A stretch of DNA of 64,000 nucleotides from Branchiostoma floridae. Taxonomy: Eukaryota; Chordata; Leptocardii; Amphioxiformes; Branchiostomatidae. The stretch is taken from contig NC_049995.1 in assembly GCF_000003815.2 (NCBI RefSeq), positions 4,107,747 through 4,171,746 on the forward strand. The letters are read 5' to 3'. Numbering within the stretch: the first letter of the stretch is position 1; each line of letters starts with the position of its first letter. Shown here one piece after another: positions 1 through 64,000 of the stretch. The position numbers were made by a program, and so were the translations under genes. Below the pieces are notes generated by a model, which searched no databases, was not told where the DNA came from, and was given only the letters and a program-made list of their open reading frames with translations.

Positions 1-667
1 AAATAATATGAGAATTTAACTAACTATGGAACGGGCAATTTGTAAACAAGCCGGGGATGACATGCGGGGGTTCCAACTGAAAGAGAAGTGATCTATCATA
101 CAACAATCTTTACAAAAAGATCACACTACTAATTATTAAATACACAAAACACTAGGAAGGGATAACAGACATTGCTGACAGACATATACGGAACTAAGAA
201 CGGTAACTGCTATTTATATACAATCTATGTACTAGAGAGCTACACTACTCACTTCTTCAAGTTCTTGGTCCGGTAGCGGCTAGCGGCGGCGACAACTGAT
301 GTTCAAATCTACTAGTAGTTTCAAACCTAACTGCTGTCACCAGCTGGTCTACTATTGGTCTAGTCAAGTCATGTGACTTCCTAATATGGTCTTGTTACCT
401 AAGGACTCCTCCAGATGGTTCCAAGCAAGTTAGTGTCATCCATCATGCCTGTTTCACAGAAACACATGGCATTGTGCATTATTTTTGTGAATAAATGCAT
501 CATGTACTTACCAGTTTCAAAGTTGTACACAGCAGCAAACGCTGTGGCGCGGTGTAGGCTGTTATCTGCAGCGACTTCCCCAGTGCCTGGCGCACCGTTG
601 ACATGCCAACGCACTGGTCTGCTCGGCACTTTGCACAGCTTGCATAACCGCTTTACGAGTGCCTCGT
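1..667. other. Left edge, no gene recognised
   Basis: I see no convincing exon here. The stretch is AT-rich non-coding DNA that leads into the 72-bp satellite. It probably lies inside the long first intron of the acyl-CoA synthetase gene whose first coding exon is at 2.4-2.5 kb on the minus strand, but no further exon of that gene is visible. Confidence 0.4.
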
Positions 668-1330
668 GATATTGTCCGGATATGGACCATTCCCACATAG
701 CAACGCTGGTATTCAATATCATGAGTGACTTTTTGTCATGATATTGTCCGGATATGGATCTATCCCAAACTGAACCGCTGGTGTGGAGTGTTTTGACTGA
801 ACTTTGTTCAAGATATTGTCCGGATATGGATCTATCCCAAACTGAACCGCTGGTGTGGAGTGTTTTGACCGAATTTTGTTCAAGATATTGTCCGGATATG
901 GACCTATTCCAAACTGCACCGCTGGTGTGGAGTGTTTTGACTGAACTTTGTTCAAGATATTGTCCGGATATGGACATATCCCAAACTGCACCGCTGGGGT
1001 GAAGTGTTTTGACTGAACTTTGTTCAAGATATTGTCCGGATATGGACCTATCCCAAACTGCACCGCTGGGGTGGAGTGTTTTGACTGAACTTTGTTCAAG
1101 ATATTGTCCGGATATGGACCTATCCCAAACTGCACCGCTGGGGTGGAGTGTTTTGACTGAACTTTGTTCAAGATATTATCCGGATATGGACCTATCCCAA
1201 ACTGCACCGCTGGGGTGGAGTGTTTTGACTGAACTTTGTTCAAGATATTATCCGGATATGGACCTATCCCAAACTGCACCGCTGGGGTGGAGTGTTTTGA
1301 GTGAATGTTGTTCTTGATATTGTCCGGATA
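668..1330. repeat. 72-bp tandem satellite, about nine units
   Basis: The phrase GATATTGTCCGGATATGGA recurs at 668, 740, 812, 884, 956, 1028, 1100, 1172 and 1244 and again at 1316, a strict 72-bp period. The first unit (668-739) is the most diverged and the middle units are nearly identical. Because 72 is divisible by three, the array is open in several frames on both strands and produces artefactual repetitive reading frames. There is no start context, splice signal or flanking exon to support translation. It is a simple satellite, probably in an acyl-CoA synthetase intron. Confidence 0.93.
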
Positions 1331-1519
1331 TGCAAAGAAACAATAATACTTGACTCATAATTGTTACCATCGCAAAAATTGTTTTCTGTGTCATTTGATT
1401 GTGAATGTCGATGTTAGTATATTTGCACATGTATATGGTAGCTTAAGCTTCAATTACCAGAAAATTAAAGAGTAAACATACATCGACATCGGGCATACTC
1501 GTTGTAAAATAAAAACACA

Positions 1520-2340
1520 TATACAGAAACAAAAACGTTAATGACGTGTATTTGACAAGATAGAAACCTTTTTAGGATACCCAACAAAGCAATCTCAGAT
1601 TCAAGTATGACAAGAAAAGTAATTTGTTAACCATTAAGTGGTCCGAAAACTGATCTCTGGAATGTTTCTGTTTTGGACATCTGTCGTAAATGGAACGGAA
1701 TATGAATTTGGAAGGAGCGAAAATTTCGGCAAAAAATTGCAGTCTTATTTGTTCAGATGCGCAATAAAACAATCACCGATTCACAATTAACGTATAGAAT
1801 ACCTTTATCAGTAACGGTCAGAATATGCTAACTCCAAATCTGTCCTAAAATCCATGGAATATCTGTCGCGGATATGTCTCGTAAATGGAAGGAAAAGAAA
1901 ATAGTATGAGTTCGAAAACATGAAACGTCGCTGACACGTATTCGGAAGAACGGGAAATTCTATCCGTCCGGGCATGTGCCAAAACATTTCATGACTCATG
2001 ACATTCTGAGACATAATGAATATGAAAATGTCATCTGACAATGGCCCAGAAAAAATGCACATCATGTTTCGTGCAAACTCCTAATTTGTCCGGATATTCC
2101 TTAACGAAATATATGGACCTTGGATATGCAAAGAATGTAGAACATATCACGTATTCGGAGGTAAGAAACGTCAATGGCGCGTATCTTGAAAAACAGGAAA
2201 GTCTTATTTGTCCGGATACATAACAAGACAATTCCTGACTCATGATATTTCCAGATATGGGATATATTGAACATCGTGCCCGGACGCAGTCCGAATATTT
2301 AGCATGTCCAAAAATATGTCAACTCCGACTTTGTCCGGAA
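1520..2340. repeat. Diverged ~245-bp tandem repeat
   Basis: The segment 1922-2007 and the segment 2166-2252 align throughout. Both run from a GAAACGTC start through a GTCCGG core to a CTGACTCATGA-like end, about 245 bp apart. A weaker third copy begins near 1530. The GTCCGGATA core is shared with the neighbouring 72-bp satellite, so the two arrays may have a common origin. Short reading frames here are by-products of the repeat. Confidence 0.6.
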
Positions 2341-2392
2341 ATCACACCCTTTCGCACAGTGTCAACACAGAAAAAAGAACTGAAAAACTGAC

Positions 2393-2533
2393 CTTAACCT
2401 CCACAGACTGGTGATCAATTGGACACGGCGGTTCGATCGGAGACGGGCGGGAGGCCAGGTAGTACGCCCCCGCCGCCACCGCAGCGGCGCCCGCTGCGAG
2501 TTTCGTGGACGAGACGTTCAGGATACTGTCCAT
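2393..2533 (-). CDS. ACSL: Long-chain acyl-CoA synthetase, first coding exon
   Basis: This 47-codon exon starts at the ATG at 2533 and ends at 2393, followed by a good donor (AAG|GTCAGT). The peptide begins MDSILNVSS, then has an Ala-rich hydrophobic stretch (about residues 12-25) that would be a membrane anchor. It continues YYLASRPSPIEPPC and QSVEV, matching the vertebrate ACSL1/5/6 N-terminus (WYATRPKPLKPPC, QSVEV). These enzymes activate long-chain fatty acids to acyl-CoA on ER or outer mitochondrial membranes, using ATP and CoA. The AMP-binding domain is not in the window, so the rest of the gene must lie to the left beyond a first intron of at least 2.4 kb. The subtype cannot be decided from one exon. 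Confidence 0.8.
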
Positions 2534-5169
2534 GGCTGTACTTATGTTGTCTAAATGGTAAAGTCATGAAAAAATTCAACATTACGTGCAGACTTAAAGC
2601 GCATTCCATACAGTAGTACACTGAAAGACGAGTCTGAAACGGTCATAAAATCAGGTGTTTGCATGCTAAATAAACAAATTAACATAACACCCTCGAGTAC
2701 CCTCCCTCCCTGCTCCCTCTTTTCTACTTCATTCAGACTAAGATTTTTCGTCTACCTTCCTTTCATCCGACTTACATGTATAGTGGCGATGATTTTAAAG
2801 GCCAACCGTACTTCCTACACTCTAAATACGGTTACCTACACTGTTTACATACAGTAGCTCCCGGAGTTGAAACACGGGTTTACGGCGCTTTTGATTAATC
2901 AAGTTGCAACTCGAGAACACTGTGTAACAAAAACAAGATCGCAAGACAAATCTACTTACTTAATCAAGGAGCTTTTATCAGTGATAAAAGCTCCTTGACT
3001 TAATAGATGAAAGACTAAGCCACTCGGCGAAAGTGAACTATAACACTGTCTAGAACGGCATGCCAACTCACTAAACTCCGCCAAGAGTTACCCCTTCTGC
3101 AATGTGGTGCCTCTTTCCAAGATTTTCACCCTGCGACCCTAGAGCTAGAGCGGTCTAGTTGTTGTCTGGTCACATTCTTTCAAGGACTCAGTCTTTTATG
3201 TGAAGCCAGTGGTGCCGTAAGGGACGGTACAGGATAGAGGGGAGAGGGGTTGTGGTGAAAAAAATACACTAGGTGGAGTTAATGTAGAGTCCCTTCCAAG
3301 TCACTGCGAGTTTTTAAACAATACTTGTGGCTTTTTAATAAATTGCTATGAGATTGTTATCAATTGTTATGAATGTTCATCAATATTTCGAAATAAAAAA
3401 ATAAACAGCTACTAAGAAAGCCTTCAGCATGAATCGTGGATTTGATACTTTTTACGAATTATAACGCATTATAAATGTATTTAAACAGTATTTTCACAAA
3501 CATCCTGCTAACTTTTCACGTCAATTTGATGTTCAGAAACTAACTTACTCTATTCCCCGTTTTAGACCTTTCCTATGTTTGGTTGTGTCATTTTCACATA
3601 CTTACACTAGTAGCCCACTGCATCTCTAGCTGTCTTGGTCGGTCCCTTAAGAACAAAAATGCACCCATTCAAGACATTGGGTGACCTTTGACCCGAAGGC
3701 TGAAGCTTTAAGTTACGGGGTCAAATGAGGACAATGATGGGCAAGAGTGGGTCCAGATTCAACAGGCCACACGAAGTATTCTATTAGAAAAAATGGAACT
3801 TTTTATCACATATCGCTCTAACATTTAAAATAAAAAATCGTAGATGAACCCAAAACAAGTTTGATCATGAAGTCGGCATGTATGAAAATCCCACACATAA
3901 TAAAACCGGATCTTTCTTTCCGACAACAGTGCCTGCACCAAATAATGACAAGTTGTCAAAACACGAGTGGGGGGGGGGGGGGGGTTACTACAAATACGTC
4001 AACATAACAGAACTAGAAAGGCCGACATTTGCTTAAGAGCAAATACAGCATATTTCAGCCATACCCCTTCCCACGCAACATTGGACTGTTCCAAATCACC
4101 CCTGCGCAAAAATGGAACATCCTCTTAACAGTACATTATCCCCCAAAGTGGACTGGTATTGTGAATTTATTCCAGGTAAAAACAGAGCTTGCTTCTATTT
4201 TTCAGAAAATGACAATAATCACACTTTCCATTCAGAAAATTTTCAGTACGATAACTAGGTGTAAGTTTTAAAAAAGTATAAGCTCCTTGTGATGTGGGTA
4301 CATTCATTATTGCAGTGAAATTTTTTTTATTCAAGTAGGGCATACGATTTAATAATTATCAAGCAGGTGCAGGTACTGTAGGAGCGTTTGTTTTCTTCAA
4401 GCTGTAAAACTGTTAAACTGTTTTACTTTGTATGCAATCAGCCATCGAGCCTATTATTATTTTAGTTTAACAACTTCCTGCCAGACCCGGAAGATACGAT
4501 TGAACCTTGTTCGAGGATTTATTTTCGTCTGTCTGGTCAGTCTCTTCATACCCTCGAGGCTGGCGCTGAGAGTGTTTTATTGGGCTGAAACTCTGGCAGT
4601 TTAAAGTTACTTACAATTTAAATGTTCAAACTTTATGTCAAACAACAACAGCACTAGGAAATGTGGCCACTATAGACAGGTGGTCACTATAGAGAAAATG
4701 CTGATCTATTGACTAGGAGCCATACGTTACACATGATCATTAATGATATAAACATTGCACAGGTAAGCCAATTGTTTAGATGTACAATTAAGTTCAAATA
4801 ATTCTGAAGAGAAATATTGATGAGAAAATAATCATTCTCGCCACTAACTTATAATTACGTATCAAAACTAAACGCAGATTTTCTAACTAACGCACCTTTC
4901 GCCGACTTCATCAAAGGACCGCCGGCTATCAATCAAACACGGCTGTTGATTAGACTTAGAGTTTCAAACAGCCATGTGCTGTGTGCCAGTTGACAGCGAA
5001 CTTCATGCTACGTGATGTTTTACATTGCTTGGACCTTCTTTCCTACAGCGGTGCTTCTACAAAATATTTAGACTATAACACTGAGTCCCACATGTTTTAT
5101 AGAATAGAATTTGACGCAGAACAGCGTTTTTTGCTGGGTATTTTTCTTGAAACATGTTCGTGAGAATAT
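2534..5169. other. Intergenic, upstream of the ACSL exon
   Basis: No exon is recognised. The part next to 2534 should contain the acyl-CoA synthetase 5' UTR and promoter, but I see no clear TATA box. Other contents are a perfect hairpin at 2964-2998 and a poly-G run near 3970-3983. The remaining reading frames are short and have no recognisable similarity. Confidence 0.4.
2964..2998. repeat. Perfect 17-bp-arm hairpin
   Basis: TCAAGGAGCTTTTATCA (2964-2980) is followed, after a single base, by its exact reverse complement (2982-2998). A related imperfect palindrome lies at 56419-56448, about 53 kb away. This suggests a dispersed palindromic element and not a chance hairpin. Confidence 0.85.
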
Positions 5170-5194
5170 CAGCGAGGCGGCGACGTAGGGATAT

Positions 5195-6560
5195 CAGACC
5201 GTCAACAAAAGTCGCACGGCGGCTAACGGCGCATCGAAGATACTAGCGCTATAAATAAGCGCTTCAACTAAGGATGGCAACCCGTACAATATTTTTGTAT
5301 ACTGTTGAGCTAAGTAAAGTTTGTTGTTTATGAGGTTTTAGTTGTCTTTGAAGCTTTGACCCGAAATATTTTAAAGTCAAACTGCTGAAGAGAAGTAAGT
5401 GACTGCTACGATTATCGTAGATATGGCCCTAAAAAAACTGATAAAAGAAGCCTTCTCAATAGTCTAAAATGCAAGAGCTTCCGGGGGGGCTTCGCCCACC
5501 TGGGTCCCCCCCCCCCCCACAGTGGCCCTGCCCCTGGACCCCGCCAGGGACATTCGGCGGCCCCCGGACCCCTGTCCGACGCTTTGAAAAAATCCTGGCG
5601 AGAAGTCTGTACGGCCTGAGTCTTCAAGTTAACGTATTGTGTGGTCCCGCTTATGAATATTAATTAGCCTTCGCTTTCCTCTTCGCTGATTGGCTGAACC
5701 ATTAATTGAATTAACTCTTCCTGCCGGCTAGACGCAGGTGCAGATGTCGGCTCTGTGGGGTGAACGTCCGAAAGATCATGGCATGGAGAACGAAAGAAAA
5801 CCAATTTCCCCTAAAAAAAAGTGCTGTAATTAAGCCTTTTACAGTACTTTAAGCCAAAAATTTTACTTGGATCATTTTACCAACTATCTTATGCCTATCT
5901 ATACCAAATGTTACTCATACCAGGGTACAGGGGTGCAAAATATACCGTTATAAGACCGTCAACAACAGTCGCACGGAGCTAACAGCGCAGCGAAAATACC
6001 ATCGCTAGCGTTTCAACTTCGGATAACAAGTTATAAGTACTGTTGAACTCAGTAACGTTAAAGTTTGTTTTAGTTGCCTTTGACGGTTTGACCTGAAATA
6101 GTGTTACGCTAAACTCCTGAAGAGAAGTTATTTGACTGCTGCGAATATCATAGATATGCCCCTAAGAACTGATACAATATAAAGCCTTCTGAATAGTGTA
6201 AAATGCGAGAGCCTTAGGCGGGCTTCGCTCCCCCTGGCGGGAACACTGCTATATACGGGATCATGAGGCCCCGCTTATGAATATTAATTAGCCTTTGGCC
6301 TCCTCTTCGCTGATTGGCTAGGTCTTTGATTCAATCAACTCTCCGGCTGACGCGCACAGGTGTGGCTCTGTGCGGGGTCACGGAAGGTCACGTCAGGAGG
6401 CCAAAAGAAAACAAATTTCCCCTCAGAAAAGTGCCAAAATTAATCATTTTAAAGTTGTTTATGTCAAAAATTTGACTTGAATCTTGTTACCAAGTATCTA
6501 ATGCCTATCTATACCAAATTTCAGGTCATTTAATTGTAATACCAGGGTACAGGAGCCAAA
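5195..6560. repeat. Two diverged direct copies of a 0.6-0.75 kb repeat
   Basis: Copy one starts near 5200 and copy two near 5958. They share blocks in the same order: GTCAACAA-AGTCGCACGG, CTGAAGAGAAGT, TAGATATG-CCCTAA, TAAAATGC-AGAGC, and CGCTTATGAATATTAATTAG followed by CTCTTCGCTGATTGGCT. The spacing shrinks from about 755 to 626 bp because copy two lacks a C-rich insert (5480-5640). No coding sequence is recognised. Copy two runs straight into the ~164-bp repeat array. Confidence 0.75.
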
Positions 6561-7175
6561 AGTGTCCTTTTTTGGTCAAAAATTGGTCAAAAATCCTAAA
6601 AAATAAGCCTTTTGTTGCACTGTACACCAAAAGTGTTATTGAATTTATATGAAGGTATTATCAAGGCACATCTGTGTCAAATTTCAGCTCATTCGGTTGC
6701 AATACCAAGGTACAGGAGCCAAAAGTGTCCTTTTTTGGTAAAAAATTGGTAAAAAAAATCGCAAAAATAAGCATTTTGTTGTACTGTACACCAAAAGTGT
6801 TATCGAATTTATATGGGGGCATTATCAAGGCACATCTCTGTCAAATTTCAGCTCATTTGGTTGTAATACCAGGGTACAGGGGCCAAAATATACAGTTTTG
6901 GTCTAAAATTGACCAAAAAAATCTCAATAAAATCATTTTAGAGGCAGATATGAAAAAAACTGAGAAAAAAGCATCAAGGTATTGGCCCATTCTACCCCTG
7001 TGCCAAATTTCAGGTCATTCTGTCCAGGAACGGCGGAGATGAATCACTTTGAAGATTTGACAGGAGAAAGAAGAAAGAAAGAAAGAAAGAAAGAAACATT
7101 ACGAATACAATATATTTCACCATACTATGTATGGCTGAAATATAATCACCATACTATGTATGGCTGAAATATAAT
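6515..7175. repeat. ~164-bp tandem subrepeats ending in (GAAA)n and hairpins
   Basis: CAAATTTCAGSTCATT starts near 6515, 6678, 6842 and 7014. Each copy is followed by a variant of ATACCAGGGTACAGG and a TTTTTTGGT stretch. After the last copy come a (GAAA)n microsatellite near 7070-7095 and two tandem copies of a hairpin (CCATACTATGTATGG) at about 7112-7172. The ordered tail looks like the 3' part of a dispersed element. I cannot assign its class. Confidence 0.7.
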
Positions 7176-8880
7176 TAACGATAGGCAAATTGTCAGCACT
7201 CAAGTCAAGTCTTGTGACTGAAATAGCTCCAAAGTCGACAAAAAACAAACACCACACTGGGTTCAAACTCCAAGGCCCATGGGAGAAAAACATTTTAAAA
7301 AAACCTCGTGACCCTAAATGTCGAGCTCCATGTTGGTGGCGATGAGAATACTAACAGATAACAACCATCTCTGTTTCACAAGAAATATATACATGGCTCA
7401 TCTCATGTTGAATATTTGTGGTAGGGAGTTGTACCTTTTGTCAAACTACAGGCGAGCCAATAGACAACTTCAGTCGGCAGCCTAAAGCTCTTTAAGCCGT
7501 CTACACAACAATCGCAAGCCCCTGGGGTCTGACCGTGCTTTATACTGTGCTGCTGTAGTATTGCAACCACCTCGCGGGGTTTCTTCGTTCGTATTTTCGA
7601 CGGATTGTCTACAAAACTGGTTGCTGACGAATCATACATATGTACATTTCTTGTTATGATGTCAGTTAATGTATTATGTAAAAATATATTTCTATATGCT
7701 ACAAATTTCTCAAGGCGGTCGTTCCACAAAAAAGAGTGCAATATATTTATGTTTTCCAAGTTTTTTTCCTGCGCTAATATATTTGCTATTAACCTAGTTA
7801 TATGGAGATTGCGATGATTCGTTTACGAGGCTAAACGACTTTTCGGAAGCCAATTTTTTTTGTACAACATGTTTTTACAAGGTAGACTGTGCTCAGAGTC
7901 TGTAGATATGTGACTGTACGTGTGAGGGTGTTGTTAGTTGAGTTGCCAGTCAAACATTGCTGCATTTTCTAGGTCGAACTTGTTTACAAAAGACGCGGTC
8001 AAGCGAGTGACTCCGCTCCTAGCAGAAAAACACAACAGTCACCCTCCCCTTTAATTCGCGACAGCCTAGCACAGAAGACTCTATATAAAACAGTAAAAAA
8101 TTGAAAACTGAACTAAACCCTTCAACAAGTCTATGGCAAGTTTTATAACGTACCTTTGGTTCAGGTGATCAGACCTCAAAAGCGGCCACGTATCCCCAAA
8201 CAGTTCGGACTCAGTCAGAGACAAAATCCAACACGTACTCTTTCTCACCACCGGTCTTTCCCGTCAAGCATAATCTTCATCAAATTAGCGATCGGTGTCT
8301 CTTTTGGAGGTTATTGAGCATCAAAAGTGTTGGTATTACAATGATGCGACAGGCATAATGAAACCCCTTATGTTAGCCCAACGTTCACGTCGCGCCAAAC
8401 AGCTGGAGAATGGTGACCTTTGACCCACCTAGTAACTTTACAAAGATACAAAGGTCAGTGGGAATATCAGGTTCCATGCAGGTTCATAGTCTCAATACAC
8501 CTCTCAACTATGTAAATAGAAGAATGGGGTGGGTTATTTGTGGGAATATATAGATCGTTCAAATGTTACACACCCACAAGGGTATTTCTTGACTTCATGG
8601 GCCACGGTCAGCAGTAAATTATCGAAATTCAAGACAGCATAGGTTAACAGGAAGTGTACCAGTTTAGACTACTCTCCGAGCAGATATATCGGAAGTAAAG
8701 ACTGCGTCCAAAGGGCTAAACAGTACTAGTGTCTAACTGGCCCCCAGTAGATCTGATCTTAGGGAGCCAGTTGGACACCGTTTTTTATAGTCTTTTGGCT
8801 TAGTCTTAGCCCACGATACATCTGCTTGGAGACAGGACAGGGCTAAAGAAAGAGAAAGGGCAATAAATAAGATAGAATAA
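7176..8880. other. No gene recognised
   Basis: The longest reading frame is 118 codons on the minus strand (7759-7403). Its peptide matches nothing I know, and no splice partner or repeat of it is visible, so I do not call it a gene. The rest is AT-rich and featureless. Confidence 0.35.
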
Positions 8881-8882
8881 GA

Positions 8883-8967
8883 ATGAATAAGATAGAGGAT
8901 GAGTGTCACTTTATTGTTGACTGTACTTTATACAACAACGAAAGAAACGTCCTCTTTGAAAATATAC
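8883..8967 (+). pseudogene. CR1/L2-like LINE ORF2 fragment (left part)
   Basis: The translation begins MNKIEDECHFIVDC and continues LYNNERNVLFENI. This has the Cys/His arrangement near the C-terminus of CR1/L2-type LINE ORF2 proteins (IEDE-HFL--C--Y---R). The frame then runs into the inverted-repeat structure at 8968. The matching C-terminal continuation lies at about 14196-14351, so a retroelement has split this LINE remnant. It is 5'-truncated. Confidence 0.7.
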
Positions 8968-9259
8968 AAATGAAAGTTATCATACCTACCTGGTTAGATA
9001 ACTACAGTTATACTAGCTACCCGGAGAAATACAATGGCGTTTTCCCTAGAAACCGCAAGGTGGCAGTTCTTCACAGTAAGAGCAAACACAACATCCGGGC
9101 ACTGACCCTCCCATCATCCTCTTTTCCCGAAACGTCCCGAGTCGAACTACCTCGCTCGAGCCTGGGTCGGGCTAAATAAAGAGGGTGGGACATTGTATTT
9201 CTCCGGGTAGCTAGTATAACTGTAGTTATCTAACCAGGTAGGTATGATAACTTTCATTT
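8968..9259. repeat. 69-bp inverted repeat next to the DIRS-like element
   Basis: The arms 8968-9036 and 9191-9259 are exact reverse complements of 69 bases around a 154-bp spacer. The spacer start (about 9029-9133) is an inverted copy of the DIRS-like element's right subterminal sequence (about 14075-14180). The arms end in AGAAATACAATG, related to the element terminus CGAAATACAATGGCG. This is either a fold-back derivative of the element end or a short non-autonomous relative nested beside it. Confidence 0.85.
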
Positions 9260-9260
9260 A

Positions 9261-12200
9261 TACGTCGCTACCCTCCGAAATACAATGGCGACTTTAAAGC
9301 CGCGAGAAGGAGGTAGACTGAGACTCACCAAGAAGGTTAAAACCTTGTTGGCCTCACCAAGCCCCCATGGGAGCAGGAGACTAGACCTCTAAGAGTCACA
9401 CCTCCCTCCAGAGTCATCCAGCTGCTATCGAAGGATGCTTCTGTCTCATCCCCCAATTTTACAGCTGTAAGTGCCGGATGCAAAGGCAGAGCTAACCGAC
9501 TGTAGTGCCCGAAGGGTACAGTCTTGCCACTTATAAGTTAACTGAGATAAGTGTGCTCTGCCCAAACGGACTCGGCCTCTGGCCGACAACAACTTAGAAA
9601 GTTCTGGCTGACACCCAGTCTGTCAGCTTTCACAAATCCTTCAAGGAAAAACCGATGCAGAAGCAGCAGTGCTGTGGTGAGGATGAGCATTGAATAGACT
9701 GGTGTCAAAGCCTGAAAGATCCAACATCTTTCAGCCAACTGGCCCAAAAGGCCGACACCACTGGGTTATCAGCCTTAAAGAAGAAACCCCTTAGTCTGAT
9801 AGGAGATTGACTTCTCCTTAGGTAAGAAATGCCTCACCACACATAAGATCTCACTAAGATCTTAGGAAAGGAGTGACTTCTCCTTAGGTAAGATATGTCT
9901 CACCACACAAGATCTCTCTAAGATCTGGGTGCAATCGAACAACGATCTCTCTGTAAGGCTGAGTCAGCCTATCAGATTTGTTAGTTCCATAAGAACAAAA
10001 CAACTCTGGAAACAAACTCTCGTACAGCATGAGATACAAGGACGCCAAGTCCAACATCTGTCAGCAGATTACAAAGCCATCAATTGCAAGATTGGCTTAA
10101 GCGAGAGCTGTTTCAAATTCAGGGACCTAATGGCTCCCAAGTCTGAAGGAATCTCAGAATCGTACCCACGTCCCAAGACTAAGTACCTCAGTCTTGGAGG
10201 GTCACGCGTGTATGCTTAATACACCCGCTTAGAGTTAAAGGCTCTCCAGTCAGACCAGTGTTGTTCTGACTGGACTCCGTCTGTGATCAGACGAGTTGAG
10301 AAAAACGCAGAGCCATGAACATTTATGGTCTTATAAAAAAGACCCCTTGATTAAGGCACAAGAGGTAATCAGTGACCTCCATGGCCGTCGCCTTAGACGG
10401 ATCCAATGCCCTAGTCTCGCACTCCAGGCTGCCTGATACTGTTTCTGTGAACACAGTCTTGCGGCGCAGCACACGCTACAGGTGCCGCCGGCGCGCCTCA
10501 GACGACAAACCCGCAGTGATCAGAGCTTGTCTGACACTATCCGGGCAGTTGGTCTGAGTAACCTCAAACGAGGATGAACTTCCTCTGACCCGGAAGAGGA
10601 ACACCGTCTTGTTCCATTGGAAAAGACAGTAGATCTCAAACCAGAGTTCCTGTAGGAACAGAAAGCACGGTTGAGATGGCCAAAACTATGGCCATAGATT
10701 TCGCCTGATCGAGGCAAATTTCTCATAAGAACGTATAACTCGAGAGGAGGCAGAAAGGTGGAATCCCGTACACTCTCAAGTTGTCCCCTGCAACTTAAAG
10801 TGTCGATCTTCCACGCCTCTGGTTCTAGGCACAGAGTGCCAAACGCAGCTGTATTTCAGCCTGGATGCGAACAGATCGACCTTTGGTAGAACTGAAGCAT
10901 ACGCTTGGCGGAAAAGGAGTGGGCGAAAAACTCCACTGGTTTTGGTCTTGGAAACACTCCGGGCGCCAAGTCGGCCTCGGAAATCGGACCCAGCAAGGGT
11001 TCCGATGAAAACACCAAACCCTTGCCTAAAGAGGCACACTACCACAAAGCTATGGCTGTCTGGCATAGAAGTTGGCAAAACAACTTCCTTGCCTACATAT
11101 GTGCGCCACTGCTGACGTATGTATAAGCCTGAGGTGGACTTGACTGTTGCTTGCAAAGCAGGTTTGGTCGAGTAAACGTTGTAGCGAGCTCTAAAAATAG
11201 CTCGCTAATACGTGTCTCTCTCTTGAAGAGAGGAACCGTTTTCTCGTCCTGCGTCCACCGCAAAACTGCTCCTCGGACTTGAAGCGAGTCGTCCGTTGTG
11301 ATAGTTAAACTACCGGACTCGCCCAAAAGTCTCGACTACTCCACCGTGGCAAGCAAGTTGACCCGGTAGCTAGTCCCGAGGGAGCTTCTGGGGACAACAC
11401 AACTTCGGTGTCCCACAGACGAGTCTCTTTCAGAGCCTCGTTTAGACCATTCTACAAGCTCCAGTGAAAGAGCGTTGCATGTAAGACCACCGCTGACGCT
11501 ACATCCATGCGCCCTATCACTTCGGCAAAGTGCCAAAGAGACACACGAGGCAAGAAGGTACAAGTCTTGTAAACCTTCACCTTTTTCTCTTGAGGAAGAG
11601 ATAAGGTCATAAGAAGACAAATGATTTACTTCCATCCAGGAAGATAACTGCTGGGTTGAGATCAATTGGGACTTTCCCAAAAGATCAGGAAACCCACATC
11701 ATGCGTCATACAACGAACACGTTTGCAGGTACTGGAGACGCTTTGCCCGAGACGAGCCTGATTCAGCAAGTCATCCAGACAAAAACTATCCGAATCCCTT
11801 TGAATCGGATGGCACCAACTACTGGTTTAAAAACCGCATATGTCCTAGGAGCGCCAGAGGACCCTGGGACACTTTACTTGAAAAACTCCCCAACTGTTTC
11901 TGAAAAGAAACAACAGGAGTTTCTAAGTGACTGGTGTGATAATAAAAAGGCAACCTTGATGTCCAGGTATACCAACCAGTCATCCCCACTTAGGAGGGAC
12001 ATCACGTCCTTGATGTTCTCCAGTTCACGTGTTCTGAAAACACCCTACTGTTTCAGAGGTCTGAAACTATGACTAGACGCCAAGTTCCATCTTTCTTTGG
12101 AACCATAAAACCAAAAACGGGGCCAAAAATTGGTCCCCGATTGGAGGATTCTCTAAGGAGATCCCAATTCCGCTGAAGCGAAAACAAGCCACAAGTCATA

Positions 12201-14192
12201 CTTCTGGCCCTGTCACCTCCTCTGGAGGGACAAAAAGACGGAGTCGCCTTGAGAGATGAAACAACGGTCCATCTCGAGCTGACAACACAACGCCCAGTAC
12301 CCAAGGGTCTGAACAGATGTTTGTCCACAAGAGGGAACAAGAAATCCCTCAAATCTACTTGTAGCTGGGGCAGCAAGGTACCACACACAAAGAGCGACCT
12401 GTGCTCAAGCACAAGAGGCGAGGCAATTACTTATTGCCTACCAACTGCGGTGTCCCTTACACCCTTCCGGCCTGTAGCAGCCACGGAAGGAAAGGGATAT
12501 CTCCCCGCAGCCACGCCCAAAAACCAAACGGTTAGGCGTTACTGTGGCCAACGGACTGTTATACCAGTCCTGTCGATCGGCGTCTTGGGTGCCTTACGGA
12601 CTGCTATCCTCTGGGGAATAGCAAGTCCCCAAAACTAGCTACAGCTAGCTTTGGTCAGGTGATCATTTGTGTCTTTGACTGTAGTTAGCCAGACACAAGA
12701 ACCTATTTTTAACCCAATCATGCACGAAGCGTCTGATTTGTGTGACATGGGGGCAAAACCCCAAACGTTCAAATGTCCCGCAAAATTCAGGTGGCCATTC
12801 GTGGTCCTACCTGTCATTCATGGCCCTTGCCTGTTCGCAAGGAAATCCATCCTCATGAACGAGTCAATGAGGTTGCCAGAGGTCAATGACCTTCAAAAAG
12901 GACTGTAAGGCCTGCAAAGCAGTGCCTTTATTGTTTAAGCCGGAGCGAATCGTCATGCTATGCGGCATGCATAGCTAAAAAAGTCTGTTACACAGACCGC
13001 CATTTCGCTTTCAATACCGGCTATGAGATGAGGCGGAGACCGCCTACACCTGAGAACCGTCAAAAGATACGGTTTATCAGCGAGGAAATCCTCGTTCCAG
13101 GTGTGAAGCCTTTCTTCATAAACCAACCCAGAACTCCAGGGGAAAACAACATTCCCTGTGTTCAGGTTTGGTGAGGTCTAAAAGGAAAGTGAAAGGCCTC
13201 TCCAGTACAGAAAAGTCTGACTACTTACCTGTTCAGTAATAGCACCGGAGTACTCCACATTCTCGGAAAACATTTCCGAATCTGGAGGAGGCGCATGACC
13301 GACTGGTCCTTGGCCTCCGTGTACCACACCCCTGAGTATGTTCTCAGTGGGCAACTGGGCTTATAACGTGGAGAACGCAAAGCGCGCCTCGAACGTTTAT
13401 CGTCTGAAACGAAAAAACCCACGCACGTGAACCACGTGAAACTGACGGGACTGAACTAATGCCGGTCTCAAGTCAGTCATGAGACGGCTAAACTTCGTGA
13501 ACACGTTCCAATACAAGTGTTCAACAGGGGATTGGGTCATAAAAACCCCAGTACCTGGCCCCGCTGTAATAGGAAAACAGCGGGGGTGCTTCAAGAAGGC
13601 CTGCCGGCAACAAAGTGGCGGCGGACAAGCACTGGTACTGCTCGCAGAAAACCTGCTGCCACGAAGGACAGAGGATTGCGTAAGACTCAGGCGTGACAAC
13701 CCAGCCAGTGGGAGGGGTCACGCCTCCCTGCCTGCACAAAGATACAGGAGGGTACAGATTCCAACCATGGTCCGTAGACGTGGTTGGGATCATCACTTTG
13801 ATCATCACCGCTAGACACGAAGAACAGGGCATGTTCGAACATATCCGTCTAGCACGTGAGCCTGAAAAGAAACGCTGTGAAAGAAAACAGCAAAAGGTGA
13901 ATAGTGATGCAAAACAACAGTTCCAAAGTCACAAAAGCGACCTAAAGAGACTATGAAGTCTCAAGAACCTACTGTGAACTAAAAAGGACAGAAAATGTCC
14001 CGCTAAGGTAGGAAAATACCACCGAAGCGAGAGACAAAACGATACCACAAACCACTTCGAAGAAGGGCAGTTTCGGGAAAGAGGATGATGGGAGGGTCAG
14101 TGCCCGGATGTTGTGTTTGCTCTTACTGTGAAGAACTGCCACCTTGCGGTTTCTAGGGAAAACGCCATTGTATTTCGGAGGGTAGCGACGTA
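9261..14192 (-). mobile_element. Decayed DIRS-like retroelement with 30-bp terminal inverted repeats
   Basis: The ends 9261-9290 and 14163-14192 are inverted repeats beginning TACGTCGCTACCCTCC, with TA on both outer sides. The minus strand keeps broken DIRS-type pol segments in the expected order. Near 12140-12060 is an RT block ending VPKKDGTWRLV. Near 12030-11920 is DWLVYLDIKVAF, equivalent to the first RT aspartate block. From 11680 comes GKSQLISTQQL followed by the RT/RNase H connection. Near 10850 is PKVDLFASRL, typical of DIRS/Ngaro RNase H. Stops and frameshifts separate them. Inverted termini plus this gene order fit DIRS elements. A tyrosine recombinase would be expected at about 9.5-10.7 kb, but I cannot recognise one. 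Confidence 0.78.
9805..9925. repeat. Short direct duplication inside the DIRS-like element
   Basis: GACTTCTCCTTAGGTAAGA and the following CTCACCACACA...AAGATCT block occur twice, at about 9809-9865 and 9872-9925. This is local tandem duplication within the decayed 3' half of the element. No function is evident. Confidence 0.7.
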
Positions 14193-14194
14193 TA

Positions 14195-14475
14195 ACATAT
14201 GTTTCCTAATTTCCGATTCTTGAATACCACGGAAAAATTCATATTTCTCATGCAACTAGATAAACCATTCATTATTGATTCCATCTGTCCTTATGTTTAT
14301 AACTGTTTTAAGAAGCGAGAAGAAGTTGAACTTGTACATACTAGAATGTAATAGCATATGTAGAGATGATAAGATATCATTTTGTCAAAATTGTACCTTA
14401 TCACTAGCGCTACGACCTGTACTTAGCTTGTTTGAGCACAAATGTACAATAAAGGTCATTCATTCATTCAATAAA
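14195..14475 (+). pseudogene. CR1/L2-like LINE ORF2 C-terminus and 3' tail (right part)
   Basis: The frame HMFPNFRFLNTTEKFIFLM ... VYNCFKKREEVELVHTRM ends at the TAA at 14349-14351. It has the usual LINE ORF2 C-terminal layout (F--L----KF-FLM, then a helix with -YNCF--R). A short 3' UTR follows, ending in ATTCATTCATTCAAT repeats near 14458-14473, a tail typical of L2/CR1 families. It continues the fragment at 8883-8967 across the DIRS-like insertion. Confidence 0.72.
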
Positions 14476-14765
14476 AGATTTTGACCCTGTTCTCCCAGTG
14501 TACTTAGTCTGGCGGAGACAGAACCTGTTAGCAATGAGAGGTAGCTTGTCAGAAAAAAAAAAAAAAATCAACGATGGCAAACTTCATCCCCTTCACCATA
14601 CGTGGAAACGCTACATTGAGTAATTTCTGATTTGCATCTTCAACCCGATAGCTGTAGAACCGAGACTATCTCGAGACGACTGTTGTGTGGTTGGTGAAGT
14701 CAATGAGGTTGAAAGGTCCTTTTAACCTCCTTGGTGAAGTGTACACTGCTTTTGGATTGTATGGG
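14476..14765. other. Non-coding DNA beyond the U1 3' end
   Basis: No gene is recognised. It holds an A run of about 13 near 14551. On the minus strand, just after the U1 3' end (14766), lies ATCCAAAAGCAGTG. It resembles the snRNA 3' box consensus (GTTT, up to three bases, AAARNNAGA) only in its AAAAGCAG part. Confidence 0.4.
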
Positions 14766-14886
14766 CGGGGGTTAGCGCGAACGCAGACCCCCACTATCAT
14801 AAATTACGCAGCCGAGTTACCCGCATTTGGGGTAATCGAAGGGGTCATCCCAGACCGGGTGTGCAATGGTCGGGACTCGCGCTTGA
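14766..14886 (-). ncRNA. RNU1: U1 snRNA gene, 3' part only
   Basis: Read on the minus strand, this matches U1 from about nucleotide 48 to its 3' end: GCGAG, CCATTGCAC (loop of stem-loop II), TGACCCCT, CCCCAAATG (stem-loop III), ATAATTTGTGG-like Sm site (here GTAATTTATGA), and GGGGGTCTGCGTTCGCGC closing stem-loop IV. Stem-loop II (TCCCGACC with GGTCTGGGA) differs in sequence from human but still pairs, and stem-loop IV is a clean hairpin with a TTCG loop. The 5' end (ACTTACCTG and stem-loop I) is absent, because the sequence changes near 14887 into the 3' end of a LINE in the same orientation. As it stands it cannot make functional U1. Confidence 0.88.
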
Positions 14887-15200
14887 CGGACCCTTTTTGA
14901 TTTTGGGTAGACAGACAGTAGTAGTATAGACAGATTCATAGACCAAACTGTAGACCATCATAATAGAAGGAGAAACAAATTATAACTGGAAACGCAGAAA
15001 ACTGATATGTTATTCCACCCAAGACAGACATGTCCGTAAACACCCACCAACCCTTCTGTCGGAACAACACATCAAATAAAACTAGAAATCATAGAAAGGA
15101 GATAGACTTTAGAAGAAGAAAACCAGAGCGAGGCACCGACCAAACACTTCACCAACACAAACCAGACTTAAGACTCTTCACAATCACATAACGTTAGACT

Positions 15201-18200
15201 TTAAAACTTCAAAACCAAGCCATTCGGACCCACCTTTGCCCAATACACGGATTCACACCAGGTTTGAGCAAAGGCTTGAGAACCCAGACGTACATGCTCA
15301 ACTCTCAGTTTAAACCTAAGAGCCTCCTTGATTAGAGACACCAGCTCAATGTGAGACAAGAAATTGTTGTCAAAGAGAGCCTGACACCTGGACCACCAAA
15401 TCTTTGAACGGGCAACGGCCAAAATATAGGTGCAGACATCTTTCTTACACCTCTTCAAGGTAGACGGCATAACACCATAGAGAGCAATCGTGCGAGAAAC
15501 ACGAAAACTAGAGACCACCCATCGCCTAATGAACCCTTCGACCCAAGTCCAGGTCAGGAGCACCTCGCCACAAGACCAGATGGTATGGGTAACGGTCTCC
15601 GTAGCTCTACAGTTTCTCCTCGGACAAAGAGGGGAAGGAGTTCTGTGCCAAATCGAACAAGTCAAGTAGTTGGTTTTGAGAGCCCCATGTGCGACCTTCC
15701 AGGAAAGCTCCTTTAGGTTATTCTCAAGGAGAGTGTTATGCACCGTTGAAAAAACAAGTGACCAATCAACACCCCGCTCTAAAAAACAAGCGGAAGGGGT
15801 ATGAGAACGAGCTAAAATGGCAGCTTTGTACAAAGACTGCACGGTGCATATCTTGTCCCAAGCCTTCGAAGCAGAAGCATTAACAAATTCCAAGGTGAGC
15901 TTCCGCATCAAAGAATAGTGAGGTGGAGCCTCAGGAGAGTGGGGGGAACTGTTAGACCACGATGATGGTTCAAAACGACGAGCAAAAAAAACCCAGCCAA
16001 TATTTTGCCAACTGGACCCATGGAAGATCCGGCCGGTCAAGAATATCGGTAAACGGCCGACAATAAAAACAATTGGCCTTCACTCCAAAATCAATGAGAT
16101 CCCATCCACCTTTGTCCAAAGGTAGCATAACTGTCTGTCTAGAGACCAGTTCTGCACGAGAACTCCAGAAAAACTTAAAGACGGCTCTCGTAATGTCCTT
16201 GACGACTGACTCGGGAGGAGAAAATACAGGAGCAATATACCACAAAGTAGATAGAGCAAGGTTATTAATGACGACAACCTTGCCAGCGAAGGATAAAGAG
16301 AAGCTGTCCCACCTTCGCAGAACCGCTTCAAACTTAGCTTGCCTCTCCCTCCAGTTGACTAAAGGCATATTAACACTTCCAAAAGTACCTCCCAATAAAC
16401 GTATGGATACAGATGTCCATTTAAAATTCTTCGGACAATCGAGTCTTTTCCTCCAACTACCTAGCCAGAGACCCATACATTTGTCAAGATTTAAAAGAGA
16501 CCCGGAACCTCTGTTATACATGTCAATAACAGCAAAGAGCCGGCGGATCGACTCATCGGTTGTAAAAATAGGCGAGTTATCGGTCTTATCGTCCGCATAC
16601 TGCGAGATCTTAACTTCACGGCCACCAGGCAACCTGAGGCCGTGAATCGCAGCGTCGGCCCTTACTGTAGCGGCAAATGGCTCCAAAGAAATTGCGTACA
16701 GCAGGGGTGACATAGGGCACCCCTGCCGAACACCTCTTGAGAGAGAAAAAGAAGATGATAGCGACCCATTGACGAAAACAGCACTGGTAATGTTGTTGTA
16801 CAATATAGAAACCCATTTGCGAAAAACCGGGCCAAAACCCATCTTCGCAAGAGTCAAGTGAAGAAAATCAAAATTAACTCTATCAAAGGCCTTGGCCTGA
16901 TCCAGAGAAATGATCGCACAGTCAAAGTTATTCATATTAACATATGTAACGATATCTCTCATCAAAAGTAGGTTACATTGTATCGACCGGCCTGGTATAC
17001 CGCATGTCTGGTCAGGACTGATGACCGAGGCGGCAACCATCTTGAGCCTATTGTTAAGGACCTTCGCAAGAATCTTGTAGTCGCAATTTAACAAAGAGAT
17101 GGGGCGACGGTTCTTCGGGTCCAGAGGGTCCCCTTTTTTTGGAAGGAGAGTAATAACACCAAAACTCTGGCTCTGAGAGAGCTCGCCAGAAGAAAAAACT
17201 TCCTCAAAAACTGAGAGGAGATCCCCGGCAATGACGTCCCAGAAAGCGACATAAAATTCCTTCGGGAGACCGTCACTGCCAGGGGACTTATTATTCTCCA
17301 TGCCATGCAATGCAGCCCAAAGCTCATCCAATGAAAGAGGACCCTCTAATGAAGAGACTTCATCAGGATCGAAAGACCCTTCTAAATTGTTACAAAGGTT
17401 ATTCGCCTCACACTTATCAATAGGCTCAGCCCTAAAAAGGTCTTCATAAAATAGCTTAAAAACGTCTAAAATCTCCTCGTCATCTTGGACAACACGTCCA
17501 GTAGAATCTCTGACCGAAGAAATGCGTCGCTGCCTACTTCGGGAAGAGGCCTGGCTTACAAAATACGAGGTACATTTTTCCCCCTCGACAAATTGCTTGA
17601 CTCTGGACCGAACAAAAGCACCGCGAGCCTCCTCAGCGGACAACTCGGACAAGGAAGACTTAGTACATTCATACCTACGCAAGATGTCCGCCGAGGGGGC
17701 CCCGTCGTTCATCTTGTTGGTGAGATCGACAAGTTCATTATTCAAGGTAAACATGAACTCCCGTCTCTCCCTAGCCAGTTCACAAGAAATTCTGATCAGG
17801 AGAGAGCGAGTTCTAGCCTTTACATCGTCCCACCAGGCTCGCAAAGAAGGAAAACCTGGTTTCAAAGTCTTCCAATTGTTAAAAGCGAGTTTAAAATCAT
17901 TTAAAACTTTGTCTCTTTTTAAAATCGAGACATTACATTTCCACAAGCCAGGCTTCTTCTTCACATCCGGTAAAATTGACAAGGACACACAGTCATGGTC
18001 TGTAAAATATGCGGGTAAAAAACAGTAGTTTGAAACGACGAGGCATTTAGACGAATAAAATCGGTCCAGCCGACACGCAACAGCATTGGACGGCAGTCTC
18101 CAAGTGAAGACCTTTTTAGAAGGATTCTCATGTCTCCAAGAGTCATGCACCTTAAAATCGGCGCAAATGTCTTTTAAAACAGTGGAACCGCCACTACCAT

Positions 18201-18705
18201 GAGCCGGATTCCCGCCCCTCTTATCAATATCAACATCTTCAACGCAGTTAAAATCACCGCACAAAATAAGGGGCTCAGCCCCCGACAGAAACTTATACAA
18301 ATTTTTAAAAAACCCAGTACGCTCAGCAGAAATGTTAGGAGCATACATGTTACAAACTTTGAAATTACGCGCACCGTCGGACAAGACGACACAGACAACA
18401 CGCCCACTGTCGTCACAAGACTTTTTAACCACATCAAAATTGAAAGATGGAGAGAGTAAAATACCCACACCTCTAGATTTGGAGGAGCCCAATGCCCAAA
18501 ACGCTTGGCCTCCCCATTCCTTCTCCCAGAGCGCCGCTTCAGATGTTGACGAAACATGGCACTCTTGGAGGCAAACAACGTCAAATTTATGTTGACGGCA
18601 AAAGCCGAAAACCTGCCTCCTCTTCTGCGGACTACGGAGCCCACAGACATTGAGTGTAGCAATAAGAACCATGAGGCTACATAGAGAAGGAATGTCAAAC
18701 AACAT
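15201..18705 (-). CDS. LINE ORF2: APE endonuclease and reverse transcriptase, one frameshift
   Basis: The first 911 codons (18705-15970) begin with an exonuclease-endonuclease-phosphatase domain: ATLNVCGLRSPQKR, LQECHVSS, CGDFNCVEDV and TDHDCVSL. The RT domain follows: PKNRRPISLLNCDYKI, QTCGIPGRSIQ, SLDQAKAFDRV, RQGCPMSPLLYA and the YADD catalytic box. A second frame (16040-15201) supplies the C-terminus with a CPRRNC...H...C knuckle. The frames overlap at a run of eight T (8 A on the plus strand near 15986), where a one-base slip joins GFF to ARRFEPSSW. The full protein would be about 1,165 residues, normal for Tx1/L1 ORF2. The ATG lies 14 bases after the ORF1 stop. It nicks target DNA and primes reverse transcription. 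Confidence 0.92.
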
Positions 18706-18719
18706 CGGAATGTGAGGAA

Positions 18720-19775
18720 TTAGTGGTACAGATCATCAATTCCTTCCGCACCAATTCGGTTAACAAATTGGGGGTGGACATTGTAGAGGTGCTTGAGACA
18801 TAACATGGTGGTTTTAAAAAACCTCGAACAATTATCAACCTTACAAGGCACAATGTCCCCGGAGATGCCATGCGCCTTTGCAAGATGAGATTTCAAAGAC
18901 CTAAAACTATGCAAGAGTTCGTCGCAACCATGAGAAAGAAACTGGTTGCACACAAAGACAGCCTTATTCTTGTACAAGTCAGAGGAGATGACAATGGCTC
19001 TCGCCTTTGCTACCAAATCGGGACTTGGAGCCTGAGAGGCATCCGAAATATCCTCATCAATGATGAGGCTTCTGGAGCCAACAGTAGAGTCAGACTCGTT
19101 ACCGTCCACAGAACGAAGACTGTCCGAGGGAAACTCCTCGATAACAAGACTGGAGTCGGAATCCGGCTCCTTACGAATCTTTTTCCCTTTCGACAACGTC
19201 TTTGCAGAGGCAGATCCCTCACTGGAATCACCCCTACACCTTTTCCTGGAATCTTTGTCAGCAATATCAGAGTTGCCATCATGGCAGCTCTGACAAAGAA
19301 AGAGGCGATCGTCGCCCTGACAAACTGGGCCCTCACAGAAAGCAAGGAGAGCAGATTCTGGAGTTATGTCTGCCTTGCACTGATGACAAGACACCACCTC
19401 CAGAGTGATTGTGTAATCCAACTCACAACCCTGACACATGTACCGACGAGTAACAGGTCGGATAGGACTGGCCGCCTTACGCCTCCTTCTCTGGGACCGG
19501 GTGCGAGGGGCCGGTACCGGAGCAGCAGATGTTGAGGGTACCTGCTCGCTAGAAGAGGAAGAAAGGCCAGGCTTGGCCAGAGAAGGAGCGGCCTCCGACA
19601 GCACGTCCTCAGACGGCTCAACCACCGCGACCGGAGAAAACTTGGTCAGAGAAGGAGCGGCCTCCGACAGCACGTCCTCAGACGGCTCAACCACCGCGAC
19701 CAGAGGAGAAACCTCCAGCTCCGCGACCGGAGAAGAAACATCCAACTTCACAGCCGAAGAAGTACCCGGGTCCAC
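18720..19775 (-). CDS. LINE ORF1: Cys-rich and C2H2 zinc-finger protein
   Basis: This frame of about 351 codons precedes ORF2. Its N-terminal third has two tandem copies of a peptide containing VAVVEPSEDVLSEAAPS. Next come an Arg-rich stretch (RTRSQRRRRKAAS) and a Cys cluster (MCQGCELDY...CHQCKADI...C...FLCQSCHDG) that looks like a PHD/RING-type zinc fold. C2H2-like fingers near the C-terminus read C-----C-RFF-----LKHLYNVH. Zinc-finger ORF1 proteins are usual in this LINE group and bind nucleic acid. There is no in-frame ATG between the upstream TAG and the repeats, so the start at 19775 is a GTG. Translation may start there, use a non-AUG codon, or have lost its AUG. Confidence 0.8.
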   Translation of the reverse strand: MDPGTSSAVKLDVSSPVAELEVSPLVAVVEPSEDVLSEAAPSLTKFSPVAVVEPSEDVLSEAAPSLAKPGLSSSSSEQVPSTSAAPVPAPRTRSQRRRRKAASPIRPVTRRYMCQGCELDYTITLEVVSCHQCKADITPESALLAFCEGPVCQGDDRLFLCQSCHDGNSDIADKDSRKRCRGDSSEGSASAKTLSKGKKIRKEPDSDSSLVIEEFPSDSLRSVDGNESDSTVGSRSLIIDEDISDASQAPSPDLVAKARAIVISSDLYKNKAVFVCNQFLSHGCDELLHSFRSLKSHLAKAHGISGDIVPCKVDNCSRFFKTTMLCLKHLYNVHPQFVNRIGAEGIDDLYH

Positions 19776-19795
19776 ACTGCCAGGGTGACCTGGAG

Positions 19796-19905
19796 GTAGT
19801 CTCTACCAGACTCCGGATCGCTGGAAAAATCGTAGAAATGTAACAAATCAGAGGAGTAAGCCGGCCAGAGGAATATAACCGGCCAGGGAACAGCACGCGA
19901 TCGTC
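19796..19905 (-). repeat. Single 5'-UTR monomer of the LINE
   Basis: Read on the minus strand it contains ATCGCGTGCTGTTCCCTGG, CCGGTTATATTCCTC, TTTCTACGATTTTTCCAGCG and GGAGTCTGGTAGAGACTAC. These are the same blocks in the same order as the 81-bp tandem units at 28139-28577, but with an internal insertion of about 17 bp. It sits directly before ORF1, as expected for a promoter monomer. Confidence 0.85.
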
Positions 19906-20158
19906 GGAGTCTGTGGTATCCCGGTGCCTTGTTTGATCTCCACTAATCGCTATCTAATAGGTGCGAAGTGGCTAAATAACACTTTTATTGCTTTCCGACT
20001 CGCCCGTGACGGTCCAAGCGGGAGCGACGATCCTGTCACATGTGACCGGAAGTGTCAAAGGTCACATGAAATTTTCAAAGTAACGGTCCATTTTGACAGT
20101 GTTTATTTTGATGACTGCGTGTTTAATCTGGTAACTACTTGTATTTACTCTGGTGGCT

Positions 20159-22941
20159 ATGCAAGCCAATTTGATGGACCGCGTTTGCCGTGTTGGCAAA
20201 GATGTTTTCGACTACGACACACTGCGACAGGGCCAGGCAGACGCTGTTTTGGGTATTTTAAATGGCCAAGACGTGTTTGTCGGGCTACCGACCGGAGCTG
20301 GAAAGACGTTCTGTTTCCAGGCGATTCCGTCGTGCCTGGACTCTGACGAGCCATTTGTGATTGTCATCAGTCCCCTGACAGCACTCATCGATGACCAGGT
20401 AAATTTTATATTGTATATATCTCCATAAAATGCCTACCGGCGGCGGACATGAGTTACGCCCCCCTCCCTCACTAACCAAGGATAACTGAATGTTTACTCG
20501 AATTGTAAGAGACGCTTCACTCTGCGGAAGCGCTGAAGATAAATAATGAGAACACTTACCGTTCATTTCAGATCGCCCGGTACACCACTACAACGGGATA
20601 CAAGGCAATTCACTTGAAGTCGGCGAACGACATCAACACAGTGGCAGACAAGTCGGTCAAACTAGGTATGTATCACACTTGTTGTACTTCCTTTTTATTT
20701 CAAGTTATCCTATTTACACCAGTTGCTAGACAAGAATAACAAAATATATTGTAGCCACGGTCCTGTCATTTCTCTTTGATCTTGAACCTTGTTATACAGA
20801 TTTAATTTACCACAGAAATCTGTAAGTTACTGTTACATAAATACTTGTAAACATAGGTATATTTTTGCTTATAATTTTTTTCTCATTACTTTTCTATAGT
20901 ATACACCAGCCCAGAAGTTGCTGTGGGAGAGGGCAGGGGCATTTTCACCACAACTAGACCTGTGTGTGCCCTTGTCGTGGACGAAGCCCACTGTATCCCT
21001 GAGTGGTAAGAATGATTTAATTCTTTCAAGTGACAGAGAAAGGGTGTGTAGCAATTTTGTTAAAACTAAACAGGTTGCTAAATGATTTACTACAACTGTA
21101 TTGCCTCTATCTAGATGTGCCTATGTGTAGACATAATAAGTTTTGGCATAGTTCTAATAGTACTGTATATACAATCTGTTTCAGGGGTCCCGACTTCAGA
21201 GTAGCATTTGCACAGATAGGCGGACTGAGGGCCCACTGTCTCAACACCCCAGTCATGGCCCTCACAGCTTCTGCCTCCCCCAATGCTGTGGAAGGCATCA
21301 AGAAGGATCTTCTTTTTCGGGAAGGGAACATCCACATCAGTGGGAGTCTCGACAGACCAAATCTTTTCTTGGTCTCCAAGAAAAAGATCGCAATGCAGGT
21401 AACTGAAACACTTCAATTCACCTATCTTTTCTCATATTACATTAACAGATACATGTATATGAAAAACATGACAACTGTGCATACCATATCTTTATGGAAA
21501 CCATTTTGTATCTGCACTTATTCAATGCACAGTTTACTTAACGCACGTATGTAATAACTGGTAATTTCAGAAGGACTTCCTGGGACTACTGCAGGCCCTA
21601 AGGAAAGATGGACGGGCCATCGAGAAGCAGCTTATCTATGTGCCTATAAGAAACCAGGCCATGGATGTGTGGAAGATGCTGCAGGCCCATGCGGGAGACA
21701 GGTTCAAAGCATCCGTGGCCTACTTCCACAGTTCCATGAGCCCTGACCTCAAGGCCAAAGTCCTTAAACGTTTCAAGGATGCCGAGGTCAGGGTAGTTGT
21801 GGCTACAGTGGCTTTTGGGATGGTAAGTGTACATAATGGTTCTTAATTAACAGCATTAACTGACATTATAACTGCATGCTGGCAAACAATTTGCCATATT
21901 TTCAAACACATTATTTTGCATGTACTAATTTCTAGCTATTGTACAAAAATATATATTTCTGAAAACATTCCTGTTTCTTAAAACTCTACAATAACAATTT
22001 CAGGGCATTGACATCCCTGACATCTCCTGTGTTGTGGTGTATGGCCTGCCAAAGTCCATGAGCCAGCTATACCAGGTGAGAATCTCATACATGATTCATG
22101 ATGATACCAACCAAATAGAAGACATAATACAATATGCATGCTTCTGCTATGTTAAACTTAGCAAATCTGGGTATTTTCCATGGAAGTGTGCTTCTTCCTT
22201 TATCAGTTATTTTACATCGGTTTAATTATCAGGTCATGCTCACTTGTATTACATCAAAAGTGGTAAGATCTCAAACAAAGCCACTCTCTATATATTTTAC
22301 AACGTTTTGAAAGCAATGAAACTTAAGTCTAAGATAATGCTACTGTACTTTTACTTCTGTAGGAGATTGGCCGGGCTGGGAGGTCAGGGGAGCCAGCCAC
22401 TGCTGTCGTCTTTGCTGGCAAGTGTAAGGAAGAGGAAGACGCTGAAGACTGCCTGAAGCAGTTCGTGGCCAAGCGGTCCTGCATCCGCGCTGTGATGCTG
22501 AAGGAACTTGGCAGTCAGGCGGCAGACACAGACCACTGCTGCTCTGTCTGCCAGGAGGAGGCCACAGCACCGAGGGGAGCGTACCTGCTGCATCCCAGGG
22601 TCCCCAAGACAGCAAAGAGGGCAGCTGCGACCAGAAAAAAGAAAAGACAGGAAGGCGATAAAAAAAAACTGGAAAAAAGCCTGTACGAACTGAGGAATGA
22701 GCTTTTTGAAGACGACATGACGATTGCACATGTTGGTCCTGCAGGAGTGATTTCCGACAGTGCAATTATTTCAATCAAAACCCAAGCACAAAGTATCCAC
22801 ACAGTGGAAGACCTGTGTAAGAAGGTTAAAGGTGTTTCAGAGGACATAGCACCATTCATTCTTGACAAGATTGAACAGGAGTTTCCTGAACCTATCATCA
22901 AGAGAAGAAGAAGGGCCCTTGGGGATTTGACAAATGTTTAG
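20159..22941 (+). CDS. RecQ-like ATP-dependent DNA helicase
   Basis: Seven exons join in frame to 518 codons: 20159-20398, 20572-20665, 20900-21005, 21185-21398, 21571-21822, 22004-22075 and 22363-22941. All junctions are GT-AG. Superfamily 2 helicase motifs appear in order: motif 0 (DTLRQGQADAV), Walker A GLPTGAGKT (residues 42-50), DEAHC (139-143) followed by PEWGPDFR, TASAS, VATVAFGMGIDIPD, and EIGRAGRSG. A Cys cluster (CIRAV...HCCSVC) is the RecQ zinc-binding module. The winged-helix RQC and HRDC domains are missing; a basic tail replaces them. The core unwinds DNA 3'-5' using ATP. It is tail-to-tail with a DUF6589-like gene. It is shorter than BLM/WRN and most like RECQ1-type cores, so I do not assign an orthologue. 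Confidence 0.9.
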
Positions 22942-23122
22942 TTAGCTAATTATTTTTAATGATAGGTTTGGGAAACTTCTCGCCAATATTGTTGAGAATG
23001 ATTGGTGCTATTTTCTTCATACTAAATCGTGGATACTTTTGAAACATCTTTCTATGTTCACCTTTCTGGATGCTTTGGGCTTGGGTTTTTATTGCACTGT
23101 TGGACAGTACTCCTGCAGGACC
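22734..23122. repeat. Inverted copy of the RecQ gene 3' end
   Basis: The RecQ last-exon segment 22734-22902 is repeated in inverted orientation at about 22952-23122, with roughly 50 bp between. The minus-strand copy translates GPAGVLSNSAIKTQAQSI, then KIAPIILNNIGEKFPKPII. The gene itself has GPAGVISDSAI, IKTQAQSI, DIAPFILDKIEQEFPEPII. The copy has small insertions and deletions, so it is old. An extended RecQ transcript would fold into a long imperfect hairpin. Confidence 0.88.
23086..23091 (-). terminator. Polyadenylation signal candidate for the DUF6589-like gene
   Basis: TTTATT on the plus strand gives AATAAA on the minus strand about 117 bp past the stop codon at 23208. It is the best canonical signal between the two convergent genes, and it lies inside the inverted RecQ-tail copy. 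Confidence 0.45.
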
Positions 23123-23207
23123 TTCATTGTGTGATCCTAGGGTTTCTTTCATTTGTACATGAGCGAATATAGTACATGTACAAATGAAAGAGACAAGAGT
23201 ACTAACC

Positions 23208-26200
23208 TTATGCTAGGTCTAAGTTGATAAGGTCAGCGTCCTCGATTTCCTCCCACTCAGGATCCTCTTCGTCTCTGACTTCAACTTGTTCGGCGCTGTC
23301 CTCGTCTGTCTCTCCGTCATCAGCATCCGGGGACTCAGGTGGCTCTGTATCGTCAGAGATGTCCTGCTTTCCACGAGTGAGAAAGTTTGCCAGCCATTTG
23401 TTGTCGTACAGTCGCTCTCTTGCAACAGCTCGTGGGTCCAACCACTCAGGGTTCAAGCTCCTCCCTGGTTTGTTGTGATACACTTCGTGTTTTAAGACTG
23501 TTGTCATTACTGACTGAATGTCCACTTCTGCAGATGTCGTTGTGTGGTGTGTAGTCTTCTTAGAACACAAGCTGTCTGCGAAGTTTTTGGCGGCGTCAAA
23601 CAGCTGCACAGAAAGACTTATGTCCTGGGCGTGTTTGAACTCTAGTCGTCCCCCAGCTGCACGGCATGTCTGCTTGATGGTCCTGTGAAGGTTAAAAGTT
23701 CACGCATTAATATTAATAAGTGTCCTTTTGACTGTATGGTTATGGTTAAAGGCTCAAAGTCAAATAGTCAACATTTACTCACAGCAAGTATATAGAGTCA
23801 AAGTCATGGGGAAGATAAATAATAACATGTAGGTGACTCCAGACCGAGGAAAACTGTGAGGGCAGCTAGGATGTGTCCTTTACTGACATGGCAAAAGAAC
23901 TCGTCAGAAACTTGAAAGTTCTTACACTCCTTGTCCGCCCGCATCCGGTTGATGGCAACCCTTATCTGTGAGAGAGAGCCTGCTTCTGTGGCCAGGCCCC
24001 AGCAGCACAGCGTAGCTGTTTTCAGGGCCTCCCACACAAAGTGAAAGTCACCTATGAAAAAAACAAAAGGGGTGGGGCGGAGACATTTGTTAATCAAAAA
24101 AAGTTAGCAAAACAATTTATTATTGTACACTTGAGCAATTACAACCCCTATTATCAAAAGTAGCATTTGTTATGCAGAACAGGACACACTAGTTCATACA
24201 CAAATATTATGTGAGTCAGCAATACACATAAAGATATTCATTTTCCTTCTTAGCAACATAATACATGTACTGTGATTGTTTTTTAAAAGCATAGAAGAAA
24301 TACATTACCTGGACTCTCCTTTGCCCACTGTAACAGCTGAACAGGATCCTCCTCGCCTTCTCTCCATCCTCGTCCTCCACGGATGTTTTTGCAAGTCGCC
24401 TGGTCGCCGACGACTGCCTAATAGCAGCAAAACCAATGTATCATTTATAAGGTAATATGTATAAGTTCCGTAGATTCGGAAGTCATATCTCCATCGACAC
24501 CCGATGGGCAAACATCATGTATAAGTAATTGATACATCTCATAAAAAGTATACAATTATATAATGAATAGATTTCCATAAACATTGTTATTACTGTCAAC
24601 ACTACTACTATTGTTATTATTGTCCATGTTTGATAGTTCTGTTACCACACTTGGGACTCCATGTTTACATATCGTACCTGGTCTTTCATGTTGTCAGACA
24701 GCTGTAGCTCTTCAGCAAATTTGAGCAGAATCTGAATTGTATCATCCTTTTTCGACTCATCCTTGTCCATCAGTGGCAGCGGGGTGATGCTACTTTTCTT
24801 AACTGGCAAGGGGCTGGATGGAGCTCTTACACTGTCTTTAAACTGATGGAAGCTTGGGAAATGTTCAACTATTATAGCTTTCACTTGATTCTTTAATCTG
24901 CTTTTGAGGTCACTTATGTCATTGCTGTCAGCCAGTATGTCTGCATCAGACAGGTCCTCTCTTTTGCCCTACAAATTGAAATATAAATAGCCAAAATGTA
25001 ATTTATTGTGAAAGATACACATTGACACAATGTTTGTTTTTTATTAAAGGATAGTTGGTCTTGTGCTCAGATTATGATAAAGCACAAACTGTAAATAAAG
25101 TGTACTATGTTATACATATTATATGACAGTTTCAATCTACTACATGTATCTGCTTAGCACATTTCGAACATAACTATGAATGAAGATGTCCTGTGTTACC
25201 TGGGGTTCTCTGCTGGCTGAAGGATCTTCATGCTCTACCACAACTGCCAACCGGCTTGTCCAATTAAACATCTCGTTTTGTTTCCCTAGACAAACAGACA
25301 TACAGGTAATGAGATAATCATCAGTCTAGCAATATTCTGTCCTTTCTATTCACATGAATAAAGTATAGAATCTGACAGTACAACTTGTTTTACAATTCAT
25401 TTCATAGTTTATTTAAAGTGAAACAACTGTTTTGTGCAATTTAAGGACTCACCCATCCTCACATGTCCCACTCTTTTGAGAATGTTAACATTGTCAAAAA
25501 AGACAATACAAGGCTTGCTGTTGTCCAGGTGCTTTGCCCCCTGCATTTCAGCAAAGTTGGACAGAAAATTCCATGCTGCCTTGTAGGAACTGGCAACACC
25601 CATGGAATTCAGCATGGAGATGACCTGCAAAAACAGCCAATGGTTTACATAGGAATTAGGCAGGGTACAGTGTACCGGTACAATCCCTTTTTTTTCTTAT
25701 TGGACCTGTCCAGAAAAAATTAGGAGGACCGGATGTTGGGCTGATTAGAAAATTAACAGATTATTTTATCAGGCATTCACACGTTTTGGCGCTTGCAGGT
25801 GGAAGAAAATAACAAGAGTGAAGTAAAGTTTATAGCAATTTCTACCAAGTTTTAGTTTACAGCCAATCCTACAAGTGCAGTTAGCGTTGTAGAATTTTAA
25901 AATGCCAGTGTTAGTCTAATACTCTACCACACAGATTTCTTTGTAGTGAAATGGGCCATTGGTATGAGTCATACTAGAGTCATACTGCATCAGGTTCAGG
26001 TCCGAACCTGGACCTGATCCTCTGGACCTGAACCGGACCTGGACGCGAATTTTCTGTACCGGTACCCACCCCTACATAGGGATGAATAATTGTTGGAAAT
26101 GTAAAAAAAGATTTCAATACATTTTGAATCCCTCATAACCCTGATTTGGAAATACATGTACGCATCTGTTTTTTGTTCAAAGAAAGTGACATGCCACATG

Positions 26201-27600
26201 ACAAAGAAACATACAAAATGTCTTGACTGAGTGACTGATAGGGTTAAACAATCTTATGTAATCTCAAGAATGCTTAAGTATCAATGCAAACATACCTGCA
26301 CATTTGTTGACCTCGAGATGAGTGACAGGGTGGTGATCATTTGTATGGCATTGGCACGCTTGCTTCTGTTGTTTGCAATGGAACAAAGATTGAGAAATGC
26401 CAACATTGAGGTGTCCTTGTCCCCAGGGACATCGCTTTTGATGCAGTTTTCTAGGAGCTCGAAGAAAACTGGTGCTTCGTCTTTCACCTGTTCTTTCATG
26501 GACTGTGGTGTCATATTCGCAATGTCAGTTGCAGTCTCTGCATTGTATGTCAAAATGGTATCCTTCATCACAAGTGACTTGACTTCTTTTTGGGCTGTGT
26601 TTTTAACAGCATCGATGCTGGCCTTACTGTAAGTCTTTAAATCATGGATCTCTTTTTGTTGCTCCTCAACAAGTGTGTTCATCTTTGATAGCTGTGCCTT
26701 CAGCTTGTCCTCCATTTGTTGAAACGCTTGTAAGCTAACAGTTGGCTGGGCATAGCTGGTCGATGGCTGATGAAACTGGGCATTTACTCCTGGTGACATA
26801 TGGTAGGCTGGAGATGGAGGATGCAACAGTGGAGAGGAGATGCCATGATTTACGTAAGGTGAAAACTGGTACATGGGGGATGGAAAGTATGTGTTGTTGT
26901 GACCGGCTGGATAGATGTTGGACGTGCTTGGAGGACTGGTTGGATAGATGTTGGACGTGCTTGGAGGACTGGTTGGATAGATGTTGGACGACGTGCTTGG
27001 AGGGTTGCCTCTGTGTTGGACGACGTGCTTGGAGGGTTGCCTCTGTCTTCAAACCGTGGACTACAATAAATAAAATAAAAAAACTCAAAACAGATCGATA
27101 CATAAATTGATAAGTAGAAAGAATGCATAATTTTTTCCTGTAAAATGTACAGTTAAAGAAGTTGGAAAGCACTGCTGTAATGTACAGTTAAAGAAGTTGG
27201 AAAGCACTGGTGTTTTCTTAAAAGCAATGAATCAAATCAATCCACATTACCATGTCAGCATTACAAATCATCTCCCGTAGTGTAGTGACAAAATATTACA
27301 CACAAATTGTTATTATAGGAGTATGAGTAACGGGCTAGTAGCTGACAAAATGATCACGACATGTTTAAGAAAAAAATTAAGTCTCTAGTTCTGTTATCTG
27401 GAAACTACAGATTCCATGAAACATTAAGGATTTGACGAGGAAAAATTCGAATGTCGGACGACTCGGACCATCACCAACTCGGCCCAGTCAACTCGGCCCA
27501 TCTGCCGGGACAACTCGGACCATCCCCCCTGGACAGCTATTTAATTAATTTTTTTCAACACTTACCGCTTCTTGTTGGGCGTGGATGACTGGTCCATCAT
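23208..27600 (-). CDS. DUF6589-like protein gene with two frame disruptions
   Basis: Eight exons with GT-AG borders: 27566-27600, 26296-27060, 25453-25624, 25200-25285, 24678-24968, 24309-24417, 23783-24051 and 23208-23682. The start is MMDQSSTPNKK; exon 2 adds TSPPSTSNIYP repeats and a coiled coil (about 26710-26600). Later exons encode CIVFFDNVNILKR, NEMFNWTSRLAV, VVGDQATCKNIRGG and GDFHFVWEAL, the order I associate with DUF6589 proteins (GDQ-T and GDFH boxes), a eukaryotic family of unknown function thought to be transposase-derived. The C-terminus is very acidic. A 32-bp duplication in exon 2 and one extra base in exon 7 break the frame; without them the phases close exactly to about 722 residues. 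It is a young pseudogene, an allele, or an assembly error. Confidence 0.72.
26890..27050 (-). repeat. Short tandem repeats in DUF6589-like exon 2
   Basis: In the true frame a unit coding TSPPSTSNIYP is repeated. Near the exon start a 32-bp unit beginning AGAGGCAACCCTCC occurs twice in direct succession (about 26985-27048). Since 32 is not a multiple of three, the second unit shifts the frame. Confidence 0.85.
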
Positions 27601-28027
27601 GGCGATTCGTTTTCTCAAACGTAAAAGACGTTGAATAGCCGAGAAACGCAAAATAGCGGGAGAGAGAGAAGAGAAAATCTACATCTTTGCCGCGTATTTT
27701 TACCAGTTAACCGCACAACAACGCAGCTATCGCAGAGTGATATTTATTTTTTTTATTTAGGTACTCTAAATAATGAAAAACTTTTCGCAAAACGTTGACA
27801 TTTAAAATTTGTATCGGCTATATCGATATCTTTTATAACTGTTTTTGCTATATCATGTAGATAATGAGGAACTGCCACTCTCAAAGATGCGTTTTGATGC
27901 CGTGCACAGTTTGACCTTTGAACCGAAAAGGCGCGAGTTTGCCGGACGCTGCTAGACGCGCCCCACGGCGCGTTAATTCATTTATGGCTTAAATGATCTG
28001 AACTCCGAAGCTACTGTCTTTGTGCAG
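27601..28027. other. Upstream region of the DUF6589-like gene
   Basis: No coding sequence is seen. The minus-strand promoter should lie here. I see AT-rich DNA with CGATA-type palindromes (ATATCGATATC near 27818) and no clear TATA box at a useful distance. Confidence 0.35.
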
Positions 28028-28138
28028 NNNNNNNNNNNNNNNNNNNNNNNNNNNNNNNNNNNNNNNNNNNNNNNNNNNNNNNNNNNNNNNNNNNNNNNNN
28101 NNNNNNNNNNNNNNNNNNNNNNNNNNNNNNNNNNNNNN
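28028..28138. other. Assembly gap (111 N)
   Basis: This is a run of N placed directly at the edge of the 81-bp tandem array. The array therefore probably continues into the gap and its true copy number is unknown. Confidence 0.99.
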
Positions 28139-28577
28139 ACGATTTTCCAGCGATTCGGAGTCTGGTAATCGCGTGCTGTTCCCTGGCCGGTTATATTCCT
28201 CTCTATTTGTTCCATTTCTACGATTTTCCAGCGATTCGGAGTCTGGTAATCGCGTGCTGTTCCCTGGCCGGTTATATTCCTCTCTATTTGTTCCATTTCT
28301 ACGATTTTCCAGCGATTCGGAGTCTGGTAATCGCGTGCTGTTCCCTGGCCGGTTATATTCCTCTCTATTTGTTCCATTTCTACGATTTTCCAGCGATTCG
28401 GAGTCTGGTAATCGCGTGCTGTTCCCTGGCCGGTTATATTCCTCTCTATTTGTTCCATTTCTACGATTTTCCAGCGATTCGGAGTCTGGTAATCGCGTGC
28501 TGTTCCCTGGCCGGTTATATTCCTCTCTATTTGTTCCATTTCTACGATTTTCCAGCGATTCGGAGTCTGGTAGAGAC
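28139..28577 (+). repeat. 81-bp tandem array of LINE 5'-UTR monomers
   Basis: ACGATTTTCCAGCGATTCGG starts at 28139, 28220, 28301, 28382, 28463 and 28544: five full units and one partial, almost identical. The sequence matches the 5' UTR of the LINE at 14.9-19.9 kb. The last unit ends GGAGTCTGGTAGAGACTAC, as in that 5' UTR just before ORF1. In sense orientation the array is a plus-strand promoter region of a second LINE copy whose body is absent. The 81-bp period makes several frames open; none is a real gene. Confidence 0.92.
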
Positions 28578-28583
28578 TACTTA

Positions 28584-29154
28584 GGCCCCGTTCATGATGC
28601 AAAAATTAATGCGGATGCATCCGCATTTTTGGCCGATGCGGATAAATTTCTCATCATGAATGCTCCGAAACGGATTTGATGCGGATTTTTCGGGACCACC
28701 TCGGGAGGTGGATTTGAAACGGATTTTCTAAATCCGCATTTGCGAACTGTCATCATGAACGCAAATGCGGCGTGAATCCGCATTACATCCGGGTAACGTG
28801 GGGTCAAAGTTCGCGCCGTGACGCCGGAAACTGTGAAATTTTAGCGGTCACCATGGCCGCATCTCACTGCAGCCAGGTCAAGGCACAAAACCTTTCGTCG
28901 CTGCCGCCTCGTACGTTCCCTTCCGCGGGCACACAGCATTTTCAGAAAAAACACTAACAACAACAGCTGGGGATCCGCCATCTTTTTCGCAATGTTCTGT
29001 TGTTGCGTAATGTTCTAATTCCCTGACGCGGATCTGAAACGGATTGCCCGTTGGCATCGTGGACACAAAATGTAAACCATTTGCATGCGGATAATGATCG
29101 GATGGACGCACATGCGGATGCATCCGCATTAATTTTTGCATCATGAACGGGGCC
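28584..29154. mobile_element. 571-bp MITE, PIF/Harbinger-like
   Basis: The ends are perfect 43-bp inverted repeats (28584-28626 and 29112-29154) starting GGCCCCGTTCATGATG. They are flanked by TTA on both sides (28581-28583 and 29155-29157), a 3-bp target duplication of the TWA type used by PIF/Harbinger transposons. ATGCGGAT/ATCCGCAT motifs recur in the interior as subterminal repeats. No transposase is encoded, so it would move in trans. Confidence 0.88.
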
Positions 29155-29296
29155 TTAGAAATACACTGGAATTACTGAATGTTGGCTACCTGCATACGGC
29201 GGTGGTGATATCCTCGGTACAACCAAGGGCTTCATCATTTCGGATAACACGAAGGCATCCTTCCGTACGTTGCCCACATCATGCAGACCAACAATT

Positions 29297-29550
29297 NNNN
29301 NNNNNNNNNNNNNNNNNNNNNNNNNNNNNNNNNNNNNNNNNNNNNNNNNNNNNNNNNNNNNNNNNNNNNNNNNNNNNNNNNNNNNNNNNNNNNNNNNNNN
29401 NNNNNNNNNNNNNNNNNNNNNNNNNNNNNNNNNNNNNNNNNNNNNNNNNNNNNNNNNNNNNNNNNNNNNNNNNNNNNNNNNNNNNNNNNNNNNNNNNNNN
29501 NNNNNNNNNNNNNNNNNNNNNNNNNNNNNNNNNNNNNNNNNNNNNNNNNN
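29297..29550. other. Assembly gap (254 N)
   Basis: A run of N. The flanking sequence is non-coding as far as I can tell. Confidence 0.99.
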
Positions 29551-31780
29551 TCAAGATGGACATTGTCTGCGTATACAGTTTTCATTTTATCATTCTTGAC
29601 TGTGTATTCTGCTTTTTAGAAATCTTTTGTTTCACTGAGACGTCATTCTGATGGCATGGAATTGCGCAATCGCATGCAATACCATGGGAAGCTATTTTTG
29701 TATATGTGATAAAAAGATTAAGAAACCAGGGCAAGCATCTTTATTTTGCGTAAATTTGCCATGTTTTAGCTGTATTGTGCAACATCGCAACGACTGAAAA
29801 CTTGTTGACTACGGTAGTCTATGCTCAAACCACCTGGCATATCAATCAGTCAGTCAAGGCAAGTCGGAGTTGCATAAGATTGCGTAAGTCTTTGCAAGTG
29901 CGACTATGTAATGGTGTATTTTTCTACGTGTGTTTTACACATGATAATAGCATGCCCGCAGTCCCCGCCACGGCCAATGGAATGTTTACAGGATATGTCC
30001 AATCTTTCAAGTTTGGTGTGATTATTCTTTTACGGGTTGGCCAGTTGTTTTAATACAGGTTGACCGGTTGTTTAATGCCCTTCTCCTCTTTCCTCGCTCC
30101 CCCTTTTCCGCTATGGAATAACCCATGGTCGCTGGCCAATGGGCTGCCTAGTATTCATATTGCGTAATGCAGATGAAACGTAAACCAAGCTGGTTACGAG
30201 CACAGCAGTCATTTCGCTGCCAGACAGAGGGGAGACAACACGGGTCTGGGACCGGTCTCTGATGATTAATAGCAACTGCCCCCACGAAGTCAACGCACTC
30301 CCTTGCACTTCGGTAAGTAACTCGGCTTCCATTTCTGCATAGTCAAAGGGATCTTAGAATAATGATCGTGTTGTTTGGTCACAGCCAGGTATAGTTAGAT
30401 TATGAACTTGATTTAATTGTTAGTTTTGAATTTTTCAAATTTATAGAACTTTTTTATAAAAATAAATGCAATTGACCTGTCCTTTTTGGCATTGTTTTTG
30501 CAGGGGCTCATCATAAAGATGTTTACGAAGTACAACTATAATATTTGCAGTGGAAAGGAAACATCTCATCGTCATGGACTTCTTATTCTATTTCTTATCA
30601 CTTTTATTATTCTTTTTTCAAAGGCAAATCAACATTTTGGAATATTTTGAATATTTCGTTGGGCTAAAGCGTTCAGGTACAGGTTGATGTGTGTGTGTGT
30701 CTCTCTATCCGCAAGGGACGTCGCTGATGGCTTGCACTGGAAGACGAGCTGTATCACTGAAGGGAAGGACATTCGTAAGAAAATTGCTACAAGGAGACCG
30801 AGACTGGAAGCCATGCAAAACCTGAAACAACGTCGCCCGAAGGAGCAAGGCCATGAGAGGGAAATGCAAGACCGACAGCAGAGCTGCGTGCAGCCAAGCG
30901 ATTGCGCTGCTATTGATGGTAAAACTGAGTGCAGTTAGAGAATTCATGGACTGACATACACGTGCTGTCTGCGTTATTTGACTTATACGAATACGTGTTG
31001 TCTATTCTATTAGGTCATATTAAGGAATGTAAAAAAATACTTCAATTGACCTAGATGGATATACGAATGGTCGACATCACAACCAAACGAATTTGAAATC
31101 TTTATTGACACGACAAAAGTACAGAGACTTTCGTGAGGATTATAACAAGTACTTACAGTGCAACTAAGCAGACGTATATGCATATTTACAGATATGAATA
31201 AGTCAACATATTGTTCTAGCATGTCATTTACATAATTCGAACATTGCCTGCAAATTTCTTTTTAAAGAGTTACAAACAAACTCTTACCAACTCTACGCTT
31301 AAACACACGTCTGTGCAGCCGTTTACTTTTCGGGCCGGAACTCGGTGTAATACATAAATGGGACCTTACAGGTATTGTATATACAAGCTGTATCAGTCTT
31401 TCACTCCGTCACTTACAAGAAGATACAACGCAACGTTTGCTAGAAGTAATTAGTCAGTGGTATTGTACTGTGATTGTTATTCTTAGACGGTTATTCGTTT
31501 GATGACGTGAACTGCAACAGACTGAGATGTACTAGTAACCAATGTTTAGTGATATGAGCGGAGTTGTGTAGCTGTCAGTCAGGTAAGACAGAATACAAAG
31601 ACGAGAGATTTCTACGGCAGTTCAGAAGAGCAGACATTTGTCTGGTACTGAGACAGATTGTGAAGACAGGAGATTTCTAAGGTAAGAGAGTTCAGTTCAT
31701 GAGAGACAATATAGAGCTTCACCAAAGTGAGAGAGCATTATTATGAAGTCTGTTACAACGTTAAAAGTCTTCCGTGCCCT
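29551..31780. other. No gene recognised
   Basis: AT-rich DNA. A frame at 30684-30938 (plus) has no known similarity and no convincing splice context. A GT run occurs near 30688-30700. Nothing else is supported. Confidence 0.35.
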
Positions 31781-31880
31781 NNNNNNNNNNNNNNNNNNNN
31801 NNNNNNNNNNNNNNNNNNNNNNNNNNNNNNNNNNNNNNNNNNNNNNNNNNNNNNNNNNNNNNNNNNNNNNNNNNNNNNNN
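31781..31880. other. Assembly gap (100 N)
   Basis: A run of exactly 100 N, the conventional length for a gap of unknown size. Confidence 0.99.
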
Positions 31881-31996
31881 ATTGTAGGACGCTGCTCTGT
31901 TTTGCATTCAAAGGGTTGAGACGGACAGTGGTGTCCATTTTGTCTGAGTGGAAATTTCCACTTGGGTTTGCTCCTTGGCAAATTTAGCAAGTTAGT

Positions 31997-32036
31997 TTGA
32001 GTTGATCTAATGGTCTAAACCATTAGATCAACTCAA
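31997..32036. repeat. 18-bp perfect hairpin
   Basis: TTGAGTTGATCTAATGGT (31997-32014), a CTAA loop, and the exact reverse complement (32019-32036). The following sequence repeats AAGCCCAGAGTTC twice (about 32038 and 32087), so the hairpin is part of a small local repeat cluster. Confidence 0.85.
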
Positions 32037-32498
32037 TAAGCCCAGAGTTCAACCGACTTGCAAACCAATGGACCAACTCATTTAAGCCCAGAGTTCGACC
32101 GACTTTCGAACCACATACTTGCTGGCGAAAGCACATTGTCACAATGACGTGATCAAGGTACCATCTCTGCCAGGTAAATATGCCGATGCATGGCTATTTT
32201 CCACCCCACTTCGAAAAAGAACAAATATTATTTGTGGGATCTTTAGAGGTAATGTTCATTGCTAATTATTCATGTGACTTGGAATCTTTATGTACCCTTT
32301 GACGAAAGGCGTTATATATTTTTGAATTTCCCGTTAAATTGAGTTTTGCAGATACGTTACAACTATCGCGTTGTTGCACAATAAGTATCAATATGGGTTG
32401 AATATGCTGGCTTGCGCTTGACAATGAGGCATAATACATGACGTCATAGTCTCGCAAAATCTCGTTAAGACACACGAGCGTTAGCCTGACGAAATTGC

Positions 32499-32578
32499 AC
32501 CCCTAGCGACCTTGTAGGACCATGCAGCTATGACGTACGCCCCTAGCGACCTTGTAGAACCATGCAGCTTTGACGTAC
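32499..32578. repeat. 40-bp tandem duplication
   Basis: CCCTAGCGACCTTGTAG followed by ACCATGCAGCT-TGACGTAC occurs twice with a 40-bp period (CCCTAGCG at 32501 and 32541). Only a few bases differ. Confidence 0.85.
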
Positions 32579-32872
32579 TTCGCACCCTGCTTCGCACCAT
32601 GTACATAACAACCAAGGACGTTATATGTCCTTGTGACAACCAAATACTTCTTTAAACAAACTTTGTGGCCGGATTGGCACTCTTATCTAGCGCTCTGTGT
32701 GGCTTGTTTGCAAATAGATTAGTGACTTATTAAGTGACTGGTGTAGACAAATAGTGGAAAAAACGGGTCGCGATGTCCGGCTAAAAAAAAAAACTCCCGG
32801 GCGAAAAGTTGAACAATACAGATGCCAGTGAAATAGTTCGGTTGTTACTGTTCAGAAATTAGACACATTTTA

Positions 32873-32960
32873 CCATAGTGAAAAACTTTGTTCCAACACA
32901 AAAGAAAGACCCACCATGTAAATTTTGTGTTGGAACAAAGTTTAAACTTTTTCACTATGG
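32873..32960. repeat. Inverted repeat with ~30-bp arms
   Basis: CCATAGTGAAAAACTTTG and TTCCAACACAAAA (32873-32903) are mirrored by TTTTGTGTTGGAA and CAAAGTTT, then TTTTTCACTATGG (32923-32960). A four-base insertion sits in the right arm. The spacer is about 20 bp. It resembles a fold-back MITE remnant. Confidence 0.85.
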
Positions 32961-33508
32961 AGTTTACCAACACAGATGAGCTTTCACTCGGACATATCAT
33001 ATGTCACACCGTTTCTATAGATAAAACAACGCAAGCAAATAAAACTCCATGGTTGTAAATCTTCCCTGGCAAATTGTTTTCCACCGTGATTTGGAAGACT
33101 TCGACCTGTGGACTTGAAAAATGGACTTGGCAAACAAATATCACGTGGTCCTCAGATGAGCCGGTGCAAAGGACGGTTCCATTAAATTAGAGGTGTCACA
33201 TTTATTTTTTCTCTCTCTTATAGTCCAAAATCTAACAGTGTTTTTGGGAAAAGCGGACAACAGTGGTGAAGCAATCTTTAGATTACTGTAAATAGTTGTT
33301 ATAGACCTTACGAAACTCGCTGTACTTGTGTCAACAAAGATTTCTGATTATAATTCTATATGCAAAGTGCTTAGACAAACATTATTCTGTTTCTGTCCGC
33401 CCTCTTCTGGACGTGCCACGTCACTTGTTGACCGAAAGTCATTGAATAGTTGAGTATTAACTGAAACTGTGAGAAAAGAAGGCTGCTTTTCACAAAGTGG
33501 GTTTAAAT

Positions 33509-36500
33509 ATGTCTGAGCGCAAGATCAACTCTAGAGACGGGCCAGCCAGGGGAGGCCGTGGGAGGGGGAGGGGGAGAGGTACCCAAGGGGGTGGTCAGGG
33601 TGGGGCCGGTACCCCTGGGGCTGAGACAAACCCTCAGTTCACCACAGATCAAGTCGTGGCTATGGTAAAAGCTTTGTCTGCTTCCCAGCCTTCTCTTGAA
33701 GCTGCAATTGAAGCGGAAGAGCAGTTTGAAGAAGAAGAAGAAGACACCAAGAAGGATGGAGGTAAAGGTAGAAAGCAATCAAAACAAGAGAAAGAGTCCC
33801 CAACAAAAGTAGGAGCAAAAGAGGGAAGAGTCATTCGAGAATTGGTCTCCATTCTGTTTGACAAATCCGATGAGATGTCGATTGTCAAGCTGCAGCAAGA
33901 GGCCAGGAAAATCTCCCAGCGCCAAGAGTACCAGGATCCGGGGAAACTGGCCAGTTTCCTGCAAAAGCACGACTTCTTTCAGACCAGGTACGATGGAGTA
34001 TTAAAATGGCCAGGTCACGTTCTTCCTACGATTGTCGTACAATTGGGGGTATTTTGGGAATAGTCGTATAGATGTCCTACAGAATTCAGATTGTCTTGTA
34101 TTTGATACCTTATTTATTAGGTCTTTGTCTGTCGCAGATCTGTCACAGCCTGTCCGAAACTTTCTTCGACACGACAATTGTATGACCTATTAGACAAATG
34201 TGACCAAGACATTCTTTTGTCAATCTGGACTACATGTATTTGTTTTGATCAAGAAAGCTTTATGTTATGCAGTGTTATAGTCTAGATACATGTTGCAACT
34301 AAGCGGCATCTGAGAAAGAATTTGTAAAATCGTTTAAAAAGAGCCATGTCTGCTTGGTTTCGGTCGAAAACATTGTCGATTTCACCATATGACCAAAAAA
34401 AATACAGTAATGATATCAATATAGTCAGTAAGAGAAACTCTAGGTGTTGGAACAATTATCTTATTTATTATTTTAATTTCTATTGTGTGTGCAATTGTTT
34501 GTGGACAAAGGTTGAACAAAGATGGCGTCATGTTGGTCAAAGTCAAGCGTGACGTCACCCTGTGTGGGAAGTACACCGCATCGGCATGTAAAGAAGATGG
34601 TTGCCCACACTTCCACCTGTGCCGTAACTACGCGTCAGGACAGGGCTGTTCTCACGGGCTCAGTTGCAGGTTTTCTCACAACATGAAGGATGACCACAAC
34701 ATCATTGTGCTACAGGTATATGACGGTGTTAAAAAGGGTAACATGATGCACCGGTAGACATGTACAACATATCGATATTTGCGTAATACTTATTCAATGA
34801 TACAAATCCTCAGATTTATCATGTCTAGTATGTCATCATTATATAGAGCTGTATGAAACATTCGTGTTTTGAATGATTTTCTTTACATATTTTCTATCTA
34901 TACATATTTTCTATTTTCTATGTGTGTTTTTTTTACCTTTGTGAGAATGGATATATTGTTTTCGGTTTGCTTGGTTGTCTTGGCTTGTGTGTAAGCTTGG
35001 TTGAAAATGGTGTAAGCTGATCTGGCCCGGGTCCAAAGTTGTTGCTGCAGGCTTGGCCCTGGTCTTAAGTTCCGCATGACGGTAGGAAAATTCTGAGACA
35101 ACAAAATTAGCGACAAATTCGCAATAATGAATAAAACAAGACATTCACAAATATATATTTTTCACGAGGGTAAGGGATATTCGATTTCTTGTTGTTCTTT
35201 TTTTATTTCTTCCTCAAAATCTTGTTCCATTGTCAGGAAAATTTCTTGGATGGCTTGGCAGAAGCACAGGTTCTCTCCATGATCACTCAACCGGGGAAAT
35301 CTAAAGGAGGCTCCAAACCCGCGAAGAAACCCAAGAAGAAGGATGAGGGGACACCGTCTACCAAGGAGGTCGTTGCTTCTACCGACGCCCCTCCACCAAT
35401 GACACGGGAACAAGAGTTAAAACGTCTGCCGCGCGTGTGTCACTTCTACAGCAGCGAGGGCAAGACCTGCAAAAACGGCACGGCGTGCACTGCGGGCCTT
35501 CACGTCTGTAACTTCTATCTCACCGGAAGTTGCAGCCGCAAACCGTGCCAACTGTCGCACAACATCTTCGAACCTCAGGCGAAAGAGTTGCTGCAGAAGA
35601 GCGGGCTCATGGGCAAGCCTGGAAAGTACATCGTCGGCCTGTACAAGGAGAAACTCGAGGCTCAGAAGAAGAAAGAGGAAAAGAAAGAGGAGAAGAAGGA
35701 AGAGTTGAAGGAAGAGGATCAGAAGAAGGAAGAGAAGAAGAAGAAAGAGGAAAAGAAAAGGAAAGAGAAGAAGAAGAAGCAAGCCCCAGCGACAGAGGAA
35801 AGCAAGAGTGACACCGGGTGAGTAACGTACTTGTTATAGTCATCCCTGACGGAGGACACCTCAGACTATCCGCTAATTTAGATCCACTGCTCAACACAGA
35901 TAGCTTTATTGCACAACAATTGTACGGGGTACAAAGTATGGCATCTACATAACTACAGTTCTATAACTTAACGCTTATCAAACTAATACAGAAGTTGTAG
36001 TATGGGATAAGTTTCTTACAGTCATTGGTGGCTTTTACAATCATTGGAGGAGTTTCTAATGTCTATGTCATGATGTATTTGAATTTGCACTTCAGGTACA
36101 CATCACGTATCTGTGACCTGCATAAAGTGACGTCATAGAAGTGATGGATTTATCCTAATTGTTGTATAGTCTAAGCTTAAGGTAAACCCCCTTTTTTATG
36201 TCGGAAGATCTACTTTTGATACTGTCTGTTATATCAACGCTTTCATGCAATAGCTACATCAATATCCCCGAAATATTCCTTAAAACATGCTGTAGTATGA
36301 AGATAAAAAAGATTTATTATTCAATGCTATTAGATTGCCTGAATCAACGCCCTTGCCTGAACCCGAACCTTCAACCGAGTCGATGCACGATGACGTCACG
36401 ACCATACCGGAGCACTGGGGACTAATGGGAAGACCTCAGGTACGGGAGCTCCATTCTGATTGGACATTGGATATATAAGTTCTGATACATTATTTATGAT

Positions 36501-37875
36501 CTTCTTTGAAACCCTAGGCCCTTATACCAAAGACACTTACGGTACGTATGAAAGTCTCGAATGCTATTATAGTATATAAGTACATTTGATCCTAAGCTTA
36601 CAGTTTGTATAAAACGATGCAGCAGTACACAGACCAATGCCATGGTTAAGTTCTTCTTACACGTCTGTATGTCTTCTATAGGGTAGTTTCGTACCACTCG
36701 AAGATGACTTTGTGCTAGTAGAGGTTCCCCAGAGTGGTCCGGAGATCGGAGACATTTGGTCGGCCTTCTACCGGACACTGGGCAACACGAAGGTTTACTC
36801 GATCAAGCGAGTGCAGAACTTCTATCTGTGGGATCTGTATTGCAAGTAAGTATTTGTATATTATGTGTCCCCAAGCAAAGGTTTCAGTCGTCAGGATTTC
36901 TTACAGCTGTCTCCGGTCACTGCTATCCTCTCAGATCGACTCTTCGAATTCTGCTTGGAGAATAACATAAAATATGGTATTTCTCTACAACGCTCACTAA
37001 CAAGCTTTCTATCGACCCCCTGATCCTTCTCATGTTGCAATTTTCCGAAGCCTGTGCCACGTGACCTTGGCGTAGGTGTAACGTCAGCAACGGGTCCAAG
37101 GAGCCCGGCAGTTGGTGTCGGCCCCCGTCTAGGTAAAGGGATGATCGATGAATCCTAAGTGCACTACGTTTTCCCTATTCGAGTAATAACTCATAAAGTG
37201 AATGTCCTTCATTCACCTATCAATATGTATAGGGCATCGTTGGTCCGTTAGCCCTTGGGCCACACAGGCACTGGGTACATCATAGTGTTGTATGTTTAAC
37301 TGTTCAACTACCAAAACTGCAGATCGGCATAGCCCGGGCCAAACTCTCGCCCACTTGACATTGCACTGATCTAAGATTCTAAGATCTTCTAAGAGTTAAG
37401 GATCTAAAACTTGGTTGATCAGTGGATTGATGTTGGTGTCTTCTGCAGGAAAAAGATCCAGATGAAGAGGCAGAACAACAACGAGCTCCCGAGGGAACTC
37501 CGTCTCTTCCACGGCACCAATCAGGAGGCGGTCTCCCCCATCTGCCGTCAGAACTTCGACTGGCGGCTGAGCGGGAACAACGTCGGGCAGCTCTTCGGCC
37601 AAGGGAGCTACTTCACCGCCAATGCAAGTTTCGCGGCCGCGTATTCTCAGCCTAGCTATCCGAGCGGTCACCGTTACATGTTCTTGGCAAAGGTCCTTGT
37701 TGGACAGTATGCTAAGGGAGATAGGTCTTGCTGTAGACCCCCGCCCTTGAATGAGGCCGACCCATACGGACAAGGCTACGACAGCTGTGTTGATGATGTC
37801 AACAATCCTAATGTTTTTGTTGTTTTCGAGTCCAGCCAGTGCTATCCAGAATATCTCATCGAATATTCATACTAA
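33509..37875 (+). CDS. CCCH zinc-finger PARP (ZAP/PARP12-like mono-ADP-ribosyltransferase)
   Basis: Six exons (33509-33987, 34511-34715, 35237-35817, 36334-36439, 36682-36845, 37449-37875) join in frame to 653 codons. A Gly/Arg-rich start (GRGRGRGRG) is followed by a winged-helix-like segment (about 110-170). CCCH-type fingers occur as two pairs near 175-213 (CPHFHLCRNYASGQGC...CRFSHN) and 296-336 (CHFYSSEGKTC, HVCNFYLTGSC, CQLSHN). A Lys/Glu-rich linker comes next. The C-terminal PARP domain shows NFYLWDLY, LFHGT (catalytic His), GSYFTANASFAAAYS (Tyr) and YPEYLIEY. ZAP and PARP12 share this order and bind RNA, modify proteins with ADP-ribose, or restrict viruses, but usually have a WWE domain, which I do not see. 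A Ser/Pro/Glu linker replaces it. Function is inferred from the family. Confidence 0.92.
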
Positions 37876-38023
37876 GAACAAAGTAAGCACAGCTGACGTT
37901 ATAAAAAGAAATGGACTTATTGTGATGCAATACGTGATAACAATACTTGTCTAGATTATAGTCGAACTCACTTGACAGAGTTTAGAGTCTATAAACTTAA
38001 AGTTTTAATCCATGAGACAAAGC

Positions 38024-38029
38024 AATAAA
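38024..38029 (+). terminator. Polyadenylation signal candidate for the PARP gene
   Basis: AATAAA about 150 bp after the stop at 37875. A second AATAAA near 38302 offers a longer 3' UTR. Confidence 0.55.
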
Positions 38030-38307
38030 CGAGCCGAGGTGTATGGTAATGGTAATGGTAAAATTGAATAATGAATTCATTGTTTGGTATGCGGAAGGCT
38101 TTAATTTTAACAAATATGACAAGGGGTGGATATACCTTTGTTATGATTAAATCCGTGATTTGTGAATTTGTTCTTGGTTCTCTGTCCCACAGTAAGGGTA
38201 ATTGTAGTTTTAATGCCAGTGTATTTTCAATATATTATGTAGTTTTGAGATTTGTACATATCATCACTTTGAATTCATCTATTTTGTTAACAATTGACAT
38301 TGAATAA

Positions 38308-40154
38308 ACGGGTGGAAATCAAGTACGTAGTGTTTATTTTACAATAGAATTGAAAGGAAATGCATTGTTTTACCCTCAATAAAATAAGATAAAACTTTTT
38401 CCCTTATAGAAACGTCATCATACTTAGCTTCATAATTTTGCCAAACTTCAGAAAATGGCGTTTCAGTGGGTCAGGATTTCGAAATCTCCCCGACCTCCCT
38501 TGTGACGCATTGCGCCTTCTGTGCTCGACATGGTAAAATGTGTTGGTTGGCGTCATCTCAAAAACTTAAGCCGGAACCCCTGGCATGGGCATCTTAGCAG
38601 ATACAGCAGTATGGATCAGTATGCCCTCAAGCTTAGCTTTGTCTGTCAGCGAAATTTCCCCCTCAACCGTGATGCCAGGAAATAGCGTTTCCATGCCATA
38701 TTTGTGCGCATTTTCCGAAGCGATTAATGGTGGAAACGTTTCATTGTCTTTTCCTCTACTTATCAATTAACTTTTTCATACCAAATCCACCAAGCAAATT
38801 TAACATGCATTGGCATAATACCGGTAGTAAGACTTATACCGGTAGATTAAAGATACTGGAACTTAAAGAGATCTACACATGCAACAATAGTTATTTCTGA
38901 GCTGTGCACACTTCAGACATCTAGATGTCCAATACACCATTTACAAAGCATAGATAACAATGCATTCGAAGACAACAAGGCCAAAAGTTTTCAGTATACT
39001 TTTTTTAAAATTTCGGGGTAGGCAGCTCGTCGTGGGACGAACACACTGTCACATTCATTGGCAAATTTATATAGATCATAATTACACATGCTCACGGCAC
39101 AAGACGAACATGATTCAACAACAATCTTGAATTTCTATTGGTGACCTACAACTCATGTAAAAGTGTGAAGAACCGTTGCATAATAGCCCGGATCTACGAT
39201 TGAATGGGCAAAATTGAACGTACGCAGCCATTTTCCCGCCATTTTTATATCTACGCTAGCAGTGAAGTGTTACGTCATAACGGTTGTGACGGACAGAAGT
39301 TAAATGAAAATTCTTGACAGTATACGTCCGTTTTCTCATGCTTTTTTGTATGCTCATGCAGGTTTATGTTTTATGCATTTACCGACAGAAAAGGAAGGAA
39401 CATCAGAGGATGTATAAATGTACATAGCGGCAGTTAATTGTGCCGTGTTTCTTCCTACCGGTATTTTGTACCCCCTCCCAACCACGCGCCCGTTCGCCGT
39501 GTAATTCCGCGGCGTGTTACAATTACAATATTACGCTTTTAGCAGGACAAGAGTGGCAGAAAAGCTACACAGAAGAAGTGGCAAGGGTAACCTATAACAG
39601 CAACATGTAACTGGAGAAAATGATGCGTTGACAATTTGTCAAATCAGTATGGCTAGAGAACTTGTCGTAAACGTACCGGTATGATGATAATAGATGTTAG
39701 GACATTTAGGAGGGTCTGCATGGGGAGTTCCGACAACGATTTACGCTAAATTTAAAAGAACCCCCTACGTATTACGCTAAATCAAGGAAGGCAATTACGC
39801 TAAATTTGGTCGCCTCGCTACGAATTACGTAGATAAGATGGTTTTCCCTACGAATTACGGGAAATAAAATTGGCTGCCTACGCCTTACGTAAAAGAGCAT
39901 GCAGACCCTCATTTAGGGTTTTTGACACACATGTTTTTGTTTGTGTGTAACATTGAGCTTTTCAGGAATGTTACAGTAAAAATGTGTACTAGTAGGTTTT
40001 GTCAAAACCTTGAAATCAAGCCAAATAGAGCTGATATGCCATCTGATCAGAAAAAAAAACGCCCGATTTACTAGCACTGTGGAGGCTAGCAAAATCGACC
40101 CTACATACTACCCTACATCTGCTTGGAGGTTAACATATACCCACAATGCAGCGC
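38308..40154. other. Intergenic between the PARP gene and SF1
   Basis: Apart from a MITE at 39710-39910 I see no gene. Two overlapping frames near 38566-38770 have no recognisable similarity. Confidence 0.4.
39710..39910. mobile_element. 201-bp MITE with internal TACG-rich repeats
   Basis: Terminal inverted repeats GAGGGTCTGCATG (39710-39722) and CATGCAGACCCTC (39898-39910) are flanked by a direct ATTTAG (39704-39709 and 39911-39916), a probable 6-bp target duplication. The interior repeats the pattern TACGNATTACGNNAAAT every 30-35 bp, about five times. There is no coding capacity. Confidence 0.82.
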
Positions 40155-40176
40155 GGATCACGTGATCCGGTGACGT
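40155..40176. promoter_or_regulatory. Palindromic E-box and CRE-like site before SF1
   Basis: GGATCACGTGATCC (40155-40168) is a 14-bp palindrome around CACGTG. TGACGT follows at 40171-40176, and a second TGACGT lies near 40217. They are 120-140 bp upstream of the SF1 ATG in a GC-richer, TATA-less stretch, as in housekeeping promoters. The binding factors are inferred from the motifs only. Confidence 0.5.
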
Positions 40177-40296
40177 AGCCGCTGGGTTTCTCACCGCCCG
40201 CCATATCTACAGTTTGGTGACGTTCTTTCTTTTCCGCGCCTTTGTACAGATTTTTAGCTTCAAAGTCGACGTTTAAGACACATTTTAGGTCCCACA

Positions 40297-43200
40297 ATGG
40301 CCACAGGTGCCAATGCTACTCCTCTAGGACGGCTTCACCCTCTTCTATCGAGTGGAGGAACGAAGAGATCGGCCGACGAAGAGAGTGAGTAAAAAAAGAT
40401 GTTGCTTCCGTTCGTTTTTTCTCTGAGGGAAAAAGTCTTCGTCTTCGTCACGTTTGTGTGGCTTCTTGCTCACAATTATGTCATAATTAGGAGGATAACT
40501 GCTGTTTTTGTGTCATATTTATCTAGAAATATGTTTGACGCAGTTCCTATTGTAAATTGCAGGCCAAACGTTATATAAATATGACCTCGTCAAAAATAAT
40601 TTGCCCTCGTGGATGCTTCGTGAACCATCGATATGGTAGGCCGGGAACTCGGCTCTCTGCCATCGGTTCTCCCTCAAAAGACTAACGATAATTCAGGGGA
40701 TGATTAGTGAGCTCACAGTCATCATTATGTTAGCAGTACTGGAGACATTTGGCTCTATTAATGTGTAACTAGCACGTTCCTTGATGCATTTTTCTGTAGT
40801 CAAGGACATTTTCCAGATAAAAGACTTGCATTCAAAACATGTTAAGTTGATCCCTCCCCTCCCTTATTCCAAGCTGGGGAAAATTATTATTATAATATAG
40901 CAACAGTTTTGTGTTTTTGAAAAGAATAAAAGTTGTACGACATATGGTATAGCATGAAATGTTTAATTTGTTGAATTCTGTTTAGATTTGGATAATAAAT
41001 TTTAAAGGAATTTGTTTGACCTCCATGCAACACACTGTATCAGGGACCGTATTATCTTATGCTGGCAAAGTATTTTACTTCTGTGGCCAAGATTCTGCCA
41101 CAGTTAGCCTGGGACCAACAGGGTATTAGTTGACTCATAATGTTCACCTCTGCTGCCCATGTGGAGAACTGCGCATTCAAAGTATTGCTGGTGATGTCAG
41201 TTAATGAGTGAATTAAGGAATGGGTTCCAGAGTGCTCATTCGATAACAACAGGCTTCCCACAAGCGGATGGAGGGCGTTCAGGGGGTTGGAATGCCTGTT
41301 TGAGCGAGCGCTTCAAGTTGAACCCATTCCTTAATTTGCTGATGTGTAGGGACCAATCAATGCCCTCGTCCAAAATTTGGACAATCCCAGACGGAATAGC
41401 AGAGAAGTGACTGTATATAGTGTATGATAAACGTCAGAAGATAATATGTTTAGGACCTGAACTAGTATGCAAGGAGGATTCAGGGTGTTTCTCTGAGGCC
41501 AGGGCATTTCTCTCTCCTTGTGCACAAATTTTCTGTTCCTACAATCGCATTTTCTACTCTGCAGGGTTTCTTTAACACACACAATCATAACACATGATAG
41601 GGAAACACCAACACAAAAAAGCCCTGGCTGGGAAAGTACATTACAGGGAAATGTCTAGAGATCAGCTAGGAAGATATTGCAACACATGGAAACTACATTA
41701 GTACATACTTGGATGCCAGACTGTTTCTGCCAGGGCCTACACTGGCCAACTGAACTAGACCCTGATATTTATACAATTTGCTGGTATATTATTATGATGT
41801 AAGAAGAACATATGTGGCACCCATTTTAAGATGTTAATTTTTAGGACAAAAAAGAGGAATTGTACTTTCAATACATGGCACTGCGTGAAGATTTTGGCCT
41901 TCTTTTCCAGTTCCATCTTACTTCTTAGTGAAAATATGATTGTCTTAAAGTAAACACGACCTTGATAAAATCATACAAGACTTGTTACATGTAAATTAAA
42001 ATACATAATTAGGAAATAACAAATGTCCTTGCTCTTTTAGCATATGATAACATGTCACGTTATATAATATCTATATAGGATTATAAGCAATGAATCTGCT
42101 GTGTTGTGTGTGACTCATGTTCCATTGTTTAAGGTTCTGGTGGAAATTGGAATGATAGGGAAAGCAGGTCTAAGAAGCGGCGTAGTCGTTGGCAACAAGA
42201 TGTCGACAAAAAGACCATCATCCCAGGAATGCCAACTGTCATTCCTCCAAACCTCCCTAAAGACCAAGAAAGACAGTATTTAGGTAAGAAGTGTCTTCTT
42301 TTTCTGTATTTATCTTTTTGCTATCGCATGCTCAATACTAAAGCACTTCAATAAAAAATCTTCTTCCTCCCCAAACATTTATGATTGGTTATAATTGATG
42401 ATCAATGTTATATTGTGGTGTGCACTGAATATACCACCTTCAGTCTTACCCTGGTAGGTTTTTCCAGTATAGGATTGGTTTGCACCTTCAGCATTGTGAT
42501 ACCATTGCTCCACAATGTGTATTTTTTGAGTCAGCTAGCTCTTTTTTTTCAGTTTATATGTATACACCCCTTTGTTCTGTCTTTAATTACTAAATGTTCC
42601 TTAAAAATTACACTTCTCTAGAATATTACATGATCTGATGTGTAATAATCTTGCCTTATGTTAGGAAATAATGATGGTTGCTTATTTGATTAGCTAAAAC
42701 AAAAATTAGAGTTTGATTCCTTCTGGAGAGCTTCATGCAATCTTGTTGTTACTAATATGGTTATGGCTGAATTTCTACCACTTTGGCAAGAAAGTCTGCT
42801 TTCTTTAACAGAAATATGTAGATAATATATTAGTTAACATTTCCAGATGTATAGATTCCAGTGTTCTTGAACTATTACCAAAGACTAAGACACTTCTGCA
42901 TTTCATGTGCTGGTTTGGAAGTCTTGCAACTACAGCAAGTACTAGAGTTAGTCGTCAGCTAAGGCAACAAACATCTAATTGTTTTGCTCAGAGAATGGCA
43001 GTGTTATATCAATAACGAAACTTTCACCCAAAAATGAGACGTATCTGCACTGACGACCCTTTTGGACCTATGTTTGTAATAATAATCGTTGCCATTTCTA
43101 CACGACGTTATGGCAGAGTGTGATATCATTAACAAAACTTCCACCCAAAAATGAAACGTATCTGTACTGACGACCCTTTTGGACCTATGTTTGTAATAAT

Positions 43201-46200
43201 AATCGTTGCCATTTCTACACAACGTTATGGCACAGTGTGATATCATTAACAAAACTTCCACCCAAAAATGAGACGTATCTGCACTGACGACCCTTTTGGA
43301 CCTATGTTTCTAATAATCGTTGCCATTTCTACATGCCGTTATACAAATGTGTGATGTGTCCTGACTGGTTTTATAATATGTTCCTCCTGTTCTCTCTTAA
43401 CCTGCTCTATTACAGTTCATCTGCAAATTGAGGAAATTTCCCGCCGGCTTCGCACTGGAGATCTGGGCATCCCTCCCAACCCCGAAGACAGGTTTGGAAA
43501 ACAGGGCTTAACCAAAGTGTCTTTTTCCTTTTGTATCTATTTACTCCTGTTTATTTTCCCTGCTAATGAGTACTCTGTTGGCCAGGCAAGAAGTGGTCGA
43601 ACGAACGTTCTGGAAGGCAGTAATCACTTTTAATTAAATATTGTGTCACCATGCCTTCCATGCAGGGGTGAGGCATCCAACAAGCAGATACATGATAAAG
43701 TCTTACCTCTCCAAACCAAGATGTTTTTTGAGCATCGCGTGTGACAAAATTGCCATTGGTATCCCAGAAAAAAGTCGCACAATTTTCCAAAAAGCAATTA
43801 CTCAACCAACTGAATATGATTTTAGAAACGGTCAGACGTTTCAACTGGCATCCACCAGTTTTCATCAATTTGAATTGCTTACTGTTATTTGTGTTAATGA
43901 GAATTGGATTCTAATGTAGATTTCAACACAATTAACATCTGAAGCATATTTTGTCTGCAAAATGACTCAAAGCCAAACAAGAATTGGTACAGTATCTACT
44001 AAAGATTACAGCACAAGCTCAAAATATATAGATTGTCCATTGTAAGATTTGTGTAAGAGAAAAGATGAAATTTAACGTAATTATGTCTTCAAAAATATCA
44101 TGTGAAACTATGAAAGAATGGGAATGTTCCACTGTTCACATGCAAAAACCTATAAAAACCCGGAAAGTCCCAGCCCAACAATGTTGTTGAACAGGTCTTG
44201 TTGGATGCCTCGTGTATAATGAATGATTGCTACATACTCTTATTACAGTGCGGGCCTGAAAGCTTTGTGCTAGTAGCTAACAAGTTCTCTTCCACCACGT
44301 GTAGACTGTGTGGATTGAAGTGCATCCACCCACCAAGAAGGTTTTAGCCATGCCACATAATTTTTATGACCGACCTATTATGATTACCCCCGTTATTTGG
44401 TGCTTTTATGTTCAGGCAGGGCCTGTTACGATTGGTCCTCCCCCCTACAGCATGGCAGTAACCACATTATTTCACAGGGCGCAAATTTCACGATCCTTCA
44501 TCCCCAAACAGGTGCTCAAACCACTTTGTTTCCCAGGACAGATCCTCTTCGGGGCTGTGCCAAAGAACCTCTCCTCAACCCCCGTATTTCAAAATGGATA
44601 GCTCTGAAATCAGACAGCATTTGAAGGAAACTTGGCCAAGATTTGGGCTGCACCATTTCTAAAGAGGGGATTGTTACAGTTATTTGCTGACAAGCGAAAG
44701 AAATGCTCCCAAATTCTGTGAAAACATGCATTGAGGATTCTCAAAAGTATTGTTTACCATTGTCAGTGATATTGATGAAAAGTGCCTTTGTTCTTACCAC
44801 TTTCTGTCTGCTATGAAACAGATAGTTTCTGCAGATGACTCAATGTTCCAAATGTGTTGATTCATTCGAGAAAAAGAAAGCTTTCTATATCAGCTATGCA
44901 GATTTGTGAATTTTCCAGCTAGTGATGCGTTCATGACTCTCTCATAGTTAAGTTTAAATCTGTGGCTCGCTTTGAAAATTACTTTTATGTTGACCAAATT
45001 TAGCATGTGTGCGGTGTTTTTGTTTATTTTTTGGAAGTACCGTTCTTACGCGGCCTGATTGACGTTTTAACGGTTGAATGCACATAATCTTTTCCCCATG
45101 TTTCTCTATCTAACTCAGTGGTCTTTCGTACAGCAGTATGACGGGACAGGAATATACAAGACAGAGGTCATTCCATTTTAAATAAGCATTTCTATATCAC
45201 TGGTCAGACTAACATGTTTCCTATCACTAGACCTCTTGCCAATGTCTTCTCTATAGACCCTTTGGAAACAAACAAACAAACAAGCTTTCTTACAGCAAAT
45301 AAGGCACTTCTTTTAACATGTGTCTTCAGGTGTGTCCCTTTTTCTTTAGAAATTATCAATGAAAGAAAGGCCTTGGAGTAAATCTGCCCAATATTTTTAT
45401 TTTTGCATGTTGATTTCTTCAAAATGACAGCTGCATAGTTACATTTTAAGAAATATTTATAGTAATTATGAAGAAATTCTGGTAATATTATTAACAGAAC
45501 TAGGGCTTCAGAATTGCAGTGTTGTGCTAAGGTGTGTGTGCATAAACTAAGGGTGGCAAACATTTCTTTTGTCATAACAGTACAGGGAAAAGCACCATTG
45601 TACTGTTATACACAGTTGCTTTGGAAACGTTCTGCGAAATTATTGTGAAACAGAGCGCATCAAAAATATCTTTCCAAGAGCTTTAAATATGGAAATTTAA
45701 GGAAAAGACATTTAACTTGTGTACGAAAAGAATGTTTTTCCAGTCCTTGATGCTTAATTTAGACTACCCATCATATTTTTTGATTATCTAGAGTATGCTT
45801 TCCAATACTAACTCTGCATTCTATACCTGTAAAGCTATGAAAGAAGAGAAATGAATATCTTTTACTTAACTTAACTTGAAGTACAAATTTTAAGATGAAA
45901 CACAATTCTCTCTCCAAAATCTGTATTAAAAAAAGCATAGTGTGGGATCTGTGTTATGAAAACAACAGGTCTATTGTTTGCCACCCTTTGCCAGTCTTTG
46001 TTGTGGAATGGTTACAAACGTTAGGATTTGTGCACACAACAGGTCGCCCTCCCCGGAGCCCATCTACAACAGCGAGGGAAAGCGGCTGAACACACGCGAG
46101 TATCGCACGCGGAAGAAACTGGAGGAGCAGCGACACAACCTCATACAAGAGGCGCTGCGGCTCAACACGGACTTCAAACCTCCTGCGGACTACAAGTATG

Positions 46201-49200
46201 TAGTGACTGTTTTCCTTTGGAAACCGAATGGCCGGGTACATTGCAGAAGTTTGACTTTTTTGGATGCTTTAATTAGAGACTCTGGTATCAATTTTGTGAA
46301 CCTAGAACAAGCATGTTAGATAGGGCTCTATGGAGTAAAATATGAACTAGCCTGGTCCCTTGTTAATGTATGTACTATGTAATGACAGGGTTTTGTAAGT
46401 AATTAAGCTCAAATTGTATGCTAAGGCATTGTTCTGAAAAAGAGTTGCTGTTGTTTATTTATTACAGCATTCATGTATTCTTTCTCTCTTTAGGCCGCCG
46501 GTGACCAGAGTGAGTGATCGAGTGATGATCCCGCAAGAAGAACACCCAGACATTAACTTTGTCGGCCTGCTGATTGGCCCACGGTAATTTCCCCGTCTTT
46601 GTTTCTGTTGTAGTATAATGCTTGCAAGCTGGAGTTTTTACCAAGATCTTTAAGGATATCACTTATCAGCGTTGAAAATTTATTTGAGGGAAAGAATAAG
46701 CTTTGCATTGTTTAAGTTCATCTTTAACTTTAATGTGCTTGTCTTTTCAGTGGAAACACGCTGAAGAAGATAGAGAAAGATGTAAGTACCTTCATCTGTT
46801 TTTCTACTTTTTGAATGTTGTCTTCTTACTGTTCATTTTCTGGGCATAATGCTTTCTTTGTAGGGAACATTTATATGGATGACATCCAATAAGTCTCTTT
46901 GGCTAATCTGTCAGTAGTGTGCCAAAAACACACACGGATTTGGTGTACCAATGTCCACATGTACATGTCAACATTTGCCACTGATGACCGTATTTTTTCT
47001 TTTTATTCTATGAAAATTTGCTGTATTTATTCTTGAATTCAGACCGGAGCGAAGATCATGATTCGTGGGAAGGGTTCCGTGAAGGAGGGAAAGATCGGAC
47101 GGAAGGACGGACAGCCTCTCCCCGGCGAAGACGAACCCCTCCATGCCCTCGTCACCGCCAACAACGCCGAGTCCGTACGCAAGGCCGTTGACGAGGTTTG
47201 TGGTAGAGCCACGTGACCAGGATGTTGTCAGATCGCTCGCACTTCCGTTCCGCATGCTTTTGCTTCATTTTCCATCCACAAAACTTCCGACTTGAGCCGC
47301 TATATACCTGACTACTTTATATTTGACAGTACTAGCACCTCTTTTCCACCCAGTCATAGCCACAAAGACAGCTTACTTACTTTGATTTAGATTATATCAC
47401 ATTTAATCATTTCTAATATATATTGATTATGCTTGTCATGGTTTTAATAATTAATCATTATCATTGCTTTTCTGATGATCTTTGTAGCATTCAGCATGTC
47501 ATTTTCATAATTGATTCTAATTTGTTATAATCTTACTTACATGCTTTGCCCCCAGTATTTGACACGTAGGATTGACTTTGCCTGTGTTGACTTTGTTTAG
47601 TATTGCTTAATTAATACCTTTAATTTATAGAGAGAAGTGTTCATACAGTTATGACCAGTCATAAAAGTAAAAATTTACACCACCAAAAATGTAAAGCATT
47701 TTAAAAAGCTCCAATTTTAATAACTGTAAGACTTGCTAAAATGAGAAAAATGTATGAAAATCAATTGCTGGAGTTCTTTGATGCAAAACCTTATGATTAT
47801 ATTTCGACAATCCATAGCTGTATGAACAACATGTATATCATACATTATGCCGCATCTTTAGTTTGACCACTGATTATTTTCAGCTTGCTTGCCTCCATAA
47901 GCATATATACTAGGACCTCTGCATTTTCTGTACGTAGTTTTAATATCGCAACATTTTTGTAACCACGTCTTCCACCCTTGTAGTTTTGTCATAATTTTCC
48001 TTTTCCTTCTTGTTCTCACGTGGCTTTATTTCTTTCCCAGAGTTTGACACCTTGCCGGAAAACCGATATACCCTCTGTACTAATGAATCATTCTGAAGAT
48101 TTTTACAGATCTTATCATAAGGGACTTTTGTTGTATATTATTTTTTTAAAACCACCTCTGACTTTATGTATGTAAAGGCACTCTTGTATCTGCCCTCTTG
48201 CAGTACTAATTTATGTTTTAATGTCACAGGGTGTTGAGAAAAGTAATGAGATACTAACGCTCTTCTTCTACGGCGATATTGACACCCTTCGATGTGCTTG
48301 TAAGATCAGAACGTAAGCTGCATGCTACTGTGTCACCACCCTTTATCATCTATTAGAGCTTAAAGGGCAGACATGAGTGGAAAGTTTGTTTTTGTTTTTT
48401 GTGTATGTCTTTATATAACCTTTTTGTTCAGAAAATGTTAATCGTGTGGTTTTGATATTTTGAGAAAGTTAAAAGCACTCATCTTGTGGTATAGCAACTA
48501 TGTGATACTTGGACCTAAAAATGACTTTTATTTTTCATTCTTGAGGTATTGGAATCAAACTTTACTTATAAGTTTCTCATATGTGGTTATAGTTGCTTTA
48601 AGTGAGAACCATTTTTAAGACTTGTTGTGACAAATTTCAAATTGTGTTTAAAGAGGAATAGACTTATAAAATTGCATGTCTGAAGTTAAGTTTCCTTTGG
48701 GGTATCTCTATTTAATGATTTTTTTTTTACTGAGAGGTTTTAAGTCAAGCTCTGTGCTGATGTCTGCCCTGTAAGAATAATCGTTCCACTTAAAAATAGC
48801 ATCTAATTATTTTTGCTTGTTTCATTATGCTTGCATTATAAGATGTACTTATGCCAGGCATTTCTCAAGCTAGGGGCTAGCCTACCCATCCACCTTCCTG
48901 TGCTGCTACTGTCGTTGTGGCGTTGCGTGTCGTGGCCAGTTTTCGTGCTTTGTGTTCGTGCCGATCGGACGCGGCCCCTGTGGTCGCGCCCACCCTGTAC
49001 TAACCAATCACGATAGTTCCGTCTCCGATCTCTGTTTTAGATCAAAAAGATTCTGCGGATGGGAATCGAGACGCCGGAGGGGCAAAATGATTTGAAGAGA
49101 ATGCAGCTTCGCGAGCTCGCGGCGCTCAACGGGACGCTACGGGATGGTGAAATAGCCAGGTACCCGACCACCTTCATACTTATTGCTGTCTTTTCCCCCA

Positions 49201-52200
49201 CACATTTTTATTTGTAGATTAAAGCCATTCTGAAACAAGGGATTGAAACTCCGGAGGGGCAGAACGATCTGCGGCGCATGCAGCTGCGGGAACTCGCGCG
49301 CCTGAACGGAACCCTGAGGGAGGACGATGCTCATCGGTAAGTTCTCTTCGCTGCTTTCTTTGTCACTGCTTGGGACACAAGGTTATCTGTTTTTTATCGA
49401 GTTTTCATAGACAAATAACAAGAATGAGTGAACTTTCCAACAAAAATGATGTCAACAGAAATTCAAATCTTGTGCTATCTTTGCACCAGGGTTAGTTGAT
49501 AAAACATTTTCTCGTCTGACAGATACTAGGAGATTGATGACTTCGTGGAATATCGTGATATTGATGTAGGAACATGTTAAATCTTTGTTCTACTAAATTA
49601 GACTTTGGGCCAAATAAGTGAATTGATTACAGAGTTGATTAGCAGGGAGAAGTTTATGGATTCTTTGACATGCCAGGATTGGGCGAAGCACTTCCAGAAG
49701 TTTGCATCACTGATACATAACAGAAAGCAACACTGCACATTAACAGTAAAGAAATGAAAGTATTGGAAAGAACTATGGATTCAACACAGATGAGGTACTT
49801 AATTTTTTTAGCTTAAGCCTGAATCATGTACTGTGAGTTTTCACAATGTGGTATACATGTAGGTTTTTTTGTCGTGGTTTGAAGTTTCTGGTGTATTTTC
49901 AATTTCCATGTGTTTGCCTAATGTGGTTGTTACATGCTCCTCTTCGTGTAGCATTTTGAAGAGCTTGTTCCTCTTCAAGAAAAGATCACGTAGGGACATG
50001 CTGTTTTATGCTGTTAGTTTTCCTTATGGCTTATATTTTTTAAAGTGATGTTGCAGTTTACTAACTATGCAATTCAGATCCTTGCACATTATGCCAACAG
50101 CGTGCATCTCAAAAGCTTCCCAGGTAGCAAACTTATGAGTGAAATTGTGTAAATATTATGTCAAAAGTATGTGCCAACATCAGTGTGAAGTTAGAAGAGA
50201 TTTTATCAATGTAACGTAGACAACGCCATTTCTGTCCCACTGGGGCTGTTTTTGATGGAGGTGTTTGAAATAGAATAGGGGGTTCTACCTGGTTTGATAT
50301 GGCGTTCGATCAGGATCGGTCCATATCTGTGTGAAGTTAGCAGACATTTTATCAAGGTAACCTAGACAATGCCATAGTTTTATTAGGTCCCATACTACTT
50401 GTTATGTTGTGCTAACCGTGTGATTGTAGGTGCACGAACTGCGGTTCTGCCGAACATCGCACCTGGCAGTGCCCCGAGCAGCGGAACATCACCAACAACG
50501 TGGTGTGTACCATGTGTGGCGGCGCGGGACATATCGCCTCTGACTGTCGGCAGAAGAGGTGAGGTTTTCTCCATATTTCAATGTCCAGATTCCTTCTTTT
50601 GTGGCAAACTTAAGCAATTCACAGGGTTGGACAAGTTTTCTAAAATTCAGTTGTCCTATAGGGCAAGCACATAGAAAATTTACTTGCTGGAACCAACTGT
50701 TCACTTGCCCAAAATTCAATGGCACTGGAAATGTATTTTCATTTCCAGCAATGGAATTCTTATTATTGCCTCTGCAATTTCACTTCTCTGGACAATAGGG
50801 CTTGTCCAACCCTGATTCAACTAGCCCTTAAAAAGAAATCAACAATGAAAATAGAGGCCTTAGCAATTAAAGTATTATATTACAGGTTTACTTAAATGTA
50901 GCTAATTGGTAATGCCTATGAGGGATTCAAGACTTATGAAAATGTTTTGTTTCCACTTCCAGGCCTGGTGAAATGGGAGGAGTGAACCCTGTCTCTGGAG
51001 TAGACAAGGCCAAGATGGACAGTGAAGTAAGTACCACAGATGAATTTAAGTTTACAGGGACTGAATTTTGGAGGGGAAAGGAGATGTTCGGTCACTGTTT
51101 TAATTTTCTAGCTGAAACTGCTGTAATAACGCAATGCAAAGCACATGTTCTCTTTGAGAGCTCACTACAAAACTGTGAACACAACATCATTGGTAGAAAA
51201 AAAGAGATTAAATTTATACAGTATTCTACTACAGCATTTTACAAGTACAATGTACCACATCTCTCAAGCAGATTTTCCCAAGAACAACCCTTCAAAACCA
51301 TAAGACTTAACCTATTTGATACATGACCAATTGCTGTATAGTTTGCTAACCTGTTGATGTTGTACCCTACAGTACATGTCCCTGATGGCTGAGCTGGGAG
51401 AGGGGCCGCCGCCGCCCTCTTCAGGCCCTGGCAACCGTGGGCCACCACCTAACCGCGGACCCCCACCAAACGTGAGCACACTAGTGTACTACCTCTGCCA
51501 GAATTACACTTTTTATGAGGTTGTCTGTTGTATTGTTTGTGTAGAGAATAGATAAGTTTTACACGATTTTATACTTTCCTCATGATGATAAATTCCACTA
51601 TTAGACCATGTACATCAGGGTATAGATTCATTTATAAGTTGTAATTTTATCATGACTTAAGTAAATTTACAGAAAACATTTTTATATTAGCCCCTTATAG
51701 TTTAGCTGTACACAGACATTACATACATACATACATAACCTTTACTTTGACTGGATGGCCCTGTTGGCACTTATGAGTTGTACTTTCATCCTGAGTGTTA
51801 CAAGTAAGTTTTCAGGTTGGAACATTTCTAACTGCAGAAAAAAGCAGCATTTTATCTCCTTATATTTTAGCTGTACTCAGACATTTGTAAAATTTTGTCG
51901 TTAATATGTTGTCTTGTTTGGTTTTCCAGATTGGCAACCGGCCCCCTTGGATGAGTGGACCCCCCAAGGCCATAGGAGCCCCTCCTGGAGGCCCACCCCC
52001 TCCCGTTCCCCCACCCCCTAACGTCCCCAGCATGGTGCCCCCTCCCCCCACCAGTATGTCGGGCATGCCACCCCCCTCCAGCAACGCTAACATGCCCCCC
52101 TGGCAGATGCCACCCCCCAAGACGTCGATGAACAACAATCAACAACCGCCACCACCAGGTAATAAGGGAGTTACTGTTAATTCATTTCATTCTGCAGTTA

Positions 52201-54046
52201 TTTAGCGATAAGAGGGAAAGGGATGTTTCGATAATGGCCTAACAGTGATACAATTTTCTATCGATGAACAACAATCAACAACCGCCACCGCCAGGTGAAT
52301 AAGGGTGCAGTTAATTCATTTCATTCTGCATTTTTTTTTTGGAGACGAGTGAAAAGAAGGTTTTCATGGTGCTGTGTAACAGTTGAAACAATTATGTGGT
52401 ACAGTAGTTATGCAATTTGCAATGCAGAGGTAACTGCGAAGACCATGAAGATAAAACCACAGTAAAGTGTGAAGATTGTGATCATGAGTAACATTCTTTG
52501 AAAACCCCAAATTTCACACTATACAAAGTTAGTATGTTTTACAATGTAAAGCTTTGAAGATGTTGTCTGATAGTTTTATTCTGCAAGTTCAGAGAGAATT
52601 TTACTTAGTCAGTGATAACACAGGCTAGCATTCCTTCGGACTGTATTTATTACTGCTTTGGTTGTTTTTGCTGCTCACTGGTGTTTCTTGCCAATGAAAA
52701 GCCTCTTTTAGTCTATTCTTAATGAATTCAAATCATCATCGTTACATTGCCAATGAAAGGCCTCAGTTAGTCCATTCTTAACATTGTTACTGGGGATTCA
52801 AATTATGATTATTACATTGCCAATAAAAAGCCTTTGTTAGTCTATTCTGAACATGCTTACTGGGGATTCAAATTATAGACCCAAATGACATCATGCAACG
52901 TCCAACTCTTGCAAGACAGGGAACAATGGATGCTAAACTGGATAGCATGTGTGTGTGTGAGTGAGTGTGCATTGACAATAAAAAGCCTCTGTTCTTGCTG
53001 GTGTTGTGGTAGAACTCTCGGTGGCTTGGCTTTAGCTCACTGCCATGTCTTACTCTCCCACAGTTCCCATGGTGCCGCCGCCTCCCCCACCCCCGTCGTC
53101 AAGCCAGCCGGCGCCCCCGCCCCCACCCAGCAGCGGCATCACCAGCCTGCCCTGGCAGATGAGCACTGCAAGCACGACCTCCACCATGGCCTCTGCTCCC
53201 TGGCAAAGTACGCGCCATTCAGATTACTGTAAATGCAGTTAAATTCGCAGGGATTTACTTTCGCTGTAGCGGGAAAATGAAGAATTCCTCCTCAGGCATT
53301 ACCAAAAAATCTTACTTTTGCAATGCTGTGGTCACTCTGGTCCTTTTTACTAGTTATCCGCACCTGAAAGTATTTCTTGAGTTAAAGGGTTTGTAGTCTA
53401 TGCTCTCTGATGGGAACAAGGACAAAAGCTGCATGGCTTCAGCACGCTAAAATGTGTATATTGTAAACAAATTCTGTTTAATTCATTTGTGTGTGGCAGT
53501 CGCATTTAAGCAACATCTTTAAATTCCCAAAAGCCCAGTAGTTTTTTCAGAATTCTCTGTACTTTTTTGGAGTTGTAAATTCAGAATGTAAAGGAAAGCA
53601 CTATCTTATAAGTTACAAATCAGGCATTACATCCTGTTAGTAAGAGTTGCAAATTTAGATTTAAGATCTTCAACATGGTGCTTATATTTTTTTATATAGT
53701 GTGGATTGTGACTTTTTAAGTTGTAAGTCAACAGCATTTCTATGTTTATTCAACATGTAATTAAGTCTGTCTTGATGTGTCTGTTTCAGGTGCACCAACC
53801 TCAGGAGCCCCCCACAACCATGGACCCCCGATGCCATGGCAACAGCAGATGGTACAGCCCGTCCCGCCACCTGGCATGCCCATGATGCCGCCACAGCCAC
53901 CCCTACCCCCAGGGCCACCTCCCCCACCCCCTGGTGGGATGTTCGGACAGGCTCCCCCTCCACCCCCTATGGATTTCTCTCAAATGGGCATGCCCCCTGC
54001 CCCGCTTGGCATGCCTCCTGCACCCCCTCCTCCCCCACCAAATTAA
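40297..54046 (+). CDS. SF1: Splicing factor 1 (branch point-binding protein)
   Basis: Fourteen coding exons plus one alternative join in frame to 593 codons: 40297-40384, 42134-42283, 43416-43491, 46043-46195, 46494-46583, 46751-46781, 47043-47195, 49041-49159 or 49218-49336, 50430-50558, 50963-51026, 51373-51471, 51930-52158, 53064-53207, 53790-54046. The start [11 protein letters not shown] matches vertebrate SF1. [10 protein letters not shown] is the U2AF65-binding motif and [10 protein letters not shown] the phosphorylated SPSP motif. The KH domain (about 155-247) has [16 protein letters not shown], followed by QUA2. Two CCHC knuckles ([28 protein letters not shown]) follow, where human SF1 has one. 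The C-terminus is Pro-rich. SF1 binds the intron branch point in the nucleus and recruits U2AF. Confidence 0.97.
41211..41336. repeat. 16-bp inverted repeat in SF1 intron 1
   Basis: AATTAAGGAATGGGTT (41211-41226) and its exact reverse complement (41321-41336) enclose about 94 bp. It could be a tiny MITE; no target duplication is evident. Confidence 0.75.
43004..43354. repeat. 117-bp tandem repeat, three units, SF1 intron 2
   Basis: Units start near 43004, 43121 and 43238 with TATCAWTAAC. Each contains TTTCCACCC-type and CTTTTGGACCTATGTTT blocks. The period is 117 bp, and the third unit is slightly shortened. Confidence 0.88.
43570..43880. repeat. Dispersed repeat copy in SF1 intron 3
   Basis: AGCAATTACTCAACCAACTG, then ATATGATTTTAGAAACGGTCAGACGTTTCA and CATCCACCAGTTTTCATC, matches a segment in EF-1alpha intron 4 (about 60815-60905) in the same orientation. 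Its presence in two genes shows it is interspersed. The class is unknown. Confidence 0.7.
48230..48299 (+). other. SF1: Possible cassette (poison) exon in SF1 intron 7
   Basis: This 70-nt segment is bounded by an acceptor (GTCACAG|GGTG) and a donor (CTT|GTAAGA) and is open in the incoming phase. Its length is not a multiple of three, so splicing to exon 8a would reach an in-frame TGA early in that exon. It also contains TACTAAC followed by a pyrimidine run (about 48252-48270), the ideal SF1 binding sequence. Whether it is ever spliced is unknown. Confidence 0.3.
49041..49159 (+). CDS. SF1: SF1 alternative exon 8a (QUA2 region)
   Basis: This 119-nt exon with acceptor TTTTAG|ATC and donor CCAG|GTACCC encodes [20 protein letters not shown] and then [19 protein letters not shown]. 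It is a duplicate of the exon at 49218-49336, with the same length, start phase and end phase. Compared with 8b and human SF1 it differs at KQ to RM, at R to A within RELAR, and at the C-terminal EDD. The intron between the two exons is only 58 bp. Confidence 0.85.
49218..49336 (+). CDS. SF1: SF1 alternative exon 8b (QUA2 region)
   Basis: This 119-nt exon with acceptor TTGTAG|ATT and donor CATCG|GTAAGT encodes [20 protein letters not shown] and then [19 protein letters not shown]. This is close to human SF1 ([20 protein letters not shown]), so 8b is probably the ancestral form. Including both 8a and 8b would shift the frame. Confidence 0.92.
52131..52330. repeat. Local duplication of the SF1 exon 12 3' end
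   Basis: TCGATGAACAACAATCAACA and the CCGCCACC-CCAGGT splice donor of exon 12 (52126-52160) recur at 52261-52296, again with a GT donor (CCAGGTGAAT). The flanks AATTCATTTCATTCTGCA also repeat. A second, possibly usable, donor copy is the result. Confidence 0.85.
52680..52995. repeat. Degenerate repeats in SF1 intron 12
   Basis: TTGCCAATGAAAAGCCTC, followed by TTAGTCTATTCTTAA, recurs with variation at about 52688, 52748, 52818 and 52972. Spacings are uneven at 60 to 155 bp. The last copies also share ACTGGGGATTCAAATTAT. Confidence 0.75.
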
Positions 54047-57000
54047 ATCAAGTGGTACGGTCCACAATTTGCATACATGATAATAATGATTTAAAAAAAG
54101 GTGGAGTCATCCTGTAGAGAAGTGTAGCACTTACATTTGTGGAGCAACTTAAGGGGGGAGTGATAAAATCCGAGATGCAGTGAAAGTTGCAACGGGGGAC
54201 GGAGAAAGTTGTTGTCTAAATTTAATTTTTATGTTTTTATAAGTACCGGTCTGTCGTTAAATGATACATGTTCATGTTACAGTAGGTATTATAACAGGAA
54301 AGGACGTCCTTTACTGATTTTTGTGGAATCAAGGCATCAAGAAAAGGGTACTTTGGGAAATGAAATAAAGCAAGCCATTTCTAACATTCATACTGATATG
54401 TAAAGTCACTGCTCCATTGAAACCAAATCAAATCAGTAAATGTATATTATGAAAACATGGACTATGTATACCTAACAAGTAGTTGAAAAGCATTGTAGTA
54501 GGAATTGTGGACAATGGCAAAAGTGAGAAAGGTGGTATTTTACGAAGAAAGCATGAATATGTGCTTGTGAATGATACAAACATGTAGGATACCAATAGTC
54601 AACTGTTCACATTAACTAGTATCTTTCGTCCACATCCATTCATGTCAAAAATTCAACCTGTAAATTTTGTGTGGGTTGAAGTCATGTTTTTTATGCTTGC
54701 ATGGAAAAGAAATGTAAAAAAAAAGAAGAAAGGTTTACTCTGCTATTTGCAGTATAGACAGCTGTTAAAGAGGGCGGGTATTGGGTGAGTAGATCTAGTG
54801 ATGGTGTCGGTTTCTCACAAGTTGTAAATACACTAATATTTGGGGGGTTCCAATTTTCTCAAGGGACTCGTGCTTTAACTGATAACTTTGGGCTAATTCT
54901 TTCATGTATATTAGTCAAAGCGTGTGGTGGCAGGGGGAATGGTGAAGCATTTTCTTCCGGGGTTAAATTTGCTCTCAGAATATATTGAAGATCTTTGGTT
55001 GTGATTTTGTTAGAAAGAAGGTTATTAGAAACAAATGTTTGGTGCATTGTCTTCAGGCCTAAGCTAATCATAAATGTTGATCCCTAAAAATGTCTTTAGC
55101 TGAGAAAGGATGTTGTTTTCAAACAGTTGTTGCTACTAGTATTTAGACATCTTTTGTGAACAAATTGCAGATAGTTAACATGAATTTGTTCATATGATAA
55201 CATACAAGTGCTGAAATCTTCACTTTAGAAAAATGCAACATTCAAAAAATAATCTTCCATAATTTGTCATTACAACGTAGTATTTTATTTGCAGTGTTGG
55301 TAATGTGTTATTAGAGTGCAAACTGTGAAGTATTTTGGGGAGGTCAAAATCCTGTGCAAGCTAAACATATCTATAACAGTATAAGAAGGTGTAACTCCTT
55401 GGTCAAATTTGTATGTCCTTCGGTCTGGCTTTTCAGGGGAAACAAATGTTATTTAGAAATGTCTGCTGTACCTAGTTTGTGAAATCCTTGGAAATATAAA
55501 ACCTAGTCTAAGTTGAATCTTTTTGTTGCTGATCTTAGTATTTTCTCACTAGAAGTTTGGAATCGTTCCGTTCATTACCATGATTGCTAGAGCAAATGCT
55601 TTGTGTCCGAAGATGAATTCAATAAAGTTGACAAGAAAATTGCTGTTTTTCTGTGAATGTTGCGTTACATGTGAAATGGTTTTGATAGATGTATTTTTCT
55701 GTTTGGAATAGATAGTCGAGAAGAATCGTGACAAATTGGCTAGGGCTTGTTACAATTTTCGATGTGCATGTATAGGTAGAAAAACTTGCACCAATTTTCT
55801 TGCTAATAGGTGCTTATACCATGGAGGTTGTATATAGACATATAACCTCCTTGCTTCTACCAAGAACATGAGAGATCAAAATTGGAGGTTCTGCTGCACT
55901 AGTACAGTGCTGCCGAAAGAATACTCGGCCCCAAATCCAACGTTTTTCTAGGTATTGTGACTATTGTCACACAAAAAAGTTTAGAACCAATCCATCCAGC
56001 TGTTCTTCAGTTATAACATATTGGTGATGCACAAGCACATCTAGCTTTGGTGGAAGGTAAAATAGGTAAAACATGACATATGGCCCCATTGTGAATTGAA
56101 ATGATGGAGTTTTGTTGTCAATCTTCACATACACACATGGTGTGAAAGCCGCTCATTATCTTTCTGTTGATTGTCAAGGGGCAAAATGCATGTAGCATTT
56201 AAACCTTCTCCAAGAACCTATTAATCAAAAGGGGCTAGTATGCACTTAGAACATCTGCTTTTTGTTGTGGAAAAACAAGGATCATAGGCCCTTCAGTTGA
56301 GATGCAAATGTAGACTTGCAAAGTTTGGTTTTAAAGTCATTGTGGAACTAAAAATTTGATTAGCATGACTTCAAATGGCATGCTGTTAAGGGACAATGTT
56401 TTTCATCAGTTAACTGTATCAAGGAGCTTTTTTATGAAAGGTCCTTGACTGTACCTACAGTTTTAATTGAATGATTTGATATTTTATACATTTACATAGA
56501 TACAGATACATGTATTTAGATAAACATTTGTGGAAAGATTGACATGACAGGTGACATCAACTTTTGATTTGCTCATTCGAGTCATTGATACACCATGCGT
56601 GTGCATGGGGTTTATTGAAGATTCGTGCACATGTAACCAACGTTACATGTGTAACGAATTTCCGCCTTCATCAAAGAAATTTTATATCTAGTAGTAACTT
56701 AAGAGGTTTTGATGCTGCAGTTTTGATAGCTGTTCTTTCAGCCAAATTTTCTTCTTTTTTTTCATCTTTCTTTGGCCATTTTCATTGTTTTACTAGTAAG
56801 TGCCATGTGCCCATTCCTTTTTCCACAATATAATGAATGAATTTGATGAATGAACCCCATTATGGTACATTTTTCCCCACTGGGCCAAAGTAAGGAGGTT
56901 CTTTAATAGTATTTAGGACTTGACTGGGCTATAAACTAGTACAGGTCACATGTTGCATCATGTTATTTGTACATATAAACGTCTAAAAACTCAACTTACT

Positions 57001-57516
57001 CTCGCTTCAATGGTAATTGTATAAATTTAGGCAGCTGTATGATAAGTTACAAACGATAGAAACAGAAAAATGCATGAACTGTCCAACTCACACAACTGAA
57101 CAAACATTGGACAGACATACTAAAACACCCCCTATGGTCTCCACTGGTTTGTTCTGTGACCAGTTCACACACCTCACATTCGCATTCAAATTTGCTCTAA
57201 TTTTCACTAATCATAGATTCCAGACTAAAGTGACAGACCCAGTGGGAGTTCATCTCAAGGTGTCTGAGACTAGACTAACAATGAAAATGGATTTTGCCCT
57301 CAGGTGATTCATGGTATGTCGTCACTTCCCTTGGTAACACCTGACGACCTTTTCTGGACCAACCCGAAATTATGAAGGGGTGTCGGTTGACATGATAATA
57401 ATTTTGTTTCGAACACACGAAGCTAAATAATGCCATTTAACAATTCCGTATACTTTTTAACACTGTTTTCTGATTTTAAAAGGCCAAGTTTATTTCAATT
57501 TATGGTATTTAATGGT
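54047..57516. other. SF1 3' UTR and intergenic region
   Basis: Candidate SF1 polyadenylation signals are AATAAA at 54364-54369 and 55621-55626. A diverged copy of the 2964 palindrome lies at 56419-56448. I see no further gene. Confidence 0.5.
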
Positions 57517-57560
57517 ATTTAAAAAACAGGCCACGCCCAAGTAAGCACCGAACTCCCCCC

Positions 57561-57566
57561 TATAAA
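57561..57566 (+). promoter_or_regulatory. EEF1A: TATA box of EF-1alpha
   Basis: TATAAA preceded by a C run, about 148 bp before the first donor (57710). A pyrimidine tract TCCTTCCCC (57582-57590) lies 20-30 bp downstream. This fits a 5'-terminal oligopyrimidine start, as in translation-factor mRNAs that are under growth control. Confidence 0.75.
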
Positions 57567-57584
57567 TTCAACATCGCACGGTCC

Positions 57585-57709
57585 TTCCCCAATTGATCTA
57601 AAGCACGGTCCCAGCCGTGACGTCCTCCTTTTCAACCGAGATCTGCTTCCGTTCAGAGCTCCTCGGCATTGTCCACACGGCTCGCCGTCTTTCACGTCCA
57701 AAAACTAAC
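57585..57709 (+). other. EEF1A: EF-1alpha non-coding exon 1 (5' UTR)
   Basis: It runs from the probable start near 57583-57592 to the donor AACTAAC|GTAAGT. It then splices over a 2.3-kb intron to CCATCAG|GAGTG at 59984, 25 bases before the ATG. A non-coding first exon with a long first intron is the usual layout of animal EF-1alpha genes. The start site is an estimate. Confidence 0.7.
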
Positions 57710-59996
57710 GTAAGTCTCAATTTTTTCCTCAGAATTTCTTAAGAATAGGTTTACGGTGATAAGGGATGAAAAATTTCGGCCATTTGGGGGGAAATTTCGA
57801 CCAAAAATTGGTCCTGAAAATGATGAGAAAAAGGTTCCGGTTAGGAATTTTCGGCGCCACCATTTTGGAAGCATTCTTGGGGCGAGGTCTGAATGAAATT
57901 TGCCGGCTTATGTTAAGCATATGGTGGCGTTTTCTCTTTCTACCGATTGTGGTACGTCCTCGCTTTTACTCTAGGTAGATTGGTGGTTATTTTTGGGACC
58001 TAAAAACGTTTTTTAAGACCAGGTGGATTTCTTAATTCGCTACTTTCTTAGTCCACGAGGCAAGATCTGATGACGCGTAGGGTTGCGCAATCCAGTCCAC
58101 ATTTTCTCTTTTGTCTGGGTCTCTTCTTCAAATCGCTTTGGTTTCGACCTCTCAGCGTCTTTCTTTATCTTTAATGAGAAATTTTTTGTCGTTTTTTGGG
58201 CTCTAGTCTTAAGATTATATCGTTTGCCTGCCGGCTAAGAAAGGAAAAATTACATAATTTTTGACAAAGGAATTCGACCTAGATCCATTATCATTTTACG
58301 ACTATTGTACGTCTATCGGCCTTTGAAAACCATTGGACAGAGTTTTTGCTGCGTTGATCTCTGTAAGGGGGAAAAGAATCGTTGAATCGTGGAGACGGAA
58401 AAGCCGGATTTTCATTTTTCAAGGAAAAGGACCGGCGTTGTCCGCCATATTGGTTTTTTGTGGACGCCACGTGTTCGCCTTTTCGACACGTATCTTGTCC
58501 AATTTAGACAAATTTTCAACCTTATTCTACCCAAAATATGTAATTTCAGGCTTAGAAATGACTTGATCTAAGTGACGTCAAGGCTTTTTTCTCTCGAATT
58601 TAGCCATATGGCGTGGATGTTGCAAAGTTTCATATGCATTTTGCGGTGCAAGTAGCGGTAATTAGTATTTTCCCCTTATTTGCATAAAAGACAGCCGGAC
58701 CAGAATATTTTAGCACCTTGCCAGCGGGTTGCCTGATTTATTTACCAGGATTGTTCTATTTTAGAATATCAGAGGGCCAATCTGAATATAATAAATGCTT
58801 ATCACGCATTTTTACGTTTTTATGTTGCAATCTGAAATGTGTCTAAAAACGGCGGGAGAAAAATCAATAATTCCTCCCTTCCAAAGTCCGGTAGTCTCGC
58901 CTTGCGTTAGCTCTCGCGAGACGGGGCGAGACTTGCCTCTCATGTCAAAAGTATTGATTTAAAAACGTGGATTGCGCAACATTAACAAAACGAAAAGCGT
59001 TAGGGTTGGGTTAAAGTGCAAAAAATATGCAGAAGTGGGCACTAAAATTGTGCCTTTTAAGTTGAATCATGGAAACAATTCAAGAAATTGAAAAGTAAGG
59101 GTCATAAAAGCTGTTTTTCCAGACCCTTAGTGATTTTTTTTAATTGGAAAATGAGCCTCCAAATTGGTGATGTTGTTAGCATAAAAGTGCCAATAATGCA
59201 AAATCAGTGTCTCCTTGGAAATTCATGTATCCTCGTGCAAGATGCCTCAAATTTGCCATTAATTCCAATGCTTCCGGGCCCAATAATGCTGTTTGTGCCA
59301 CTCAGACCAGTTCATTCTTTCTACTCTACACATGCAGTCGCCATGATGTTATCCATTCAGTAAGATTTGTGAATAGATTTTTAAAAAGAATATATTTTTT
59401 GACGTAATCCAAAGAGATTGTAAAGTGATTAATGTGTAACACATATTTACCAGTTTTATTGACTTGACTTGACTGTTGCCCGGGGTGAAGTGGGTATTTC
59501 TGGTATCAGAGTGCGGTCAATATCCTGTTCAACTTTGACCCATATTTGCACTTACAAATAGCAATGCCTTGATGACGGCATTGTTTGATTTTTCTACATA
59601 ACGAGGATTTGATGAGGTGATAAAGAAATACTAATGGAAACCTTTCATTTATTGGGGAATCCAACTTTTTTGCCATGTTTATGAAAAAAGGGCACAAGGA
59701 TGCATGCTTATCATAAGATTGTTTCTATATGCAGGCTTTTCATTTGATGTCATCTGTGCCATGTTGGATTACAGTGTAGGTCTGTTCACGATGCGAAGAT
59801 GCCACTGTTAAATTCAATTACCTGCCAATCATGATCGTCGGAAGATTTAAATCATAATCAGTATGACGTCAATGAAAAGTCTGTATAAGATCTAATTAGA
59901 ATACATAATTTTACATAAAAAAAGGGCTCATGAAAAAAGACTATATTTGCAAACAGGCTGATTTTTTGTTTATCTTCCATCAGGAGTGAAATCTAG

Positions 59997-62813
<2,817 letters not shown>

Positions 62814-63860
62814 TGGTCGCTGCACTTTACTCCACCTTCCGTCACATCCAAGGATGGATACATGTACACAGTAGCTTCCAAAAAGGTCAACCCAAAAGCA
62901 TTTTGTTCGAGAATCGTAGCTTTTGTTTCAGCCATTGGCTGGTTATTCCATAGCCGAAAGCTTCATCGAAAGCACTTCCGTAGGAAAAGGGGCACAAGTT
63001 GACCATCGTCAATTGAGGATCTTAACTCTAGTTAAGTGTCTATCAAACGGATAGCTTCCTCCTCTATACCAACTTCTTTGTTAGCTTGAAGGTACTATGG
63101 TGCCATCTGTTTTAACTTCTTTAAATTGCTAAACCGGCAAAATCATATGTTGCTACTTTTAACATATGTAAAAGACGTGGATTGTAACAAGGTGGAGTAA
63201 AGAGAGAATCTGTGAACGTGACCACAAGTTTCACGTGCATTTGTGGTACCGCCATGATGGAAGTTTTCTTTACTATTATGATTTTTTTCCATGGGTATCT
63301 CAGAGTAAAAAGTCACCATCACATTCCATTGTTGTGTGTTTGACTTCTTGTGTGGTGTATGTAACGTAGGATTTAAGTCTCAAACATGCTTACCTTAGGT
63401 CTGAATAAGCTGAACTTTTTCTGGTAAATGTGAAAAGCTTGTACATGTGAATTACTGTTTTTGGCCTTCTTTTAGGGACTGGTACATAGAAAAGTAGTGG
63501 GTAACAAATATCTTTACTACACTGCAAGGTTCAACTACTAATGTCTTAGGTTAGGATATAAAAATCCTCATCAGAAAAACTAGGTTTATATACATCGAAA
63601 ACAAACAGCTTTCCACAAAGGTAAAAGAACACTCCAGTTTGGAACCTTCTGATTGTTTTTCCTGAAATTATTCATACTATAAATCAGCACAACCTCAAAA
63701 ATTAAGTGCATCTTCCCCTTGTTAGATTGAGAATAGACAAGATAATAGTGATATGAAGAAAATTAAAGTCACTCACTTTGGAAATAATGCAAATTAGGAA
63801 TAATCCAAGAACATGAAAATGTGCTTGCAAGGTCTCTTAAACTCTCCAAGTAGAGGATCC
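62814..63860. other. EF-1alpha 3' UTR and downstream DNA
   Basis: No gene is recognised. I found no canonical AATAAA close to the stop codon at 62813, so the polyadenylation site is not placed. Confidence 0.4.
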
Positions 63861-63869
63861 TACCAACCT

Positions 63870-64000
63870 CTGGTTGGAGAATTGTAGATAGCCAATAAGT
63901 GTGGTCAAACAGTGTAACAACAGATTTTGGCTCAGAACTAAAGGGTCCTGGGGCAGGGTTCAAATCCTGTAATGTCACAGATCATGTACCATTGAAAAAG
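63870..64000 (+). mobile_element. Probable tRNA-derived SINE, cut by the window edge
   Basis: TAGCCAATAAGTGTGG (63889-63904) resembles a Pol III A box, and GGGTTCAAATCCTG (63957-63970) is a near-perfect B box. The B box is followed by ATCATGTACCATTGAAAAAG, the kind of region that follows tRNA heads in marine deuterostome SINEs. The tRNA cloverleaf does not close well, so it is not called as a tRNA gene. Confidence 0.5.

What the first reader, a model, noticed from the sequence alone, without database searches (positions are those of the whole stretch)
49041..49336. Duplicated, mutually exclusive exon pair in SF1 encoding the QUA2 region
Exons 8a and 8b are both 119 nt, both enter in phase 0 and leave with two bases, and encode homologous 39-residue segments. 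Joining both would break the frame, and the 58-bp intron between them is probably too short to splice, a known steric mechanism for mutual exclusion. QUA2, together with KH, contacts the branch-point RNA. The choice of exon could therefore change branch-site preference of a core splicing factor. Human SF1 has only the 8b-like version.
Basis: partly seen in the sequence, partly recalled or inferred. Interest (0 to 1): 0.85.

Follow-up and report, generated by a model that had tools for sequence, protein, structure and literature searches.

The report
Twin branch-site exons in lancelet SF1
The lancelet gene for SF1, the protein that recognises intron branch points, carries two alternative versions of the exon for part of its RNA-gripping surface, laid out so that a working message should contain exactly one of them.

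Summary
Exons 8a (49041-49159) and 8b (49218-49336) are both 119 nt, enter in phase 0 and leave two bases. They encode homologous QUA2 segments (29 of 39 residues identical) 58 nt apart. Only one-exon products stay open; both exons, neither, or spacer retention give premature stops. Eight of 13 shared fourfold sites differ while protein divergence is low, so 8a looks like an old, constrained coding exon. The 58-nt spacer is far below introns measured here: 120 inferred myosin and kinesin introns, minimum 111 nt. Candidate branch adenosines lie 17-23 nt from the 5' splice site, below a published ~50-nt steric threshold. Best reading: a genuine mutually exclusive pair, enforced sterically, with nonsense-mediated decay as backup. 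The claim of altered branch-site preference is less secure: the QUA2 core is intact in 8a. A new clue is a perfect UACUAAC at 8a's acceptor, the only 7/7 match among 12 SF1 acceptors examined, so SF1 level or Quaking competition could set the switch. No RNA evidence and no second lancelet were available. The kind is known (U2AF1 exons 3/Ab); no report of the SF1 case was listed in my paper searches.

The parts
47043..47195 (+). SF1 exon 7 (most of KH domain), ends in phase 0 at ...KAVDE
   Evidence: AG/GT borders and open frame; 5' splice site GAG|GTTTGT
48998..49004 (+). Perfect UACUAAC candidate branch sequence for exon 8a (A at 49003, 37 nt from the 3' splice site)
   Evidence: the only 7/7 match in the last ~60 nt of the 12 SF1 introns examined; three others have a 6/7 match
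49015..49016 (+). Upstream AG, 13 nt after the candidate branch A; its use would add 24 nt ending in an in-frame TAG
   Evidence: Sequence; distance; the reading of the 24 nt is by eye
49041..49159 (+). Exon 8a, QUA2 segment version a, 119 nt
49160..49217 (+). 58-nt spacer between 8a and 8b; GT...AG; candidate branch A at 49176 (+17) and 49182 (+23) from the 5' splice site
   Evidence: intron-size comparison
49218..49336 (+). Exon 8b, QUA2 segment version b (human-like), 119 nt
50430..50558 (+). Exon 9, common downstream exon with two CCHC zinc-knuckle patterns
   Evidence: Translation; Pfam zf-CCHC matches the second knuckle, the first is read by eye
48078..48258 (+). Three further UACUAAY motifs in intron 7 (motif starts 48078, 48204, 48252), possible Quaking/SF1 sites
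   Evidence: intron 7 holds 4 of 8 ACUAAY motifs in the 12 introns examined, with 19% of their length (binomial p = 0.051): weak

Best explanation
Exons 8a and 8b are a tandem-duplicated, mutually exclusive coding pair of SF1. [Shown from sequence] Both are intact QUA2 exons, and only one-of-two products keep the frame. [Inferred] 8a cannot be spliced to 8b because the 58-nt spacer places the likely branch points 17-23 nt from 8a's 5' splice site, too close for U1 and U2 to be engaged together; both-inclusion, skipping or retention would give premature stops and be removed by nonsense-mediated decay. [Inferred, soft] 8b is the default exon, and 8a, with its optimal UACUAAC branch sequence, is the one whose use depends on SF1 or Quaking levels. 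[Inferred, least secure] The two proteins keep the same basic branch-site recognition but differ in strength or regulation of binding.
For: Equal length and phase, 29/39 residue identity. Open frame for 7-8a-9-10 and 7-8b-9-10; stops with 8a+8b, with neither, and with the spacer retained. 8 of 13 shared fourfold sites differ against dN 0.22-0.29; a neutral simulation carrying all 42 codon differences gave 10 or fewer residue changes in 0 of 20,000 runs and a stop in 68%. 8a changed 2 of 21 positions invariant among 8b, human and yeast but 8 of 18 others, Fisher one-sided p=0.016. 0 of 120 inferred introns are under 100 nt, minimum 111 (all 142 + 134 rows listed). Published precedent: OGDH exons 4a/4b with branch points 25-41 nt from the 5' splice site, below a ~50-nt threshold (PMC7969005, passages); U2AF1 exons 3/Ab, where both or neither gives stops and NMD (PMC5224494, passages).
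Against: No transcript data were available, so 8a inclusion is not shown. If all 10 residue changes but only half (21) of the nucleotide changes fell on 8a, the neutral simulation gives 10 or fewer changes in 4.4% of runs, so constraint on 8a alone is then only moderately supported. Donor strength does not clearly separate the exons: 8a's donor lacks the consensus at +4 to +6, yet its U1 pairing (-7.1 kcal/mol) is 5th of 12 SF1 donors, 8b's (-8.8) 3rd. The intron sample covers two gene families and only scored candidates (65 of 349 and 122 of 191 first-look candidates). It leaves out a kinesin exon array with copies 67-70 nt apart, because those are repeats of one segment and not neighbouring exons. 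Local folding is no better than shuffled (z = +1.4; 94 of 100 shuffles fold at least as well). No second lancelet genome could be checked.
Confidence: 0.8

Rival explanations
1. 8a is mainly a regulatory (poison-type) exon: joint inclusion with 8b, spacer retention, or use of the upstream AG gives premature stops, letting SF1 tune its own level through nonsense-mediated decay.
For: The three non-exclusive products tested carry stops; an upstream AG 13 nt after the UACUAAC would bring an in-frame TAG (by eye); UACUAAC is SF1's preferred site (PMC4666396, passage).
Against: 8a alone gives an open frame into exons 9 and 10 with the QUA2 core kept and a synonymous-rich divergence pattern; a poison exon needs no conserved 39-residue protein.
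Confidence: 0.12
2. 8a is a decaying duplicate, no longer or hardly spliced in; the open frame is residual.
For: 8a differs from human at 13 of 39 positions, 8b at 6; 8a's donor lacks the consensus at +4 to +6 (GUACCC).
Against: Near-saturated fourfold sites with intact frame, intact AG/GT, equal length and changes that tend to avoid invariant positions.
Confidence: 0.06
3. The exons are alternatives, but exclusion is imposed by regulators or RNA structure rather than by the short spacer.
For: In U2AF1, exon Ab is repressed through its branch-point/pyrimidine-tract unit (PMC5224494, passages), and in OGDH lengthening the donor-branch distance did not always free the 5' splice site (PMC7969005, passage).
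Against: 58 nt is about half the smallest of 120 inferred introns; no excess local RNA structure.
Confidence: 0.2

Closest known systems
U2AF1 (U2AF35) tandem exons 3 and Ab of vertebrates (PMC5224494 passages; PMC6821156 abstract)
   Same: Another 3'-splice-site recognition factor; homologous tandem exons inside an interaction domain; both or neither gives stops and NMD; isoforms reported to differ in inherent nucleotide preference.
   Different: Different gene and domain (UHM, 67-nt exons, seven residue variants), described in vertebrates; here KH-QUA2 of SF1, 119-nt exons, ten residue differences, in a lancelet.
OGDH exons 4a/4b (PMC7969005 passages)
   Different: The OGDH branch points were mapped by experiment and the gene is metabolic; here they are only predicted.
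SF1/BBP and STAR-family KH-QUA2 proteins (1K1G, 7VPX, 4WAL/4WAN, Quaking 4JVH)
   Same: 8b is close to human SF1 (33/39); 8a keeps [12 protein letters not shown] and LNGTLR.
   Different: 8a carries R240K and R249A (human numbering); K at 240 is also in yeast BBP and Quaking, 249 is E in yeast and I in Quaking.
Fgfr IIIb/IIIc exon pair of chordates including amphioxus (PMC5703972 passages)
   Same: Tandem-duplicated alternative exons in a lancelet gene.
   Different: Receptor gene regulated by Esrp, not a core splicing factor.

Membership tests
Tandem-duplicated mutually exclusive exons | Adjacent homologous exons of equal length and phase | tested here: met
Tandem-duplicated mutually exclusive exons | Only single-exon products keep the reading frame | tested here: met
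   (five products tested)
Tandem-duplicated mutually exclusive exons | Both exons under coding constraint | tested here: met
   only moderate for 8a alone under the least favourable apportioning (4.4%)
Tandem-duplicated mutually exclusive exons | RNA shows one and only one exon per transcript | not testable with these tools
   No transcript data held
Sterically enforced exon exclusion | Intervening intron below the working size in this genome | tested here: met
   58 nt against a minimum of 111 in 120 inferred introns of two families
Sterically enforced exon exclusion | Branch point mapped close to the 5' splice site | tested here: inconclusive
   Only candidate adenosines at +17, +23 and +51 (the last 7 nt from the 3' end); not mapped
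SF1/BBP | SF1-HH domain, BBP-type KH, QUA2, zinc knuckle | tested here: met
   Pfam hits; QUA2 by alignment to 1K1G/7VPX
RNA-structure-guided (docking/selector) exclusion | Pairing elements stronger than chance around the pair | tested here: inconclusive
   Local fold of 48900-49420 z = +1.4; six inverted repeats listed, one joining a 14-nt intron 7 stretch to part of 8b; long-range pairing not tested against chance, one species only
U2/U12 incompatible splice-site exclusion | U12-type donor on one exon | tested here: not met
   8a donor GTACCCGAC does not fit the recalled U12 consensus RTATCCTTT, by inspection

The most novel reading that the evidence does not exclude
SF1 in lancelets is a self-reading switch: the optimal UACUAAC at exon 8a, the preferred site of SF1 and also a Quaking site, lets SF1 activity (promoting) and Quaking (repressing) set the ratio of two SF1 proteins with differently tuned branch-site surfaces, so that the cell's branch-point reader chooses its own version.
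Probability: 0.17. Interest if true: 0.85.

Novelty: new member of a known kind. Interest (0 to 1): 0.6.

Why it matters
SF1 recognises the branch point early in spliceosome assembly, and PMC4666396 describes residues 1-370 as common to all mammalian SF1 isoforms (passage), so its RNA-binding part is treated as invariant. A natural pair of QUA2 versions gives a ready-made test of how QUA2 tunes branch-site choice. It would also make a second early 3'-splice-site factor, after U2AF35, diversified by exon duplication.

Tried and rejected
Local RNA structure: no excess over shuffles; long-range docking was not tested against chance. Homology of the spacer with the end of intron 7: 21/58 ungapped matches, not convincing. 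Repeat or transposon origin of intron 7: the only match found in the genome is itself (that search skips simple repeats and very common words). Structured RNA in 41000-56000: no Rfam match at the gathering score. U12 incompatibility: the 8a donor does not fit (recalled consensus). Enrichment of ACUAAY in intron 7: 4 of 8 in 19% of the length, p = 0.051, not convincing. Weak donor as the reason for 8a being regulated: not supported, 5th of 12 in U1 pairing. Dating the duplication: synonymous sites are saturated, and of the three positions where 8a and 8b agree against human (223, 235, 241), two (235, 241) are also the yeast state, so timing is unresolved. Paper searches for SF1 mutually exclusive exons or lancelet mutually exclusive exons listed no report of this pair: 20 of 186 papers listed; 15 of 142; 10 of 11; 4 of 4; 8 of 8; 12 of 14. 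Only open-licence papers are held.

Full report
What is there. The stretch lies in a gene for splicing factor 1 on the + strand of a 513-Mb genome. The size fits the Branchiostoma floridae assembly as I recall it; no call names the species. Joined exons give a 322-residue stretch with SF1-HH, a BBP-type KH domain and a zinc knuckle (8a form verified from residue 2). Between exon 7 (47043-47195) and exon 9 (50430-50558) lie two exons of 119 nt, 8a (49041-49159) and 8b (49218-49336), with a 58-nt GT...AG spacer. They share 29 of 39 residues and 76 of 119 nt. A whole-genome protein search gives 8b, 8a and one Quaking-type segment elsewhere.

Frame logic. 7-8a-9-10 and 7-8b-9-10 read through. In the joined test sequences 8a+8b meets a stop after 95 codons, neither after 88, and spacer retention after 109, at the TAG of 8b's own acceptor. 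This matches the published U2AF1 case, where including or excluding both exons leads to NMD (PMC5224494, passages).

Age and constraint. 27 of 39 codons differ, 17 of them silently; 8 of 13 shared fourfold sites differ. dN is 0.23 (NG86), 0.29 (LWL85) and 0.22 (ML); dS is not estimable, 1.9 and 22.6 respectively, which means saturation, and YN00 gave no answer. Starting from 8b and adding 42 random differences, 0 of 20,000 neutral runs kept residue changes to 10 or fewer, and 68% contained a stop. If only 21 or 25 changes are given to 8a and all 10 residue changes are charged to it, the fractions are 4.4% and 0.24%. Changes tend to avoid positions invariant among 8b, human SF1 and yeast BBP: 2 of 21 against 8 of 18 (one-sided p = 0.016). 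8a is thus most likely a used coding exon.

Why the two should exclude each other. I inferred intron lengths from neighbouring exon matches of two large families, using all 142 myosin and 134 kinesin rows listed (only 65 of 349 and 122 of 191 first-look candidates were scored). Of 65 + 55 pairs none was under 100 nt; the smallest were 111 and 122, the medians 207 and 480. These lengths are estimates good to a few codons. A kinesin exon array with copies 67-70 nt apart is not in this count, because its copies repeat one segment. The other 11 SF1 introns examined run from 167 nt upward (borders good to one or two bases). Candidate branch adenosines in the spacer lie at +17 and +23 from the 5' splice site, and one at +51 is only 7 nt from the acceptor. 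Published mapping for OGDH puts branch points 25-41 nt from the donor, under a proposed ~50-nt threshold; there, lengthening the distance did not always free the donor, so additional regulation is possible (PMC7969005, passages). The steric reading is therefore well supported but inferred.

Which exon is regulated. 8b has a GUAAGU donor and a pyrimidine-rich tract. 8a has CAG|GUACCC; its U1 pairing (-7.1 kcal/mol) is nevertheless 5th of 12 SF1 donors, 8b's (-8.8) 3rd, so donor strength is no firm guide. 37 nt upstream of 8a's acceptor is a perfect UACUAAC, the only 7/7 match among the last ~60 nt of 12 SF1 introns; three others have 6/7. UACUAAC is called the optimal branch sequence for mammalian splicing and SF1's preferred site in PMC4666396 (passage). 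SF1 and Quaking compete for ACUAA branch sites, SF1 promoting and Quaking repressing exon inclusion (PMC13004596, abstract and passages). A Quaking-type segment exists in this genome. Intron 7 holds 4 of the 8 ACUAAY motifs in the 12 introns examined, a weak excess (p = 0.051). So the 8a acceptor is a plausible SF1/Quaking competition site. This is a hypothesis.

What changes in the protein. In STAR proteins of the SF1/QKI/GLD-1 group QUA2 recognises the 5' (U/C)AC part of the site (PMC4735526, passages). In human numbering 8a differs from 8b at 224, 227, 228, 240, 249 and 256-260; RMQLRELA and LNGTLR are untouched. From recall, not from a call, L244, L247, A248 and T253 contact RNA. R240K is the yeast BBP and Quaking state; residue 249 is E in yeast and I in Quaking. 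The most likely effect is a change in strength, release or partner contacts with the same basic motif; a change of motif preference is possible but unsupported. The U2AF1 isoforms are a precedent for differing nucleotide preference (PMC6821156, abstract).

Known or new. Mutually exclusive tandem exons are well known, including in lancelet Fgfr (PMC5703972, passages) and in U2AF1. Searches listed nothing on such a pair in SF1; some lists were cut (20 of 186, 15 of 142, 10 of 11, 12 of 14). Mammalian SF1 isoforms are described as sharing residues 1-370 (PMC4666396, passage). I rate it a new member of a known kind in an unusually central gene.

Limits. No transcripts, no second lancelet, no outgroup gene structures and no protein model were available. 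Human was checked only as protein chains of solved structures.

Noticed in passing
window 48230-48312: Exon-like 83-nt segment in intron 7 (cag|GGTGTT...AGAAC|gtaagc) with an open frame by eye and a UACUAAC inside; if spliced in it would shift the frame. The search with intron 7 found no other match in the genome.
   Followed up: partly
window 50430-50558: Exon 9 encodes two CCHC zinc-knuckle patterns, whereas the human SF1 chain aligned lacks the cysteines of the first.
   Followed up: no
L005, G000:C2:31967610-31968130: Three tandem copies of a kinesin motor exon segment at about 150-nt spacing, the first two shortened and nearly identical: looks like a recent exon duplication.
   Followed up: partly
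window 50166-50229 and 50312-50375: 64-nt direct repeat, 81% identical, in the intron downstream of 8b.
   Followed up: no
window 42999-43342: Three tandem copies of a 117-nt unit, 92% matches, in the SF1 intron after the N-terminal (ULM) exon.
   Followed up: no
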